This document shows positions 1 through 64,000 of a stretch of DNA of 64,000 nt, piece by piece. The notes under the pieces are model-generated. The model saw only the letters and a list, made by a program, of their open reading frames with translations. It was not told the origin of the DNA and searched no databases. A program made the position numbers and the translations under genes. The stretch is from Polaribacter sp. L3A8 (GTDB taxonomy: Bacteria; Bacteroidota; Bacteroidia; Flavobacteriales; Flavobacteriaceae): positions 744,001 to 808,000 of the forward strand of contig NZ_CP047026.1 in the NCBI RefSeq assembly GCF_009796785.1, in the 5' to 3' direction. Position 1 is the stretch's first letter. Each line of letters starts with the position of its first letter.

Positions 1-1
1 G

Positions 2-1708
2 AACACAAACTTAGGGAATTTCGATTTCTCTATGCTATTTAAAGGTAGCAATGGAGATGGGCATGACATAGAAAGTATTTTAAATACAAGATTACAGGAT
101 ATTATTGTGGTTTTTAATTGGACTGGAAAAACAAGCAAAAATTGGGCTACGTCCACTAATTGGAGTACTTCTGCAGTGCCAATTGCTACAAATAATGTTA
201 TTATTCCTAATGTTACTAATCAACCAACTATAGAATCAGGAACTACTGCTATTGTTAATAATTTAACGGTAGATGCAGCTTCTTCCCTTCAAATAGAAGG
301 TGGCGGTGATTTAACAGTAAGAGGAGATTTAACACAAAATGGAGTATTTACTATAAATTCTGATGCAACCTCTAATGGATCTTTTATTTTAGAAGGTCAT
401 CATTTAGGAACCGAAAAAGTCCTTTATAATAGATATGTTTCTTCCTCACCAACTATTTCTGAAGGGTGGTATTTAATTTCTGCTCCTGTAAGTGGTAAAA
501 ACATAGATGATTTTTATAGTGATGTAGCTACAAATGGTATTAAAAGAGGTATTGGTAGCTATATAAATACAAATCCTATAAATACAAAATGGACCTATTA
601 TACAACTGCAAATTTAAACCCGGGTTCTTTTGAACCAGGTAAGGGGTATACTATTAAAAAAGCATCTGCTGGTGCTTTAAGTTTTGATGGTTTTGTAATT
701 ACAGATTCAGTACTATATCCTGTTTATGATACCGGAGACCAATATAATGCTATTGGTAATCCATTTACTTCCTATATTAATAGTAGTACTTTTTTAGACA
801 ATGTTAGTGAAGGTATTTTAACAGAGAACACAGTTTTCTTATGGGACTCATCAGGAAACGGAGGTACAGGAGAATATATTTCAAAAAACCAAATAACAAA
901 TTATTTAGTAGCGCCAGGACAAGGTTTTTTTGTAAAAGTTTCCGCAAGCGGAACTGTTAAGTTGGCAGAAAGTTTTCAAACTCATGGTGGGGGTAACACC
1001 TTTTTAAAAAATGAAAACAAACCTAAAATCACCTTATTCTTAAAAGATGGAACTAACCAAAAATATACAGAAATCTATTATATAGATGGTAAAACAACTG
1101 GTTTTGATAATGGTTTTGATAGTTCTATGTTTGATGGGGTTCAAACAGATTTTGCTATATTTACTCAATTAGTTACTAATAATCAAGGGAAAAACTTAGC
1201 CATACAATCGTTACCAAAAGACAATTATAATACAATGGTAATTCCGATTGGGGTTAAAGCTATTTCGGGTAAAGAATTAAACTTTTCTGCAAACCTAACA
1301 AGTTTACCATCCAACCTAAAAGTATTTTTGGAAGATAGAAAAACAAATACGTTTACGAGAATTGATGAAGAAAATAGTTTTTACAAAACTACCTTATCAA
1401 AAACCTTAAACGGAATAGGAAGGTTTTATCTTCATGTAACCGAAACTGCATTAAACACAGAAACCAATGAAGACAATCTAAATATAAGCGTCTATACTCC
1501 AGATAATGCTACGCTAAAAATAACGGGCTTGCCTCAGGGAGATACAGGTTTAAAACTATACAATCTTCTTGGTAAACAATTAATGAATATCTCTTTTGAA
1601 ACTACAGGCGTAGAAACCATTACTCTACCCTATTTAGCCAAAGGAGTTTACCTTGTAATACTTAAAACGGATAAAGAAAAAATCACCAAAAAAATCTTTT
1701 TAGATTAA
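2..1708 (+). CDS. T9SS-secreted protein, C-terminal part (5' end outside window)
   Basis: The reading frame is open from the first bases of the window, so the ATG at 32 is internal and the gene begins upstream. The visible part is about 569 residues, rich in Asn, Thr, Ser and Gly, as in large flavobacterial cell-surface proteins. The last ~75 residues form a typical type A sorting domain of the type IX secretion system: ISVYTPDN, LKLYNLLGKQ, and the closing GVYLVILKTDKEKITKKIFLD pattern (read as two overlapping parts). That domain directs export across the outer membrane and is then removed. The middle part has no catalytic motif that I recognise, so its job (adhesin, enzyme accessory region or other) is unknown. 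A strong hairpin follows the stop codon. Secretion route is confident; function is not. Confidence 0.85.
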   Translation, partial: NTNLGNFDFSMLFKGSNGDGHDIESILNTRLQDIIVVFNWTGKTSKNWATSTNWSTSAVPIATNNVIIPNVTNQPTIESGTTAIVNNLTVDAASSLQIEGGGDLTVRGDLTQNGVFTINSDATSNGSFILEGHHLGTEKVLYNRYVSSSPTISEGWYLISAPVSGKNIDDFYSDVATNGIKRGIGSYINTNPINTKWTYYTTANLNPGSFEPGKGYTIKKASAGALSFDGFVITDSVLYPVYDTGDQYNAIGNPFTSYINSSTFLDNVSEGILTENTVFLWDSSGNGGTGEYISKNQITNYLVAPGQGFFVKVSASGTVKLAESFQTHGGGNTFLKNENKPKITLFLKDGTNQKYTEIYYIDGKTTGFDNGFDSSMFDGVQTDFAIFTQLVTNNQGKNLAIQSLPKDNYNTMVIPIGVKAISGKELNFSANLTSLPSNLKVFLEDRKTNTFTRIDEENSFYKTTLSKTLNGIGRFYLHVTETALNTETNEDNLNISVYTPDNATLKITGLPQGDTGLKLYNLLGKQLMNISFETTGVETITLPYLAKGVYLVILKTDKEKITKKIFLD

Positions 1709-1732
1709 ATAAAGCAGTACATTAAGTATTTT

Positions 1733-1769
1733 ATAAACCACTATAGAACAAAATACTATAGTGGTTTAT
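1733..1769 (+). terminator. Terminator hairpin after the T9SS protein gene
   Basis: A perfect 14-bp inverted repeat (1733-1746 and 1756-1769) with a 9-nt loop lies 24 nt after the stop codon. The stem ends in an AT-rich stretch, not a long T run. It most likely ends transcription of the secreted-protein gene. Confidence 0.7.
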
Positions 1770-2072
1770 TTGATTCTAGACTGAATAGAACCATGAATTA
1801 TATCTTAATATTTTCATCAATAAAAAAATGTTTAATTTGATTACCAAATTATAATCTACGTAAATAAATTAATTAGAAGGTTACAAAAACATAAACGTTT
1901 GGAGGAAATTTATCATTAAGAAAAGGATAGAAAATTTAGACAGAATTAAATTATGAATTAAATAAATAACGAAAGTAAAATAGCGTGTACAATTAATAAC
2001 TGACTATAAGTTACTTACAAAATACTTATGGATTTCTATTCGGTTTTTATTTACTAAATTAGGTCTTTAAAA
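1770..2072. other. Intergenic region without recognised gene
   Basis: About 300 very AT-rich bases between the terminator at 1733-1769 and the next gene. I see no further strong hairpin, repeat or convincing ORF. It presumably holds the promoter of the small membrane protein at 2073, but no clear TAnnTTTG element stands out. Confidence 0.5.
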
Positions 2073-2618
2073 ATGTTATTTACAATAAAAGTAAAAATGG
2101 AAGAAAAAATAATTACTGGTATTATAGCTCTTACAACATCCATTACTGTAAGTATTATAGCTTATTTATATGCATTAAAAAAAATTAAACACGAGAAGAG
2201 AGAAGCTTTCAAATTAAATCATTATGAAAGACAAGTTGAAGCTTATCTACAATTTTGGTGTTTGCTTCGTCCTTTTACTAATTTTGATTATTTTAATGAT
2301 ACAATTATAAAAGAAATAGAAAAAAAATCGTTTTTAAATGTAAAAAATTCCATGACTTTTTACAAAGATATTCGTGATTTTTTCTATTCAAAATATGGAA
2401 TTTTTCTAAGCAGAAAATTGAAAAACCCTCTTTTTCAACTTAGAACCTTTATACTCCATAAGTCAAAGTTTACAGAAGAAAATTTAATAGAACTCTCTAA
2501 TGAAGATTTAAAAACTATCAAGAACTATATGAGAGAAATTAGGATTATTGCTAGAAATGATATTGGTGTTAGAGATATATCGTTACCAATTGATGAATTA
2601 GATTTAATAAATGAATAG
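2073..2618 (+). CDS. Small membrane-anchored protein of unknown function
   Basis: Encodes up to 181 residues. Residues ~12-32 (IITGIIALTTSITVSIIAYL) form one hydrophobic helix near the N terminus, followed by a basic, charged cytoplasmic-type domain with many Lys, Phe and Tyr. A second ATG at codon 9 (2097, MEEKIITG) is an equally likely start and gives a more usual short N terminus before the membrane helix. I recognise no family. It stands alone: terminator upstream, 230 bp of gene-free DNA downstream, no partner on the same strand. Such orphan single-helix proteins are common in flavobacterial accessory DNA. The ORF is long for random AT-rich sequence, so it is probably real. Confidence 0.6.
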   Translation: MLFTIKVKMEEKIITGIIALTTSITVSIIAYLYALKKIKHEKREAFKLNHYERQVEAYLQFWCLLRPFTNFDYFNDTIIKEIEKKSFLNVKNSMTFYKDIRDFFYSKYGIFLSRKLKNPLFQLRTFILHKSKFTEENLIELSNEDLKTIKNYMREIRIIARNDIGVRDISLPIDELDLINE

Positions 2619-2849
2619 CGTAGCACAAAACAGAGTGACATCCAGTTGAAAAAATAAACTGAAAATTATAATGTATTCTCTTTTAATTAAAAAAAAGCCT
2701 ATTCAAGTTACTTTTTAAAAACTTCTGACTTTATAAAAAGCATTGCGAAAAACAAACAATAATTATGTTGATAGAAAATTTATTTAAACTTAATTATTAC
2801 TGAACAAATAATAATTATTTTCTTAATTTCGAACTCACAAAAAACATAA

Positions 2850-5222
2850 ATGAAAGTCTGTATTGCCGAGAAACCAAGTGTAGCAAGAGAAATTGCTAAT
2901 ATTCTAGGAGCCAACACAAAACGTGATGGCTACTACGAAGGAAACGGCTATGCGGTAACTTATACTTTCGGACATTTATGCACACTTTTAGAACCTAAAG
3001 ATTACAAACCGCATTGGAAAAGTTGGGATTTAAACAATTTACCAATGTTGCCAGATCGTTTTGACACCAAAGTTACAGGCGATGCAGGAATTAGAAAACA
3101 ATTTAATATTGTAAAATCCTTATTTGATAAAGCAGATATTGTTATCAATTGTGGGGATGCTGGTACAGAAGGAGAACTCATACAGCGTTGGGTAATTAAC
3201 CAATGTGGCTATAAAGGAAAAGTACAACGTTTATGGATTTCATCTTTAACTGAAGAAGCTATTAAAGAAGGTTTTAACAACTTAAAACCTGCAGAAAAAT
3301 ATGATAATTTATATTATGCAGGATATTCTAGAGCTATTGGTGATTGGTTGTTAGGTTTAAATGCCACACGTTTATATACCGTAAAATTTGGCGGATTTAA
3401 ACAAGTTTTATCTGTTGGTAGAGTGCAAACCCCTACTCTTGCCATGTTAGTCAATCGTTTTTTTGAAATTAGAGATTTTAAACCACAACCTTATTGGGAA
3501 TTACAAACGAAATACAGAAATACACTTTTTAATTATGAAGATGGTCGTTTTCTAAAACAAGAAGACGGAGAACTTTTAGCCAATAAGGTAAAAGAATCTG
3601 ACTTTGAAATTGTTTCTGTTACCAAAAAGAAAGGAAAAGAATACGCGCCTAAATTATTCGATTTAACGGGTTTACAAGTATATTGCAATAATAAATTTGG
3701 ATTTTCTGCGGATGAAACACTAAAAATGGTTCAGAAGTTATATGAGATGAAAGTAGTTACTTACCCAAGGGTTGATACTACTTTTTTACCCAATGATGTG
3801 TACCCAAAAATTGCCGGAATTTTATCGAAATTAACAAATTATAGTGCATTAACGCAACCGCTTTTAGGAAAGAAAATTAAGAAATCGAAACGTGTTTTTG
3901 ATGATAAAAAGGTAACCGATCACCACGCTATTATACCTACCGGAATTCAAGGAAATTTACAATACAACCAACAACAAGTCTATGATATTATTACCCGTAG
4001 ATTTATTGGTGTGTTTTATCCAGATTCTGATGTTTCTAATACTTCAGTAATTGGTAAAGCGGCAGATGTTCCTTTTAAAACAACCGGAAAAGAAATTTTA
4101 ACCAAAGGTTGGCGCGTTGCTTTTGAAACGGAAGAAAGCAAAATTAAGAAAGAATTAAACGAGCAAATGACCTTGCCTTCTTTTGTAAAAGGAGAAAAAG
4201 GTACACACGAACCTTCATTCTTAGAAAAAGAAACAAAACCACCAAGAAATTTTACAGAGGCTAGTTTATTACGTGCCATGGAAACCGCAGGTAAGCAAGT
4301 AGATGATGAAAATTTACGTGAATTGATGAAAGAAAACGGAATTGGACGACCATCTACAAGGGCAAGTATTATTGAAACTTTGTTTCGAAGAAAATATATT
4401 GAGCGTAAAAAGAAATTAGTCTTACCAACCCAAACCGGAATCGATTTAATTAATATTATTGACAACGAATTATTAAAATCTGCCGAATTAACAGGACGTT
4501 GGGAAAAACGTTTAAAAGAAATTGAAAGAGGAGAATTTAATGCAGGAACCTTCATTAACAACATGAAGAAAATGGTAGATGAATTGGTGTATGAAGTACG
4601 TTCTAACACTTCTAAAAAAAGAATTTCTTCTAACTCAACTGTCGCTGCTAATGGAACCAAGCAATCTGCTACTCCTAAACCTAAAAAAGCAGCAACAAAA
4701 AAACAAGTTGCCGGAAAAACATGTCCTAAATGTAAAAAAGGAACTATTTTAAAAGGTTCTTCTGCTTTTGGGTGTTCTGAATATAAAAATAATTGCGATT
4801 TAAAAATTCCGTTTGAAATTTACGGAAAGAAAATTTCTGAAAATCAATTGATACGATTGATTGATAAAGGCTGTACTACCAACTTAAAAGGTTTTACAAC
4901 AGATGCAGGTACAGTTGAAGGTTTGATACGTTTTGATGATAATTTTACTTTAAAATTAGAGCCAAAACAAACTGTTATTCCGAGTGAAACGAAGCAATCT
5001 GTTAATAATGAGATTACTTCGTCGAAAACTCCTCGTAATGACAGTGATAAAATAACCTGTCCTAAATGTAAACAAGGAACTGTTTTAAAAGGAAAAACCG
5101 CTTATGGTTGTTCTGCATATAAAACAGGTTGCGATTTTGTTTTTACGTTTGATAACATCAAAAAAATAGCCAATGGAAAACCATTGACTAAAGAGTTGGT
5201 TATAAAAATTATCAGTAGTTAG
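2850..5222 (+). CDS. topB: DNA topoisomerase III
   Basis: A 790-residue type IA topoisomerase, which cuts one DNA strand through a 5'-phosphotyrosine bond and decatenates replication or recombination intermediates in the cytoplasm. The N-terminal TOPRIM domain begins at MKVCIAEKPSVAREIANILG, with its acidic motif at CGDAGTEGE (~101-109). The catalytic tyrosine is in VVTYPRVDTTFLP (Y305). LSVGRVQTPTL (~187-197) is another signature of the family. The C-terminal tail holds two Cys4 zinc-ribbon repeats, one at ~650-690 (TCPKCKKGT) and one from ~735 (ITCPKCKQGT). The linker between them is encoded by a palindromic repeat of the kind otherwise found between genes (see 4974-5043). The gene stands alone, and the IS element begins 20 bp after the stop. 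Confidence 0.96.
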   Translation: MKVCIAEKPSVAREIANILGANTKRDGYYEGNGYAVTYTFGHLCTLLEPKDYKPHWKSWDLNNLPMLPDRFDTKVTGDAGIRKQFNIVKSLFDKADIVINCGDAGTEGELIQRWVINQCGYKGKVQRLWISSLTEEAIKEGFNNLKPAEKYDNLYYAGYSRAIGDWLLGLNATRLYTVKFGGFKQVLSVGRVQTPTLAMLVNRFFEIRDFKPQPYWELQTKYRNTLFNYEDGRFLKQEDGELLANKVKESDFEIVSVTKKKGKEYAPKLFDLTGLQVYCNNKFGFSADETLKMVQKLYEMKVVTYPRVDTTFLPNDVYPKIAGILSKLTNYSALTQPLLGKKIKKSKRVFDDKKVTDHHAIIPTGIQGNLQYNQQQVYDIITRRFIGVFYPDSDVSNTSVIGKAADVPFKTTGKEILTKGWRVAFETEESKIKKELNEQMTLPSFVKGEKGTHEPSFLEKETKPPRNFTEASLLRAMETAGKQVDDENLRELMKENGIGRPSTRASIIETLFRRKYIERKKKLVLPTQTGIDLINIIDNELLKSAELTGRWEKRLKEIERGEFNAGTFINNMKKMVDELVYEVRSNTSKKRISSNSTVAANGTKQSATPKPKKAATKKQVAGKTCPKCKKGTILKGSSAFGCSEYKNNCDLKIPFEIYGKKISENQLIRLIDKGCTTNLKGFTTDAGTVEGLIRFDDNFTLKLEPKQTVIPSETKQSVNNEITSSKTPRNDSDKITCPKCKQGTVLKGKTAYGCSAYKTGCDFVFTFDNIKKIANGKPLTKELVIKIISS
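4974..5043. repeat. Palindromic repeat element in frame inside topB
   Basis: A 70-bp imperfect palindrome: the left arm (gttattccgag, aacgaag, aatct) matches the reverse complement of the right arm (agatt, cttcgt, ctcgtaatgac) around the centre gttaataatg. Its wording is that of the dispersed intergenic repeat whose remnants occur at 6581, 61112 and 61783. Here it is translated in the topB frame, giving the low-complexity linker VIPSETKQSVNNEITSSK and following residues between the two zinc ribbons, without a stop codon or frameshift. Confidence 0.75.
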
Positions 5223-5241
5223 AGTTTTCTAACGACTGTCA

Positions 5242-6578
5242 GACACTATCCTAAAAACTGTGTAAGTTCAAAAAATCAGGGTTAACTTATTTATAGTTTA
5301 ATCCTGTTTTCAAATATAGCTAAAAATTGGTTTAGAATAATTCCCCAATTTCTAATTGGCATTTTCCATTTTTTAGTGCTTTCTCTTACTGCTAAATATA
5401 CAGATTTCATCACTGCATCATCAGTTGGAAAAGAGAGTTTATTTTTGGTGTATTTTCTAATTTTTCCGTTTAGATTTTCTATTAAATTTGTGGTATAAAT
5501 AATAGTTCTAATTTCCACTGGAAAATCAAAGAATACGGTAAGTTCATCCCAGTTATTCTCCCAACTTCTAATGGCGTAAGAATATTTAGATTCCCATTTG
5601 GTTTTAAAGTCTTTTAAGGCAGCTCTTGCAGCTTCTTTTGTTGGAGCTGTATAGATTTGTTTCATATCTTTTGTAAAGGCTTTTTTATCTTTCCAAACAA
5701 CATAGCGACAAGAGTTTCTAATTTGATGAACTACACAAATTTGAGTAGTTGAATTCGGGAAAATGGTTTTTATAGTGTCTGTAAAACCGTTTAAATTATC
5801 GGTTGCAGTAATCAGTATATCTTGAGTTCCTCTGGCTTTTATATCAGTTAAAACACTCATCCAGAAAGCAGAAGATTCATTTTTACCCAACCACAAACCT
5901 AAAACTTCTTTTTTGCCATCTGTTCTAAGCCCAACAGCAATGTAAATGGTTTTGTTAATTACTTTAGAGTTTTCTCGTACTTTAAAAACAATTCCATCCA
6001 TCCAAACAATTAAATAAGTAGTCTCTAATGGTCTATTTTTCCAAGCGATAACATCAGTGGTGATAGCGTCAGTTATTCTTGAAATTGTGGAAGTAGATAC
6101 ATTAAAATTATAGAGTTCTCGGATTTGTTCTTCGATATCAATATTGCTCATCCCTTTGGCATACAATGAGATAATAACATTTTCGACACCATCCGCAGTA
6201 CTTTGTCTTTTCTTTATAATCATTGGATTAAAAGAACTATTACGATCTCTTGGCACTTGTATTTCTGTCCCCTAAAGTAGTTTTTAGCTTCTTTTTAGTG
6301 TAGCCATTTCGTAAGTTATTTGCTTTACTTTTTTGATGTTTATCATAATCTAAATGAGCATCGAGTTCGCCTTCTAAAATCTTTTCAACTCCTCGTTTGT
6401 GAAGTTGTTCGATGAAGCTAGTTAGCTCTGATCCGTTGTTAAATTGTTTTAAAAAATCATCGTTTAATAAATCTTCTGGTCTCATAAGTATATAAAATTT
6501 AAAGTTAATAAAAATAAAAAACTCAGGATTTGAACAATCCTGAGTTTTTAAAACTTACACACTTTATGAGACAGTGCC
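5242..6578 (-). mobile_element. IS256-family insertion sequence, transposase frameshifted
   Basis: A complete element of about 1337 bp. Terminal inverted repeats lie at 5242-5268 and 6552-6578 and match at 21 of 27 positions, ending in the shared core gtgtaagtt. The flanking octamers gactgtca (5234-5241) and tactgtca (6579-6586) differ at one base, which fits the 8-bp target duplication usual for IS256. The element sits just downstream of topB, and its target overlaps the start of a dispersed palindromic repeat (tgtcatttcg). The transposase is on the minus strand and broken (see next entry), so the copy is probably immobile unless helped in trans. Confidence 0.88.
5291..6485 (-). pseudogene. 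IS256-family (mutator-type) transposase, frameshifted
   Basis: Two adjoining minus-strand frames make one transposase. The N-terminal 81 codons (6485-6240, MRPEDLLNDDFLKQF, then LEGELDAHLDYDKH) run into a frame shifted by +1, which carries the rest from about 6260 to 5291. The junction is in [15 protein letters not shown]; intact relatives read LGDxEIxVPRDR, so loss of two bases or gain of one near 6265-6275 explains it. The downstream part keeps the DDE catalytic residues: [19 protein letters not shown] and [13 protein letters not shown]. Programmed frameshifting is unusual in IS256, so decay or a sequence error is more likely. Family assignment is confident. Confidence 0.9.
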
Positions 6579-6665
6579 TACTGTCATTTCGAAATGAGCT
6601 TTTTTGCGATTGAGAAATCTCACTACGGTTTTACACAATAAACTTCTTCAATTCTTCCGAATGAC
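6579..6665. repeat. Dispersed palindromic repeat remnant interrupted by the IS
   Basis: Directly next to the IS right end lies ctgtcatttcgaaatgagc, followed by gattgagaaatctcac and closing with ccgaatgacatg. This is the familiar outline of the flavobacterial intergenic palindrome (gtcattxcgag ... aatct ... aatgacat). The insertion sequence has its target duplication in the first bases of this element. Confidence 0.5.
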
Positions 6666-6676
6666 ATGCTGAATAC

Positions 6677-8475
6677 TTATTCAGCATACATTTTATCAAT
6701 AAGTGCTTTGTATTTTTTCTGAATTACTTTACGTTTTAGTTTTAAAGTAGCCGTTATTTCTCCAGCTTCTATGCTAAACTCTTTTGGTAACAAGGTAAAT
6801 TTCTTTATTTTCTCAAACTTAGAAAACTCCTTTTGTAACTCTTCAAAACGTTTTTCAAACATGGTTTTAATTTGATTATTATTAATCAAATCTTCTATAT
6901 TTTTAAAACTAATTTTATGCTCATCAGCATATTTTTTAATATTATCGAAACTAGGTACTGCTAAAGCCGTTACATATTTTTGTTGATCACCAATAACCGC
7001 AATTTGCTCTATAAAAGAATCACTAATTAAAGCTGTTTCTAACTTTTGAGGAGCAATATATTTTCCTCCAGAAGTTTTCATTAAATCTTTAATTCTATCG
7101 GTTATCACTAAATTACCATATGAATCAATTTTACCAGCATCACCCGTTTTAAACCAACCATCTTCATCAAATACTTCTGCAGTAGCTTCAGGCTTTTTAT
7201 AATACCTTTTCATAACACCTGGTCCTTTTACTAAAATTTCGTCATTAGCTCCTATTTTAATCTCAGACCCATTAATTGGTTTTCCTGCAGAGTTAAATTC
7301 AAAATAATGATCACCAAATAACGTAACCGTCGCCGTTGTTTCTGTTAAACCATAACCACATTTTATGTTTAATGCAAACGAATGAAAAAACGAAACCAAA
7401 TCTGGGCCTAAAGGAGCTCCCCCACAAGGCATAAACTTTATATTTCCGCCAAATACTTCGCGTAACTTACTTAGCACTAATTTATCTGCAATTTTATATT
7501 TTAACTTTAATATAGCTGGTACTTTTTTATTAAGACGTTGGTACTTGTTGTGATATTTATTTCCAACTCCCAGCGCCCAACTTGCTAATTTCATTTTAAT
7601 AGGAGAAGCTTCTTTTCTTTTTCTTGAATAGCTGTAAAAATTTTCTCGAAAATTCTTGGAACCGTACACATTAAAGTTGGTTTTACTTCTTTTAAAGTAT
7701 CGGCTATTTTTTTAGGATCTTGGTTAAAATAAACTTGAATTCCTTGTTGCAAGCAAAAGAATACCCAACTACGTTCGTAAATATGACTTAAGGGTAAAAA
7801 ACTTAAAGAAACATCATTTTCATTAACATCTAATTCAGCTTCGTGTACCTTTAAAGATGCTGCAAAGTTGGTATGATCTAACATAACACCTTTAGGTTCT
7901 CCTGTGGTACCTGAAGTATAAATGATACTTGCTAAATCATTTAAATCAGATTCTGAATGACGCTTTTCTAATGTAGTTTCAATACTTTTTGGATAATCAG
8001 CATTTATAAAATCATTAAAATAAACGGCATTTTTATGATTTTTTATATCAACCGTTTCGGTTAAAACAACAATTAATTTTAAGAATTTATTTTCTTCAGA
8101 AATCTGTTCTACTTTATCAAACTCTTCTTGATCTCCAACAAATAAAACACTAATTTCTGCGTCATTTACAACATATTCTACTTCTTTTTGAGAATTGGTA
8201 GCATAAATCGGAATCGTTACGGCTCTAACTCCCATAATTCCAAGATCGGCAATAATCCACTCCGTCATATTCTGAGCAAAAACACCAATGTTATCTTGTT
8301 CTTTTATTCCGAAATTAATTAAGCCTTTAGAAACTTGTTGAATTTGATGATAAAAAGAATTCCAAGAAACTCCTTTCCAACTTTTTAAAACTTCGTCTTT
8401 GTAAAAAATAGCTTCTTTACTGGTAAATTTCTTGGTGTTATCTTTTAATACTTCTAATAAATGTTTATAATTCAT
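6677..8475 (-). pseudogene. Long-chain acyl-CoA synthetase (AMP-binding), frameshifted
   Basis: Two minus-strand frames together encode a ~599-residue acyl-CoA synthetase, which would activate fatty acids to acyl-CoA through an acyl-AMP. The first part (8475-7591) contains the AMP-binding P-loop SIIYTSGTTGEPKGVML. The second part (to 6677) contains GYGLTETTATVT, the TGDAGKIDSYGNLVITDR hinge region and the KTSGGKYIAPQKLE motif. The break is near 7610-7620: the reading passes from IQEKEK to EASPIKMKLASW if one A is restored in a gaaaaagaaaag run. Every family motif is intact on both sides, so this is either a very recent loss or a homopolymer sequencing error. A TAAATTTG promoter element lies at 8517-8524. 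Confidence 0.85.
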
Positions 8476-8829
8476 AAATGATGTATCGATTATTTTTAAA
8501 ACTTTTATATAGCATTCAAATTTACGAATATTTAGGTGGCTTAAACATAAATACCTCTTTAGATTACTACTTGTAACTCGTATTAAAAAAGAAAACTGAT
8601 AATGATTTGTAGATTCTAGTTATAAAAATTGATTCATTTTTGCTTATCACAATAAAAGCATAAAAAAAATATCAACAGAAAACACTTCGTTAATAATTAG
8701 TTTTTTAAATTATTATCTATAAATTGCATTTTTTTAAACTTTTTTATAATTTTTTAAAGAAAACAACGTTACAGACACTAAGGGATTTTCCTTATTTTCA
8801 CTTAATTTTTTCGAAATATAAAATAGTAA
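8476..8829. other. Divergent intergenic region with promoter element
   Basis: 354 bp between the divergent acyl-CoA synthetase and hydroxylase genes, over 75% A+T by eye. On the minus strand TAAATTTG (8517-8524) fits the Bacteroidota -7 consensus TAnnTTTG, about 40 bp upstream of the synthetase start. A plus-strand promoter for the gene at 8830 is less obvious. No hairpin, repeat or small gene is convincing. Confidence 0.5.
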
Positions 8830-9756
8830 ATGGATTTTACAAACCCACTAGTATATGGTGTTCCTTGTTTTTTAGGACTAATTTTAGTAGAATTAGCTTA
8901 TAGCAAACATCATAAAAAAGAAGAAAACAAAAAACTTTATAAATGGAAAGATTTAGCTGCAAGTCTTACAATGGGAATTGGTTCGGCTATTTTGGCTCCT
9001 TTAACAAAAACCATTGCTGCAATTGTATTGTTTAATTTTGTGTACGATGTTTTTAACCCACTTGTAGATGGAGTTCGTATAAATATAATGGGTTATGAGT
9101 CTTTTGGTTATGCTTGGTATATTTGGATAATTTGTCAGCTTTTAGACGATTTTAGTTATTATTGGTTTCACAGACAAAACCATAATGTTCGTTTTCTTTG
9201 GGCAGCACATATTGTACATCATTCTTCCGACAATTTTAATTTAGGTACTGCTGTAAGAAATGGTTGGTTTACAATTCTTTACAAACCTTTTTTTTATATG
9301 TGGATTACTGCTATTGGTTTTCCGCCAGAAATGTTGGTTGTATGCTTAGGTATTGAGGCTTTATGGCAATTTCAATTACATACTGTTTATGTACCTAAAT
9401 TAGGTTTCTTAGAAAAAATATTTAATACACATACAATGCACCAAGTACATCATGCCCAGAATATGGAATATATGGATAAAAATCATGGTGGGTTTTTAAA
9501 TGTATTTGATAGAATTTTTGGAACTTGGAAAGAGCTTGATGAAAGTATTGAAATAAAATATGGTGTAACTACTCCGCCAGATTCTTATAATCCTTTAGTG
9601 ATTTTAACACATGAATATAAGGATATTTGGAATGATATGAAAAAATCTAAGAATCTGTATCATAAATTTATGTATGCTTTTGCTGCTCCTGGATGGAGCC
9701 ACGACGGAAGTACACTGACCATTAAACAGACTCGTAAAGCTTTAGAGGAAGCGTAA
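8830..9756 (+). CDS. Sterol desaturase / fatty acid hydroxylase superfamily membrane protein
   Basis: A 308-residue integral membrane di-iron oxygenase-type protein. The histidine clusters that bind the two irons are visible: HRQNH (114-118), HIVHH (127-131) and HTMHQVHH (201-208), with hydrophobic segments between them. Proteins of this shape (ERG3/alkylglycerol monooxygenase-like) hydroxylate or desaturate lipids or carotenoids using O2; the substrate here cannot be read from sequence. It is divergent from an acyl-CoA synthetase, which loosely fits a lipid role. A strong terminator follows. Superfamily confident, reaction not. Confidence 0.88.
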   Translation: MDFTNPLVYGVPCFLGLILVELAYSKHHKKEENKKLYKWKDLAASLTMGIGSAILAPLTKTIAAIVLFNFVYDVFNPLVDGVRINIMGYESFGYAWYIWIICQLLDDFSYYWFHRQNHNVRFLWAAHIVHHSSDNFNLGTAVRNGWFTILYKPFFYMWITAIGFPPEMLVVCLGIEALWQFQLHTVYVPKLGFLEKIFNTHTMHQVHHAQNMEYMDKNHGGFLNVFDRIFGTWKELDESIEIKYGVTTPPDSYNPLVILTHEYKDIWNDMKKSKNLYHKFMYAFAAPGWSHDGSTLTIKQTRKALEEA

Positions 9757-9761
9757 TATTA

Positions 9762-9799
9762 AAAAAATCTGTCAGTTTTTTAAAACTGACAGATTTTTT
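9762..9799 (+). terminator. Rho-independent terminator after the hydroxylase gene
   Basis: A near-perfect hairpin (atctgtcagtttt paired with aaaactgacagat) with A run on the left and T run on the right, so it can act on either strand. It lies 5 nt after the hydroxylase stop codon. Confidence 0.85.
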
Positions 9800-9856
9800 A
9801 TTTGATATTATATATACTATTTACTTTTACTAAAACAGAAAGCTAACAAGGTTGTT

Positions 9857-9940
9857 TAGCCCTGATTGAACGGTTTGTTTGAGCTCTTTATTGCCATTTT
9901 TTTGGCAATAAAAGCGAGTAGTGAAAGCAGGAAATAGCTT
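9857..9940. repeat. Structured intergenic repeat, copy A
   Basis: The element begins tagccctgattg, then has tttgttttgagctcttt-like sequence (read as gtttgtttgagctcttt), a hairpin of ttgcca/tggcaa, gcgagt, and ends gaaagcaggaaatagctt. A second copy with the same order of blocks lies at 62000-62108. Both copies sit between convergent genes. The shared blocks at both ends and the variable hairpin centre point to a conserved RNA or DNA structure, not a coding sequence. Confidence 0.75.
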
Positions 9941-9949
9941 CTAAAAAAA

Positions 9950-10420
9950 TTAAGAAACCAACTGACTAAAGTACTCAAAGATTTCTCCTTTAGAAATAGA
10001 ACTTCCTTTTTCTATTAAATCGAAAATTTCAGTATTTCTTTCGTCATTATTATACGGTTTTGTGCCTTTAAAAATTTCTACAGAATTATCCATTGGGTTT
10101 TGCATTAACCACTCAAAGCCTTTTTGCTCTAGTAAATTAATATCCCAAGTAATCTTAATGGCAATTCTATGTATTTCTTCTGCATCACACTTAAAAAGGT
10201 TTACAGATGTTTTAGAAAAATGCTCTACATAGTTTGTTTTTGTTAAAACATCGTCCCAAACAACATCAGAAAAAACATTCATTTCATCTTCTGCAATTTG
10301 TGGTGTTTCTTTTTTAATTTGATTCCATTCTTTAGCATCGATACTTTGTGTTGCTAAAAAACGTGCAAAATCTTCGTGTAAGCTTTCAAATTGCTCTTTG
10401 GTAAGTTGTCTGTATTTCAT
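9950..10420 (-). CDS. Conserved DUF6495-like protein
   Basis: A 156-residue soluble acidic protein (MKYRQLTKEQFESLHEDFARFLATQ at the start, quoted as two overlapping parts: MKYRQLTKEQFESLHEDF and ESLHEDFARFLATQ). The opening, the WDDVL and EHFSK blocks and the C-terminal KGEIFEYFSQLV match my memory of the flavobacterial family DUF6495, whose function is unknown. There is no signal peptide or membrane segment, so it is cytoplasmic. It follows the large TonB receptor gene on the same strand but a terminator at 10431-10458 separates them, so it probably has its own promoter or relies on read-through. Confidence 0.7.
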   Translation of the reverse strand: MKYRQLTKEQFESLHEDFARFLATQSIDAKEWNQIKKETPQIAEDEMNVFSDVVWDDVLTKTNYVEHFSKTSVNLFKCDAEEIHRIAIKITWDINLLEQKGFEWLMQNPMDNSVEIFKGTKPYNNDERNTEIFDLIEKGSSISKGEIFEYFSQLVS

Positions 10421-10430
10421 AATTTATGGT

Positions 10431-10458
10431 AAAAAAAACCGCCCAATTATGGGCGGTT
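10431..10458 (-). terminator. Rho-independent terminator of the TonB receptor gene
   Basis: On the minus strand an 8-bp GC-rich stem (aaccgccc/gggcggtt, 10437-10444 with 10451-10458, 6-nt loop) is followed by a run of eight T. It lies 25 nt after the stop codon of the receptor gene, a textbook arrangement. Confidence 0.9.
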
Positions 10459-10482
10459 CAAATATCTGAATTCTTTATTGAT

Positions 10483-13400
10483 TTAGAAAGAATATCTTAA
10501 ACCAACTTGCGCTTGCCATCTAGATAATAATGTAGAATTATACACAAATGTTTCTTTTAAATCTGAATTAAAACTATAAGTTGGTAAACCTGCATTGTCT
10601 ACAGTAACACCTAACAATTGCACTGCATCTGGTTGTTGCACTAAGCCCCAATTAGAGTTTAATAAGTTACCAAAGTTTAAAATATCTATGGTAAATTCTA
10701 ATGAATTATTGTTTGCTAATTTTAAATTCTGAATAAATTTTACATCCATTTTTCCTCTCCAAGGAGATAATGCTCCGTAACGCTCTGCGTACTGACCTTT
10801 TCTACCGTTTAAATAATCGTCTTGATTTATATAATTTTTTAATCCTGATTTTTGATCTGCAATAGATAAATCTCCAGAATTAACAGGTGCTTTAAATGTC
10901 ATTGCATCAATTTGGCTATCTGTAGGAATATAAATTAAATCATTTAAATTAGAACCATCATTATTAATGTCTCCTGCATAGGTATAGTTAAAACGACCTC
11001 CTTTTGCTAATTCGTAAAAAGAAGAAATGGTGGTTGTCCATTTATCATTGGTACCATAGTTCCAAGATTTAGAAGCAACACCAATAAAACGTTGTGTATC
11101 TCCGTATTTAGAGTGCGCTAAAGTAGCGTCATTTGAGTTAGATAAAACCGGATTAAAATTGAAAGCATCTCCTGTTATTTCTGCTTCAATAGAATTTACA
11201 TCTTTAGAGTTTAAGAAATTATAAGCAGCCATTAAATACAAGCCGTTATCAAAATTTTTCTGTGCTTTTAAAGAAGCATTTAAAGTTCGTCCTTTGTTAG
11301 AATTTGTAAATACATAGGCATTTGATTTATCATTTGGTCCGCCCCAATTAGGACTTCTGTCTGTATCTGTGTACACCAATCTATTATCTATACCACCTGC
11401 TAAAGTTCCGGTTGGTGTTTTTAATCCCCAGTTTTGTACATGGGCACCATTAATGTCTTTTGTATAAGAAAGATCTGTAGTTAAAATAGTACCATCTTTT
11501 AATTTTACATCTGCACCCAAACTTGTTCTCCAAACTTGTGGAAATTTAAAATCTGGATCTACCACTTGGTAGAAAAACACATTAGGATTTGCTATTTGGT
11601 TACCTAACCAAACAAAAGGAAAACGTCCTGTAAATAACCCAGAACCACCACGTAATTGTAAAGAACTATCTCCATTAACATCCCAATTAAAACCAATTCT
11701 TGGTGAAATTAAGAAGTTGTTGTTTGGCATTTTTGTAGAATCAAAAAATACTGTTTCTCCGGTAGAAGGGTCTGTATATGGATTGTTAGGTAAGTAAAAA
11801 CTTTTGTCGATAACATCTTGTGCTTTATCTGCAGAATCGAAAAATAAAGGTTTATCAAAACGAACACCATAAGACAATTTAAAATTATCGTTGATATTCC
11901 AATCATCTTGTACATAAAAAGCAAACTGACCTACATTTGTTTCTGCCAATGCCCAAGAATCATTGTCGTTATTATTTTTAAAAGTGTTTTGAGCTGCAGT
12001 CATTGCGTCTGCTAAAAGACCATTGGTTACTCCTGTTCTAAAAGCATCCATACTTGCAAAATCTCCTCCAAATGCACCAACATAACCTCTAGCATCTCCA
12101 AAACCATACGCTCCTAAATTAAATGAGTTGTCAAATTCAAATTTTTCAAAAGAAAAACCAACAGTATAATTATGGTCTCCCTTACTTATATTTAAATTAT
12201 TGGTTATTTGAAATACTTTTTGATCTAAGGTATTGTTAATTGAAAAAGGTTCGTGACCTGCAATTATATAGTTACCACCATTACCATCTTGAATTCTAAA
12301 TGCTGGCATAGGTGCCGATTTAGCTTTTCTAAAATCATCAAAATGTGTGTATCCTGCTTGAAATTTGTTTGTAATGTTATCTGTTATCGTAGAATTTAAT
12401 TCCAATAAAAAAGAATTCAAATTATTATTAATTTGATACCCTGTATTTTCAAACTGTAACATTTGAGAACTTGGACCTCTAAAACCTAATGCTGTTGGGT
12501 GCGCTGGTAAATCTCTAGAAGCATTTAAAAAATTGTACACAAATGAAATACGATTATCCTTATTCACATTCCAATCTAATTTAAACAACCCTTTTGTACT
12601 ATTAGAATTATGTGTAAAACCTTCATAAGCACCTGTATTGTAACCAATACCTGCTAAGGCACTTTGTACTTCATCTAAATCTGCTTTTAAAACTCTAGAC
12701 TCATTAATAGCTCCAGAACCTGTGTTTGGCAACCAAGACTGACCTAAATCTGATCTATTGTCTTTTTCGAAATTTACAAAAACAAACAATTTGTCTTTTA
12801 TGATAGGAGCTCCAATACTTGCCCCTATTTGAGATTGAGATAATTTAGGAACAAAAATACTTTCTCCTTTAATTTTTCCTCCCGTAAAATCTTGATTTCT
12901 GTAATATCCGTAAGCGGTTCCGGTTACTGTATTTGTTCCACTTTTTGTTACTGCGTTTACAGAAGCACCTGTAAAGCCAGATAAAGTAACATCATAAGGA
13001 GCTGTAGAAACAGAAATTTGTTCTATAGCATCTAAAGACACAGGTTGAGAAGCTGTTTGACCTCCAGGAGTTGCTGCGTCTAAACCAAATGGATTGTTAA
13101 AAATAGAACCATCTAAGGTGAAATTATTAAACTGGTCATTTCTACCACCAAAAGAACCACCCGATGCAGAAGGATCTAAACGTGTAAAATCTGACGCTGA
13201 CCTAGATATTGTTGGTAATGTTTTTAAATCTTTAGTTCTAATACTTGTCTGTGCTCCTGTTCTATCATTATTAAAAACACTGTTTTTACCAGAACTGATT
13301 ACAATTTCTTCTAAAGTATTGCTATCTTCAGATAAAACAGCATTAATATTGGTTGTTTTACCCAATGTTAAAAATACATTTGTTACTTTTTTAGATTTAA

Positions 13401-13656
13401 AACCTAAATAGCTAATCGTAATCGTATATGGACCTCCAATTCTTAAATTAGATAAAGTATATCTACCGTTATCTTGAGCTGTTGTACCAGAGACTGTACC
13501 TGTAGGTGTATGGGTAGCAACAATGGTTGCACCATACAAAGGCTCTCCGCTAATTTCCGTAATTGTTCCTTTTATTTTTGATGTAGTTGTTTGTGCATGA
13601 GCACTTAAACTAAACATTAAAATGAACGAACATAAAAAAAGTAATTTTTGCTTCAT
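10483..13656 (-). CDS. TonB-dependent outer membrane receptor, Oar-like
   Basis: 1057 residues. A signal peptide (MKQKLLFLCSFILMFSLSAHAQ) is followed by a carboxypeptidase-regulatory-like beta-sandwich (~25-110, KGTITEISGEPLYGATIVAT), a TonB plug domain (~115-250, with TRLDPSASGGSFGGRNDQFN and NNFTLDGSIFNNPFG) and a long outer membrane barrel ending in the aromatic terminus QVGLRYSF. Such receptors take up large substrates (peptides, glycans, siderophores) using TonB energy. The plug and size resemble the Oar group often linked to peptide or protein uptake. No SusD partner is adjacent, so a glycan-utilisation pair is unlikely. The minus-strand TATTTTTG at 13680-13687 is a good -7 element 24 bp upstream. 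Confidence 0.93.
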   Translation of the reverse strand: MKQKLLFLCSFILMFSLSAHAQTTTSKIKGTITEISGEPLYGATIVATHTPTGTVSGTTAQDNGRYTLSNLRIGGPYTITISYLGFKSKKVTNVFLTLGKTTNINAVLSEDSNTLEEIVISSGKNSVFNNDRTGAQTSIRTKDLKTLPTISRSASDFTRLDPSASGGSFGGRNDQFNNFTLDGSIFNNPFGLDAATPGGQTASQPVSLDAIEQISVSTAPYDVTLSGFTGASVNAVTKSGTNTVTGTAYGYYRNQDFTGGKIKGESIFVPKLSQSQIGASIGAPIIKDKLFVFVNFEKDNRSDLGQSWLPNTGSGAINESRVLKADLDEVQSALAGIGYNTGAYEGFTHNSNSTKGLFKLDWNVNKDNRISFVYNFLNASRDLPAHPTALGFRGPSSQMLQFENTGYQINNNLNSFLLELNSTITDNITNKFQAGYTHFDDFRKAKSAPMPAFRIQDGNGGNYIIAGHEPFSINNTLDQKVFQITNNLNISKGDHNYTVGFSFEKFEFDNSFNLGAYGFGDARGYVGAFGGDFASMDAFRTGVTNGLLADAMTAAQNTFKNNNDNDSWALAETNVGQFAFYVQDDWNINDNFKLSYGVRFDKPLFFDSADKAQDVIDKSFYLPNNPYTDPSTGETVFFDSTKMPNNNFLISPRIGFNWDVNGDSSLQLRGGSGLFTGRFPFVWLGNQIANPNVFFYQVVDPDFKFPQVWRTSLGADVKLKDGTILTTDLSYTKDINGAHVQNWGLKTPTGTLAGGIDNRLVYTDTDRSPNWGGPNDKSNAYVFTNSNKGRTLNASLKAQKNFDNGLYLMAAYNFLNSKDVNSIEAEITGDAFNFNPVLSNSNDATLAHSKYGDTQRFIGVASKSWNYGTNDKWTTTISSFYELAKGGRFNYTYAGDINNDGSNLNDLIYIPTDSQIDAMTFKAPVNSGDLSIADQKSGLKNYINQDDYLNGRKGQYAERYGALSPWRGKMDVKFIQNLKLANNNSLEFTIDILNFGNLLNSNWGLVQQPDAVQLLGVTVDNAGLPTYSFNSDLKETFVYNSTLLSRWQAQVGLRYSF

Positions 13657-13679
13657 ATTATTTTTGAATTTGATTTAAA

Positions 13680-13687
13680 CAAAAATA
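13680..13687 (-). promoter_or_regulatory. -7 promoter element of the TonB receptor gene
   Basis: TATTTTTG on the minus strand matches the Bacteroidota TAnnTTTG consensus, 24 bp before the start codon. It lies directly after the rplI terminator, so the receptor has a separate promoter. Confidence 0.55.
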
Positions 13688-13690
13688 AAG

Positions 13691-13722
13691 CAAAAAAAAA
13701 GTCTACTCGTTAAAGTAGACTT
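13691..13722 (-). terminator. Terminator of the rpsF-rpsR-rplI operon
   Basis: Stem aaaagtctact/agtagactttt with loop cgttaa (centre near 13708), with a T run of nine on the minus strand. It lies 33 nt after the rplI stop codon. Confidence 0.88.
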
Positions 13723-13754
13723 TTATTTCTTAACAATTATTTAATAATTATTAC

Positions 13755-14201
13755 TTATTCAGCAACAACTTCAAAAATAATATCAGCAACTACTGCTCTG
13801 TGTAATCTTACAGATGCTTCGTATTTACCTAATCTTTTTACAGAACCACCAACAACTTTAATAAATTTCTTATCTAAGTCTGTTCCTGCTTTTGCAAGAG
13901 CTGCGGCTAAATCTATGTTGTTTACAGAACCAAATAATTTGTCTCCAGAACCAACTTTAGATGTAATTTTAATTTCATATCCTTTAACTGTTTCAGCTAT
14001 TACATTAGCGTCTTCAATTAATTTAGCTTCTTTGTAAGCACGTTGTTTTAAATTCTCTGCTAAAACTTTCTTTGCAGATGAAGTAGCTAAAACTGCTTGT
14101 CTTGTAGGGATTAAAAAGTTTCTACCATAACCGTTTTTAACCTCTACGATATCGTCTTTAAATCCTAAATTTTCTACGTCTTGTCTTAATATCAATTCCA
14201 T
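13755..14201 (-). CDS. rplI: 50S ribosomal protein L9
   Basis: 148 residues, the usual length. The N-terminal domain opens MELILRQDVENLGFKDDIVE and carries the L9 signature around KNGYGRNFLIP. The long linker helix and C-terminal domain follow (GSVNNIDLAAALAKAG). It binds 23S rRNA at the base of the L1 stalk. Third gene of the rpsF-rpsR-rplI operon, 14 bp after rpsR. Confidence 0.98.
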   Translation of the reverse strand: MELILRQDVENLGFKDDIVEVKNGYGRNFLIPTRQAVLATSSAKKVLAENLKQRAYKEAKLIEDANVIAETVKGYEIKITSKVGSGDKLFGSVNNIDLAAALAKAGTDLDKKFIKVVGGSVKRLGKYEASVRLHRAVVADIIFEVVAE

Positions 14202-14215
14202 GTTCTACCTCTTTA

Positions 14216-14512
14216 TTATTTTAACATATCTCCAACGTAAGGCATTAACGCTAAATGACGCGCTCTTTTAATTGCTTGCGCAACTTTACGTTGATATTTT
14301 AATGATGTTCCTGTTAAACGTCTTGGTAAAATTTTACCTTGTTCATTTACTAAATACATTAAGAAGTCTGCATCTTTAAAGTCGATATACTTGATATCTT
14401 TCTTCTTGAATCTACAGTATTTTGCTTCTTTTTTAGTGTCTATATCTAATGGCGTTAAATATCTAACGTCAGCAGATTTACCGCCTTTTGCTTGTTGTTC
14501 TATTGATGCCAT
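14216..14512 (-). CDS. rpsR: 30S ribosomal protein S18
   Basis: 98 residues. The conserved core [16 protein letters not shown], then [20 protein letters not shown] and [10 protein letters not shown], identify S18. It pairs with S6 on the 30S platform. It starts 3 bp after rpsF, so the two are probably translationally coupled. The short Lys/Gly-rich N-terminal extension is normal in Bacteroidota. Confidence 0.98.
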
Positions 14513-14515
14513 TTC

Positions 14516-14857
14516 TTATTTTTTAGTAGATTTAACACGTTCAGTTCTAATTTTTGCCCAAGCAGCAGCATGTTTGTCTAATCTAACAGAAAGGTAACGC
14601 ATAATGCTATCATCTCTTCTAAATTCTAACTCATATGCAGAGATTTCTTCTCCAGCAATTTTAAACTCAAATAAGTGATAAAAACCACTTTTTTTCTTTT
14701 GGATTGGGTAGGCTAATTTCTTTAAGCCCCAATTCTCTTTTGAGATCATTTCAGCTCCTTTGGAAACTAAATAATCCTCGAATTTTTGTACTGTCTCCTT
14801 TATCTGAGTATCAGATAAAACGGGATTCAAAATGAAAACAGTTTCGTAATGATTCAT
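14516..14857 (-). CDS. rpsF: 30S ribosomal protein S6
   Basis: 113 residues with the S6 ferredoxin-like fold: MNHYETVFILNPVLSD at the start, then ENWGLKKLAYPIQKKKSGFYH and FRRDDSIMRYLSVRLD. The Lys-rich tail (VKSTKK) is common. First gene of the operon. The minus-strand TATATTTG at 14891-14898 gives a short leader of roughly 25-30 nt, too short for an obvious S6:S18 autoregulatory leader. Confidence 0.98.
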   Translation of the reverse strand: MNHYETVFILNPVLSDTQIKETVQKFEDYLVSKGAEMISKENWGLKKLAYPIQKKKSGFYHLFEFKIAGEEISAYELEFRRDDSIMRYLSVRLDKHAAAWAKIRTERVKSTKK

Positions 14858-14890
14858 AAATTAAATATTTATTGTTTATTTTTAAGGCTG

Positions 14891-14898
14891 CAAATATA
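14891..14898 (-). promoter_or_regulatory. -7 promoter element of rpsF operon
   Basis: TATATTTG on the minus strand is a perfect TAnnTTTG match, 33 bp before the rpsF start codon. Confidence 0.65.
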
Positions 14899-15089
14899 AT
14901 AACTTTTTTATAATTAACATTATATATAGCAGTTATTCTTCTTTTATAAAAGAAATTGTATTCAGTTTTTAATTAGTAAGATGCAGGTACTTCTGTATTT
15001 ATCTTTAACTAAGAATCTTTATATACTACATCAACAAGAATAATTAAGTTTAATAACAGTGGTTGTAATTTTAGAATATATTATAAAAT

Positions 15090-15121
15090 CTCCAGGTTGC
15101 AACACAAAAACAACACTGGAG
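15090..15121 (-). terminator. Possible terminator of ald
   Basis: A stem with a one-base mismatch (tctccag/ctggaga extended by gttg/caac) around an A-rich loop, 33 nt after the ald stop codon on the minus strand; the T tail is weak. Confidence 0.5.
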
Positions 15122-15153
15122 ACTTTTCAAAAAATATTCTAGTAAAAATTCAA

Positions 15154-16254
15154 TTAAACCTCAAAAGCTTCTAATTGAAACGCTTCACTAATTTCTTTAT
15201 AAACAATTTTTCCTTTTATAATATTTAATCCTTTATCTAAACATGCATCTGTAGCACAAGCTTCTTCCCAACCTTTGTTGGCTAAATTTATAATATAAGG
15301 TAATGTTACATTTGTTAAAGCAATAGTAGATGTATAAGGTACAGCTCCTGGCATATTTGCAACACAATAATGTACTACATCATCTATAATAAATGTTGGA
15401 TCTTCATGTGTGGTTGCTTTTGTTGTTTCAAAACAACCTCCTTGGTCTACTGCAACATCAACAATAACAGTTCCTGGACGCATGTCTTTAAGCATGTCTT
15501 TTGTAATTAATTTTGGAGCCTTCCCTCCTTTTACCAAAACGCCACCAATAATTAAATCGTGTGTTTTAATTAACTGTCTAATACTATATTCGCTAGAAAA
15601 AGCAGTGGTAACATGGTTTGGTAATACATCATTTACATAACGTAAACGTTTCATATTAATATCCATAATTGTTACATGAGCACCTAAACCTGCTGCCATT
15701 TTAGCTGCTTGTACTCCAACAACTCCTGCTCCTAAAATTAATACTTTTCCTGGGGCAACACCTGGTACACCACCTAATAAAATACCACGTCCTTTAATTG
15801 GCTTTTCTAAATATTTAGCTCCTTGCTGAATTGCCATTCTTCCTGCAACTTCAGACATAGGTGTTAATAAAGGTAAAGTTCCGTCGCTATCTTCTACCGT
15901 TTCGTAAGCAATACAAATAGATTTACTTTCTATCATTGCCTTTGTTAAAGGCTCGCAAGATGCAAAATGAAAATACGTAAAAACAATTTGATCTTCCTTT
16001 ATTAAAGGATACTCTAAAGCAATAGGTTCTTTTACTTTTACAATCATTTCACTCAGACTGTAAACCTCTTCTATGGTAGGTAAAATAGTTGCACCTACTT
16101 TAATATAATCTGCATCAAAAAAACCACTTCCTTCACCTGCTGTCGATTGTACAAAAACAGTATGATTTTTTTTAGTCAACTCAAAAACACCTGCAGGTGT
16201 CATACCAACTCTACTCTCGTTATTCTTAATTTCTTTAGGGATTCCAACTTTCAT
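15154..16254 (-). CDS. ald: Alanine dehydrogenase
   Basis: 366 residues, the usual family length. It would interconvert L-alanine and pyruvate plus ammonia with NAD in the cytoplasm. Visible signatures: MKVGIPKEIKNNESRVGMTP at the start, the catalytic lysine in VKVKEPI (~74), the catalytic histidine in FTYFHFASCEPLT (~96), the NAD-binding loop VLILGAGVVGVQAAKMAAGLGA (read as two parts, VLILGAGVVGVQ and AAKMAAGLGA) with MDIN after the second strand, and the catalytic aspartate in DVAVDQGGCFET. The closing segment ANMPGAVPYTST is also diagnostic. Single-gene unit. Confidence 0.96.
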   Translation of the reverse strand: MKVGIPKEIKNNESRVGMTPAGVFELTKKNHTVFVQSTAGEGSGFFDADYIKVGATILPTIEEVYSLSEMIVKVKEPIALEYPLIKEDQIVFTYFHFASCEPLTKAMIESKSICIAYETVEDSDGTLPLLTPMSEVAGRMAIQQGAKYLEKPIKGRGILLGGVPGVAPGKVLILGAGVVGVQAAKMAAGLGAHVTIMDINMKRLRYVNDVLPNHVTTAFSSEYSIRQLIKTHDLIIGGVLVKGGKAPKLITKDMLKDMRPGTVIVDVAVDQGGCFETTKATTHEDPTFIIDDVVHYCVANMPGAVPYTSTIALTNVTLPYIINLANKGWEEACATDACLDKGLNIIKGKIVYKEISEAFQLEAFEV

Positions 16255-16460
16255 TATGGCTTAATTTAGATATTTTAAGCAAGTAAATTTAAAGCCTTTT
16301 TGTTTATAATTTAACAAAATATTTGATATTTGTTATTTTTACTAATGCCCTATTTTTTTTTGAATTAAAATGATTTTATACAAATTTCCTTTTACTTTAA
16401 TTATCATATATTCAATAAACATAAGAAAACATTAATACAAATAATATAATCTTTAACGTT

Positions 16461-17549
16461 TTAGTTTAAATCTAAGCGAATTCCCATAGAAATGTTTCTT
16501 GTTTCTGTATTTTTAAACAATGGATTCAAATCATATATTAGATAAAAGCTGGTAGATTTATACCCTACATAAGCACTTAAACCATAATTAACGGTATTCA
16601 TATTAAAATTATCTTTTTGAACCACTTTTTGATCAACACCATTAGTATCTTTATATTCTAAATACTGTCTTGTCCCTAATTTAAACCCTACAAAACCTCC
16701 AACACCTAATCGAACAGAATTATGGGTTCTATCTCTTTTAACTCCGTCTTTATTTATTTTGTTTTTAGAAAGGTCCCACTCTACATGCATGGGAAAATTC
16801 ATTTGTACATGGCGCAATCTGCTTTCTGATAACTTGTCATCAAAAAGTGCTACTTCGGTTAAATCTTCATTTTTTACATGTACATTATTATCATCTAAAC
16901 GTAAGTTATTCCAAAGAAAAGAAACACCATATTTAAAGTACAATTGAGACGGTTTTTTAGAAAAACGTGTTTTCCATGTCCAACCTAATTCATAAAAATG
17001 AGATTGCCAAAACTTGTATTCAGAATCCTTTAAAGAAGAAAATTCATGATCATTCAATACATTATTTACCCCCATTGCAAATACAAACTGAGAAGTTGTT
17101 CTACGTGGTAATCTTTTAGCTTTCTTTTCCTTGCTCACATCATTATTCCCTTTATTAATATTTAAGCGAAAAGTGCTATTGCCCACAGTAAACGTATTTT
17201 CATCCTCTTCATTGTCATCAAGCTCCTTAGAACTCGCTATTTTTCCATTCGTTTTATCTTGCACTAACAATTGCAACAAACGTTCCTGCTCTCCTACTAA
17301 CTTCTCAATTTTTCTGGCGTGATACGTAGCAACTTCACTTTTTAAAGTAGTTGCAACTGTTTTTGTTATTTCTCCGCTTTCTAATCTTTTATCAATAGCA
17401 ACCACTTTTACTTTTAAAGAATCTTTTTGATTTTCTGTAATTCGTTCTATTCTTTTAGAAATTTTATTCACTTCCTTTTCAAATGTTTTTACTTGAGATA
17501 AGGCAATAGTTGTGCTAAACAACACTAATATTAGTAGTATTCTTTTCAT
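16461..17549 (-). CDS. Envelope protein with coiled coil and predicted outer membrane barrel
   Basis: 362 residues. A cleavable signal peptide (MKRILLILVLFSTTIALSQ) is followed by a heptad-rich helical segment (~20-115, VNKISKRIERITENQKDSLK) and then, from ~155, alternating aromatic beta strands (SQFVFAMGVNNVLN, YELGWTWKTRF, LYFKYGVSFLW, SVRLGVGGFVGFKLG, YGLSAYVGYKST) ending in SMGIRLDLN. This is the layout of a small outer membrane barrel with a periplasmic coiled-coil region. It is the last gene after an ECF sigma factor and probable anti-sigma factor, so it is likely their target or part of the sensing system. No specific family recognised. Confidence 0.7.
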   Translation of the reverse strand: MKRILLILVLFSTTIALSQVKTFEKEVNKISKRIERITENQKDSLKVKVVAIDKRLESGEITKTVATTLKSEVATYHARKIEKLVGEQERLLQLLVQDKTNGKIASSKELDDNEEDENTFTVGNSTFRLNINKGNNDVSKEKKAKRLPRRTTSQFVFAMGVNNVLNDHEFSSLKDSEYKFWQSHFYELGWTWKTRFSKKPSQLYFKYGVSFLWNNLRLDDNNVHVKNEDLTEVALFDDKLSESRLRHVQMNFPMHVEWDLSKNKINKDGVKRDRTHNSVRLGVGGFVGFKLGTRQYLEYKDTNGVDQKVVQKDNFNMNTVNYGLSAYVGYKSTSFYLIYDLNPLFKNTETRNISMGIRLDLN

Positions 17550-17653
17550 CTTATATGTTTTTAAAATTTATTATTTTTTTTGATAAAACCTTATCGTTAA
17601 CTAGTTTCAATTAAAACGTCTTCTAATTTCACTATTCCTTAAGGTGTTTCTTT

Positions 17654-18493
17654 TTAATCATTTCTACTTGCAATAGCAGTTGCAATACCTGTTACTCTTT
17701 TCTTTAAAGATTTTAAGAAGTTATTCTGAAAATCTTCTTCTCTAATTGAGCGTTCTACTTCGGCCAAAATAGCATTCGGACTCACTTTAAAATTCCCTTT
17801 TTTAAGTTCTCCTTTAATGGTTCTTAAAACATCTTCCCTTGTAATATCATACTTTGCGTAATATTCTTTTACCTCTGCAGACGAATGTGTTACCGCGAAT
17901 AACAAATCATCACTATTTATTTTTATGCTACTATTTTGGTTCTGTTTTAAAAATTCTTTTTTAATCGTTTTCTCCTTCGTCGGATGCTCTTCGGATACTT
18001 CTACAATTGTTTTGATAGATTCCTCCGTTGTCGGAATAGCCTTGTTGTTATTGTCTGCTACTACAACAGTATTGATTATTTTTTTATATTCTTTCTTTGT
18101 CGTAATGACCTTCTTATTTGCAATACCGTTTTTATTAGACTTTACTACTTGTTGCTCTTCTATTTCATCAACTTTAACAAGCGCTCTCTCTTCTTGAATT
18201 TCATTGATAAATTGGTCAATTTTTGCATCAATAGTAACCGTATCAATCGGGTTTTCAACAATAATAATTTCTGATGGTTTTAATTTTTCATTTTTATTCA
18301 GAAAAATAAAACCGACACTAATTAATAATAAAATACTAGCTGCTGCGCCTACATAAAAAAACCAGCCTTTTTTCTTTTGCTTTGGTTGCTCGTCTAATTG
18401 TGTAGACAAACGTTCCCAAGCAGAAGCCGATGGATTGATCGTTCTATGCTGTAACTTATCTTTTATACTATTATCTAACCTATTTGTTTTCAT
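17654..18493 (-). CDS. Probable membrane anti-sigma factor
   Basis: 279 residues with one membrane helix at ~43-65 (GWFFYVGAAASILLLISVGF). The cytoplasmic N terminus is short, with the PSASAWERLSTQLDE motif typical of flavobacterial proteins encoded just after ECF sigma genes. The periplasmic part is long, charged and low in complexity, with a helical C-terminal domain (DVLRTIKGELKKGNF). The start overlaps the sigma factor gene by 14 bp, implying translational coupling. The inference is that it holds the sigma factor at the inner membrane. It lacks a recognisable zinc anti-sigma (HxxxCxxC) motif, so the role rests on gene order. Confidence 0.7.
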   Translation of the reverse strand: MKTNRLDNSIKDKLQHRTINPSASAWERLSTQLDEQPKQKKKGWFFYVGAAASILLLISVGFIFLNKNEKLKPSEIIIVENPIDTVTIDAKIDQFINEIQEERALVKVDEIEEQQVVKSNKNGIANKKVITTKKEYKKIINTVVVADNNNKAIPTTEESIKTIVEVSEEHPTKEKTIKKEFLKQNQNSSIKINSDDLLFAVTHSSAEVKEYYAKYDITREDVLRTIKGELKKGNFKVSPNAILAEVERSIREEDFQNNFLKSLKKRVTGIATAIASRND

Positions 18494-19040
18494 GAACTCT
18501 TTTATTCATTTTGTAATAATTTTCTTGCAATAATTTACGTGCTTTAAATAATTGCGATTTTGATGTACTTTCAGAAACACCTAATTTCACGGCAATTTCT
18601 GAATGTTTATAACCTTCTATGGCGAATAAATTAAACACCATTTTGTAACCTTCTGGTAATTGATCTATCAATTTCTGAATCTCTTCTACCGATGTGTTTT
18701 CTAAACTTTCTGTAGCTGCATCGTTAAAAACATACTCTTCGTCAGACAAATCGATTAAATTCTTTTTACGGAGATAAGAGATACAAGTGTTCACCATAAT
18801 TCTGCGAACCCAACCTTCAAAACTACCTTCGTGCTTAAATTTATCTAAGTTGGTAAAAACTTTTAGAAACCCTTGTAACATTAAATCTTCTGCGTGATGC
18901 ACATCTTTTACATATTGCCTACAAACCCCCAACATTTTAGGAGAAAATTGCTCGAACAATTGTTGTTGCGCTTCTCTATTGTTGTCAATCGCTTTTTTTA
19001 TTAACGATTTTTCTTTGTTATGTAACGATATAATTTTCAA
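18480..19040 (-). CDS. ECF-type RNA polymerase sigma factor
   Basis: 186 residues. Region 2 is visible in RQYVKDVHHAEDLMLQGFLKVF and FEGWVRRIMVNTCISYLRKK (each read in parts). Region 4 is in IDQLPEGYKMVFNLFAIEGY and HSEIAVKLGVSESTSKSQLF, the helix-turn-helix that reads the -35 box. It is the first gene of a three-gene operon with a membrane anti-sigma candidate and an envelope barrel protein, so it probably answers an envelope signal. A TATATTTG element at 19069-19076 shows that a housekeeping-type promoter also drives the operon. Confidence 0.95.
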   Translation of the reverse strand: MKIISLHNKEKSLIKKAIDNNREAQQQLFEQFSPKMLGVCRQYVKDVHHAEDLMLQGFLKVFTNLDKFKHEGSFEGWVRRIMVNTCISYLRKKNLIDLSDEEYVFNDAATESLENTSVEEIQKLIDQLPEGYKMVFNLFAIEGYKHSEIAVKLGVSESTSKSQLFKARKLLQENYYKMNKRVHENK

Positions 19041-19068
19041 GCCTCTCTTTTCTGTTTTTACTGCCTTA

Positions 19069-19076
19069 CAAATATA
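19069..19076 (-). promoter_or_regulatory. -7 promoter element of the ECF sigma operon
   Basis: TATATTTG on the minus strand, a perfect TAnnTTTG match, 28 bp before the start codon; a CTTT sits about 19 bp further upstream in the place of the -33 TTTG. Confidence 0.6.
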
Positions 19077-19186
19077 TAGACTACAGATGTTTTAAAAAGG
19101 TTGCCTTAGATAAAAAAGTTTTTTTGTTTTTTTTCTGAATGCTTATAAGTGATTGGTTTTTAGTTTTATCTTTATTGAAAAAAAGC

Positions 19187-19519
19187 ATGATAGTTAGTCT
19201 TTCTAAAGTAATTGAATCTATTGATATAACTAAAATTGAAAATGGTATTTCTCCTAACTTATATAAAGTTGATGAAGAAATAATAAGTGATTTTAGAAAA
19301 TTGTTCCGTCAACAAGGTTGGATGATTGGGTTTGATTGGAGTTCTTGGGATGAAGGAAGAAGCATCCTAAGAAATAAAGAATTTGATTATTCTACAATAG
19401 ATCTTGAAACGAAACGCAAGCTTTTAACAGCTATTTTTAGAAATGATAGATTTTCTACAGGTGCTATAGAAAGCTCTTTAAATTCCGGAGTAATTCTCAA
19501 TATATTAAAAAGCATTTAA
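19187..19519 (+). CDS. DUF6508-like protein
   Basis: The frame opens at 19139, but the second ATG at 19187 (MIVSLSKVIESIDI) removes a hydrophobic, low-quality N terminus and gives a 110-residue protein. The C-terminal half (QQGWMIGFDWSSW, LLTAIFRNDRFSTGAIE, SSLNSGVILNILKS) resembles the DUF6508 domain found scattered in bacterial accessory regions; function unknown. It is a lone plus-strand gene between the sigma factor operon and a toxin-antitoxin pair, next to a remnant of the mqo 3' end, so it may belong to a small acquired patch. Confidence 0.65.
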   Translation: MIVSLSKVIESIDITKIENGISPNLYKVDEEIISDFRKLFRQQGWMIGFDWSSWDEGRSILRNKEFDYSTIDLETKRKLLTAIFRNDRFSTGAIESSLNSGVILNILKSI

Positions 19520-19542
19520 TGTTGTTTAGAGCGTTATAAGTT

Positions 19543-19601
19543 CAAAGCAACCTTACTCTTTTCAAACAATGCTTTGGTAACTTCTGTTTTATAAAATGGA
19601 A
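19543..19601 (-). repeat. Second, diverged copy of the mqo 3' end
   Basis: On the minus strand this 59-bp stretch reads as PFYKTEVTKALFEKSKVALNL and a stop, clearly homologous to the Mqo C terminus PLYKTEVTKELFEKELEKSK...VALGL at 20139-20210. The first 21 bases (19543-19563) are identical to 20139-20159. A 12-bp stretch (20160-20171) is then absent, and 32 of the next 38 bases match. No more of mqo is present beyond this. Together the copies bracket the toxin-antitoxin pair. Confidence 0.8.
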
Positions 19602-19619
19602 AACCTAAATAATAAAAAT

Positions 19620-19916
19620 TTAAAATTTCCTTTTTGATAGATCTCTTGCAGAGTGATGAATGGTTATAATATCAATTTGATGATTAGAAACGACTTTATA
19701 GATAATCCTATAATTACCTTCTATAAGTTCTCTAAAATTCTCATTTTGAAGTTCTTCAATAATTTTACCTGAAAATATTTGATTTTTTAAAATATGTGTT
19801 CTTTTCCTAATTCTAGTAACTTGAAGTTTTGCATATACTTTAGAATCTTTAGAGATATATTCAGCGATGTCACGTAAATCATTTAAAGCGAGATAAGTCC
19901 AACTTATTTGAACCAT
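19620..19916 (-). CDS. ParE/RelE-superfamily toxin
   Basis: 98 residues. The opening VQISWTYLALNDLRDIAEYI and the closing pattern ENFRELIEGNYRIIYKVVSN, IDIITIHHSARDL are typical of ParE-like plasmid-stabilisation toxins, which attack gyrase, or of the related RelE fold. Sequence alone does not settle which. The gene overlaps the upstream antitoxin gene by 13 bp, the usual translational coupling. Confidence 0.88.
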   Translation of the reverse strand: MVQISWTYLALNDLRDIAEYISKDSKVYAKLQVTRIRKRTHILKNQIFSGKIIEELQNENFRELIEGNYRIIYKVVSNHQIDIITIHHSARDLSKRKF

Positions 19917-20086
19917 GTATCAATTTCTTTCTCTAGTTCTTGTTCAGAAATCACTTCTCCTTTTAAAGACTGCTCATTTCCTTTTCCTAATTTTTCTATT
20001 AAGATTAGTTTTGCTACCAAATCATCAATCGAAAATTCTTCTGGAAACTGCTCTATATGTTCTATTAATTTTGCTTTTGTAATCAT
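19904..20086 (-). CDS. Antitoxin of the ParE-type module
   Basis: 60 residues, strongly acidic near the end (SEQELEKEIDTWFK). The N-terminal region (MITKAKLIEHIEQFPEEFSIDDLVAKLILIEKL, read in parts) looks like the small helical antitoxins found upstream of ParE toxins in Bacteroidota. The order antitoxin then toxin with an overlap is standard. A promoter-like pair TTTG and TATCTTTA lies just upstream, the TTTG falling in the last codons of mqo. Confidence 0.8.
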   Translation of the reverse strand: MITKAKLIEHIEQFPEEFSIDDLVAKLILIEKLGKGNEQSLKGEVISEQELEKEIDTWFK

Positions 20087-20104
20087 AACAAAAAATTTAT
20101 ATTT

Positions 20105-20135
20105 TAAAGATACTCATTTTTAGATTAAACTACAA
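20105..20135 (-). promoter_or_regulatory. Promoter of the toxin-antitoxin pair, reaching into the mqo end
   Basis: On the minus strand TTTG at the mqo stop codon (ggTTTGtag) is followed after about 20 bases by TATCTTTA (20105-20112), one mismatch from TAnnTTTG, about 20 bp before the antitoxin start. The module can thus be expressed on its own. Confidence 0.5.
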
Positions 20136-21602
20136 ACCCAAAGCAACCTTACTCTTTTCCAATTCCTTTTCAAACAATTCTTTTGTAACCTCCGTTTTAT
20201 AAAGAGGAACAATTTCTTTTAAAAGTTGTTTTCCTTTTTTAGAATGCATCAATTCTGGAAATGCTTTTTCTACCACTTCTAACATTATTGATGTTGCTGT
20301 AGAAGCTCCTGGAGACGCACCTAATAAACAGGTAATACTTCCGTCTTTACTTGATATTACTTCTGTACCAAACTGTAATTTCCCGCCTTCAAATTCGTCT
20401 TTTTTTATAATTTGTACACGCTGACCTGCTTTTAAAACTTCCCAATCATTAGAATTTGCATTCTTAACAAACTTGCGTAAAGAATCCATTCGGTCTTCTT
20501 TACTCATCATTACTTGCTCTATTAAATATTGCGTTAATGGTAAATTGTGCCAAAAAGCACCCAGCATAGACGGAATATTATCAAACTGAATCGACTTAAA
20601 CAAATCTAAACTAGAACCTTCTTTTAAAAACTTAGGGCTAAAACCTGCAAAAGGACCAAATATTAATTGACGTTTTCCATCTATATAACGTGTATCTAAA
20701 TGTGGTGTAGACATTGGTGGATCTCCTAAACCTGCTTTAGAATATACTTTTGCATTGTGCTGATTTATAACATCGTCATTAGTACAAACCAACCATTCTC
20801 CACTTACAGGAAAACCTCCGTACCCTTCTTTTTCGTCAATTTCTACTTTCTGCAACAACAATAAACTTCCGCCTCCTGCACCAATAAAAACATGTGCTGC
20901 TTCTAATTGATATTCCTTATCCGTCTTTAAATTCTTAATTTCTACAGTCCAATCTAAATCTGTATCAGGATCTATATCTAATACTTCCATATTACAATGA
21001 ACCGGTGTATCAAATTCATTTTCTAAAATAGAAAACAACTTCTCTGTTAACGAACCATAATTCATTTCTGTACCTCTATTCATTTTAGAAGCCGCCATTA
21101 TTTCATCTTCAGTTCTATCATTTGCAATTAAAGGAAACCATTCTTTCATGGTGTCTATTTCTTTAGTAAACTCAATAGCATCGAACATAAAATGTTCTTT
21201 TAACGTTCTAAAACGTTCTTCTAAATAAGCTGCATTTTCTGCACCCAAAACCCAACTATGATGCTTGACGGTTGTAATAAAGTCTTCAGGGTTATCTAGC
21301 AATCCTTCTTTGGTTAAATAAGACCAAAATTGTTTTGATGTTTCATATTGTGTACAAATATCGATGGCTTTTTTTATAGACACTTTTCCGTCTTCTTCCG
21401 GACAATAGTTCAGCTCACACAACGCAGAATGACCTGTACCCGCATTGTTCCAAGCAGCAGAACTTTCTTGCGCTACTTTGTCTAATCTTTCTAAAATTAA
21501 AATATTCATTTCTGGTTTTAGTAATTTTGTTATCAACGCTAAAGTTGCGCTCATAATTCCACCACCAACACATATTAAATCGTACTCTTTTTTTAGTTTC
21601 AT
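20130..21602 (-). CDS. mqo: Malate:quinone oxidoreductase
   Basis: 490 residues from the ATG at 21602. This FAD enzyme oxidises malate to oxaloacetate at the inner membrane and passes electrons to menaquinone. The FAD-binding start is YDLICVGGGIMSATLALITK; other family signs are AAWNNAGTGHSALCELNY, the GTEMNYG motif, IGAGGGSLLLLQK, FPVSGEWLVC, and LLGASPGASTATSIMLEV near the end. A longer frame would start at 21647, but the extra 15 codons are translated repeat DNA (ctcgactgcgctcgaactgac) and are not part of the protein. The 3' end of the gene is duplicated at 19543-19601. Confidence 0.96.
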   Translation of the reverse strand: MKLKKEYDLICVGGGIMSATLALITKLLKPEMNILILERLDKVAQESSAAWNNAGTGHSALCELNYCPEEDGKVSIKKAIDICTQYETSKQFWSYLTKEGLLDNPEDFITTVKHHSWVLGAENAAYLEERFRTLKEHFMFDAIEFTKEIDTMKEWFPLIANDRTEDEIMAASKMNRGTEMNYGSLTEKLFSILENEFDTPVHCNMEVLDIDPDTDLDWTVEIKNLKTDKEYQLEAAHVFIGAGGGSLLLLQKVEIDEKEGYGGFPVSGEWLVCTNDDVINQHNAKVYSKAGLGDPPMSTPHLDTRYIDGKRQLIFGPFAGFSPKFLKEGSSLDLFKSIQFDNIPSMLGAFWHNLPLTQYLIEQVMMSKEDRMDSLRKFVKNANSNDWEVLKAGQRVQIIKKDEFEGGKLQFGTEVISSKDGSITCLLGASPGASTATSIMLEVVEKAFPELMHSKKGKQLLKEIVPLYKTEVTKELFEKELEKSKVALGL

Positions 21603-21609
21603 ACATCTA

Positions 21610-21640
21610 TATTTTAGTTCTCGACTGCGCTCGAACTGAC
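21610..21640. repeat. Dispersed repeat fragment (ctcgactgcgctcgaactgac type)
   Basis: The stretch ttctcgactgcgctcgaactgaca is the closing half of a common flavobacterial intergenic repeat. It lies just upstream of mqo and produces a spurious in-frame extension of that gene. Confidence 0.55.
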
Positions 21641-21678
21641 AATTCAATTCAGATACATTATCTGAATGCTTAAAAATA

Positions 21679-21708
21679 AAAAAAGGAACTCAAATTGAGT
21701 TCCTTTTT
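21679..21708 (-). terminator. Terminator of the ABC/HlyD export operon
   Basis: A 13-bp perfect stem (aaaaaggaactca at 21680-21692 with tgagttccttttt at 21696-21708), loop aat, 22 nt after the last gene of the operon; T run on the minus strand. Confidence 0.9.
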
Positions 21709-21729
21709 AAAATATACTATTAACAATTT

Positions 21730-22836
21730 TTAATTATTGTCTTTTTCTTCATCCTCTTTAGAGGTTTTATTCCAAATTTTAATTTCATCATCTTTGGTAA
21801 CTCCTTCTAAAATCTCCACATTTACACCGTCTGAAGTACCTAATTTAACATCTTTCTTGTCAAATTTTCCTTCGGCATTTTTAATTTCTACATAAGGTAA
21901 TTCCGTTTTTCTATCAAATTGTAATAAAGATTCTTTAATAGACAAAACACTGTCTTTTCTCTCTAAAACAATTTCTGCATTTGCACTATAACCCGCTCTA
22001 ATAAAATGCTCATCATCTAAAGAAACATCTGCTTTTATTTTAAACTGAACTGCACCTGCTTCTTCTGTTCCTTTAGGTGCAATAAAGTTTAAAACTGCCG
22101 GAAATTTCTTGTTTTCAATAGCACCTAAAGAGATTTCAATTTCTGTACCTTTTACCAATTTACCAACTTCTGACTCATCAACTTTACCTTCAAAAATCAT
22201 TTTAGTCATATCTGCAATGGTAGCAATTGTTGTACCTGCACTAAAACCATTTGTTTCTACAACTTGATATCCTTTTTTAACAGGAATCTCTACCACCATA
22301 CCAGAAGTTGTTGCTCTAATATTTGTATTTGCTCCAGAAGAACCTGCAGATCCTTTTTTAATTATTTGATAATCATTTTGAGCATTACGTAAGTCGTTTT
22401 TAGCTTGATTATATGAAAGCTCTAATGATTCAAATTCCTGACGAGAAATAACTCCTTTATCAAATAATTTTCTATTTCTGTCATATTGAATTTTTGTATT
22501 ATTCAATTGAATTTGAACCGAATTAATACGTCCTTTTGCACTTGTTAAAGATTGCTCGTTTGGCACAACTCTTACTGTTGCTAGTAAATCTCCTGCCTTA
22601 ACAATAGCACCTTCTTCAACAACAATTCTATCTATAATACCTGCTATTTGTGGTTTTATTTCTACTTCTTCTAACGGAGTAACTTTACCGGTAGCAATAC
22701 TCTTTTTAATGATAGTTGCTTTAAAAGCTTTTTCTGTTTTGTATTCTATTGGCGATGCACTGTTCTTTTTACCAAACCAAATTAATACTGCTATTAATGC
22801 AACAGCTATTCCTCCAAAAATGATTACTTTTTTCAT
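21730..22836 (-). CDS. MacA/HlyD-type periplasmic adaptor of an ABC exporter
   Basis: 368 residues. An N-terminal anchor (VIIFGGIAVALIAVLIWFG) is followed by the barrel-sandwich half motif (KPQIAGIIDRIVVEEGAIVK, AGDLLATV), a coiled-coil hairpin (~95-150, GRINSVQIQLNNTKIQYDRN), the second lipoyl half (IRATTSGMVVEIPVKKGYQV) and a C-terminal barrel. It would link the inner membrane MacB-like transporter to an outer membrane TolC channel. It is the last gene of a four-gene operon. The cargo is not evident; flavobacterial MacAB systems export lipids, peptides or drugs. Confidence 0.9.
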   Translation of the reverse strand: MKKVIIFGGIAVALIAVLIWFGKKNSASPIEYKTEKAFKATIIKKSIATGKVTPLEEVEIKPQIAGIIDRIVVEEGAIVKAGDLLATVRVVPNEQSLTSAKGRINSVQIQLNNTKIQYDRNRKLFDKGVISRQEFESLELSYNQAKNDLRNAQNDYQIIKKGSAGSSGANTNIRATTSGMVVEIPVKKGYQVVETNGFSAGTTIATIADMTKMIFEGKVDESEVGKLVKGTEIEISLGAIENKKFPAVLNFIAPKGTEEAGAVQFKIKADVSLDDEHFIRAGYSANAEIVLERKDSVLSIKESLLQFDRKTELPYVEIKNAEGKFDKKDVKLGTSDGVNVEILEGVTKDDEIKIWNKTSKEDEEKDNN

Positions 22837-22868
22837 TTATATTCTATTTATTCTTGTTAGTTGATTTT

Positions 22869-24086
22869 TTATTCTTCTCTTAATGCGTCTATTGGTTTCA
22901 CTATTGTTGCCATATATGCAGGTATAAAACCTATTAATGTTCCTAAAGTTACTAAAACTGCATACGCAATTAAAACAATAGGTATGTTTACTGTTGGGTT
23001 TACTAATAACTCAAAATAATCGATGACCATTAAAATAACTCCCCCAGCAATGATTCCTAAAGAACCTGCTAATAATGTTAAGAATAATGATTCTAATATA
23101 ATTTGTTGTCTCACTTTATTAGGTGTTGCTCCTAACGCTCTTCTTATTCCTATTTCTTTTGTACGCTCTTTTACAGTAATCAATAAAATATTACCAATTG
23201 CAAAAACACCTGCAATTAAGGTTGCAATCCCCACAAACCAAGTTAAAAACTGCATTCCGGTTAAAAACCCAGTTACCTTAGAAATTTCTTTTCCTAAATT
23301 AAACCCTCTAAAAGCCCTGTTATCATCTGGATGAATTTTATGTAAATTTTTTAGTAATAGTTTTACATCTGCTTCTACCTGAACAATGTCGAATTCTTTT
23401 TTACCAGTTACAACCATCCATTCAAACTTGTCTCCTTTGTTATAGACTACTTTAAAAGTACTAAAAGGAATATGAACGTTATTTTTTCCTTCAAACCTAC
23501 CAGCAGTATACACACCAACTACTTTATAATTGATACCACTAACTTTTATATAAGTACCTATGGCTTCTTCATTTTTATCAAACAATTCTTTATAAACACC
23601 TTCACTTATTACGCAGATTTTTTTGTTCTCATCTATGTCACTTTGGTTGATAAACCTCCCTTCGATTAAGTTCTTTTTTTGAACCCTATCTATTAAAGGA
23701 AAATCGCCAAAAATGGTAAAATTACCCGTTTTTAATCCATGTATTACTTGTCCGCCTGTTGCGTTTCTTGGTACAACAAACTGAACTCCTTCAATTTCTG
23801 TCCTAATTTTATCGACATCGCTTAATGTTAAATTAATTTGCCTACCTTCTTGAAATCCTTTAAAAGGCATCGAGGTTTTACTACCAGACATAAAAACACT
23901 ATTAGTAGCAAAATCACCAAACATGCTATTAAAACTATTTTCAATTCCTTTGGCTGCACCCAATAAACCTACCAATAAAAGGATTCCCCAAAATGCACCA
24001 AAAATAGTAATTGCAGTTCTGGTTTTATTCTTTCGAATACTACCATAAATTTCTTGCCAAGTATCTTTTTCGAATAAAAATATCAT
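22869..24086 (-). CDS. MacB-like ABC transporter permease (second of two)
   Basis: 405 residues: one N-terminal membrane helix (TAITIFGAFWGILLLVGLLG), a large periplasmic MacB_PCD domain (~45-270), then three helices of the FtsX type ending in KPIDALREE. The motif ERTKEIGIRRALGATPNKV is the usual cytoplasmic coupling loop. It starts 2 bp after the preceding permease gene and is about as similar to it as paralogues from an old duplication, so the transporter is probably a heterodimer. Confidence 0.92.
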   Translation of the reverse strand: MIFLFEKDTWQEIYGSIRKNKTRTAITIFGAFWGILLLVGLLGAAKGIENSFNSMFGDFATNSVFMSGSKTSMPFKGFQEGRQINLTLSDVDKIRTEIEGVQFVVPRNATGGQVIHGLKTGNFTIFGDFPLIDRVQKKNLIEGRFINQSDIDENKKICVISEGVYKELFDKNEEAIGTYIKVSGINYKVVGVYTAGRFEGKNNVHIPFSTFKVVYNKGDKFEWMVVTGKKEFDIVQVEADVKLLLKNLHKIHPDDNRAFRGFNLGKEISKVTGFLTGMQFLTWFVGIATLIAGVFAIGNILLITVKERTKEIGIRRALGATPNKVRQQIILESLFLTLLAGSLGIIAGGVILMVIDYFELLVNPTVNIPIVLIAYAVLVTLGTLIGFIPAYMATIVKPIDALREE

Positions 24087-24088
24087 AG

Positions 24089-25318
24089 TTAATCTGCGTT
24101 TAATGCTTCTACGGGTTTAATTCTTGCTGCTTTTTTGGCAGGTAAATATCCTGCAATTAAACCGGCACAAACAAGTGTTAAGGTTGCTCCTATAACTACG
24201 GGCTGAGAAACACTAGGGTTTAAAATAAAATACTTTTCTAAACTAGGACCTGCAAGTTTTAAAATTCCAACTCCTATTAACAAGCCTACATAACCAGAAA
24301 TTGCAGTTATAAATACAGCTTCTTGCATAATCATACCAACAATCATTTTTGGTGTAGCACCAACTGCTTTTCTTATTCCTAATTCTTTTGTTCTTTCTTT
24401 AACGATGTACACCATAATATTGCTAATCCCTACAACACCAGCAATCAAGGTTCCAAAACCAATTACAAGAATTAAAATACTTAAGCCGAACATCATGCCT
24501 GACACTTCTTTGTTATCGGTTGCGTAATTATCTAACCCAATTCCCCTTTGATCATTAGGAGAAACATTATGTCTTTTCTTTAATTCTCTATGCATTTCAC
24601 TACTAAAAGCAATCGCTTCATCAATACTTAAATCTGGATTATAAGTAATACCAAAATCATCTACATAATCATTATTACCATATAATTTTTGCATAGTAGT
24701 AAAGGGAGTATAAATATATCTTTCATCACTATCTCCTCCTGGATCAGCAAAAACACCAATTACTTGATAAATAATTCCACCAATATTCAATTGTTTCCCA
24801 AAAGCGCTTATTTGCCCGAATAAATCTTTTTCAACCATTCTACCAATTACAACAACTTTTGCTTTTTCATGAATATCTCTATAATTTAAAAACCGTCCTT
24901 CTGTAACCTCGGCAGATTCTAGCACATAATATTCTGGATATACACCTCTTACTGTGTAAGTATCTTTTTCATCCTTATAAACCACATTTTCAGATCGCTG
25001 AATTCGAGGACTTATTGTCTGAATTTTATCTCCAAAGGTTTCTTTGATATAGGTAAAATCGTCATTTTTAAATTGAATTTTTCTTCCTATTTGATTTCCT
25101 TTATATGCTTTTGTAGTATTGTTTGTCCAGATATAAATTGAGTTCATGGCGTCTTTAGCAAACTCATTTTTAAAAGTGTTTTGCAGTCCATTACCAATAC
25201 CAAAAAGTAGTGTAAAAAGCAAAATAGCAAACGCCACCGTAAAACCAGATAACGCAGAACGCAACTTGTTTTTACTAATGCTCTGAAAAATTTCTCTCCA
25301 ACGGTCTAAATCAAACAT
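24089..25318 (-). CDS. MacB-like ABC transporter permease (first of two)
   Basis: 409 residues with the same architecture as its neighbour: helix SALSGFTVAFAILLFTLLFG, a periplasmic domain, and FtsX helices with the loop ERTKELGIRKAVGATPKM. It ends KPVEALNAD. It lies 2 bp after the ATPase gene. Two permeases with one ATPase and one adaptor form a complete tripartite inner part; the outer membrane factor is not encoded here. Confidence 0.92.
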   Translation of the reverse strand: MFDLDRWREIFQSISKNKLRSALSGFTVAFAILLFTLLFGIGNGLQNTFKNEFAKDAMNSIYIWTNNTTKAYKGNQIGRKIQFKNDDFTYIKETFGDKIQTISPRIQRSENVVYKDEKDTYTVRGVYPEYYVLESAEVTEGRFLNYRDIHEKAKVVVIGRMVEKDLFGQISAFGKQLNIGGIIYQVIGVFADPGGDSDERYIYTPFTTMQKLYGNNDYVDDFGITYNPDLSIDEAIAFSSEMHRELKKRHNVSPNDQRGIGLDNYATDNKEVSGMMFGLSILILVIGFGTLIAGVVGISNIMVYIVKERTKELGIRKAVGATPKMIVGMIMQEAVFITAISGYVGLLIGVGILKLAGPSLEKYFILNPSVSQPVVIGATLTLVCAGLIAGYLPAKKAARIKPVEALNAD

Positions 25319-25320
25319 AA

Positions 25321-26013
25321 TTAAACTGCTTTTGCATTATTAGTGTATTCATCACTAATAATTAGACCATCTTTTAAACGCACAATTCTTTTTGTTTGTT
25401 CTGCAACTTCCTCTTCATGGGTAATTACAAAAACCGTCATTCCTTCATTATTAATATCTTTTAATAAATCCATTACAGAATCTGTAGTTGTAGAATCTAA
25501 TGCTCCAGTAGGTTCATCTGCTAAAACAACTTTTGGTTTTGTAACCAAAGCTCTCGCAATAGCCACACGTTGTTTCTGTCCACCAGAAAGTTCATTTGGT
25601 AAATGGTTTGCCCAATCTTTTAAACCAACTTTATCTAGATAGTCTAATGCTATTTTTAAACGATCTTTTCTATTGATTCCTTTATAATACAAAGGAAGTG
25701 CAACATTTTCTAAAGCTGTTTTATAAGAAATTAGATTAAATGATTGAAAAACAAACCCTAAAAATTTATTTCTTAGAATGGCTGCTTTTTTTTCATTTAA
25801 GTTCTTTATTAATTGACCATTTAAATAATAATCACCCTCGTCATGTTCATCTAATAAACCAACAATATTTAATAATGTAGATTTTCCGGAACCAGAAGAC
25901 CCCATAATAGAAACAAATTCGCCTTCTTTAATATGTAAATCTATACCTTTTAAAACGTGTAGAGAATCTTTACCAATTGGGTAAGATTTGTGTAGTTTTT
26001 CTATTCTAATCAT
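25321..26013 (-). CDS. ABC transporter ATP-binding protein, MacB/LolD type
   Basis: 230 residues from the ATG at 26013 (MIRIEKLHKSYPIGKDSLHV); a longer frame to 26049 adds 12 unlikely residues. Walker A is SIMGSSGSGKSTLLN, the signature LSGGQKQRVAIARAL, Walker B PKVVLADEPTGALDS, the H-loop VFVITHEEEVA. It powers the two permeases that follow. First gene of the operon; the 310-bp region upstream is shared with the divergent gene at 26324. Confidence 0.95.
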   Translation of the reverse strand: MIRIEKLHKSYPIGKDSLHVLKGIDLHIKEGEFVSIMGSSGSGKSTLLNIVGLLDEHDEGDYYLNGQLIKNLNEKKAAILRNKFLGFVFQSFNLISYKTALENVALPLYYKGINRKDRLKIALDYLDKVGLKDWANHLPNELSGGQKQRVAIARALVTKPKVVLADEPTGALDSTTTDSVMDLLKDINNEGMTVFVITHEEEVAEQTKRIVRLKDGLIISDEYTNNAKAV

Positions 26014-26290
26014 TTGGTTGGTTAATTTTAAACTAAGTATTAAAAGCAATTGTTTTATGTATCTTACCTAAAGATAAAGCCCATATTTATTCGATTACAA
26101 ACATAAGACGAGGAATTAAAAAAAATGTTACAAGAAAATAGCTGTTTTTTTTAAATTTATATCTAACTTAAATTAGGTTATTCAAATTTAAAATTAAATT
26201 AGAGTTTGTAGCTTCTAATTATCATTTAATTTTAATCTAATTGCTATAAAAACCCATCGTAAATATTTTCTATTAGAGAAAAAGATAAAG

Positions 26291-26298
26291 TATCTTTG
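26291..26298 (+). promoter_or_regulatory. -7 promoter element of the DCC-family gene
   Basis: TATCTTTG, a perfect TAnnTTTG match, 26 bp before the start codon at 26324, with a TTTC about 20 bp upstream. The rest of the 26014-26323 intergenic region shows only AT-rich sequence. Confidence 0.65.
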
Positions 26299-26323
26299 TC
26301 TACTTAAATTTGGATGTACCAAA

Positions 26324-26740
26324 ATGATTGATTTACCAAAAAACAAAAAGATTATTTTATTTGATGGCGTTTGTAATTTATGCAATGATGCTGTTTTAAA
26401 AGTGATTAAATACGATACAAAAAACGTCTTTTTATTTACAGCTCTACAGTCTAAAAGTGGGAAAGAAATTATTAAAAAATTAGGCATCGATATTTCTAAA
26501 ATTGATTCGATTATTTTATACGAACCAGGTGTTTCTTATGATGTAAAATCTACAGCAGCCTTAAATATTATGAATACTTTTGGCGGAATTTGGCCACTTA
26601 GTCAAATCTTTTTATTCTTACCAGAGGGTTTTAGAAACTACGTGTATGATTATATTGCAAAAAACAGATACAAATGGTTTGGTAAAAAAGAAAGCTGCAT
26701 GATACCAACCCCTGAATTAGAAGAGAAATTTTTAGATTAA
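26324..26740 (+). CDS. DCC-family thiol-disulfide oxidoreductase-like protein (DUF393)
   Basis: 138 residues. The family-defining motif DGVCNLCNDAV (~13-23) and the later SYDVKSTAALNIM and KNRYKWFGKKESCMIP identify DUF393. The two cysteines (CxxC) could act in thiol-disulfide exchange, but the biochemical role of the family is not well fixed. It lies 37 bp before a HAD phosphatase gene on the same strand, so the two may be co-transcribed. Confidence 0.9.
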   Translation: MIDLPKNKKIILFDGVCNLCNDAVLKVIKYDTKNVFLFTALQSKSGKEIIKKLGIDISKIDSIILYEPGVSYDVKSTAALNIMNTFGGIWPLSQIFLFLPEGFRNYVYDYIAKNRYKWFGKKESCMIPTPELEEKFLD

Positions 26741-26777
26741 AATAAACATAATTTACAAATTATATTAAAAACAAATA

Positions 26778-27443
26778 ATGATAAAAAGAGACTTACCAAA
26801 AGAAATAAAATGTGTTATTTTTGACATGGATGGCGTAATTATAGATTCTGAAGAAATCCATAAAAAAGCCTATTACGAAACCTTTACTTCTATTGGCGTT
26901 TCTGTTTCTGATGATTTATACAAAACCTTAACAGGTTCTTCTACTATTAATGCTTTTCAGAAATTGGTGGCACATTTTAACTTAGACTTAGATCCAGAAG
27001 AATTGGTTTTAGATAAAAGAAAACGATATGTAAATTTCTTTGAAAACGATCCTACTTTACATTTGGTTAAAGGTGTAGAAGAATTGATAAAACATTGCTA
27101 CAACAAAGGTTTAACTTTAATTTTAGCTTCTTCATCTGCAATGGTTAATATCGACAGAGTTTTTAATCGATTTAATTTAAATCAATACTTTACAGCTAAA
27201 ATTAGTGGTGCAGATTTAACAGAATCTAAACCTCATCCAGAAATTTTTGAAAAAGCAGCTGTTTTAGGTGCTACCCCAAAAGAAAACTGTGTGGTAATTG
27301 AAGATTCTGATAACGGTGTAAAAGCTGCCAATGATGCTGGTATTTTTGTTTTTGGTTTTAAAAACCCAATGGCAGAAGATCAGACTTTAAAAAACGCCAA
27401 TTTTATTGTCAATAATTTTAAACGACTGCATAAAATTATTTAA
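26778..27443 (+). CDS. HAD-superfamily hydrolase, beta-phosphoglucomutase-like
   Basis: 221 residues. Motif I is VIFDMDGVIIDSEEIH (nucleophile Asp and acid/base Asp), motif II is ILASSSAM, motif III the lysine in TESKPHPEIF, motif IV VVIEDSDNGVKAANDAG. The cap between residues ~20 and 85 is helical, as in sugar-phosphate phosphatases and beta-phosphoglucomutases. The exact substrate cannot be told. A two-way terminator follows. Confidence 0.9.
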   Translation: MIKRDLPKEIKCVIFDMDGVIIDSEEIHKKAYYETFTSIGVSVSDDLYKTLTGSSTINAFQKLVAHFNLDLDPEELVLDKRKRYVNFFENDPTLHLVKGVEELIKHCYNKGLTLILASSSAMVNIDRVFNRFNLNQYFTAKISGADLTESKPHPEIFEKAAVLGATPKENCVVIEDSDNGVKAANDAGIFVFGFKNPMAEDQTLKNANFIVNNFKRLHKII

Positions 27444-27475
27444 TGTACATTTATTTTACTTTAAATTTTTAATTC

Positions 27476-27509
27476 AAAAAAAAAGTTCAGTTAAACTGAA
27501 CTTTTTTTG
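27476..27509. terminator. Two-way terminator between convergent genes
   Basis: Stem aaaaaaagttcagt/actgaacttttttt with loop taa. It serves the HAD phosphatase gene on the plus strand and the end of the polysaccharide operon on the minus strand. Confidence 0.9.
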
Positions 27510-27565
27510 GTTAAACAACAATACATTAAAATTTTACTACTCTAGTTTTTGGTAAAGCAATTATT

Positions 27566-29902
27566 TCATCGTTTTTTCCACCAAGGCTTTTTAACCTCAA
27601 CTTCTCCGTAACCATAACCATAGCCATAGCCCCTTTCTACATCAACATCATTTAATAAAACAGCAAGATTAGGAAATCGTTTTTCCTTGTATAATTTTGC
27701 CGGAATTTCTAACAATCTTTTATCGGAATAATTTGCTCTAATGGTATAAATAAATAAATCTGCATTTTTACCCAATAACATGGTATCAGTTACTAATTTT
27801 ACAGGAGCAGTATCTACAATTACAAAATCGTAATGTTCTTTTCCGTATGCTAAAACATCTTCAAAACGTCCGTTACTTAATAATTCTGATGGATTTGGAG
27901 GTATAACTCCAGAATGTAAAACATCAATATTAAGAGCTTCTACATGCTCAATAACATCAGAAACCTTTAAAGAGCTGTCTGTTAAATAATGCGTAAGACC
28001 TTTACCTAATTTTATATTTAAATATTCTTCAAAACGAGGTTTTCTAATATCTGCACCTATTAATAATACTTTTTTATTTGAAAGTACTAATACAGATGCT
28101 AAATTTAAAGCAATAAACGTTTTCCCTTCGTTAGTTACTGTAGAAGATACAAAAATGGTTTTTCCGCGTCCTCTTACGCCTGCTAACATAAAATCTAAAT
28201 TTGTACGAATCATTCTAAAAGATTCGGCAATACCACTTCTGTCATCTTTATGTACAACAACTTTTTCTGTATCTTTAGTATTAGGTATTTCACCTAAAAG
28301 AGGAGCTTTAACAATAGCTTCTACCTCTTTACTATTATGTACTTTATTATCAAATAAAAACATCAAATAAATTACTGCAATTGGTATAGCTAGTCCTAAT
28401 GCTAGTGCCATCATATAAATAACTTTACGTTTAGGACTTATAGGAACATCACTACCTCTTGCAGTATCAATTACCTTAGCATTAGGAACTGTAACAGCTA
28501 ATGAAATGGCATTTTCTTCTCTTTTTTGTAATAAATACAAATACAAACTTTCTATAATTTGTTGTTGTCTCTGAATATCTCTAAACTCTCTTTCTTGTTT
28601 TGGCACAGACACCATTCTAGAGTTTACCTTACTTTCTGCCTCTTTAGCATCATTTAACGAAATTGTTAAAGATGATTTTAAATTTACAAGTCCTTGTGAA
28701 ATACTTGCTCTTAATTGTGCTATTTGAGAATTTAAGTTTACAATTATTGGGTTAATATCACTAGAACCTTTTAATATTCTATTTCGCTCTAAAATTAACG
28801 CATTATATTGTACCGTATTAGCATCTACACTACCATCATTTAAACCTAAATTAGGAGGAATTAAATTGTCTTTATTTTCGGTTATATATGCCATTACATA
28901 GTCCGTTAATCTTATTTGTGTATTTAGCCCTATAATTTTTTTTCTTAACTCTTCATTGCTTTTTAAAACCAACATAGACTCTGTAGGAATACCTGTTAAT
29001 CTATTGTTAGATTTAAAATCTTCTACCCCTTTATCTACGGCAGATAAATCTTTTTCAATAACTGCCAAACGTTCATTAATAAAAGTACTTGTATTATTAC
29101 CAATTAAGTTTTTATCGGCAACAGCGTCTCTATTATATTGCTGTACTAATTCATTTAAAATAGCTGTTGCTTTTTCTTTATTTTGAGTAATTAAACTAAG
29201 TTCTAATAAACTAGATTTTTCAAATATTAAACCTACTTGAAGAGCACCTCTTAAACCATCTACAACATTTTTTAGTGGTGAAATTACAACCCTTACTACT
29301 TCATTTATATGAATATTTTTGGTGTTAGTAGGCGTTACTGTTATGTCTCCAAATTTTGTACTTACATTTTCTCCAAACACATGTTTTTGTGCACTTCCAT
29401 CATCTAAAACAATTTCAAACTGTGAAGCAGAAAGTGAACGAATGGTAAAGGAAGTATTTAAAGAATACATTTTTTCTTTAGAAAAAAAAGCTATTTTAAA
29501 AGGTACTTCGGTATTGTAAATTTCTGTATTACGAACTCTATCTTCTTTATAAAAACTAATATGTACTCCTAGTTCTTTTACAACACGCTCCATTAGCGTA
29601 TACGATTTTAAAATACCTATTTCATTTTCTATTGATTTTTTACCTCCACCTATTAAACCTAAATCTTTAAAAGCAGAAAGCTCACTAGATAAACCGCCAA
29701 TACTTTCATCACCAATTAAAATAGAAGTAGCTACCCTATATTTATTAGGTATGTAATAAGAATATGCATACGCCATTGCGAGTGCAAGTACTATAGTTAC
29801 TACAAACCATTTCCAATGAAATAAATATTTTTCTAATTGTTCTCGTATATTTATAGGCTCTTCTTCCTGAAATATATAATTTAAAGATGTCTCTTTTTGC
29901 AT
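27566..29902 (-). CDS. wzc: Wzc-like polysaccharide copolymerase and tyrosine autokinase
   Basis: 778 residues. A Wzz domain spans the first ~500 residues, with membrane helices near ~35 (WFVVTIVLALAMAYAYSYY) and ~490 (VIYMMALALGLAIPIAVIYL). The C-terminal BY-kinase has Walker A TVTNEGKTFIALN (K594), Walker A' LLIGADIRKPR and Walker B DFVIVDTAP (~692). The tail holds four tyrosines in GYGYGYGYGEVE (~758-768), a simple version of the autophosphorylated tyrosine cluster. It controls chain length and opens the Wza channel. Last gene of the operon, 14 bp after wza. Confidence 0.95.
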   Translation of the reverse strand: MQKETSLNYIFQEEEPINIREQLEKYLFHWKWFVVTIVLALAMAYAYSYYIPNKYRVATSILIGDESIGGLSSELSAFKDLGLIGGGKKSIENEIGILKSYTLMERVVKELGVHISFYKEDRVRNTEIYNTEVPFKIAFFSKEKMYSLNTSFTIRSLSASQFEIVLDDGSAQKHVFGENVSTKFGDITVTPTNTKNIHINEVVRVVISPLKNVVDGLRGALQVGLIFEKSSLLELSLITQNKEKATAILNELVQQYNRDAVADKNLIGNNTSTFINERLAVIEKDLSAVDKGVEDFKSNNRLTGIPTESMLVLKSNEELRKKIIGLNTQIRLTDYVMAYITENKDNLIPPNLGLNDGSVDANTVQYNALILERNRILKGSSDINPIIVNLNSQIAQLRASISQGLVNLKSSLTISLNDAKEAESKVNSRMVSVPKQEREFRDIQRQQQIIESLYLYLLQKREENAISLAVTVPNAKVIDTARGSDVPISPKRKVIYMMALALGLAIPIAVIYLMFLFDNKVHNSKEVEAIVKAPLLGEIPNTKDTEKVVVHKDDRSGIAESFRMIRTNLDFMLAGVRGRGKTIFVSSTVTNEGKTFIALNLASVLVLSNKKVLLIGADIRKPRFEEYLNIKLGKGLTHYLTDSSLKVSDVIEHVEALNIDVLHSGVIPPNPSELLSNGRFEDVLAYGKEHYDFVIVDTAPVKLVTDTMLLGKNADLFIYTIRANYSDKRLLEIPAKLYKEKRFPNLAVLLNDVDVERGYGYGYGYGEVEVKKPWWKKR

Positions 29903-29916
29903 AATTTAAAACCTAT

Positions 29917-30675
29917 TTATCTTGTTAAAATGGCAATAATGGATACTAATGTTGTAATTGAAGCAAAAATAATACTGGTATTTGCACCAATAACGGAGGA
30001 GTTTATTTTAGTTTTATTAGGCTCTACATAAATAAGATCATTTTGAGATAAGTAATAATAAGGTGAATTAAATAATTCTTTATTAGTAATATCTATGGGG
30101 ATAAAAAAACGTTGTCCATTTTTCTCTCTTATCAATGTTATATTTAATCTATTTCCATTAATTGTTAAATCTCCCGCTAACCCTAAAGCTTCTACAATGG
30201 TAATTCGCTGATTTGATACATTGTATGTACCTGGCTTATTTACCTCTCCTAATACTGTTACTTTAAAATTAGTGGTACTAATATTTACAATAGGATTGGT
30301 TATGTATTGTGATAATTTATTAGACAACAAAGTGCTTAGAGCATCGGTAGTTATCCCTGTAACTTTTAAAAGACCCAAAACAGGAAACTTAATTTCTCCG
30401 TTAGAATTTACCAAATAAGCCAAAGGTTTGGAACCTACTGCTGAATTTCCTGAAACAGGAGTTTCGTACAAATTAAATGGTAAAACGGCTTCTGCATTTG
30501 TAGCAGATACAGTTATACTTAACAAATCGTCTTTTTGAATAGTAGGTTCATACTGTTGCAGTATATTATTTATTTCAATTCCATTAGTATTTCCAAAATA
30601 CACTACCTTATTTTTAGAAACACAAGAGGTTGCAAGTATTAAAAGCAAGGTAAACGTTAAATATATGTACTTCAT
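29917..30675 (-). CDS. wza: Wza-like polysaccharide export lipoprotein
   Basis: 252 residues with a lipoprotein signal (LLILATSCVSKNK, lipidated Cys ~18). The Poly_export domain follows (QKDDLLSITVSA, GEIKFPVLGLLKVTGI) and then a SLBB domain (KVTVLGEVNKPGTYNV). A C-terminal hydrophobic helix (SIIFASITTLVSIIAIL) is the expected outer-membrane-crossing segment. It forms the export channel with Wzc. It is shorter than E. coli Wza, as usual in Bacteroidota. Confidence 0.93.
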   Translation of the reverse strand: MKYIYLTFTLLLILATSCVSKNKVVYFGNTNGIEINNILQQYEPTIQKDDLLSITVSATNAEAVLPFNLYETPVSGNSAVGSKPLAYLVNSNGEIKFPVLGLLKVTGITTDALSTLLSNKLSQYITNPIVNISTTNFKVTVLGEVNKPGTYNVSNQRITIVEALGLAGDLTINGNRLNITLIREKNGQRFFIPIDITNKELFNSPYYYLSQNDLIYVEPNKTKINSSVIGANTSIIFASITTLVSIIAILTR

Positions 30676-30792
30676 TTTTTATTGTTTTTATTTAATTGTT
30701 GATAAAAGTTATTTATTTTTTTCTTGTAAACACAGTTTTATTGTGTTTCCTTTTTTATTTTTTATTGATATATATACTTCTGCTTTATTAAT

Positions 30793-31893
30793 CTACTTTA
30801 CTACTTTTAAACGTGCTGCATTAATGCTTCTTTTTAATTTATAGAAAAGCAGTAAAAACAACCCGAAAGCAATAAAAAACACTGCTAACATTTTAAAACT
30901 ATTTAAGAAGGTTCCTAATATTATAATTAAGATTACAAACATGTAGTTTATAAAACCTAACAACATAGTTGCTTTAAAGTGAGACATGCCAAAATCTATT
31001 AAAACATGATGTGAATGATTTCTGTCTGGGTAAAAAGGGCTTTTATTATGTAATAATCGTACTCCTATAACTCTTAACATATCAAACAAAGGAATGCATA
31101 GAATAGCCATTAAAATAAAGAATCCGTTTTCTGGCTTAAAAGTAAAATGGCTATATAAATTAACGTCTATTGCCATAAACCTTAAAGACAAAAAAGCAAT
31201 ACAAAAACCAATTAATAGAGAGCCTGTATCTCCCATAAAAATTTTATTCTTTGTTGAAAAATTAAAAAACAAGTATGCGAATAGCATGCCTATAAAACTT
31301 AAACAAACTAAATAATAGAAGAATAAGTTAATGCTATAAAAAATTAAGGCAAATACACTAAAAATTATAATAGCAATAATAGAAGCCAAACCATCTATAC
31401 CATCAATTAAATTATAAGCATTTATAATAGTTAATACCAATATTGTGCTAGCTATGTACACAAACCATAATGGTATTTCAAAAATGCCTAAGAAACCATT
31501 TAAATTACTACTTTCTAAAGCATTATGAAAAAACAGAAACAATACTGCTAATGCCTCCATAAAAAGCTTTGCTTTTGGAGAAGATACCACCAAATCATCT
31601 TTAACTCCTACCATAAAAATCAGTGTAGCACTAGCTATTAAATTTAATCCAATATGTTCTGTGTCGTAATATTGAATAAAAAACAATGTCATGATTAAAG
31701 TAATAAAAAAGGCTACACCTGCCATAGTAGGTGTTGCTCCTTTATGAGAACTCCGTTCATTTGGTTTTTCATTTAAATTACGGGTTATAATTACCCAACT
31801 TATTTTAGGTATTACGTAGTACACTAATAAAAGCGAATTAATAACAGCTAGTATGCTTACTACCGTTAAATTAGACAAGACTTGTTGTAGCAT
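30793..31893 (-). CDS. Polyprenyl-phosphate sugar-1-phosphate transferase (WecA/TagO-like)
   Basis: 366 residues with about ten membrane helices. Family motifs: NERSSHKGATPTMAGVAFF near the N terminus, the DD pair in GVKDDLVV, NAYNLIDGIDGLAS, IFMGDTGSLLIGF, and the histidine-rich loop DRNHSHHVLIDFG. It would attach the first sugar phosphate (likely GlcNAc-1-P or a related HexNAc) to undecaprenyl phosphate, starting each repeat unit. It sits between the WecG-like glycosyltransferase and the export pair. Confidence 0.93.
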   Translation of the reverse strand: MLQQVLSNLTVVSILAVINSLLLVYYVIPKISWVIITRNLNEKPNERSSHKGATPTMAGVAFFITLIMTLFFIQYYDTEHIGLNLIASATLIFMVGVKDDLVVSSPKAKLFMEALAVLFLFFHNALESSNLNGFLGIFEIPLWFVYIASTILVLTIINAYNLIDGIDGLASIIAIIIFSVFALIFYSINLFFYYLVCLSFIGMLFAYLFFNFSTKNKIFMGDTGSLLIGFCIAFLSLRFMAIDVNLYSHFTFKPENGFFILMAILCIPLFDMLRVIGVRLLHNKSPFYPDRNHSHHVLIDFGMSHFKATMLLGFINYMFVILIIILGTFLNSFKMLAVFFIAFGLFLLLFYKLKRSINAARLKVVK

Positions 31894-31935
31894 TTTTAGT
31901 TGTTTTAGTTGATTTTCTTTTGGTTACTTTCTAAT

Positions 31936-32655
31936 TTAAAAAATTTTGGCTTTTACCAAATCCAATAAAAAAAGTGGTGTAGATACAAAATTACGTCTCC
32001 ACAAACGTTTGGGTTCTTTTAATAGTCTGGGCAACCATTCTAACCCTAATTTTATCCAAAATGGACTAGATCGTTTTACAGTGCCTGCATAAAAATCGAA
32101 TACTGCACCAATACAAGTAATAACCTTTACATTAAGAAATGCTTTATTGGTATCTACCCATTTTTCTTGTTTTGGAGCCGTCATACCTACAAATAATATA
32201 TCCGGATTAAATTTATTTACAGCTGCTATCATGTTCTCATTATCCTCTAGAGAAAAAGCAGGCTTATAAGGAGGAGAATAAGTATTTACAGTAATGGCAG
32301 GAAATTCTTTACGCACTCTCTCTCTAATTAAACCTAATGTATTTTCTGATGCTCCTAAATAAAAAACATTTAACTTTTTTGCCTGTGCCTTTTCTAATAA
32401 AAACTGATGTAAATCTGCACCTGCAATCTTTTTTATAGTTTTACCCTGAATTACTTTAGCCGCCAATACAATTCCAGTTCCGTCTGGTAAAATCACATCA
32501 CTTTCATTAAGAGCTTTACTAAAAAGGTTATCCTTTTTTGCTTCACAATAAGAATGAGGGTTTATAGTATTGATTATTTTTTTTGTATTAAAAAGTGACA
32601 GCTCTTCTAAGTCTTTAGAATAGACCTTTACAATTACGTCTTTTAATTTTATCAT
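31936..32655 (-). CDS. WecG/TagA/CpsF-family glycosyltransferase (GT26)
   Basis: 239 residues. The family blocks are visible: LPDGTGIVLAAKVIQG, the KIAGADLHQFLLE motif with the catalytic Asp, NVFYLGASE, DILFVGMTAPKQEKWV and IGAVFDFYAGTVKRSSPFW. Members transfer the second sugar (ManNAc or ManNAcA type) to the lipid-linked GlcNAc, which fits the WecA/TagO-like gene right after it. Its start overlaps the preceding gene's stop by 4 bp (ATGA), so they are coupled. Confidence 0.92.
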   Translation of the reverse strand: MIKLKDVIVKVYSKDLEELSLFNTKKIINTINPHSYCEAKKDNLFSKALNESDVILPDGTGIVLAAKVIQGKTIKKIAGADLHQFLLEKAQAKKLNVFYLGASENTLGLIRERVRKEFPAITVNTYSPPYKPAFSLEDNENMIAAVNKFNPDILFVGMTAPKQEKWVDTNKAFLNVKVITCIGAVFDFYAGTVKRSSPFWIKLGLEWLPRLLKEPKRLWRRNFVSTPLFLLDLVKAKIF

Positions 32656-33758
32656 ATCTTCTTTTTCTTATCAATGGAATTTAAAATATTTAGCAAATTA
32701 TTTTCAAATTGTTTTAAGGTATAAGACTGTTCATATTTTTGTTTAGCAGCCATCCCCATACTATTTCTAAGAGCAGAATTACTTATTAACACTTCTAACT
32801 TTTCTGCCAAATCCTCTACATTTTTTTGTGTTACCAAAAAGCCATTTATGCCATTTTCTATAATCTCTGGTATTGCTCCTTCTAAAGTAGCAACCATTGG
32901 CAAACCAAACTGAGAAGCCTCTAACAAGACTAAAGGGAAACAATCATTATATGAAGGCAAAACAAAAATATCCGAATTATTAAAAATTATTGTTTTATCA
33001 CTATTGTACTTTTTACCTAGATAAAACACCTGTTTTTCTAGTTGAAGTTCTTTTACTCTTTCTGTAAATACATCTTTTGATATATCTCCTTCTCCTCCAA
33101 CAAAATTGCATGTAAAATCTACACCTTTAGTAGCTAATATTTTTAGAGCCTTTAGCAACACAATTACTCCTTTAGACTCAATAAGGTTAGATAAAAACAA
33201 AAGTTTTGGTATTTCGTTTTTTATTGATTTACTAACAATATCTTTATCTATTCCAGGTATACCATTAGCACAATAATATACATCACTTTCATTAACATAC
33301 TTTTTAATATCATAATACAAATACTTAGATAATAGAATTACTTTTGTGTTTTTAAATACCTTTCGATACAAAAAATCATCAAACTTTTTATCTTGTTTAG
33401 TATGTACACCTTTGTTATGAAAATGAAGTACTAATGGAATTCTGAAACATTTTACTAAAAAAACAATAACAACATCTTTATAAAAACCAAAACCTTTTGC
33501 AGTAATTGCTAAATATATTAAGTCTGGTTTATAAACTAAAAAATGTTTAAAAGACTGAAAAACAATAGACAAATACCTTAAAATTTTTCCGAATGGATTT
33601 TTACCTATTTCATCAATAGTTTTTGATGTACCTAAGTCTATATATTTGGTTTCAAAACGTGTATTAATTAAATTGCTTTCTTTTATAAACTGACCTACCA
33701 TAGACGAACCATGCACAGGCGGTGGAAGATGTAAAAGGAATACTATTTTTTTAATCAT
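32652..33758 (-). CDS. GT4-family glycosyltransferase
   Basis: 368 residues, GT-B fold. Start KIVFLLHLPPPVHGSSMVGQ has the glycine-rich donor loop. The C-terminal domain has LFLSNLIESKGV and the EX7E-type nucleotide-sugar site PSYNDCFPLVLLEASQFGLP. The sugar is unknown. It is the first gene after a 258-bp gap in an otherwise tightly packed operon and overlaps the next gene by 4 bp. Confidence 0.9.
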   Translation of the reverse strand: MIKKIVFLLHLPPPVHGSSMVGQFIKESNLINTRFETKYIDLGTSKTIDEIGKNPFGKILRYLSIVFQSFKHFLVYKPDLIYLAITAKGFGFYKDVVIVFLVKCFRIPLVLHFHNKGVHTKQDKKFDDFLYRKVFKNTKVILLSKYLYYDIKKYVNESDVYYCANGIPGIDKDIVSKSIKNEIPKLLFLSNLIESKGVIVLLKALKILATKGVDFTCNFVGGEGDISKDVFTERVKELQLEKQVFYLGKKYNSDKTIIFNNSDIFVLPSYNDCFPLVLLEASQFGLPMVATLEGAIPEIIENGINGFLVTQKNVEDLAEKLEVLISNSALRNSMGMAAKQKYEQSYTLKQFENNLLNILNSIDKKKKI

Positions 33759-33785
33759 TATTTATTTTCTTTTAAAAGACTTGTT

Positions 33786-33886
33786 GTTTTGGCATCATTT
33801 TATAACACAACAATAAAAGAAAGCATACCTTTAACCTCTGTAAATCTTAAAATTAAGTCTTAGCATGTTGTACAATATGCCAAAAC
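33786..33886. repeat. Inverted repeat in the largest gap inside the polysaccharide operon
   Basis: gttttggcat (33786-33795) and atgccaaaac (33877-33886) are perfect 10-bp inverted copies 81 bp apart, within the 258-bp gap 33759-34016. There is no ORF between them. It could be an RNA fold, an internal promoter region or the trace of a short mobile element. Confidence 0.35.
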
Positions 33887-34016
33887 TTTGCTTTTAAAGT
33901 TAGCGTTCTGTTTTGTAACTTTAATTGCCTAAATAATGTATATAAAGGTTAAATTATAGCTTTAAAATAAAATTGTGTACTTCTTAAAACGTGGTTTTAA
34001 GAAACCTTAACTCTTA

Positions 34017-34943
34017 TTAATTTGTAGTAAAATGTGTTTGTAAATATTCTATAAAACTATTGGTAACTAATTTTTGTCCTTTTGGGTTTAAGTGTATTCT
34101 ATCGTAAAACAAACTAGTAGTAGAACTATATAAAACGCTATAATCCAAAAACTTAACATTTTTAAACTTAGATTCAATACTTTTAAAATACGCAATCTCT
34201 AAGTTAAATTTTTCCATTTCGGCATTATTGTATCTAGATGTTGTAGGAACATATAACAATATTGTTTTAATGTTTTTTTCTGATATTTTTTTTATGGTGT
34301 TCTCAAATATTCTTCTGTTTTTAGAGGAAGAAACAATCCTTCTAAAATTACCTTTTTTAATATCAGAGTCTAAAGTAATTGTATCTACAACACCAACTTT
34401 TAAATTATCCCAACTTTTTAAATACCCTCTAAAGCTACCGCTAACTAACCCTTCATTATATCTTGATAATTTTATTAAACGATGTTGCCAATAATCTTCT
34501 AACGAGGCATTTTTATACACATAATTGTTAATGGTATTTTCTCCCATAAAAGGATAAAACTGTTTGTACGAGTTCTGGCTTAAACCTTCTCCGGTAAACA
34601 TCCAAGCATCAACAGCATACACTATTAGTTTTAATTGTTGATTACTTTTTAATAATTGATTAATCATTAAATCTCTTTCAACAATATTTACACCTTCTCT
34701 AGTGTATTTAGAAATATTTACATGAAGTTCTTTTTCCATTTTTACCTTATCAATACCCAACATTAAATGAGAGTGACCAACAAGCGCAATTTTATTTTTA
34801 TTATACAAACCATAATATTGATGCAGTCCGTTTAATAAAAAATAGTTAATTCCATTATCTAAAATTATAAGTAGTAATAGAAATAATAATCCTTTTTTTA
34901 AATACTCTTTTAGAGATTTATTACTACTATGCTTTTTAATCAT
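34017..34943 (-). CDS. SGNH-like O-acylation partner protein
   Basis: 308 residues from the ATG at 34943. The open frame reaches 34997, but that would overlap the MBOAT gene by 50 bp and adds an unlikely N terminus. One N-terminal membrane helix (KGLLFLLLLIILDNGINYFL) places the rest in the periplasm. LVGHSHLMLGI (block I region) and YDRIHLNPKGQKLV (block V DxxH) suggest an SGNH/AlgJ-like fold. Genes like this commonly follow an MBOAT gene and finish O-acylation of the polymer, as AlgI/AlgJ do for alginate. The usual nucleophile Ser block (GDS) is GHS here, so whether it is catalytic is uncertain. Confidence 0.72.
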   Translation of the reverse strand: MIKKHSSNKSLKEYLKKGLLFLLLLIILDNGINYFLLNGLHQYYGLYNKNKIALVGHSHLMLGIDKVKMEKELHVNISKYTREGVNIVERDLMINQLLKSNQQLKLIVYAVDAWMFTGEGLSQNSYKQFYPFMGENTINNYVYKNASLEDYWQHRLIKLSRYNEGLVSGSFRGYLKSWDNLKVGVVDTITLDSDIKKGNFRRIVSSSKNRRIFENTIKKISEKNIKTILLYVPTTSRYNNAEMEKFNLEIAYFKSIESKFKNVKFLDYSVLYSSTTSLFYDRIHLNPKGQKLVTNSFIEYLQTHFTTN

Positions 34944-34947
34944 AAAT

Positions 34948-36378
34948 TTAAAATTGAAAATAAATAAAAGCATTTGATGACATGCCAAACAACGCAATTG
35001 TAATTAACAAGAAAGCATAAGACAGCCATTGAACAAACCATGGCAATTTTGTTTTAGAAAAATAAATTGGTACTATATTGTAAAATTGTAAAATTTGTAC
35101 ACTAACTAAAAGTAATATTAATAGTACAGAAAGAACTGTTGTTACAGATGATACACCCGTCCATAAATGTCCAGAAAAACTACCAATTTTTGTAATAATT
35201 AAAAAAGCGTCTGAAACAGAATTTGCTCTAAAAAAAATCCAAGCAAAACAAACTAGTGTAAAAACAATAACAATTTTAAAAAACTTATAGTACCCTTTTT
35301 CCATTAAATGCTTACCCCCAGCAATCGTTAACATTTTTTTACCTATAAATTCTATTAGATAATAAAATGCATGTAACGCTCCCCATATAACAAATGTAAA
35401 ATTGGCTCCATGCCAAAGACCACTTAATAAAAAAACCACCAAAATATTAAATACCCAACGCTTTATTGAAACACGGTTTCCTCCTAAAGGGATATAAACA
35501 TAATCACTAAACCAAGTTGATAAGGAAATGTGCCAGCGTTTCCAAAACTCACCTATTGAATTAGATAAATAGGGTAAATTAAAATTCTGCATTAAACGAA
35601 ACCCCAACATACGTGCACTTCCAATTGCCATATCAGAATAACCACTAAAGTCACAATAAATTTGAAAAGTAAAAAATACAGTTGCTACTATTAATGTTGT
35701 GCCAGAATGTGCTTCAGGGTTATTAAAAACCGAGTCTGAATAAAGCGCTAATCTATCTGCAATTACTATTTTTTTAAATAATCCCCAAATAAATAATTTA
35801 CCACCTTCTACAAATATTTTAACATCAAACTCGTGTTTTTCATAAAATTGTTGCAACAAGTTTGTAGAACGTTCTATAGGTCCTGCAACCAATTGCGGAA
35901 AAAAAGCAACATAGGTTGTAAACCTAATTAAACTCGTTTCTAATCCCACTCTTTTTCTATAAATGTCTATAGAATAACTTAATGCCTGAAAAGTAAAAAA
36001 AGAAATACCCACAGGTAGAATTACATTTAAAACATATTTATTACTATTTACCCCAAAATAATTAGCCAAATTAGAAAACGAATCGATAAAAAAATTGGCA
36101 TATTTAAAATAAAACAATGGCAATAATGAAAATACCAATGCTATTGTAAACCATTTCTTTTTTGCTTTTTTAGTAGAAGCGTAAAATATTTTCTTGCCAC
36201 AAAAAAAATTTAAAATACTTACCCCAAACATTAACAACGCAAATTTCCAACTCCAAACTGAATAAAAAAGATAAGAAGCAATAAACAGAAAATGTATTCG
36301 CCATTTATGTTTTATTGAAAAGTAAATAACTAATACCCCTAAAAAAAAGAAGATATACTGCCAGGAATTAAAGAGCAT
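34948..36378 (-). CDS. MBOAT-family O-acyltransferase (AlgI-like)
   Basis: 476 residues, about ten membrane helices. The AlgI pattern is clear: YFFLGVLVIYFSIKHKWR at the start, LPVGISFFTFQALSYSIDIY, FPQLVAGPIERSTNLL, IYCDFSGYSDMAIGSARMLG, NLPYLSNSIGEFWKRWHISL, and the catalytic histidine in LLSGLWHGANFTFVIWG. It would move an acyl group (often acetyl) across the inner membrane for transfer to the polysaccharide. It is followed after 4 bp by the SGNH-like gene, its likely partner. Confidence 0.94.
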   Translation of the reverse strand: MLFNSWQYIFFFLGVLVIYFSIKHKWRIHFLFIASYLFYSVWSWKFALLMFGVSILNFFCGKKIFYASTKKAKKKWFTIALVFSLLPLFYFKYANFFIDSFSNLANYFGVNSNKYVLNVILPVGISFFTFQALSYSIDIYRKRVGLETSLIRFTTYVAFFPQLVAGPIERSTNLLQQFYEKHEFDVKIFVEGGKLFIWGLFKKIVIADRLALYSDSVFNNPEAHSGTTLIVATVFFTFQIYCDFSGYSDMAIGSARMLGFRLMQNFNLPYLSNSIGEFWKRWHISLSTWFSDYVYIPLGGNRVSIKRWVFNILVVFLLSGLWHGANFTFVIWGALHAFYYLIEFIGKKMLTIAGGKHLMEKGYYKFFKIVIVFTLVCFAWIFFRANSVSDAFLIITKIGSFSGHLWTGVSSVTTVLSVLLILLLVSVQILQFYNIVPIYFSKTKLPWFVQWLSYAFLLITIALFGMSSNAFIYFQF

Positions 36379-36422
36379 AATTTATTTATAATTTTATTTT
36401 CTTAGTATACTAAAAGAGAATA

Positions 36423-37526
36423 TTAAATATTTTGTAACAATTCTTGCATTTTTTGATTAAAAGTAAATGGCATTTTACTTTCTCTTAATGCAGTAATATT
36501 GCTGTTTATAGGCTCTGTGTTTTCAAAAGCTTTGTTTAATTTGGTTGATAAATCATTTTCTTTTTTAGGATTAAACAACAATCCGTTTTTATCATTTATT
36601 AATGAAGATGCACCTGCTAAATTAGAACACAAAACGTTACAACCACCAACTAAGGCCTCATTAACAACTGCCCCAAAAGGTTCGTAAGTACTGGGTAAAA
36701 CAAATAATTGAGAAAAAATATACCAGTTATATAACTCTACACCTTCTTTTCTACCAATAAATAATACTTTGTCTAAAATGTTTAATTCTTCTGCAAGTTG
36801 TTCTAATTTTTCTTGCAACGGTCCATCACCAACAATTACCAGTTTTTTATCTTTTCCTTTTATATTAGAAAAGCATTTTATTAAAAAAAACAAATTTTTA
36901 ACCTCAACTAACCTCCCTACATAAAGCAATATTTTTTTCTCTTTTAATTGATATGTATCTATATTAAGATTTGCTTGATTTATGGCTTTTAAATATTTTA
37001 CTCTTAATGATTTTTCTGAATGAATAACCGGAAAATTAAGTGTTGTAGTTTTACTACTAATATTATTTTTATACCATGTAGAAACTTCTTTACTTGTAAA
37101 TACAACTCCATTAATGTTTTTAGAAATAAAATTTCTAAAAAACAATCTCAACCCTTTTCTGTCTTTAGAGTTACTTATACTGTCATCACTTAAAGTATAA
37201 ATTTTAATTTTTGGATTATATATTTTACAATATAGAAATGCTAATAATGTAATTTGACTATATTCAGAACAAAAAATAATATCTGGACTTTCTTTTTTTA
37301 TGATTGAAAAAATACCTGTTCTTATTGATCTTCCTAAAATTTCAAAACCATTAGAAACATAATTACATTTAAAATTACAAAGCGATTTTAAATTTTCTTG
37401 ATCAAATTTTTGATCACTAACATTTTTTAAACTAAAATAAAATGATGTAGCATAAAAATCGTTTAAAGAGTTAAAAAAATCTACTCTATAAGGCGCTAAA
37501 GCAGGATGAAAAATTAATACTTTCAT
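36423..37526 (-). CDS. GT4-family glycosyltransferase
   Basis: 367 residues. N-terminal MKVLIFHPALAPYRVDFFNS; C-terminal KILLYVGRLVEVKNLFFLIK, VIVGDGPLQEKLEQLAEEL and the donor-site block VLPSTYEPFGAVVNEALVGG. Retaining GT-B fold; the sugar cannot be told. It lies 4 bp after the GT2 gene upstream. Confidence 0.9.
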   Translation of the reverse strand: MKVLIFHPALAPYRVDFFNSLNDFYATSFYFSLKNVSDQKFDQENLKSLCNFKCNYVSNGFEILGRSIRTGIFSIIKKESPDIIFCSEYSQITLLAFLYCKIYNPKIKIYTLSDDSISNSKDRKGLRLFFRNFISKNINGVVFTSKEVSTWYKNNISSKTTTLNFPVIHSEKSLRVKYLKAINQANLNIDTYQLKEKKILLYVGRLVEVKNLFFLIKCFSNIKGKDKKLVIVGDGPLQEKLEQLAEELNILDKVLFIGRKEGVELYNWYIFSQLFVLPSTYEPFGAVVNEALVGGCNVLCSNLAGASSLINDKNGLLFNPKKENDLSTKLNKAFENTEPINSNITALRESKMPFTFNQKMQELLQNI

Positions 37527-37530
37527 TAAA

Positions 37531-38457
37531 TTATTTGTTAATCTTTAAAACTCTATGTAAAATTTTATTAGGAACCACTGTTAGGCATAAATAAACATAT
37601 ACCATTTTATTAAATGGATTATAATATATAGCCTCTAAAGCAGCTTTTACCGATTTAGATCTTAAACCTAATCTTAAGTAAATAGAAGCTCTCATTTTTT
37701 TCCAAGAAGAAATATAATTTTTCAAACAAATTATATTCTTGTTTTTTTTATACAAACTACTTAACTCCCTACCTACAACATCTATATTTTCTGGAATTCT
37801 ATTAGGTTTATCATCATATGTATGGGCACTATCTTGTACAAAAACAGCTAATGGATTTAAATTATAAGCAATCTTATTTTTAACTGCCAATTTTGCCCAT
37901 GTTAATAAATCTTCACCAGATTTTATACCTAAAGGAAAACCTTCAATATCTTGTAAAGCCCTTTTTTTAATCACAATTGCAGAAGACCAAAGTGGTGGAT
38001 GTGAACAGCAGGCAACTTCAAAATAATTTATTAAAATTCCGGCATCTTCCTTAAACGGAATTTTATTTAATTTTAGAGACGTTTTATTCCCTTTATAATC
38101 TTGCATTTCATAAGCTGTTGCTAAAACATTGCAATAAGGAAATTGTGCTGCCAAAGCTTTAATTTCTTTTAAATAATTTATATTCCATATATCATCTGCA
38201 TCTAAGAATGCAATCCATTCATGTTTAGCTTTTTCAATTCCTTTATTACGAGCAGCAGCAACACCTGCATTTTTTTGATCTATTAACCTCACCAAAGAAT
38301 GGTTAAATTGAGTTACAATAGCATCAGAACCATCTGTAGAACCATCATTAACAACCACTATTTCTTCAGGAAGAATCGTTTGGCTTAAAACCGTTTGAAT
38401 AGTAGCAATAATGCTATCTTTTTTATTATATAGAGGAATAACTACACTTATTTTCAT
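37531..38457 (-). CDS. GT2-family glycosyltransferase
   Basis: 308 residues, GT-A fold. ISVVIPLYNKKDSIIATIQT and VVVNDGSTDGSDAIV bind the nucleotide sugar; WIAFLDADDIW carries the DxD metal site. It is the only inverting GT-A type enzyme in the operon. Located 7 bp after the Wzy-like gene. Confidence 0.93.
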   Translation of the reverse strand: MKISVVIPLYNKKDSIIATIQTVLSQTILPEEIVVVNDGSTDGSDAIVTQFNHSLVRLIDQKNAGVAAARNKGIEKAKHEWIAFLDADDIWNINYLKEIKALAAQFPYCNVLATAYEMQDYKGNKTSLKLNKIPFKEDAGILINYFEVACCSHPPLWSSAIVIKKRALQDIEGFPLGIKSGEDLLTWAKLAVKNKIAYNLNPLAVFVQDSAHTYDDKPNRIPENIDVVGRELSSLYKKNKNIICLKNYISSWKKMRASIYLRLGLRSKSVKAALEAIYYNPFNKMVYVYLCLTVVPNKILHRVLKINK

Positions 38458-38464
38458 ATTAGAA

Positions 38465-39757
38465 TTACTTTCTTTTAGATTTCATTACCAATGCAAAACC
38501 AAAAAAGGCATAAGGATAACTTAAGGTAATTAATGAATAATTGATAACATTATCTGTAAACGCAGTTGCCATAATACCACACAAAGAAGTACCTGCAATA
38601 AAAGCAGCTTGTCTTGCTAATACATTATTTTTTTTATCATTATAAATTATAAAAGCATGCCAAACAAAACTTATAATTATAAGCATATATAAAAACAATC
38701 CTATTTGGCCTGTATCACAAATAATTTGTAGATAATCGTTATGAGCTATTTTTATAATTCCGAAAGGATGGTTGCCAGAATAAAAACGAGCCTGCATTTG
38801 TCCTATACCAGCTCCCATAAACTTATTTCCTTCATAAAAAGTATTTAAACTCCATTCCCACATAGCAAAACGTCCATTACTATCAATACTATCTGGCGAT
38901 AAATTACTACTCATATTAATAACCTCTTCTGCACTATTAAAAGTGTGCCTAAACATTTTATTTCTTACCGTAGGCACAAATAAAATAGATGCTATAAAAC
39001 TGGCTACTATTAATACAAACACAGGTAAAGCCTTTAATTTATACTTAAAAAAAGATACTGCTAAAAAAAAGACACCTATACCTATTAACCCTGTTCTTAC
39101 ACTCTCTACTATTGGAATACTGATAAAAAGTAGTATTGCAAATAGGATCTGTTTTTTTTTTGAAAACTTATACAACAATAAACCAGAAGCTATAAAAAAA
39201 GGATTTACATCTATCACCGCAGGTTGCCACCACAAAATAGGATTGTATATAGCATAGATTGGTAAAATTTTCATTGATACTATGCAGCTATTTATTATAA
39301 CACCAGCTATAAAACTAACTTTTAGCGCTTTTATAAAAAATATGTCTGTAATTTTTACCGAAGAAACCACTAATACTACTAAAAAAGGAAATAAATATTT
39401 TGCTAATACACGAAAACCATATCCTTTTTCTGAGGTTAAAACCAATGAAAACAATAGCCAACACAAATACAATGCATAAATTTTTAGCATTGGCGATGAA
39501 AACATTTGAATACCATACCTAAATAATATTCCTATCAACAACCCCATCCAAACTAATAACAGTAACGCAGAAAAAGCACCTGCCTGTACAATAGCTGTTG
39601 CCAGTAATAATAAAACAAAACGTTGTTGAGCGTTTACCTTAAATTTTATTCTTTTATTCCAAGTAGTACTTACAGCATACGTTTTACCCATAAAGGCATA
39701 TTCAAAACCATAAATAATTATAAGCAAAAATGCCAATAAACTTAATCCTATAGCCAT
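38465..39757 (-). CDS. O-antigen polymerase/ligase-like membrane protein (Wzy candidate)
   Basis: 430 residues with about twelve hydrophobic segments. A large periplasmic loop (~280-350) has the Wzy_C-type features SNGRFAMWEWSLNTFYEGN, GAGIGQMQARF and AHNDYLQIICDTGQIGLFLY. These are shared by O-antigen polymerases and ligases. In an operon with Wzx, Wza and Wzc, the polymerase role is the likely one. No other Wzy candidate is present. Confidence 0.85.
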   Translation of the reverse strand: MAIGLSLLAFLLIIIYGFEYAFMGKTYAVSTTWNKRIKFKVNAQQRFVLLLLATAIVQAGAFSALLLLVWMGLLIGILFRYGIQMFSSPMLKIYALYLCWLLFSLVLTSEKGYGFRVLAKYLFPFLVVLVVSSVKITDIFFIKALKVSFIAGVIINSCIVSMKILPIYAIYNPILWWQPAVIDVNPFFIASGLLLYKFSKKKQILFAILLFISIPIVESVRTGLIGIGVFFLAVSFFKYKLKALPVFVLIVASFIASILFVPTVRNKMFRHTFNSAEEVINMSSNLSPDSIDSNGRFAMWEWSLNTFYEGNKFMGAGIGQMQARFYSGNHPFGIIKIAHNDYLQIICDTGQIGLFLYMLIIISFVWHAFIIYNDKKNNVLARQAAFIAGTSLCGIMATAFTDNVINYSLITLSYPYAFFGFALVMKSKRK

Positions 39758-39843
39758 TTAAATTTGTAGGTATAAAAACTGTTTTAAAGAAAGCAATACC
39801 ATCATATAATAAATTATAGAAATATTGTTAAGTAATAAAATAT

Positions 39844-40977
39844 TCATATAATATCTTTAAATAATTCTGTCCATTTTATCATGATTTTATCAATATGGAA
39901 TTGTTTTACATTTTTGGATGCATTTTGCCCCATCAACAATCTTTCTTTATTATTAACCATTAAATATTCTAAGTTTTTAGCAAAAAAATCTATGTTAAAA
40001 TCGCTTACTAAATAACCATCTTTTTTATGAGAAATAATTTCTGAAGGACCACATTCGCAATCAAAAGCAACACATGGTAAACCACATTCCATTGCCTCTG
40101 TTAATACCAACCCAAAACCTTCGTATCTTGATGAAAAAGCCAGTATAGAACTATTTAATAATGCTTCTTTTATTTTTTTTGATGGTGATTTTAATAAAAT
40201 TACTTTTTGTAAATGATAACGATTTATTAGGTCTAATAAATAGTCTTTATCTTGTCCTTCTCCATAAATTGTTAATTTCCAATCTGGATTGTTTTTTGTA
40301 ATTAAACGAAATGCATTAATCAATAAATCAAAACCTTTTTGAGCTATAAATCTACCAATGGCTATAATTTCTTTTTGCTGCCCATCAGACTTTTTATCAG
40401 AAGAAAAAGACAAAGGATTAGAAATTACCAAACTATTGGATGGTTTTTGCCAAAGTGACTGATCTTTTTCTGTTAACAAAACAAACTTATCATATTTTAA
40501 AACGACTCTTTGTTGTTTGTACTGAAGATAACGAGCATATAATTTTCTAAATTTTCTAAAGGATAAATTTGGAATATTATCCATTAAATGGGTTAAATAA
40601 TTTTTAGAAAAATGAAATTCGAGTATCTTCTTACTTCCATCCTTAATGGTATGTAAAAACTCATACTCATCACCAAACAGGCTTATGGTAATGTCTGGTT
40701 TTAATTGTAATAACTTTTTTGTCAATTCTTTTTTAAACCTATTCTTATCTGTTTTAAATAATAGATTTAAAATTTTATTGTTAGTTGGGGTTAAGTTTAA
40801 ACTATCAACAATTACATTTTTATTTAACTCAAAAAAACACCCATCTTTATTAGCTCTTCTAGATATAATAGTTACATCAAACTCTTTTTTAGATGCAAGC
40901 CAATTTGCTTTAGAAGTAAGAACACGCTCCATACCTCCAGAATTTTCTAATGAATCAATTACATATACAATTTTCAT
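39844..40977 (-). CDS. GT4-family glycosyltransferase
   Basis: 377 residues from the ATG at 40977 (MKIVYVIDSLENSGGMERVL); the frame extends to 40995 but that would overlap the gene upstream. GGMERVL is the usual N-terminal loop. IAIGRFIAQKGFDLLINAF and FSSRYEGFGLVLTEAMECGL form the donor site. The sugar is unknown. Confidence 0.9.
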   Translation of the reverse strand: MKIVYVIDSLENSGGMERVLTSKANWLASKKEFDVTIISRRANKDGCFFELNKNVIVDSLNLTPTNNKILNLLFKTDKNRFKKELTKKLLQLKPDITISLFGDEYEFLHTIKDGSKKILEFHFSKNYLTHLMDNIPNLSFRKFRKLYARYLQYKQQRVVLKYDKFVLLTEKDQSLWQKPSNSLVISNPLSFSSDKKSDGQQKEIIAIGRFIAQKGFDLLINAFRLITKNNPDWKLTIYGEGQDKDYLLDLINRYHLQKVILLKSPSKKIKEALLNSSILAFSSRYEGFGLVLTEAMECGLPCVAFDCECGPSEIISHKKDGYLVSDFNIDFFAKNLEYLMVNNKERLLMGQNASKNVKQFHIDKIMIKWTELFKDII

Positions 40978-40981
40978 CACA

Positions 40982-42121
40982 CTAATTAATATCAAGGTGT
41001 TTATTGTAAATAGAAATATATTTTAAAGCAGTATCTGTCCAATTAAATTTTGATGCTTGTAAAAAACCCTGTTCTTTAATTTTATCTAAATCAAAATTCT
41101 TATTTTCAAATTGTTCTAGTTTTTCAAAAATATCCTCTGTTTCTGAATACTTTAAATACAAAGCGGCATTACCTCCTACTTCTTTTAAAGAGCTATTATT
41201 GCAAGTAACTACAGCACAACCACATGCCATAGCTTCTAAAACAGGTAAACCAAACCCTTCATAAGAAGAAGGAAACACCAAAGCTGTTGCACCGTTATAA
41301 ACTAAACACAACTCGGTATCTGTAATATTAGAAATAAAATGAATTCTTTCTTTACATTTAGATTTATCTATCATTTCTAAGACAAAATCAGGTGGATTAC
41401 CCCAAAGTAATACTAAATCATTTATAGGTAATTGCTTAGACAATTGTATATATGCTTCTACTAATTTATGAGTATTTTTACGTTCTGCATTACAAGAAAC
41501 ACTTAAAAAGTAAGGCGATTCTGTTTTAACTACAGCCTTAATTCTTCTTTTTAATAATTCATTATTTGGTAATTTGTAAAATACATTGTGCTTTACTCCC
41601 CAATAAACAACATCAATTTTAGATGGTTCTATCTGCATTGTTTCAATAATATCTTTTTTAGAAGCTTTAGAACAGGTTATAATACCTTTGCATTGCTGCA
41701 TTAATGGAGGCACGTCTTGAACCATTTGGTTATGATTATATGCTTTTTCTTGTATTCTCATAAATAAGGCATCATGTAAAGTAATAATAGCCTTTTCTGG
41801 TTTATAAATATGAGCAAAATTATGCGGTATATGCATTAAATCATATTTAGAAAAACTTTCTTTTATAGGTAATTTTGCCATTATTTTATTTATAGATTCT
41901 CTATGTGGTAAGTACAAATGCTTCGTTTTATAGAAATCTACAAAATGTTTAGCTCCTACCCCCTTCATGTTTTGAGAATATAAAATAATTTGAAAAGGCA
42001 ACTGTTCTATCATTTTAGAAAACGAATCTATTAACTCTAAGGTAGTTCTACCAACTCCTGTTGTTTTACCTGTTAATAAATAAGGTACTACAGAATTAAT
42101 ATCTATTAAAATCTTTTTCAT
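40982..42121 (-). CDS. GT4-family glycosyltransferase
   Basis: 379 residues. N-terminal VGRTTLELIDSFSKM; central YFLSVSCNAERKNTHKLVEA; donor site VFPSSYEGFGLPVLEAMACG. This last block is close to mannosyltransferases such as WbaZ/MtfB, but the sugar remains a guess. Lies 6 bp after the acyltransferase gene. Confidence 0.9.
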   Translation of the reverse strand: MKKILIDINSVVPYLLTGKTTGVGRTTLELIDSFSKMIEQLPFQIILYSQNMKGVGAKHFVDFYKTKHLYLPHRESINKIMAKLPIKESFSKYDLMHIPHNFAHIYKPEKAIITLHDALFMRIQEKAYNHNQMVQDVPPLMQQCKGIITCSKASKKDIIETMQIEPSKIDVVYWGVKHNVFYKLPNNELLKRRIKAVVKTESPYFLSVSCNAERKNTHKLVEAYIQLSKQLPINDLVLLWGNPPDFVLEMIDKSKCKERIHFISNITDTELCLVYNGATALVFPSSYEGFGLPVLEAMACGCAVVTCNNSSLKEVGGNAALYLKYSETEDIFEKLEQFENKNFDLDKIKEQGFLQASKFNWTDTALKYISIYNKHLDIN

Positions 42122-42127
42122 AATCGT

Positions 42128-43120
42128 TTATAAGCCATAAACAAATGGTACAACTTTTTTTAAAATTGTGTTTAAAATAATTGCTAAGGTTAACGTAATA
42201 AAAGCGCCCATTAAATTGTTTAAAAAGATCTCTTTTGATATTATTAAATTTACTAATGGACGAGAAAACTCAAATAACGCTAAATGAATAGCAAAAATAC
42301 CTAGAGAATTTTTTCCTATATAAGCCCAAAATTTAGATAAAAAGACTGTTTTATTTATTAAGTTAGATAAAATCCATAATGCGTAAATACCCATAATAGC
42401 AGAAGTTATATAAATAAAAAAGGGCGTCTTAAATGTATTAGAATTGATATCTATTCCTTTAAAAAAACTATTAATAAAATATAATAGACTACTAATTAAA
42501 AAAAATGAACAAACTTTTAAATAATTATTTTTTGGCAACCATTTCGTTTTTAAAACATTAAAAAAATCATGTCCGATTGCATAAAATATTAACATAGAAA
42601 ATGATGAAAAAATATGAAAATAATTATAATAAAACGGCAAATTCATTTGACTAATAAAATAACTAAGCCAACTAAGTATAAATACAACAAACATTCTTAA
42701 CCAAATTGTATTTATTTTTTTTAGTACCAAAAAGTAAATAATTAAAATCTCAAAGAGCGATATAAAAAACCATAACGGAATAGAAATAGCGTCTTTATAC
42801 GGTATTATTTTATAAATTATATTAAACTCAAAATTATCTACTCCCGTAAAACAAAAAGCCCAAGCCAAATAAAAAAAGTAATGAAATAAAGAGAAAAATA
42901 CAAATGGTAATAACAACCTTTTACCTTTTGATTTAAGTAAAGTTACAATTCCATTATCTTGTTTATGAAATATGCCTGCTAACATAAAAAACAAAGGCAT
43001 GTGAAAACTATAAATTAATTTACCGACACCTAACTTTTCATTCGCTAAATTATGACCTAAAATAACTAAAAAAACACCTAATCCTTTAGCTATATCAATA
43101 TTAATATCTCTCTTAGCCAA
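42128..43120 (-). CDS. Acyltransferase-3 family membrane protein
   Basis: 330 residues, about ten membrane helices. The N-terminal block INIDIAKGLGVFLVILGHNL and FHMPLFFMLAGIFHK carries the conserved histidine and arginine-region pattern of acyltransferase-3 (OafA/WecH type). Such enzymes O-acetylate sugars at the membrane, so this gives a second potential modification besides the MBOAT pair. Spaced 4 bp from the GT4 gene upstream. Confidence 0.9.
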   Translation of the reverse strand: MAKRDINIDIAKGLGVFLVILGHNLANEKLGVGKLIYSFHMPLFFMLAGIFHKQDNGIVTLLKSKGKRLLLPFVFFSLFHYFFYLAWAFCFTGVDNFEFNIIYKIIPYKDAISIPLWFFISLFEILIIYFLVLKKINTIWLRMFVVFILSWLSYFISQMNLPFYYNYFHIFSSFSMLIFYAIGHDFFNVLKTKWLPKNNYLKVCSFFLISSLLYFINSFFKGIDINSNTFKTPFFIYITSAIMGIYALWILSNLINKTVFLSKFWAYIGKNSLGIFAIHLALFEFSRPLVNLIISKEIFLNNLMGAFITLTLAIILNTILKKVVPFVYGL

Positions 43121-43124
43121 TGCT

Positions 43125-44447
43125 TTACCTCTTTACTAAAGGTTTATAAATTTTAACCAAATCTTTTACGTGATTGTTTATTGAATTTACATTTACACCT
43201 GTATTTTTTTTTAATTTTATTAATAAATCCGGACATTCTAATATTTCTTTCATTTTCTCCTTTAGAGCATTAACATCATTTGGGGGTATTAATAAACCAT
43301 TTTCTTTATGTTTAATTTGCATTTCTGCCCCTCCACATTTTGTTGCTATAACAGGTTTTCCCATTGATAAAGATTCTGCTATAGTAAGACCAAATACCTC
43401 TAAAAAAAATGCAGGATGAATCATAATATCAAACATTTTAATTTTTTCATTAACCTTTTCTGGTGGCACTTTACCGTACCAAAAAATATTATCGTGATTT
43501 TTATATTTTTTTTTCAAAAATCTATAATACTTTTCTTCTTTACTATTTCCTGTTCCTCCAATAATATGAATCTCTGCTGGTACTTTTAAATCACTAAAAG
43601 CCTCTAACATAATATGCACTCCCTTTTCTTTACAAATCCTCCCTACATAAAAGAATTTTACACGTTTATTTTTTTTAGAAGCTTCTATATTCTCTTCTAA
43701 AATAGCGCTGTTGTCTTTTATATTAATTGGTATTCCATGTGGAATAACTTTTATTTTATTTTTAGAAGCTCCATTGCGTAACATAGCATCTTTAATTGCA
43801 ATTGATGGAGCTATTAATAAACTTGCATTGGTATATATTTTTTTCCATTCCCTTTTTTTATTCTCAATAGAAAGCGTAGTTGTACCAATAGGCGTAATAA
43901 AATAAATAAAAGGTATTTTTTTTAACCACTTACCAATAGATAACCTTAGTTTAAAAGGAATTATTTTTTGTATAGAAAAAGTAAAGGTTCCTCCTTTTAC
44001 ATTTCTTAAAACACAAGGTAAACAGTTGCTATCTGATGCCTTAACATTACATATTTTATCTTTAGAATTTAATAATGCTCCTGCAGGACAAATTAAACCA
44101 CCATGATGTGCTGTAACAATACAAGGAATTTTTAATGATTTACATGCCAAAGAAAAAGGTTCTTTAAAACCATGGACATGTACAATAGATGGATTAATTT
44201 TTGTTATAAGTTTTTTTACCCCCATTAAACCATCTTCCAACATTTTGTCTGTAAAAGTATATACTGGTTTCTCTTGATAGTAACTTACTACTTTTGCATC
44301 AGTACCAGGTGTTGCAATAGATACATCTAAATTTTGTGCAATCATTTCATTAACAATATTCTTTACGTAGACTTGACCACCACCATAATTAGAGTGAAAA
44401 TAGGATGCCGTAACTATTAATATTTTTAAGGATGCTTTATCTTTCAT
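43125..44447 (-). CDS. GT4-family glycosyltransferase with cysteine cluster
   Basis: 440 residues, the longest glycosyltransferase here. It opens ILIVTASYFHSNYGGGQVYV. An insert at ~115-150 carries four cysteines (CPAGALL ... CNVK ... CLPC), a metal-binding-like pattern seen in a subset of GT4 enzymes. The C-terminal domain has FFYVGRICKEKGVHIMLEAF and the donor site HPAFFLEVFGLTIAESLSMG. Its start overlaps the preceding gene by 11 bp. Confidence 0.9.
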   Translation of the reverse strand: MKDKASLKILIVTASYFHSNYGGGQVYVKNIVNEMIAQNLDVSIATPGTDAKVVSYYQEKPVYTFTDKMLEDGLMGVKKLITKINPSIVHVHGFKEPFSLACKSLKIPCIVTAHHGGLICPAGALLNSKDKICNVKASDSNCLPCVLRNVKGGTFTFSIQKIIPFKLRLSIGKWLKKIPFIYFITPIGTTTLSIENKKREWKKIYTNASLLIAPSIAIKDAMLRNGASKNKIKVIPHGIPINIKDNSAILEENIEASKKNKRVKFFYVGRICKEKGVHIMLEAFSDLKVPAEIHIIGGTGNSKEEKYYRFLKKKYKNHDNIFWYGKVPPEKVNEKIKMFDIMIHPAFFLEVFGLTIAESLSMGKPVIATKCGGAEMQIKHKENGLLIPPNDVNALKEKMKEILECPDLLIKLKKNTGVNVNSINNHVKDLVKIYKPLVKR

Positions 44448-45003
44448 CTGCCTTTTGATTCTTTATTATTTTAGCAGGAACACCAACAATAGTTATATTC
44501 GATTGCGAAAAAGATTTTGTTACAACTGTATTTGCACCAATTGCAACATCATTACCTATTATTATATTACCAAATAATTTTGCCCCCGGACCAATATATA
44601 CATTATCTCCAAGAGTAGGAACGCCTCCATTATTAACACCAATATTAACCCCAGTTTGTATTACACAATTAGCTCCTATTTTTACAAAAGGATGAATTAC
44701 TATTGTTCCGTAATGTGGTATTCTTACACCTGGTCCAAAAACATTTGGTGGTATAGAAAAGCCTAATTTATAGCTAAGTTTTTTGTATTTAACTAAATAA
44801 TACTTTCTTTTTATTCTAGATAATATATCCTTTTTATTTGCATTTAAATAATACTCATAATGTCTTAAATACTTAATAAATAACCATAATAAATTAGGAG
44901 TAAATATTGTTAAAAACCTTTCGTAACCATTTAAAATAACAATATCATTAGCTTTAGCATCTTGGTTAAGAAAGTATTTAAGATTAGCCTTATTTTTAAG
45001 CAT
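44437..45003 (-). CDS. Hexapeptide-repeat acetyltransferase (CysE/WcaB-like)
   Basis: 188 residues. The C-terminal half is a left-handed beta helix with hexapeptide repeats: GPGVRIPHYGTIVIHP, VKIGANCVIQTGVNIGVN, VYIGPGAKLFGNIIIG, VAIGANTVVTKSF, IVGVPAKII. HYGTIVIHP holds the likely catalytic histidine. The form is that of serine O-acetyltransferase relatives, used in polysaccharide loci for sugar O-acetylation. It overlaps both neighbours (8 and 11 bp). Confidence 0.9.
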   Translation of the reverse strand: MLKNKANLKYFLNQDAKANDIVILNGYERFLTIFTPNLLWLFIKYLRHYEYYLNANKKDILSRIKRKYYLVKYKKLSYKLGFSIPPNVFGPGVRIPHYGTIVIHPFVKIGANCVIQTGVNIGVNNGGVPTLGDNVYIGPGAKLFGNIIIGNDVAIGANTVVTKSFSQSNITIVGVPAKIIKNQKADER

Positions 45004-46453
45004 TCTTCTTTTTAATATTTAATAATTCTTTTATTTCATTAATTATTAGAATAAAATCATTCTTCATAAATAAAAAATAAAAAGCTAAAAACACACCTAA
45101 AAAAGTAGTTGTAAATATTATAAGATCTAACAGCAAAATTTGCAAGTAAAAATAACTCTTTAGCGTAAGAACAATTGCTAACGAAATTAAATAAATGGCT
45201 ATGTTTTTAATAGAAATAAAATAGAGTTGGTTTTTAAAATTTATTTTTTTTGAAATTATAATTAAACCTGTAATAAAAACAAGAATTTGAGCACAAACAA
45301 AACCTATTAAATAACTATTTAAGTTTGCATAAAATAAGAAACCAAAATTTGCAAAAAACAACACTTTATTAAATATGTTAATCTTTAGATACAAACCAGA
45401 TAATCCTTTGCTTAATAAAATATTATAAAACAAATTAAAAATCTGTGGAGCAAAAGCTCCAAATATAATTATTTGAAATAGTATAACAGAAGGTTCCCAT
45501 TTTTCTGAAAATAACAGTACAATAATTTCATGTGCTCCCACCAATAGTAAACCACAGGCTAAAAAAGATATAAATGATATAAGTTTAAAAAGTTTTAAAA
45601 CAGTAGTTTTATAAAAAATTGGTTCATTTTTAATTGAACTTAAACTAGGTAATAATATATTAGACAAAGTAGTTGCTGTATATCTAAATGAAAAATTTTC
45701 TAAAGACTTTGACCTATAATAATAACCTAAAGTTACAGGATTTAAAATTTTTCCTATTATCAAAGAATCTAAATTGATAAAAATTGTATCTAGAATTCCT
45801 GTTAAAAAAATTTTGGAACTAAAACCCCATAATTCTTTTACTGCTGTAATACTAAAAACTAATTTAAATCTAAATTTACTTAAAAAATAAATTAAAGTAT
45901 TATTAAGTATTTCAGAAATTAATATTTGTGTAACTAAACTCCATATACCAAAACCATTATAAGCCATAAATACCGCAATAAAACCACTAATAAAAGCAGA
46001 TATAAGACTTGTAATAGACATTAATTTAAAATTCATTGCTCTTCTTAAATAAGCTCTTGTTACATTACCAAAAGAATTTATTACAAAACTTAAAGACATA
46101 ACTTTAATTAAGTCTGTTAACACCTCTTTTTCATAAAAGTTTGCAACAAAAGGAGCTGCTAAAAAAACGAGTCCTGCTAAAAAAAAACCCATAATTACAT
46201 TCATAAAAAAAACTGAAGCATAATGTTCTTCAGTTACTTTACTTCGTTGTACCAACGCTGTGCTAAATCCAAAATCTAAAAACACATTTGCTAGATTTAT
46301 AAAAACTGTAATTATAGCTAACAATCCAAAATCTTCTGGCAATAAAATTCTTGCCAAAATAATTGAAACAAAAAAGCCAACACCTTGCAATCCTAACTTA
46401 CCAACAAAATCCCAAATAAGACCTGTTAAACTTTTTTTCTTTAAACTTGTCAT
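44996..46453 (-). CDS. wzx: Wzx-like polysaccharide flippase
   Basis: 485 residues, about 14 membrane helices, MOP superfamily. The start LTGLIWDFVGKLGLQGVGFF and SIILARILLPEDFGLLAIIT are typical of lipid-linked oligosaccharide flippases (the WzxC/RfbX type). It moves undecaprenyl-linked repeat units to the periplasmic face for the polymerase. First enzyme gene after the antiterminator. Confidence 0.94.
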   Translation of the reverse strand: MTSLKKKSLTGLIWDFVGKLGLQGVGFFVSIILARILLPEDFGLLAIITVFINLANVFLDFGFSTALVQRSKVTEEHYASVFFMNVIMGFFLAGLVFLAAPFVANFYEKEVLTDLIKVMSLSFVINSFGNVTRAYLRRAMNFKLMSITSLISAFISGFIAVFMAYNGFGIWSLVTQILISEILNNTLIYFLSKFRFKLVFSITAVKELWGFSSKIFLTGILDTIFINLDSLIIGKILNPVTLGYYYRSKSLENFSFRYTATTLSNILLPSLSSIKNEPIFYKTTVLKLFKLISFISFLACGLLLVGAHEIIVLLFSEKWEPSVILFQIIIFGAFAPQIFNLFYNILLSKGLSGLYLKINIFNKVLFFANFGFLFYANLNSYLIGFVCAQILVFITGLIIISKKINFKNQLYFISIKNIAIYLISLAIVLTLKSYFYLQILLLDLIIFTTTFLGVFLAFYFLFMKNDFILIINEIKELLNIKKKNA

Positions 46454-46687
46454 TCTTTTTTTTTAGTACTTTTTACTATAAAGTTTAAATACATTTATGT
46501 AGAAGTACTTTTATCTTTTCTTTTAAAAAGACTTAATAATATCAATTAAACCACTAAAAAAATCAACTTATTTTTATCTTTAATTTAAGAAAAAAATAGA
46601 TAAATTCTGTCCTCTTTACTAATTTCTGCAATTAGTAAATTCAGTAAAAATCTAGACATAACTTTTTTTTACTTAAAAAAATTCTCT

Positions 46688-46780
46688 TTAAGTAAACATT
46701 ACAAATTGTACTACAGCAATTAGAGTAACCCCAATAGTAAAAACTAATACAACTCTTAACGTTTTTTTAAATAAACTCAT
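46688..46780 (-). CDS. Possible 30-residue membrane peptide
   Basis: In the 386-bp gap between upxY and wzx, the minus strand encodes MSLFKKTLRVVLVFTIGVTL and ten more residues ending QFVMFT, then TAA. A basic N terminus plus one hydrophobic helix is the pattern of a real small membrane protein. The rest of the gap (46454-46687 and 46781-46839) is very AT-rich and shows nothing else. There is no Shine-Dalgarno sequence, which is normal in Bacteroidota. Chance ORFs of this length are common, so this is tentative. Confidence 0.35.
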   Translation of the reverse strand: MSLFKKTLRVVLVFTIGVTLIAVVQFVMFT

Positions 46781-46839
46781 AACAATATGTTTTATTAAAT
46801 AAAAACTATTTTATTTATCACCAACATAATAAACTTAAA

Positions 46840-47367
46840 CTAAACTGTTTGCAAGCATTTTAAAGGCAACGTTACTTCTACACAACTACCTAAAGTTTCC
46901 ATAACAATAATTACCTTATTTTTACCTGCTTTATCTTGGTAAACCCCATATAAACCTTTAAAAGGGCCTTCTGCAACCGTAACTTTTGCCCCTTTAACAA
47001 CATGAACGGGTATAGAACGGATAGTTGTTTTAAAATGACTGTTTGTAGACAATATTCTTAAATTTTCAATTTCAGAATCTTTAACAACCGCATAATTTCC
47101 TAAATATTTTAAAATATTAATAACCCCAGGTATTGAATAGATCTGTCCCAAATTTTTACAGGTTGATTTTACAAATACATAAGAATTTATTAATGGTACT
47201 TTCATTCTTTTTTTCCGGTCACTCCATTTTTTTTCTACCGTTTGTAATGGTAAAAAAGTATCAAATCCAGCAGCAGAAAGTCTTTCCTCTACTTTTTTTT
47301 CAGTTTTAGGTCTTGTATAAACAGCAAACCACTTTACTTCTTCTTTTCTTTTTTTTAATGTATTCAC
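46840..47367 (-). CDS. UpxY-family transcription antiterminator (NusG-like)
   Basis: 175 residues with a GTG start. The NGN domain is visible in VKWFAVYTRPKTEKKVEERL and TFLPLQTVEKKWSDRKKRMK, PLINSYVFV; the KOW domain in VAEGPFKGLYGVYQDKAGKN. Specialised NusG paralogues at the head of Bacteroides capsule operons (UpxY) keep RNA polymerase elongating through the long operon. Its place as first gene of a 20-kb operon fits that job. The 5' region holds repeated C-rich motifs (see 47495-47525). Confidence 0.92.
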   Translation of the reverse strand: MNTLKKRKEEVKWFAVYTRPKTEKKVEERLSAAGFDTFLPLQTVEKKWSDRKKRMKVPLINSYVFVKSTCKNLGQIYSIPGVINILKYLGNYAVVKDSEIENLRILSTNSHFKTTIRSIPVHVVKGAKVTVAEGPFKGLYGVYQDKAGKNKVIIVMETLGSCVEVTLPLKCLQTV

Positions 47368-47908
47368 GCTATTTTATTCTTATTATCTCCATTTATATAA
47401 TTCTATTAAATACTATTGATACAAGTACTTAGAAATCTTTAGGGGAAAATTTGCATATACGAATACATCCTTCAATTAGGAGTATATACAATAGTATAAA
47501 ATTGGGGTATTTATCTGGGGGTATTTTATGGCTTCGCCATCGAAAATCACACTTAAAGTAGTAAATTTTAAAATTTAACACTTAAAATACGATAACGTAA
47601 TTGATACTTAAAAAAATCTTCTAAACGTATAAAAAATAATTACGGGAGGAATATCTTCTTTTACCAAGGTAAATTGAAGTTGAAATTATTTTTATTTTAT
47701 ACTCGGCTAATTTATAATTTTTTGATTGTCCTACAAGTTTAATTACAAAAAAAATTAGTATTTTTATTAATACAACAATAGGCTCATAAAATTTCATTTT
47801 TATGACAATTTTGACACTTTTACAAACTTGCTTTTTACGAGTTTTATATAAAATACTACTTCTGTTCTCTAAAATAAGCCATTATATCATATAATGGTCT
47901 ACGTGGTA
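47368..47908 (-). promoter_or_regulatory. Control region upstream of the polysaccharide operon
   Basis: 541 bp without a gene. On the minus strand two copies of ATACCCC spaced 14 bp apart (47499-47525) are followed by TACTATTG, one mismatch from TAnnTTTG, so the repeats would sit at about -33 and just upstream of -7. Further down the leader is ttttcccctaaagattt (47434-47452). A small hairpin atggc-ttc-gccat with flanking attttt/aaaat pairing lies at 47523-47547, and a 9-bp palindrome ccattatat-c-atataatgg at 47879-47897. The implied 5' leader of roughly 115 nt before the GTG start would be the place where UpxY or another factor acts. Confidence 0.45.
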
Positions 47909-48532
47909 TTAAGTGAGTATTATTTTAATACCCATTAAGATAAAAACAATTCCGCTTATCTTATTTAAGTATCTATTAAAATTAGGGTTGTTTTTAATTT
48001 TATCTGTAAAAGTAGTTGCAAAAAAGGTTAAACCTAAATACCAAACGGTACCAATAAGCGCAAAAGTGATACCTAATAATATAAAAGGAACTGGATTTTC
48101 TATTTGATCTGGTGCAATAAACTGGGGAAAGAACGCTAAAAAGAATAATGCAACTTTAGGGTTTAACGTGTTAGTTAAAAATCCTGACCAAAAATCGCTT
48201 TTTACTTTTTTATTTTTTGATGTATTATTCGTAATATTTAAAACTTCTTTATTGTTCTTAAGCTTTAAAAATCCTAAATAAATTAAGTAAACAAACCCAA
48301 TATATTTAATTGCTGTAAAAGCAACATCAGATTTAGACAATAATACAGACAAACCTAAAGCAGCAAATACAGTATGCGCTAAAACACCTGTATTTATTCC
48401 GAATGCAGCTTGTACGCCAGATTTTCTTCCTTGTACAATCGATTTATTTAACACAAATACGGTATCAATTCCGGGTGTCATTACAAAAACCAATGCAGTC
48501 AACATAAAAGTTATAAAATTCTCAATTCCCAT
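47909..48532 (-). CDS. LysE/RhtB-family amino acid exporter
   Basis: 207 residues with six membrane helices. The family start FITFMLTALVFVMTPGIDTV and KSIVQGRKSGVQAAFGINTG are clear, as is the later FWSGFLTNTLNPKVALFFLA. It would export an amino acid or derivative. It is divergent from a LysR regulator 110 bp away, the classic arrangement for LysE/LysG-type control. Confidence 0.93.
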   Translation of the reverse strand: MGIENFITFMLTALVFVMTPGIDTVFVLNKSIVQGRKSGVQAAFGINTGVLAHTVFAALGLSVLLSKSDVAFTAIKYIGFVYLIYLGFLKLKNNKEVLNITNNTSKNKKVKSDFWSGFLTNTLNPKVALFFLAFFPQFIAPDQIENPVPFILLGITFALIGTVWYLGLTFFATTFTDKIKNNPNFNRYLNKISGIVFILMGIKIILT

Positions 48533-48605
48533 CTTTATCGTCTTTTAAATAATTGAAATAAAACTGACTACAAAGAAACTATTATGTTAGCATCTTAAAA
48601 ATACT

Positions 48606-48613
48606 TATTTTTG
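48606..48613 (+). promoter_or_regulatory. -7 promoter element of the LysR gene
   Basis: TATTTTTG fits TAnnTTTG, 30 bp before the start at 48643, in the intergenic region shared with the LysE gene. Confidence 0.5.
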
Positions 48614-48642
48614 ATTGATTAATGCAAAAAACGCATTAAACT

Positions 48643-49515
48643 ATGACGATTCAACAAATAAAATATTTTTTAACCTTATCTAATGAACTTCATTTTTGGA
48701 AAACTTCCGAGAAGATGTTTATTTCTCAATCATCATTAAGCAGACAAATTCAGGCTTTAGAAAACGAACTAGGAATTCAGCTTTTTGAAAGAGATAAAAG
48801 AAATGTAAAGCTAACAGATGCAGGTAAATTTCTACAAAAAAAATGGACTACAACCATAAAAGAACTTGACCAAGTTCATAGACAAGCAAAAAAAATTGAT
48901 GAAGGAGTAGCTGGTTTTGTTTCTATCAGTTATCCTGGTTCTATTGCTTTTAAATTTCTACCAAATTTCCTTGAAATTATCAATTCTAATTTACCCGATT
49001 TAAAATTAGAATTGATAGAGCCCACAGACAAAACACACGAAAAACTATTATTAAATTACGATACGGATATTGCTTTTAGTAGAGATTCCATCAAAAACAT
49101 AAACATTAGTACACATAAATTATCATCAGAACCCATCTGTTTGGTGGTTCCTAAAAACCATTGGCTAACTAAAGAATCTTTAGATAATTTAAAGGAATTA
49201 AAAGACGAGAAATTTATTATTGCTGGCTTGCATCAAACAACGTTTTTTGCGTCACTTTTAAGAAATTTTTTCGACACCTACGGTTTTGAACCTAAAACGA
49301 TTATTGAGTCTGATTTTGGAGGAATGATTTTAAACCTAGTTTCTCGTGGATTGGGAATTTCTATTTTACCACTATCTTACAAACATGGCGAGTTTCAAAA
49401 TGTTCGGTTTATTGAGCTACATGAAAAAATAGACTTATTTGTCAATTGGAGAAAAAATGATCCTAATAAAACAATAAATACAATTATTGATCTTACAAAA
49501 TCAATAGAAGAATAA
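48643..49515 (+). CDS. LysR-family transcriptional regulator
   Basis: 290 residues. N-terminal helix-turn-helix: MTIQQIKYFLTLSNELHFWK, MFISQSSLSRQIQALENELG, LFERDKRNVKLTDAG. The rest is a periplasmic-binding-like effector domain (GFVSISYPGSIAFKFLPNFL, ISILPLSYKHG). It probably controls the divergent LysE gene and itself; the effector is unknown. Confidence 0.95.
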   Translation: MTIQQIKYFLTLSNELHFWKTSEKMFISQSSLSRQIQALENELGIQLFERDKRNVKLTDAGKFLQKKWTTTIKELDQVHRQAKKIDEGVAGFVSISYPGSIAFKFLPNFLEIINSNLPDLKLELIEPTDKTHEKLLLNYDTDIAFSRDSIKNINISTHKLSSEPICLVVPKNHWLTKESLDNLKELKDEKFIIAGLHQTTFFASLLRNFFDTYGFEPKTIIESDFGGMILNLVSRGLGISILPLSYKHGEFQNVRFIELHEKIDLFVNWRKNDPNKTINTIIDLTKSIEE

Positions 49516-49522
49516 AACCTAA

Positions 49523-49570
49523 AATGTCCGTTCGAGTGATTTTGAGGCACGAAAAATTGTATCGAGAACA
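49523..49570. repeat. Dispersed repeat fragment (gttcgagtgattttgaggcacgaaaa type)
   Basis: aatgtccgttcgagtgattt followed by gaggcacgaaaaattgtatcgagaac is the recognisable outline of a common flavobacterial intergenic repeat (gtcagttcgagtg ... gtatcgagaac), somewhat decayed. It lies right after the LysR gene. Confidence 0.5.
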
Positions 49571-49686
49571 ATTTAATAACTTAAAGTTCGTATTCTCTTT
49601 ACAAATTTTACTCTAATTGACAGAATTCCATCAAAATACACTATAGGTAAGCTAAAACCTATTTTAAACAAACCAAATCATTATAA

Positions 49687-50511
49687 ATGAAAATTTTAAA
49701 CATTATTTTAATACTGACATTAATCTTTTCTTGTGATAAAAAAACGGCAAAGGAGCAAAAAAATAAAACAACTACAAATGAAATAGTAAATGCTAAATTT
49801 CAAAAAATCATAGACTCAAATAATATTAGTGGCGCTATTCTTATTTACGACTTAAACAAAGATCTTTTTTACGCTAATGATTTTAAATGGGCAAAAACGG
49901 GTCGCTTACCTGCTTCTACTTTTAAAATTCCGAATTCTATGATTGCCTTAGAAACAAAAGTAGTAGACAACGATAGTACTTTGTTTAAATGGAATGGTGA
50001 AAAAAGAGCTTATAAAGTATGGGAACAAGATTTAATCTTAAAAGATGCTTTTAAATATTCTTGTGTACCGTGTTATCAGGAAATAGCTAGAAAAATAAGA
50101 CAAAAAAGAATGAATGCCTATTTAGAAAAACTGAACTATCTAAATATGGATGTAAATTCTGAAAACTTAGATGTATTTTGGTTAGAAGGTGCTTCTAAAA
50201 TTAATCAATTTGAACAAATAGATTTCTTAAAACGCTTTTACAAATCGGAACTTAAAATATCAAAGAGAACTGAAGATATTATGAGAAAAATACTTTTCAT
50301 CGAAAAAAACGAAAAGTACACTTTATATGGTAAAACAGGGTTATCTGTTAGAAATAAGCAACAAAATGGTTGGTTTGTTGGTTATGCACAATCAAAAGAA
50401 AATACACTCTTTTTTGCAACCAATATATCTCCAAAAGAAACTACAGATATTAAGGGCTTCCCTAAATTAAGAAAAGAAATTACGTTGAAAGCTTTAGAAC
50501 TAATAGAATAA
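49687..50511 (+). CDS. Class D (OXA-type) beta-lactamase, lipoprotein
   Basis: 274 residues. A lipoprotein signal (IILILTLIFSCDKK, lipidated Cys16) tethers it to the membrane. All class D active-site motifs are present: S77-T-F-K80 in PASTFKIPNSMIALET, S125-C-V in KYSCVPCYQEIARKI, W165 in FWLEGASKI, K216-T-G in LYGKTGLS, and GWFVGYAQ after it. The lysine of STFK is the one carboxylated in OXA enzymes. It hydrolyses beta-lactams in the periplasm; carbapenem activity cannot be predicted. No integron, transposon or cephalosporinase context is near, so it looks like a resident chromosomal gene. Confidence 0.94.
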   Translation: MKILNIILILTLIFSCDKKTAKEQKNKTTTNEIVNAKFQKIIDSNNISGAILIYDLNKDLFYANDFKWAKTGRLPASTFKIPNSMIALETKVVDNDSTLFKWNGEKRAYKVWEQDLILKDAFKYSCVPCYQEIARKIRQKRMNAYLEKLNYLNMDVNSENLDVFWLEGASKINQFEQIDFLKRFYKSELKISKRTEDIMRKILFIEKNEKYTLYGKTGLSVRNKQQNGWFVGYAQSKENTLFFATNISPKETTDIKGFPKLRKEITLKALELIE

Positions 50512-50530
50512 AAACGCAGTAGTCTAAAAT

Positions 50531-50563
50531 AAAAATAGCTTGAAAAATTTTCAAGCTATTTTA
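50531..50563. terminator. Two-way terminator between convergent genes
   Basis: Perfect 15-bp stem aaaatagcttgaaaa/ttttcaagctatttt around a single A, between the beta-lactamase gene and the end of the polyamine operon. Confidence 0.88.
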
Positions 50564-50572
50564 TTCCATTAT

Positions 50573-50851
50573 TTATATTTCGTCTTCTAAATCATCAACA
50601 TCTAAATCTTCATCCTCGTCAAAAGAATCTTCATCTTCTGCATAATCTTCCATCGTTTGCTCTAGTTTAGAACTGATTTTAACAAGATACACAGTGTCTT
50701 CTGTCTTCACTTCTACCGCTTTTACAGTTTCTCCTTTTGCATTTTTAAAGGAAATAATGTCTTCATAGTCATATCCGTCAGGATACTTTTCTACCAACAT
50801 ATCTAATATGTCTGTAGTTAATTTTGCGTATTCTACGATTACTCTTTTCAT
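50573..50851 (-). CDS. Small acidic conserved protein at the end of the polyamine operon
   Basis: 92 residues. A compact N-terminal part (MKRVIVEYAKLTTDILDMLV, KYPDGYDYEDIISF, TVYLVKISSKLEQTM) is followed by a strongly acidic tail of Asp and Glu (~68-92). I do not recognise a characterised family; similar flavobacterial proteins are sometimes labelled DNA primase without support. It is the last gene after the deoxyhypusine synthase-like gene, 67 bp away on the same strand, and ends at a strong terminator. Confidence 0.75.
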   Translation of the reverse strand: MKRVIVEYAKLTTDILDMLVEKYPDGYDYEDIISFKNAKGETVKAVEVKTEDTVYLVKISSKLEQTMEDYAEDEDSFDEDEDLDVDDLEDEI

Positions 50852-50918
50852 TTTTATATTTTTTAATTATAAGTTAAAAATTAGCAATTCAGCTTTTATA
50901 ATAAAAGCATCTGCAATG

Positions 50919-51887
50919 CTACATTTCTAATAAATAAGCAAAAATTAATGGAGCTACAATAGTAGCATCACTTTCTATGATAAACTTTGGCGTATCAATA
51001 TCTAACTTACCCCAAGTAATTTTCTCATTGGGTACTGCTCCAGAATACGAACCATAACTTGTTGTAGAATCTGAAATCTGACAGAAATAACTCCAAAATG
51101 GTGTTTCTGGTTTTTCCATATCTTGATACAACATTGGCACCACACAGATAGGGAAATCTCCTGCAATTCCTCCTCCTATTTGAAAGAATCCAATTCCGTT
51201 TTCAGAATTATTTGTATACCAATCTGCAAGGAACGTCATGTACTCAATTCCAGATTTTACCGTACTTGCTTTTAACTCTCCTTTTAAAACGTAAGAAGCA
51301 AAAATATTACCCATAGTAGAATCCTCCCAACCTGGACAAATAATTGGCAAGTTTTTTTCTGCCGCTGCGTACATCCAAGAATCTTTAATATCTATCTCAT
51401 AATATTGTTCTAATACACCAGATAACAATAATTTGTACATGTATTCATGTGGTAAGTAACGCTCTCCTTTTGCTTCTGCATCTTTCCATATTTTTACAAT
51501 ATGTTCTTGAATTCTTCTAAAAGCTTCTTCTTCTGGTATGCAAGTATCTGTAACTCTGTTTAATCCTTTTTCTAGTAAATCCCACTCGTCCTGTGGGGTT
51601 AAATCTCTATAATTAGGTACACGCTTGTAATGAGAATGTGCTACAAGATTCATAACATCTTCCTCTAAGTTTGCACCTGTACAAGAAACAATTTGTACTT
51701 TATCTTTACGAATCATTTCCGCAAAAATTTTCCCTAATTCGGCAGTACTCATTGCTCCCGCTAAAGAAACTAACATTTTAGATCCTTTGTTTAATTGTGC
51801 TTCGTACCCTTTTGCAGCATCTACTAAAGCTGCAGCGTTAAAGTGTAAAAAGTATTTTTCTATAAAATTTGTAATAGGTTTGCTCAT
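50919..51887 (-). CDS. Deoxyhypusine synthase-like enzyme (possible homospermidine synthase)
   Basis: 322 residues, clearly in the deoxyhypusine synthase family: MLVSLAGAMSTAELGKIFAE, VQIVSCTGANLEEDVMNLVA, IICPGWEDSTMGNIFASYVL, GGGIAGDFPICVVPML, and the catalytic lysine in EKITWGKLDI (K294). In eukaryotes the enzyme moves the aminobutyl group of spermidine onto eIF5A; bacteria have no eIF5A, and bacterial homologues are thought to make homospermidine or related polyamines. It sits in one operon with arginine decarboxylase and agmatinase, which make putrescine, so a polyamine product is the natural inference. Confidence 0.9.
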   Translation of the reverse strand: MSKPITNFIEKYFLHFNAAALVDAAKGYEAQLNKGSKMLVSLAGAMSTAELGKIFAEMIRKDKVQIVSCTGANLEEDVMNLVAHSHYKRVPNYRDLTPQDEWDLLEKGLNRVTDTCIPEEEAFRRIQEHIVKIWKDAEAKGERYLPHEYMYKLLLSGVLEQYYEIDIKDSWMYAAAEKNLPIICPGWEDSTMGNIFASYVLKGELKASTVKSGIEYMTFLADWYTNNSENGIGFFQIGGGIAGDFPICVVPMLYQDMEKPETPFWSYFCQISDSTTSYGSYSGAVPNEKITWGKLDIDTPKFIIESDATIVAPLIFAYLLEM

Positions 51888-51896
51888 TTTGTTTTT

Positions 51897-53429
51897 TTAT
51901 TTTTTTGGAAGTTTTCTTACTTCAAATATATCTGTTCTTCTATCTTTTAAATTTCGTACGCTACCAAACTGGTTTAAATCCTTTAGTAAATCTAAATCTA
52001 CATCCGCAATTAAAATCATTTCGGTATTTGTGGTTGCCTCTGCTTTAATTCCGTTTGCAGGAAAAGAAAAATCGCAAGGCGTAAACACCATAGATTGTGC
52101 GTACTGAATATCCATATTATTTACTTTTGGTAAATTACCAACACTACCAGCAATAGCTACGTAACACTCGTTTTCTATAGCTCTAGCTTGTGCACAATGA
52201 CGTACTCTAGAATATCCATTTTGCGTATCCGTTAAAAACGGAACAAACAAAATATCCATTCCCTCTTCGGCTAAAAGTCTACTTAATTCTGGAAACTCAG
52301 AATCATAACAAATTAATACGCCAATTTTACCACAATCCGTATCAAACGTCTTTAACTCATTTCCACCTTGCATTCCCCAAACTTTTGCTTCATCTGGGGT
52401 AACATGCAATTTCTCATAACGCTCTGTAGATCCATCTCTTTTACAGATATAACCTGCATTGTACAACAATTCATCTTTAATTTCTGGCATACTACCAGTA
52501 ATAATATTAATGTTATACGTAATTGCCAACTCAGAAAATTTCTGAACAATCTCTGGGGTATATTTTGCCAATTCTCTAATTGCTTCCGACTCTGGTAAAT
52601 GATTATTATCTGCCATTAACGGAGCGTTAAAAAACTCTGGAAACAACGCAAAATCAGACCTGTAAGCAGAAACTGCGTCTACAAAATACTCTGCTTGTTG
52701 CATTAATTCTTCCAAATCTTTATACAAACGCATTTGCCACTGAATCAATCCTAAACGAACTACCTTTTTCTTTGTAGCTGCTTTTTTAGATTTTTTCTCA
52801 TAGTAAATATTATCCCATTCTAACAAAACCGCAAACTCACCAGAATTTTCATCACCTTCTAAATATCCTTTTAAAATTTTTGAAGGATGAAAATCATTCG
52901 AAATTTGAAAATTTAAAACTGGATCATGAATTTCTTTACGCTTAACACTTTCTATATATTCTTTTGGTGATAAAGTTGCTGCATATTTATGATAATTCGG
53001 AATTCTACCTCCAAATGCAATTCCTCTTAAATTTTGTTTTTCGGCAAGTTCTTTTCTATAGTCATACAGCCTTCTACCTAAACGTAAACCTCTGTATTCT
53101 TTTTTAATAAAAACATCAATTCCGTATAAAACATCTCCATTTTCATCATGCGTATCAAAGGTATAATTCCCTGTAATATCTTCATACGTATGCTGATCGT
53201 CGAAACTATCATAATCTAATTTAATAGACAATGCACAACCTGCTAACTCACCATTTACTTTAATAATAACTTGTCCTTCTGGAAATTTATCAATCAAAGA
53301 TTTAATTTGATTTTCTCTCCAATAAGAACCTGGCATACTTGAATATGCCTGAATCATTGCTTCTTTTAACTGTTTGTAATCTGTTAACGTTAAATAATGA
53401 AGCTCAATGTTCTCGATGTTTTTGATCAT
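51897..53429 (-). CDS. GNAT acetyltransferase fused to a nitrilase-family amidohydrolase
   Basis: 510 residues with two domains. Residues ~1-200 are a GNAT N-acetyltransferase (LTDYKQLKEAMIQAYSSMPG, FIKKEYRGLRLGRRLYDYRK as the acetyl-CoA loop). Residues ~225-510 are a carbon-nitrogen hydrolase with the Glu-Lys-Cys triad: DFALFPEFFNAPL (E), RYEKLHVTPDE (K), IGVLICYDSEFPELSR (C). The fusion is common in Bacteroidota. Its place between agmatinase and the deoxyhypusine synthase-like gene, each 9 bp away, suggests it acts on an acylated or amide polyamine intermediate, but the substrate is unproven. Confidence 0.92.
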   Translation of the reverse strand: MIKNIENIELHYLTLTDYKQLKEAMIQAYSSMPGSYWRENQIKSLIDKFPEGQVIIKVNGELAGCALSIKLDYDSFDDQHTYEDITGNYTFDTHDENGDVLYGIDVFIKKEYRGLRLGRRLYDYRKELAEKQNLRGIAFGGRIPNYHKYAATLSPKEYIESVKRKEIHDPVLNFQISNDFHPSKILKGYLEGDENSGEFAVLLEWDNIYYEKKSKKAATKKKVVRLGLIQWQMRLYKDLEELMQQAEYFVDAVSAYRSDFALFPEFFNAPLMADNNHLPESEAIRELAKYTPEIVQKFSELAITYNINIITGSMPEIKDELLYNAGYICKRDGSTERYEKLHVTPDEAKVWGMQGGNELKTFDTDCGKIGVLICYDSEFPELSRLLAEEGMDILFVPFLTDTQNGYSRVRHCAQARAIENECYVAIAGSVGNLPKVNNMDIQYAQSMVFTPCDFSFPANGIKAEATTNTEMILIADVDLDLLKDLNQFGSVRNLKDRRTDIFEVRKLPKK

Positions 53430-53438
53430 TTTACAGGA

Positions 53439-54398
53439 CTAAAAATCGTCGTTATCATCATCTTTAAACTTAGACAATTTACTAAATGGATTTGCATCTT
53501 TTGCATCATCACCATTATCATAACTATCATCATTAGAAGCAAATTTATAGCTTAACATTTTGTAAAACAATTTTGCTGCTAAAAAGTCTGATGATTTTTC
53601 GCTTTCATTAGGGCATAATTCTACCATATCAAAACCAACCACATTCTTTTGTTTAAAAACTAATTTTAAAAATTCTAAAGTTTCGTAATAAAACAATCCA
53701 CCTGGTTCTGGAGTTCCTGTAGATGGCATAATTGAAGGGTCTAACGCATCTAAATCAAACGTAATAAAAACATTTTCAGTTAATTGATCTACAACATCAT
53801 CCATCCAGTCTTCATTTACAGCCATATCATGTGCAAAGAAAACTTTATCTAAATTCATTTCTCTTTTTTCAGAAATATCCATGCTTCTAATACCAACTTG
53901 CACCAAATTTGTATTTTGGTTAGCTTCATAAACAGCACAAGCGTGGTTGCATTTAGAACCATCATATTCTTTTCTTAAATCTGCATGTGCATCAATATGT
54001 AAAACCGTTAAACTACTAAAACACTCGTTAAAAGCTCTTATAGTTCCTATTGATACAGAATGCTCACCACCAAAAACAGTTACAAATTTATTTCTGTTGA
54101 TGTACTTTTTTGTGATTTGATGTACTTCTTCTACCATTGCCTCTGGAGAAGAATTTTCTGTAATTGCATCTGCTAAATAAACGCCTTCTTTATATACTTC
54201 AGAATCCGTTTCAATATCATACAACTCCATGTTTTCTGATGCATCTAAAAAAGCTTGAGGTCCTTTATCTGCTCCTTTTTGCCAAGTGCTTGTTCCATCA
54301 TAAGGAACAGGAATAATTACTACTTTAGATGTTGACAGGTTTCCAAACTCTTGTGGAATTCCTGCATATGTTTTATTTGTGTTCATTTTATATTTCAT
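53439..54398 (-). CDS. speB: Agmatinase / ureohydrolase
   Basis: 319 residues. Binuclear manganese site motifs of the arginase family: VFGGEHSVSIG, LHIDAHADLR, ITFDLDALDPSIMPSTGTP. It would hydrolyse agmatine to putrescine and urea, taking the product of the arginine decarboxylase gene 34 bp upstream. The C-terminal ~35 residues are an Asp-rich tail. The start may be M1 or the ATG five codons later (MNTNKTYAG). Confidence 0.93.
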   Translation of the reverse strand: MKYKMNTNKTYAGIPQEFGNLSTSKVVIIPVPYDGTSTWQKGADKGPQAFLDASENMELYDIETDSEVYKEGVYLADAITENSSPEAMVEEVHQITKKYINRNKFVTVFGGEHSVSIGTIRAFNECFSSLTVLHIDAHADLRKEYDGSKCNHACAVYEANQNTNLVQVGIRSMDISEKREMNLDKVFFAHDMAVNEDWMDDVVDQLTENVFITFDLDALDPSIMPSTGTPEPGGLFYYETLEFLKLVFKQKNVVGFDMVELCPNESEKSSDFLAAKLFYKMLSYKFASNDDSYDNGDDAKDANPFSKLSKFKDDDNDDF

Positions 54399-54432
54399 TT
54401 GTCAATAGGTTTAAACCCATTGTATTTCTTTG

Positions 54433-55824
54433 TTAGTACCCTAAAATAGATAGCATTTCGCTACTTTTTTGCTGCTCTTTAAATATTTTTGTGGTGATGT
54501 TTCCGGCTTCATCTCTATCTATAATGAGATGTTTTGGATGCGGAATTAAGCAGTGCTGTAACCCACCAAAACCACCAACAGATTCTTGATACGCTCCTGT
54601 ATTAAAAAAACCGATATACAACGGATTTTCTTTTTCGAACACAGGTAAATATATTCCGTTTATGTGTTGTTCAGAATTGTAATAATCATCACTATCACAA
54701 GTTAAACCACCTAATAAAACACGTTCATATTGTTTATTCCATTTATTAATTGGCAACATAATAAAACGTTTATTAATTGCCCAAGCATCTGGTAAAGTAG
54801 TTATAAATGAAGAGTTTATCATGTTCCAACGTTCTCTATCATTTTGTTTCTTTTGATATAAAATCTCGTAAATTGCTGCACCAGATTCTCCTACTGTAAA
54901 GCTCCCGAATTCTGTAAAAATATGAGGAACATCTACTTCTGCTTCATCACAGGCTTGTTTTATTTGGTTGATAATTTCATCAATCATATATTGATAATCA
55001 TAATCGAAAGCCAATGAGTTTTTTATAGGAAAACCACCACCTATATTTAAGCTATCTAAAGTTGGGCATACTTTTTTAAGGTTGATGTAAACTCTTAAAC
55101 ACTTCATCAATTCATTCCAATAATATGCGTTGTCTTTGATACCTGTATTGATAAAAAAATGTAGCATTTTTAAATCAACTTGTTTGTTACCAGCTATTTC
55201 ACGCTCATAAAAAGCAACAATATTTTTATACCCAATACCTAATCTAGAGGTATAAAACTCAAATTTAGGCTCTTCTTCGGATGCGATTCTAATACCTACA
55301 TTTATTTTTTTATCTGTTTCATCTAATAAAAGATTAATTTCTTCGAAATTATCTATAATCGGAATTACGTTTTTATGTCCAGAATTAATTAAGCCTCCAA
55401 TATTTTTAATGTATTGATCGCGTTTAAATCCATTACAAATAACATATGTATTATCTTTTATTTTGCCTTCTTTTTTAAGCTTATTTACAATATCAATATC
55501 AAAAGCAGAAGACGTTTCTATATGAATATCATTTTTTAGAGCCTCATATAAAATATGTTTAAAATGAGAGCTTTTTGTACAATAGCTATAAAAGTACTTT
55601 CCTTTATAGTTATGTTTATCGATACTTTCTTGAAACCAACCTTTTGCTTTGTTGATGTTTTCTGAAATTTTTGGTAAGTATGTAAATTTTAATGGAGAAC
55701 CATATTGCTCTATTAATTCCATTAAATTAATTCCGTGCCAAAACAATTTGTTATTTTCTGTTTTGAATTCTTCCTGTGGAAAATCGAACGTTTGCTCGAC
55801 TAAATCTATATATTTTGTATTCAC
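54433..55824 (-). CDS. speA: Arginine decarboxylase, PLP fold type III
   Basis: 463 residues with a GTG start (GTG AAT ACA at 55824). The PLP lysine is in YFYSYCTKSSHFKH (K84), and the C-terminal cysteine motif is in LLGGLTCDSDDYYNSEQ. FGSFTVGESGAAIYE and LNIGGGFPIKNS are further fold III signs. It is the short Bacteroidota type of biosynthetic arginine decarboxylase, which turns arginine to agmatine. First gene of a five-gene polyamine operon; about 280 nt of 5' leader with structure lie upstream (55862-56105). PLP enzyme class is certain, arginine is inferred from agmatinase next door. Confidence 0.9.
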   Translation of the reverse strand: MNTKYIDLVEQTFDFPQEEFKTENNKLFWHGINLMELIEQYGSPLKFTYLPKISENINKAKGWFQESIDKHNYKGKYFYSYCTKSSHFKHILYEALKNDIHIETSSAFDIDIVNKLKKEGKIKDNTYVICNGFKRDQYIKNIGGLINSGHKNVIPIIDNFEEINLLLDETDKKINVGIRIASEEEPKFEFYTSRLGIGYKNIVAFYEREIAGNKQVDLKMLHFFINTGIKDNAYYWNELMKCLRVYINLKKVCPTLDSLNIGGGFPIKNSLAFDYDYQYMIDEIINQIKQACDEAEVDVPHIFTEFGSFTVGESGAAIYEILYQKKQNDRERWNMINSSFITTLPDAWAINKRFIMLPINKWNKQYERVLLGGLTCDSDDYYNSEQHINGIYLPVFEKENPLYIGFFNTGAYQESVGGFGGLQHCLIPHPKHLIIDRDEAGNITTKIFKEQQKSSEMLSILGY

Positions 55825-55904
55825 TTTTGCTTTTAAATTAACTGTATGATAAATATGTCTAAGCTAAAACAAAAAAACTGTTTTAGAATAGAAATTATAA
55901 CCTT

Positions 55905-55951
55905 AAAAAAAAAAAGATGTTATCACTGTAATATTTGCAAGTAAACAACAT
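55905..55951 (-). terminator. Terminator-like hairpin inside the speA leader
   Basis: On the minus strand atgttgtt(t)act pairs with agtgataacat around a 12-nt loop (55917-55951), with wobble pairs and one bulge, and is followed directly by a run of eleven T (55905-55915). It is 80 nt upstream of the speA start, with no gene in front of it except the possible 54-codon ORF, so it would act as an attenuator. Confidence 0.6.
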
Positions 55952-56087
55952 GCAACTTTGAGAAAAGCTGCAATTCTGGAAGAATTGAAAATGGAGATAC
56001 CTTAATTTTTTCGTTGCATTTCCAAAATGCGATATAACTTTCATTCTCCGATAGAAAGATATTTCCGAAATAAGAAAAACTATACAT
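55923..56087 (-). CDS. Possible 54-codon leader ORF upstream of speA
   Basis: An ATG at 56087 opens a frame MYSFSYFGNIFLSENESYIA, then FWKCNEKIKVSPFSILPELQ, ending LFSKLHVVYLQILQ. Its stop codon falls within the 3' arm of the terminator-like hairpin. It has no arginine codon. It has no signal peptide or family I recognise. Translation through the leader would affect the hairpins, so it could be a leader peptide; equally the open frame may be a by-product of a conserved RNA. Confidence 0.25.
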   Translation of the reverse strand: MYSFSYFGNIFLSENESYIAFWKCNEKIKVSPFSILPELQLFSKLHVVYLQILQ

Positions 56088-56106
56088 TTTACTTAAATAA
56101 GTTAAG

Positions 56107-56114
56107 CAAATGTA
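56107..56114 (-). promoter_or_regulatory. -7 promoter element of the speA leader
   Basis: TACATTTG on the minus strand is a perfect TAnnTTTG match, with TTTTG about 22 bp upstream as a possible -33 box. The rest of the gap to 56280 is about 83% A+T and shows no other signal. Confidence 0.55.
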
Positions 56115-56280
56115 TATTATTTTTGAATATAAAAAACAAAAGTCAAAAAAAAATGAAATTATTTTTTTTCCTTATAAACAGTGATTTTATAGAGGTTTAT
56201 ATCTAAAAAATAAAGATAAATTTTAAAATAAACGTTGAAACACAAAATTTTTATTACCAAAAAACACTTTTTCACCCATA

Positions 56281-56309
56281 AAAAAAGTGCTGATTATTCA
56301 GCACTTTTT
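56281..56309 (-). terminator. Terminator of the helicase gene
   Basis: Stem aaaaagtgctga/tcagcacttttt with loop ttat, 12 nt after the helicase stop codon; T-rich on the minus strand side. Confidence 0.88.
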
Positions 56310-56320
56310 ATTTTTATATT

Positions 56321-57895
56321 TTATTCTTCAATTGGTGGATGACCATGAATTTCTTCGTAATCTTCATCAAAATTAGATCTTAAATAAGCATTTAATTTCT
56401 TTCTATAATCGTCTTTTAACCAGGTTACAAAATTGTGTGTACTTTTAGAAATACATTTGGCGTATCTATTAATTCTATCATCAATTTCTTCTCCTAGTAA
56501 TTTAGCTAAAATTAGTGCATCAAAAACGTCTTCACTATTTTCTATACACATTTTTGCATGATGTACAATCGATTTTTCTAGTACCCTTTTAGAAGATTCT
56601 CCTTGCCTAATGGTATCTATATATACTTTTTTCATATCGAAATAAGTATCGGTAGATTTTTCGAACTCTTTTTTAACATCCGCAGTTAACTCATATCTAA
56701 AGGTGCTTTCTATATCTTCATCAGAAAGAATTGCATTTAAATAATAGTCTGGTGCTCTAAACATTTTTTCCCAGTCTAAATCTGCTCCCCAAGGGCCAAA
56801 TCTATGAAAATTGTTTCCTAAGTCAATTACATCAAAAGTGCTTTTATCGCTTAAAACCCTAGAACCACGACCAATCATTTGGTAGTATAAGGTTAACGAT
56901 TTTGTTGCTCTATTTAAAATAATTGCTTCAATAGTTGGCTCATCAAAACCTGTTGTTAAAATACTAACTGAGGTAATAATTGCACCTGGTGTTTTATGAA
57001 ACCATTTTAAAATAAGCTCACGCTCACTTCTTGTATTTGTATTGTCTAAATGCGCAATAGGATATCCTGCTTTTTTAAAGGCATGAAACACTTGTATAGA
57101 GGTGTTAATACCATTATTAAAAATTAAGGTTTTCTTTCCTTTTGCAGTTTCTTCATATGCCGAAACCAATTTAGAAAGCATGTCTGAATTGGTATATAAA
57201 TCTTCTGAAGATTTTACCGTATAATCTCCATTTGCTCCTACTTCTAAAGATGTTAAACCAACGTTATAAGAATATAAGTTTGCGCTTGCTAAATACTCAT
57301 TATCAATTAAATGCTGAATTGTTTCTCCAACAAATAATTCTTGATAATTCTCATACATTGGTAATTTAATGTTAGAACTTAAAGGAGTTGCAGTAACACC
57401 AAGTATAAAAGATTCATCAAAAAATTTAAAGATTTTTGTAAATGAATTATAATGCGCCTCATCCACAATTACCAAACCAATATCAGAAATATCTAGTTTA
57501 TCATCATTCAACCTATTTTTTAAGGTTTCAACCATTGCCACAAAACAATTAAAATCATCTTGATCGTCTAATACTGCTGTAGAATTGATGATCTTATTAG
57601 AAACACCAAACTCTTTTAACATTCTAGAGGTTTGCTTACTCAACTCAATTCTATGCGTTAAAACTAAAACTTTCTTTTTAAAAGTTTCTAAGTAACGTCT
57701 TACAATTTCAGAAAAAATTACTGTTTTCCCACCCCCTGTTGGTAATTGATACAATAGATGATAATCTTTGGGCGCATCCTCAAACCTTCTAAAAATCTCT
57801 TGAAGAGCATCTTTTTGATATCCGTATAATTCCTTACCTACTTTTTTTACTGAAGTGTTTATTTCTGCCAAACGATTAAAAATTTTAAAAGACAA
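56321..57895 (-). CDS. DEAD/DEAH-box helicase (SSL2-like, superfamily 2)
   Basis: 524 residues. Q-like LYGYQKDALQEIFRRF, motif I QLPTGGGKTVIFSEI, motif Ia VLTHRIELSKQ, motif II IVDEAHYNSF (DEAH), motif III GVTATPLSS, motif V TTGFDEP, motif VI YYQMIGRGSRVL. The C-terminal ~150 residues are helical and end in an acidic tail. ATP-dependent DNA or RNA helicase of unknown process, widely conserved in Bacteroidota. Located 36 bp after the ytxJ gene on the same strand. Confidence 0.93.
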   Translation of the reverse strand: MSFKIFNRLAEINTSVKKVGKELYGYQKDALQEIFRRFEDAPKDYHLLYQLPTGGGKTVIFSEIVRRYLETFKKKVLVLTHRIELSKQTSRMLKEFGVSNKIINSTAVLDDQDDFNCFVAMVETLKNRLNDDKLDISDIGLVIVDEAHYNSFTKIFKFFDESFILGVTATPLSSNIKLPMYENYQELFVGETIQHLIDNEYLASANLYSYNVGLTSLEVGANGDYTVKSSEDLYTNSDMLSKLVSAYEETAKGKKTLIFNNGINTSIQVFHAFKKAGYPIAHLDNTNTRSERELILKWFHKTPGAIITSVSILTTGFDEPTIEAIILNRATKSLTLYYQMIGRGSRVLSDKSTFDVIDLGNNFHRFGPWGADLDWEKMFRAPDYYLNAILSDEDIESTFRYELTADVKKEFEKSTDTYFDMKKVYIDTIRQGESSKRVLEKSIVHHAKMCIENSEDVFDALILAKLLGEEIDDRINRYAKCISKSTHNFVTWLKDDYRKKLNAYLRSNFDEDYEEIHGHPPIEE

Positions 57896-57931
57896 AAATA
57901 AGACTTAAATAAGGTTTAATGCAAGTTTAAA

Positions 57932-58333
57932 CTATATAAATCTTGATAAATTTGTATTTGCGATATCATAATGTGACGTATTCTCTACAGAAACCCCATT
58001 TTTTACGATAATTAATTGAGGAGATTGATGCATCACCTGAAACGCATATCCTACTTCATCAGAAATATCTCTATAATTTAATAAATCTAAATAATAAACT
58101 TTTAAATCTTGATGGTCTTCTGTAAAAAGAGCCTCAAAACGCTTAATTACCATACTACTTATTCCACAACGTGTAGAATGTTTAAAAATTAATACGGCTT
58201 CGGTTTTAGAAATTTCTTTTATTTCTTCTAACTGCTCCATAGAAGTTAAAGGAATCCACTTTAAGTATGACACTTTTGCTTCTTTTTCCTTACCTTCATC
58301 ATTACCTCCAAAAATCTTATTAAATATACCCAT
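57932..58333 (-). CDS. ytxJ: YtxJ-family bacillithiol system redox protein
   Basis: 133 residues with a thioredoxin-like fold. The family motif VLIFKHSTRCGISSMVIKRF has the single active cysteine (TRCGIS), and HQSPQLIIVKNG has the cis-proline. It is thought to reduce bacillithiolated proteins in the cytoplasm, which fits the bacillithiol system of Bacteroidota. A near-consensus TATATTTA lies at 58360-58367 upstream. Confidence 0.9.
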   Translation of the reverse strand: MGIFNKIFGGNDEGKEKEAKVSYLKWIPLTSMEQLEEIKEISKTEAVLIFKHSTRCGISSMVIKRFEALFTEDHQDLKVYYLDLLNYRDISDEVGYAFQVMHQSPQLIIVKNGVSVENTSHYDIANTNLSRFI

Positions 58334-58496
58334 TTATTGTTTTTTGTTATTTGTCGGTGTAAATATAGTAAACTTTCAACAGACAAAAAGTCAGTATAAA
58401 CAACACTTTACAGACATTTTGACTTACTTTAAACTTAAAAAATAGATGGTATTAAAATTGCTTTATAGTTATCAAAAAAAAACAAAAACTTAGAAA

Positions 58497-61106
58497 ATGA
58501 ATTTTAACAATTATACAACAAAATCGCAAGAGACCATACAAATGGCGCAACAGATTGCGCAAGGTTTTGGTCATAATCAAATAGAAAACGAGCACATTTT
58601 TAAAGCTTTAACACAAGTAGATGAAAATGTTTTGCCTTTTCTTTTGAAAAAATTGAACATCAATATTACTATTGTAGAACAAATTTTAGACAAACAATTA
58701 GAGAGTTTACCTAAAGTTTCTGGTGCAGAATTAATGCTATCTAGAGAAGCAAGTAAAACATTAACAGAAGCAGCTGTAATTGCTAAAAAAATGAAGGATG
58801 ATTATGTTTCTATAGAACATTTAATTCTAGCTATTTTTAAATCTAAAAGCAATATTGCACAAGTTTTAAAAGACCAAGGAGTTACAGAAAAACACTTACA
58901 AGCTGCTATAGACGAATTAAGAAAAGGAGAAAGAGTAACTTCTCAAAGTCAAGAAGAAACCTATAATTCTTTAAATAAATATGCTAAAAACTTAAACAAA
59001 TTAGCCGAAGATGGTAAGTTAGACCCTGTAATTGGTAGAGATGAAGAAATTAGAAGATTATTACAGATTTTATCTCGTAGAACAAAAAACAATCCAATTT
59101 TAGTTGGAGAACCAGGAACCGGAAAAACTGCTATTGCAGAAGGTTTAGCACACAGAATTGTAGATGGAGATGTACCAGAAAATCTAAAAGGAAAACTTAT
59201 TTTTTCTTTAGATATGGGTGCTTTAATTGCAGGTGCAAAATATAAAGGAGAATTTGAAGAGCGTTTAAAAGCGGTTATTAAAGAGGTAACAAATTCCGAT
59301 GGTGATATTGTACTTTTTATTGATGAAATTCACACGTTAGTTGGTGCTGGTGGCGGACAAGGAGCCATGGATGCCGCAAATATTTTAAAACCAGCTTTAG
59401 CGCGTGGAGAGTTGCGTGCAATTGGTGCAACTACGTTGGATGAATATCAAAAATACTTTGAAAAGGACAAAGCTTTAGAAAGACGTTTTCAGAAAGTAAT
59501 TGTTAATGAACCTGATACAGAAAGTGCTATTTCTATTTTAAGAGGAATTAAAGAAAAGTATGAAACACATCACAAGGTTCGTATTAAAGATGAGGCTATT
59601 ATTGGTGCTGTAGAATTATCTCAGCGTTATATTACCAACCGTTTTTTACCAGATAAAGCCATTGATTTAATGGATGAAGCGATGGCAAAACTGCGTATGG
59701 AAATAAATTCTAAACCAGAAGAGCTTGATGTTTTAGACAGAAAAGTGATGCAGTTAGAAATTGAAATTGAAGCCATTAAACGTGAAAAAGACGAAACTAA
59801 GTTAAAATCTTTACGCTCTGATTTAGCAAATCTAAAAGAAGAACGCAATGAAATGAATGCGAAGTGGAAATCTGAAAAAGAGGTGGTAGATAATATTCAG
59901 AATGCAAAAGCTGCTATAGAAGATTTAAAAGTTGAAGCAGAAAAAGCAGAACGTGATGGAGATTATGGTAAAGTAGCCGAAATTAGATATGGGAAAATGA
60001 AAAAAGCCCAAGAAGATTTAGAAGGTTTTCAAAAAGTATTGGCAGATAATCAATCTGAAAAATCTTTAATAAAGGAAGAAGTAACTTATGATGATATTGC
60101 GGAAGTAGTTGCAAAATGGACTGGAGTTCCGGTTACAAAAATGATTCAGTCTGAGCGTGAAAAACTGTTAAGATTAGAAGCACAATTACACAAAAGAGTA
60201 GTTGGACAAGAAGAAGCTATTGTTGCTGTTTCTGATGCCGTAAGACGCTCTAGAGCTGGTTTGCAAAACCCTAATAAACCTATTGGTAGTTTCTTGTTTT
60301 TAGGAACCACTGGTGTTGGTAAAACAGAGTTGGCTAAAGCCTTGGCAGAATACCTGTTTGATGATGAAAACGCTATGACTCGTATAGATATGAGTGAATA
60401 TCAAGAAAGTCATTCTGTAAGTAGATTGGTTGGTGCGCCTCCGGGATACGTTGGTTATGATGAAGGTGGTCAATTAACAGAAGCTGTTAGAAGAAGACCT
60501 TATTCTGTGGTACTTTTAGATGAAATAGAAAAAGCGCATCCAGATACTTTTAACGTGTTATTGCAAGTGTTAGATGAAGGAAGGTTAACTGATAATAAAG
60601 GACGTGTTGCCGATTTTAAAAATGCCATCATTATTATGACTTCTAATATTGGTAGTCATATAATTCAGGATAAATTTAGCGATCCAAAAGCAGATTTAGA
60701 TGCTGTAACCGAATTGGCTAAAATAGAAGTTTTAGCCTTATTAAAACAATCTGTAAGACCAGAGTTTTTAAACAGAATTGATGATGTAATTATGTTTACG
60801 CCATTAACCAAGGGTAATATATTTGAAATTGTAAAATTACAAATAGAACACTTAAAGAAAATGATTGGTAAGCAAGAAATTACTTTAGATGCAACGGACG
60901 AAGCTATTAAATATTTAGCTGAAAAAGGGTATCAGCCAGAATTTGGAGCAAGACCTGTAAAAAGAGTTATTCAGAAAGAAGTTTTAAACCAGCTTTCTAA
61001 AGAAATATTGTCTGGTAAAATTACCACAGATAGTATTATTTTAATTGATGCTTTTGATGATCAGTTGGTGTTTAGAAATCAGTCTGATTTAATTGAGAGT
61101 ACTTAA
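58497..61106 (+). CDS. clpB: ATP-dependent disaggregase ClpB
   Basis: 869 residues. Clp N domain (~1-145), first AAA+ module (Walker A GEPGTGKTAIAEGLA, Walker B ILVFIDEIHTLVG-like VLFIDEIHTLVGAGGGQG), the long middle coiled coil that marks ClpB (~400-530, QLEIEIEAIKREKDETKLKS), and the second AAA+ module (GTTGVGKTELAKALAEYLF, DEIEKAHPDTFNVLLQVLD). C-terminal D2 small domain GYQPEFGARPVKRVIQKEV. It unfolds and rescues aggregated proteins with DnaK. No CIRCE-like operator is seen upstream. Confidence 0.98.
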   Translation: MNFNNYTTKSQETIQMAQQIAQGFGHNQIENEHIFKALTQVDENVLPFLLKKLNINITIVEQILDKQLESLPKVSGAELMLSREASKTLTEAAVIAKKMKDDYVSIEHLILAIFKSKSNIAQVLKDQGVTEKHLQAAIDELRKGERVTSQSQEETYNSLNKYAKNLNKLAEDGKLDPVIGRDEEIRRLLQILSRRTKNNPILVGEPGTGKTAIAEGLAHRIVDGDVPENLKGKLIFSLDMGALIAGAKYKGEFEERLKAVIKEVTNSDGDIVLFIDEIHTLVGAGGGQGAMDAANILKPALARGELRAIGATTLDEYQKYFEKDKALERRFQKVIVNEPDTESAISILRGIKEKYETHHKVRIKDEAIIGAVELSQRYITNRFLPDKAIDLMDEAMAKLRMEINSKPEELDVLDRKVMQLEIEIEAIKREKDETKLKSLRSDLANLKEERNEMNAKWKSEKEVVDNIQNAKAAIEDLKVEAEKAERDGDYGKVAEIRYGKMKKAQEDLEGFQKVLADNQSEKSLIKEEVTYDDIAEVVAKWTGVPVTKMIQSEREKLLRLEAQLHKRVVGQEEAIVAVSDAVRRSRAGLQNPNKPIGSFLFLGTTGVGKTELAKALAEYLFDDENAMTRIDMSEYQESHSVSRLVGAPPGYVGYDEGGQLTEAVRRRPYSVVLLDEIEKAHPDTFNVLLQVLDEGRLTDNKGRVADFKNAIIIMTSNIGSHIIQDKFSDPKADLDAVTELAKIEVLALLKQSVRPEFLNRIDDVIMFTPLTKGNIFEIVKLQIEHLKKMIGKQEITLDATDEAIKYLAEKGYQPEFGARPVKRVIQKEVLNQLSKEILSGKITTDSIILIDAFDDQLVFRNQSDLIEST

Positions 61107-61111
61107 AATTA

Positions 61112-61195
61112 ATGTCATTTCGAGAAACAAAGCAATCTTTTATTTGTTACTAAAGCCTCTAACACAGACATTATTAATAGTGAAGTTCGCAAGGA
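61112..61195. repeat. Dispersed palindromic repeat, decayed copy
   Basis: aatgtcatttcgagaaacaa, gcaatctttt, then gaagttcgcaagg: the left half of the flavobacterial palindrome (gtcattxcgag..gaagcaatct) with a degenerate right half, right after clpB. Confidence 0.5.
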
Positions 61196-61224
61196 AAAAG
61201 TGATGTTTTTAAACATCACTTTTT
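61196..61224 (+). terminator. Terminator of clpB
   Basis: Stem aaaaagtgatgttt/aaacatcacttttt, followed by cttttt; about 90 nt after the clpB stop codon with a repeat remnant in between. Confidence 0.85.
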
Positions 61225-61260
61225 CTTTTTTAAGTATATTCGTTCTTTAAATTAACTTTT

Positions 61261-61758
61261 ATGAAGAATTTTTTACTCCTTTTTATTTTTGCTTTTACTG
61301 TTCTAACTTCTTGTACTTCTAATGAAACTACAACGTATTATTTAATTCGCCATGCAGAAAAAGACAGAACAGACAAAACAAATAGAAATCCTGATTTAAA
61401 TAAAAACGGGCAAGAAAGAGCTAAAAAATGGGCAAATCATTTTAAAAATGTACAATTTGATGCTATTTATTCTACAAATTACAACAGAACCCTACAAACT
61501 GCAACTCCAACTGCAGAAAGTAAAAATTTAGAAATCATAAAGTACAACCCTAGTAAAATGTACGATTCTATTTTTCAGCAAGAAACAAAAGGAAAAACAG
61601 TTTTAGTGGTTGGGCATAGCAACACGACTCCTGCTTTTGTCAATAAAATTTTGGGAGAAAAAAAGTACAAAGACATGGACGATGACAACAATGCTAGTTT
61701 ATACATTGTAACAATTACTGGTGATAAAAAAACGAGTAAAATTATAAAAGTAGATTAG
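61261..61758 (+). CDS. Histidine phosphatase family lipoprotein
   Basis: 165 residues. Lipoprotein signal FIFAFTVLTSCTSNE (Cys18). The phosphohistidine motif is YYLIRHAEKDRTD, with the second-half LVVGHSNTTPAFVNKI containing the other catalytic His, and YSTNYNRTLQTATPTAES the conserved arginine. Phosphoglycerate mutase fold; a periplasmic phosphatase of unknown substrate. Stands alone. Confidence 0.88.
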   Translation: MKNFLLLFIFAFTVLTSCTSNETTTYYLIRHAEKDRTDKTNRNPDLNKNGQERAKKWANHFKNVQFDAIYSTNYNRTLQTATPTAESKNLEIIKYNPSKMYDSIFQQETKGKTVLVVGHSNTTPAFVNKILGEKKYKDMDDDNNASLYIVTITGDKKTSKIIKVD

Positions 61759-61782
61759 TTGTTTTATTTCTTAAATTAATTA

Positions 61783-61868
61783 GCATCATTGCTAGCAACA
61801 AAGAAATCTGTTGATTATATAGAGGTTGCCACAGTTTACAAAAAAGTAAACTTCGCAATGACAAAATA
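61783..61868. repeat. Dispersed palindromic repeat, fuller copy
   Basis: catcattgctagcaacaaag, aaatctgttgattatataga, gaggttgccacagtttac, then aaagtaaacttcgcaatgac: both ends of the palindrome are recognisable (tcattgc.. and ..gcaatgac). It sits in the gap between convergent genes. Confidence 0.6.
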
Positions 61869-61999
61869 AAAAATGAGTGTTATAGAGAACGTTGAGTAAT
61901 ATTTATGTTTAAATGCTTTCTAAAAAAATAGATTACTTAAGGTTTAGGTTGATAAAAAATTAAATTATTTTCTAGTTCTAAAACAAATTAGCAAATTTC

Positions 62000-62108
62000 T
62001 AGCCCTGATTGCAGCAATTGTTTGAGCTCTTTTTTATGCTTTTTCAGAATAAAAAAAGCGAGTGTCTTTCGACTTCGCTCAAGATAAACTCCAAGCAGAA
62101 AATAGCTT
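62000..62108. repeat. Structured intergenic repeat, copy B, with nested fragment
   Basis: Same blocks as copy A at 9857-9940: tagccctgattg, tttgagctctttt, a short hairpin, aaaaaaagcgagtg, and gcagaaaatagctt at the end. Between gcgagtg and the closing block lies tctttcgacttcgctcaaga, which belongs to a different repeat type (ctcgacttcgctcgag). Copy B is therefore about 25 bp longer. It also lies between convergent genes. Confidence 0.75.
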
Positions 62109-62128
62109 CAAAAAAATAACTTTTAATT

Positions 62129-62857
62129 TTACTCTAAAACTTTTACCTCAATATCTTTTAAAACAATTTCAGAAACTTTTTTAAGGGTATTATTTTCATA
62201 AGCTTTGTCAATATCAACTAGAGAAACTTCTTTATTTAAAGGCTTGTAATTATGAAAATCTACAAAACGAATTCCGTTTTTTACACATTGTTCCTTTAGA
62301 ACTCTAAACCTTTTTCCGCCTTCGTTTGTATGGTAGGAATACCCTAAATAATCAACTAAAAAATCTTCTTTACCAATCCAATAAATAAAAACATCTTCAA
62401 AATCTTCTCCTCCTCCATTTTCAGAAAATGTAACTTCTATTTTGTAATATTCTTTTCCTTTTATAGTGACTGATGGCAATAATTTTTTATTTACAGCTTT
62501 GTCATTTAACCCAAAAGGCAACACAGAAAAATAATGTACAGAATTTACGGCATTAGCATATTTAGAAGAATCTACTTTAGACAGTTTTTGCTCTTCTAGA
62601 TTGATAAACCTTTTAAAACCGTCATTTGTTAGACCATCTATAACAGAATCGAACTCTCTAATTAATTTATAATTACCGTTTTCTCGATAAGCAACATACT
62701 CTTTGTCTCTAAATTTGAATTTAATTTCTGAATTAGCCACTTTATCAGCACCAGCATACAAAATAGTTTTATCTATGATTTGCTGTGCAGTTAACTTGTT
62801 TTCAGACGGTTTACAAGAAATTAAAAAAGCTAAAAAAAGAATTGGTAAATACTTCAT
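62129..62857 (-). CDS. DUF6503-like lipoprotein
   Basis: 242 residues from the ATG at 62857, where a lipoprotein signal starts (MKYLPILFLAFLISCKPSEN, Cys15). The open frame continues to 63001, overlapping smpB, but those 48 residues are not a plausible protein start. The mature part has QQIIDKTILYAGADKVANSE and KYANAVNSVHYFSVLPFGLN, which resemble the DUF6503 family, beta-rich envelope proteins of unknown role. Single gene. Confidence 0.78.
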   Translation of the reverse strand: MKYLPILFLAFLISCKPSENKLTAQQIIDKTILYAGADKVANSEIKFKFRDKEYVAYRENGNYKLIREFDSVIDGLTNDGFKRFINLEEQKLSKVDSSKYANAVNSVHYFSVLPFGLNDKAVNKKLLPSVTIKGKEYYKIEVTFSENGGGEDFEDVFIYWIGKEDFLVDYLGYSYHTNEGGKRFRVLKEQCVKNGIRFVDFHNYKPLNKEVSLVDIDKAYENNTLKKVSEIVLKDIEVKVLE

Positions 62858-62922
62858 TGGTTTTGTTTTATTGAGTGGGTAATAGATTTCAAAATTACAT
62901 TTCTTTGACCAAAGTAAAAATG

Positions 62923-62930
62923 TATCTTTG
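62923..62930 (+). promoter_or_regulatory. -7 promoter element of smpB
   Basis: TATCTTTG, a perfect TAnnTTTG match, with TTTC about 19 bp upstream; 29 bp before the smpB start. Confidence 0.6.
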
Positions 62931-62958
62931 TTAAAATTATTTAAATAAAAATCAGTCA

Positions 62959-63426
62959 ATGGCTGTTCAGAAAAATATAAACATAAAGAACAAAAAAGCA
63001 CGTTTCGAATTTGAAATTCTAGACAAATACGTGGCTGGAATTCAGTTAACAGGAACGGAAATTAAATCGATTCGTTTAAGTCAGGCTAGAATTACAGAGA
63101 GTTTTTGTGAATTTAATGAAGGCGGAGAATTGTTTATTGTTAATATGTACATTCAAGAATACATGTTTGGGCATCACTTTAACCACAAACCTAAAAGTGA
63201 GCGTAGATTGTTAATGAATAAACGCGAATTACGTTCTTTAAGAAAAGATGTTGAAGCAAAAGGAAATACCATTGTTCCTTTACGCTTGTTTATTAATGAT
63301 AGAGGTTTTGCCAAGTTAGAAATTGCCTTAGCAAAAGGTAAACAAACACATGACAAACGTGAAGTATTAAAAGACAGAGACAACAAACGAGATTTAGCAC
63401 GAATTAAAAAGAGCTTTAACGGATAA
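62959..63426 (+). CDS. smpB: SsrA-binding protein SmpB
   Basis: 155 residues. KKARFEFEILDKYVAGIQLT, GTEIKSIRLSQARITESFC, and the C-terminal basic tail KRDLARIKKS identify SmpB, which carries tmRNA to stalled ribosomes in trans-translation. tmRNA itself is not in the window. The stop TAA overlaps the next start (TAATG). Confidence 0.98.
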   Translation: MAVQKNINIKNKKARFEFEILDKYVAGIQLTGTEIKSIRLSQARITESFCEFNEGGELFIVNMYIQEYMFGHHFNHKPKSERRLLMNKRELRSLRKDVEAKGNTIVPLRLFINDRGFAKLEIALAKGKQTHDKREVLKDRDNKRDLARIKKSFNG

Positions 63427-64000
63427 TGGATTTTTTAAGACTTATTCGTTATAAAAACCTCTTTATGGTTTTATTAACAATGGTTTTAACCAAGTACGCT
63501 TTAATAGATTCTATTTTTTTTAGTAATATTAGTTTTAAAAACTACACGTTAATTCACACTACATATACAGGTATTACTTTAACCCATTATCAGTTTACAC
63601 TACTTACTTTTAGCGTTCTATTAATTACGGCTGGTGGTTATATTATTAATGATATTTTTGATATTGATACCGATAAAATAAACAAACCAGCAAAACTTAT
63701 TATAGGAAATTCTATTACTATAAAAAAGGCATGGTTTCTGTATTCTTTTACGAGTCTTTTAGGATTATTTATAGGAAGTTATGTATCTATAACGACAGAA
63801 AACACAGAATACATTTTTATCTTTTTAGGAACCATTTTAGCATTGTTTTTATACTCTAAATACCTAAAAAAAACATTTTTAATTGGTAATTTAGTAGTTT
63901 CTATTCTTTTAGGTTTGGTTATTTTTATCACTGTATTATTTAATGAGCCCAAACCTCATAGTAGTAATCTATTAGAAGTAATGAGTAATATTGGCACCGG
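63426..64000 (+). CDS. UbiA-family prenyltransferase (3' end outside window)
   Basis: At least 191 residues; the frame runs off the window. It starts MDFLRLIRYKNLFMVLLTMV. The prenyl-diphosphate site NDIFDIDTDKINKP (NDxxDxxxD) is clear, with hydrophobic helices before and after it. Flavobacterial members are annotated as geranylgeranylglycerol-phosphate geranylgeranyltransferase-like; others make menaquinone or carotenoid precursors. The product is unresolved from this fragment. Start overlaps the smpB stop by one base (TAATG), implying coupling. Confidence 0.88.
   Translation, partial: MDFLRLIRYKNLFMVLLTMVLTKYALIDSIFFSNISFKNYTLIHTTYTGITLTHYQFTLLTFSVLLITAGGYIINDIFDIDTDKINKPAKLIIGNSITIKKAWFLYSFTSLLGLFIGSYVSITTENTEYIFIFLGTILALFLYSKYLKKTFLIGNLVVSILLGLVIFITVLFNEPKPHSSNLLEVMSNIGT

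Follow-up and report, generated by a model that had tools for sequence, protein, structure and literature searches.

A conserved leader peptide upstream of speA in Flavobacteriaceae, overlapping a pseudoknotted RNA: a candidate ribosome-arrest switch

The leader of the arginine decarboxylase gene speA in Polaribacter sp. L3A8 probably encodes a regulatory peptide of about 54 residues, which would arrest the ribosome at its UGA stop codon and thus open speA. Comparison of the leaders of relatives shows a conserved protein-coding upstream ORF (uORF), conserved above all at its C-terminus, mostly closed by UGA and ending about 50–180 nt before speA; the arrest, its effector and the direction of control we infer. 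An earlier note on this DNA had read the region as a conserved leader that regulates, in cis, the polyamine operon behind it; this proposal is supported by the results presented here.

The leader peptide and its conservation

The window analysed is a 64,000-nt stretch of the Polaribacter sp. L3A8 genome. The controlled gene speA (54433–55824, minus strand, with a GTG start codon at 55824) carries the arginine decarboxylase domain PF02784, and the NCBIfam speA models match its product below their curated cut-offs. On the same strand follow an arginase/agmatinase-family gene (PF00491; 53439–54398), a gene combining GNAT and carbon-nitrogen hydrolase domains (PF00583 and PF00795; 51897–53429), a deoxyhypusine-synthase-like gene (PF01916, NCBIfam models below cut-offs; 50919–51887), which is possibly a homospermidine synthase gene, and the gene of a 92-residue protein (50573–50851), the last of the cluster, for which a Pfam and NCBIfam search yielded no NCBIfam family and no credible Pfam match. 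Strand and spacing suggest that the polyamine genes, from speA to the gene of the 92-residue protein, form one operon. An ORF on the plus strand (49687–50511) is lipoprotein-like and has STFK and KTG motifs, by which we take it to resemble a class D beta-lactamase or a penicillin-binding sensor. Upstream of the speA promoter, a strong hairpin, AAAAAGTGCTGA-ATAA-TCAGCACTTTTTTT (56280–56309, minus strand), stands 3' of the upstream gene (56321–57895), presumably helicase-like by its motifs; the hairpin is likely a terminator that isolates the speA promoter.

The promoter element TACATTTG read in the earlier note is present at 56114–56107 on the minus strand, 283 nt before the speA GTG, which agrees with the leader of about 280 nt given there. 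The element is of the TAnnTTTG type, which we take to be the Bacteroidota promoter -7 element, and lies 19 nt before the ATG (56087) of an unannotated uORF (55923–56087, minus strand). This open reading frame encodes the 54-codon leader peptide MYSFSYFGNIFLSENESYIAFWKCNEKIKVSPFSILPELQLFSKLHVVYLQILQ, which ends in ..YLQILQ, contains no arginine codon and matched no Pfam or NCBIfam family. Its UGA stop codon (55925–55923) is followed by UAA, and 98 nt separate its end from the speA start. The leader core had been taken for a conserved RNA element, with a GC content of about 32% against about 17% on both sides. It is indeed conserved, but the coding region at 56087–55923 had been overlooked, and the GC contrast, although real, is smaller (0.29 for 55923–56098 against 0.18 on each side, with speA likewise at 0.29); the higher GC content of the core is explained by 55923–56087 being coding sequence. 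A near-perfect palindrome, TATACATTT..AAATGTATA (56081–56116), spans the promoter and the uORF start; it was set aside as an element, most relatives lacking it when inspected by eye.

The leaders compared came from two sources: the genus itself, in which 58 genomes were searched, 36 gave a match and 30 of these were used, and a set of 80 named loci, the best 80 of 574, which belong mostly to Flavobacteriaceae, Polaribacter being nearest. A uORF ending before speA was found in 100 of these 110 leaders and was absent from view in ten (L054, L059, L062, L070, L072, L082, L088, L092, L099 and L101), L062 having a 40-codon ORF that ends in TIMI instead of the typical uORF. The peptides are mostly 53–58 residues long, and codons 1–32 keep a single register across clades, except in rows with one-codon indels; the Lutibacter-type rows L078, L105, L109 and L111 were left out of the uORF alignment.

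From codon 33 to the end, pS was 0.519, pN 0.159 and dN/dS 0.20, calculated over 647 pairs of equal-length uORFs that differ at 3–22% of bases and are not independent of one another. Because the same stretch gave dN/dS values of 1.56 and 1.74 in the shifted frames, we conclude from these ratios that the C-terminal half of the uORF is selected as protein. Codons 7–32 showed few changes of either kind (pS 0.158, dN/dS 0.51), as expected if a second constraint acted there on the bases.

Among 172 distinct peptides from 176 uORFs, 165 have I, F or L in third-last place and 116 have R or Q in the penultimate place; 137 terminate in I or V and 27 in Q. The uORFs of the Polaribacter group, that of the window included, are the exception and end in Q rather than I or V (29 of the 176 uORFs). 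Of the 66 named-locus uORFs, 40 have the ending [ILF][RQ][IV]-stop, against none of the 428 ORFs of at least 200 codons that were listed mechanically from the background loci; it closes 136 of 205 uORFs, 29 of which (Flavobacterium-like) carry it by construction. UGA is the stop codon of 129 of the 172 distinct peptides and of 161 of the 205 uORFs, and at the named loci it ends 46 of 66 uORFs against 21 of 336 long ORFs (70% against 6%), a large contrast that recurs in a second clade and for which a p-value is not meaningful, since the rows are related. The middle of the peptide is able to change completely while the C-terminal end is kept, and protein conservation strongest at the C-terminus is a trait of arrest peptides acting at termination that this family shares. 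A TAnnTTTG element stands less than 45 nt from the uORF start in 39 of 96 leaders, 19–26 nt 5' of it.

Classical attenuation, in which pausing at leader arginine codons would sense charged tRNA-Arg, could appeal to the arginine residues present in the leader peptides of many relatives and to Salmonella orf34, which works in this way with two arginine codons according to the excerpts of PMC6386406 used here. We find this explanation scarcely credible for the speA leader, because the window peptide holds no arginine codon and hence no run of regulated codons; across the 172 peptides, moreover, R takes the penultimate place in 67 and gives way to Q or L in 78.

The peptide extends to a Flavobacterium-like genus, in which speA was found in 61 of 61 genomes and whose listed genomes gave no match to the covariance model of the RNA described below. 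A uORF with a looser C-terminal pattern is present in 30 of 31 Flavobacterium-like leaders, the exception being L254, and also in L304 and L305, two leaders beyond the 31. These uORFs end 48–71 nt before speA and measure about 57–61 codons from the promoter-nearest ATG; the N-terminal halves of their peptides are often unrelated, and the peptides mostly end in ..L-x-I-x-[YF]-A-N-[IL]-R-V. Twenty-nine of them were selected by ..RV before the stop codon, so that the C-terminal motif is no test in this set, while the stop codon, the promoter and the substitution ratios do count as tests: UGA ends 28 of the 29 uORFs against 2 of 92 long ORFs in the same loci, pN/pS is 0.18 over the last 12 codons against 0.65 over the preceding 20, and TAnnTTTG is found 4–7 nt 5' of the ATG in all 29 leaders. 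With the promoter element so close to the ATG, the Flavobacterium-like mRNA is expected to begin almost directly with the uORF and thus to be nearly leaderless.

In other families, the looser pattern was found in one of 26 leaders of a class sample, 13 of which had their speA start placed only approximately; this leader (L281) contains a 30-codon ORF that ends in YQLRI-UGA and extends from 150 to 57 nt before speA. One of the 22 non-family leaders listed from an order sample (L306) has a 36-codon ORF ending in MFRV, with a UAA stop codon 168 nt before speA. Both ORFs are within chance expectation, and that of L281 is possibly either a product of chance or the same switch outside the family.

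The uORF might also make a stable small protein that acts in trans, such as an antizyme-like inhibitor of SpeA. A conserved open frame of conserved length, mostly 53–58 residues, with a promoter element close 5' of it would suit such a protein. It is nevertheless a very unlikely explanation: the Flavobacterium-like peptides keep their last dozen residues above N-terminal halves that are often unrelated, 96 of the 101 copies of the RNA element are fixed before speA, and neither the UGA bias nor the pairing of the stop region has a place in this model.

A covarying RNA inside the reading frame

The 5' half of the window's uORF coincides with a structured RNA element (55992–56070, minus strand), delineated by covariation and covariance-model matches and consisting of a three-way junction of helices P1, P2 and P3 with a loop-tail pseudoknot. 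The 5' strand of P1 (56065–56069) has its partner at about 56013–56009, in a register shifted by one in Polaribacter. The P2 hairpin (56032–56064) bears in its loop the 5' pseudoknot strand GGAGA (56049–56045), which pairs with the 3' strand TCTCC (55993–55997), and P3 (56016–56030) is the hairpin GCATTT-tgg-AAATGC; all of these helices, too, are on the minus strand and rest on covariation. Counted from the first base of the uORF, the helices comprise positions 19–23/75–79 (P1), 24–32/48–56 (P2), 58–62/68–72 (P3) and 38–43/91–96 (pseudoknot). Two hairpins had been described in the upstream part of the leader in the earlier note; hairpin material is present there, but the conserved structure at 56070–55992 is a different one.

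Across 66 sequences less than 92% identical, standard pairs occupy 88.9% of cells against 67.4% after shuffling, changes on both sides occur in 21 of 25 pairs, and the covariation score is 0.554 against 0.190 (sd 0.009) after shuffling and at most 0.224 with the partners slid; the structure was proposed by eye and then counted on the same sequences, and eight divergent rows (L076, L110, L087, L067, L085, L097, L084 and L032) were left out by hand, both of which favour it. Both-side changes are found in 9 of 9 counted pairs of P2, in 5 of 5 of P3 and in 5 of 6 pairs of the pseudoknot, 96.7% of whose cells are paired, while P1 is the weakest helix (79.4% of cells paired, both-side changes in 2 of 5 pairs). 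Default RNAalifold applied to 33 sequences found the pseudoknot helix alone, because a nested prediction cannot hold both sets of helices, and for the same reason the full structure was proposed by eye. The minimum-energy fold of the window's element is the same three-way junction, at an energy z of -0.05, and the 211-nt leader folds no better than its shuffles (z -0.85, 33 of 200 as good); we relied on covariation because folding energy is uninformative for the leader and the element alike.

Against a tree-simulated null for 90 rows, from which the one-codon-indel rows L013, L021, L026 and L098 were omitted, a choice that favours the structure, the outer pseudoknot pair (38,96) ranked best of about 7,000 pairs and was the only pair individually beyond all 40 simulations; the ten best pairs comprise six of the counted structure, one that is its apical pair and three outside. 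The pseudoknot pairs had been omitted from the covariance model, so that the rows found with this model provide a further test. In 79 further rows, less than 97% identical to any earlier row and compared position by position without realignment, the pseudoknot is 98.3% paired against 95.1% (sd 0.3, maximum 96.4% of 500) with the 3' parts exchanged, in a register that is the best of 16 tried and also the expected one, the model having scored the letters of the pseudoknot columns and not their pairing. An extra helix between the 5' end (-15 to -4) and positions 82–91 also found support, scoring 10.22 against 8.90 in exchanged combinations (sd 0.21, highest 9.48), although its register differs between clades.

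The earlier note had let its reading stand or fall with conservation and covariation upstream of speA orthologues; this comparison was made, and the covariation is strong. Its statement that no known riboswitch class was recognisable agrees with an Rfam cmscan of the window, in which no family reached its gathering score and nothing below it was credible (the best over the element was SAR11_0636, with 20.5 bits against 67); in 20 related loci the scan matched 5S rRNA and tRNA only. Flavo-1, which is present in Rfam, is set apart from the speA leader because no Rfam family matched here.

In 199 genomes of the family, nearly every one from a different genus, the covariance model gave 101 matches to the element, spread over 99 genomes. 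In a phylum sample, searched with strict filters that lose weak matches, it occurred in 7 of 296 genomes, all seven of the same family. We found speA in 134 of the 199 family genomes and speA together with the element in 97, and 96 of the 101 matches lie 57–262 nt (median 144) before speA on the same strand. The model match is missing in 37 of the 134 speA genomes. Among 32 such leaders, an unfiltered search gave E <0.003 in four; nine have an ORF with the [ILF][RQ][IV] ending, seven of these with UGA, and 23 are without one.

Five matches are exceptions, one of which, in G234, lies at a contig end. Outside these five, an additional match in G008 proved to lie within a different gene and was discarded. 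The copy in G125 (L192) is separated from speA by two genes, and at this locus (689–859 and 2005–2126, minus strand) a detached element with its own uORF occurs alongside a separate uORF, ending in ..NVYLELRV, directly before speA. In G084 (L204), which has no speA match, the element precedes a gene for 92 residues that resembles the last gene of the window's cluster by eye (1022–1300, minus strand); because this look-alike adjoins the element in a genome without a speA match, the 92-residue protein may be part of polyamine physiology. Second element copies in G243 and G173 precede proteins of about 100 residues that are similar to each other by eye, and the second copy in G173 (L156) has kept the RNA and lost the frame. 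Proteins of about 100–123 residues in L155 (2284–2586), L156 (2653–2994) and L204 (1764–2135, all minus strand) look alike by eye and share ..DG.E.G.YYF.. and ..GK.FKVTY..; two of them follow second element copies, and those of L155 and L156 matched no Pfam or NCBIfam family.

The leader contains a conserved, covarying, aptamer-like fold of the sort that a riboswitch has, which may bind a ligand. Control that is mainly riboswitch-based would have the junction and pseudoknot bind a polyamine, arginine or agmatine and would reduce the ORF to an expression platform, its translation switched on or off and its peptide sensing nothing. The strong covariation of so compact a junction and pseudoknot speaks for it, as do the suppression of synonymous change in codons 7–32 (pS 0.158 against 0.519 from codon 33 to the end) and the second copy in L156, in which the RNA persists with a broken frame. 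We consider it unlikely all the same, because a pure riboswitch has no need of the constraint on the C-terminal protein sequence and the stop codon, and because the C-terminal peptide and UGA are retained in the Flavobacterium-like leaders, which gave no model match. A tentative possibility is that one stretch of mRNA serves at the same time as a pseudoknotted RNA that senses a metabolite and as the coding sequence for an arrest peptide. Polyamine supply would then be read twice, by the RNA, whose fold would gate the entry of ribosomes into the uORF or their crossing of it, and by the nascent chain held at UGA; the peptide layer would be the wider one, reaching the Flavobacterium-like leaders, and the RNA layer would be a lineage-specific addition or would have been lost there.

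The stop codon and the proposed switch

In the minimum-energy fold of the window, UGAUAA at the end of the uORF (55925–55920) pairs with UUAUCA (55852–55847), 22 nt before the speA start. This post-stop structure (55847–55925, minus strand; -13.5 kcal/mol, z -1.99) encloses two hairpins, the first of which holds nine of eleven consecutive U in its loop. One Flavobacterium-like example (L265), folded from the UGA on, gave a z of -2.82.

Complementarity between the stop region and the region before speA was tested against 300 exchanges of the 3' parts within groups sorted by C-terminal pattern. It exceeded the exchanges in the Flavobacterium-like group (16.39 against 13.07, sd 0.54, highest 14.71, n=28) and in a remainder that mixes clades and is largely Winogradskyella-like (15.41 against 13.46, sd 0.41, highest 14.54, n=39), was marginal in the Muricauda/Kordia-like group (14.39 against 12.44, sd 0.60, highest 14.54, n=14) and in Polaribacter (15.09 against 14.13, sd 0.37, highest 15.13, n=27), and was unsupported in the Tenacibaculum-like group (17.06 against 16.28, sd 0.90, n=8); UGA was written as the stop codon for every row, a few Winogradskyella-like rows were sorted into the FRI/IIRI group, and such mixing of groups can inflate the contrast.

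In the same region, the earlier note had seen a hairpin directly followed by eleven U and a 7-nt segment complementary to one bordering the terminator stem, and had proposed premature termination under the control of arginine, agmatine or a polyamine. Hairpin material and the T11 run (55915–55905) do exist in the window, and the 7-nt complement is perfect (ATGCAAC, 56019–56013, with GTTGCAT, 55956–55950), most of the hairpin material and the 7-nt pair being situated inside the coding sequence. However, T11 is not common to the Polaribacter group: within 30 nt after the stop codon it is the longest T run of all, the other 28 leaders having runs of 3 to 8, and most of it is looped out in the predicted fold. 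The 7-nt pair is perfect in just 6 of the 29 Polaribacter-group leaders. A conserved hairpin followed by a U-run was found neither among these leaders nor in the fold of the window. The intrinsic terminator, together with the 7-nt pair as its antiterminator, was rejected on this lack of conservation, and we give an intrinsic-terminator leader responding to arginine, agmatine or a polyamine very little credence.

We favour arrest of the ribosome by the leader peptide. Counting against it are the Q ending of the Polaribacter group, a post-stop pairing that is marginal there and in the Muricauda/Kordia-like group and unsupported in the Tenacibaculum-like group, the 37 speA genomes without a model match, and the 23 of 32 leaders from such genomes that show no ORF with the typical ending. 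UGA is read by RF2, and the finished peptide, still attached to its tRNA, would block release at this RF2 step in response to an effector that belongs to arginine or polyamine metabolism. Stalled at UGA, the ribosome would cover the 5' strand of the post-stop structure, which would leave the speA initiation region free or keep Rho off; without arrest, the post-stop structure would form and speA would be silent. The pseudoknotted RNA in the 5' half of the uORF, carried by about half of the sampled family genomes, would add a second layer of control, most likely by determining if ribosomes get across the uORF, or at what speed. It probably tunes translation of the uORF, and it is probably dispensable for the core mechanism, because the Flavobacterium-like leaders gave no model match.

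Relation to known systems

Leader peptides of polyamine genes are documented in gamma-proteobacteria, where translation of SpeFL and MdtU couples ornithine and spermidine, respectively, to gene expression in enterobacteria (excerpts of PMC6386406 and PMC7815308). Among the matches listed from the open-access literature, we found no report of a leader peptide or RNA before speA in Bacteroidota. If our proposal is true, this family, which is abundant in the sea and in fresh water, controls polyamine synthesis with a leader-peptide switch of its own; the switch differs from SpeFL and MdtU in both length and ending, and a pseudoknot is encoded in the same bases. Because RNA and peptide overlap, one could ask directly what an RNA fold and a nascent chain do to the same ribosome, and UGA preceded by R/Q-I/V would provide a defined substrate with which to study blocked RF2 action outside the E. 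coli ribosome.

A transcriptome study of Flavobacterium psychrophilum, a member of the same family, describes leader-peptide attenuation at amino-acid operons as well as 64 structured 5' regions; the excerpts of PMC9723704 name six conserved cis-regulatory RNAs, at pheA, hisG, ftsY, acsA, alaS and rimP, not at speA, and Table S7 of that paper might list the speA leader. The 5' UTR of E. coli speA, a gene of the same function, undergoes premature Rho termination, and the excerpts of PMC7815308 report no comparable uORF or structure in it.

SpeFL/orf34 of gamma-proteobacteria is likewise a small uORF before a decarboxylase gene of polyamine synthesis, in this case speF; ribosomes arrest or pause at its stop codon, the RNA refolds and Rho takes part in the control (excerpts of PMC6386406, PMC8429421 and PMC7815308). 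SpeFL/orf34 has 34 codons with consecutive arginine codons and responds to ornithine, RF1-mediated release being blocked. The leader described here, in contrast, has about 54 codons, a UGA stop codon (RF2) and no arginine in the window peptide; it precedes speA, has another C-terminus, belongs to another phylum and contains a pseudoknotted RNA inside its frame.

MdtU, from the mdtJI leader of E. coli, shares with it a uORF shortly before the main gene, the stop codon lying 106 nt upstream, and conservation that is highest at the C-terminus; it is needed for spermidine induction, and Rho is involved. It differs in that it controls a spermidine exporter and has 34 codons, and the excerpts of PMC7815308, from which these statements are taken, report no embedded covarying pseudoknot. 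TnaC, in the tnaAB leader of E. coli, shares the UGA stop codon, at which it arrests by blocking RF2; its last two residues, Arg23 and Pro24, are proposed to obstruct the GGQ loop of RF2, and the arrest keeps Rho away (excerpts of PMC8429421). TnaC differs in having 24 residues and a C-terminal proline and in sensing tryptophan, and no sequence likeness between it and the window's peptide family was seen by eye. The defining sequence features of TnaC, SpeFL and MdtU that were tested are lacking in the speA leader, which is for that reason a member of none of these three groups; by analogy, it would nevertheless work like them.
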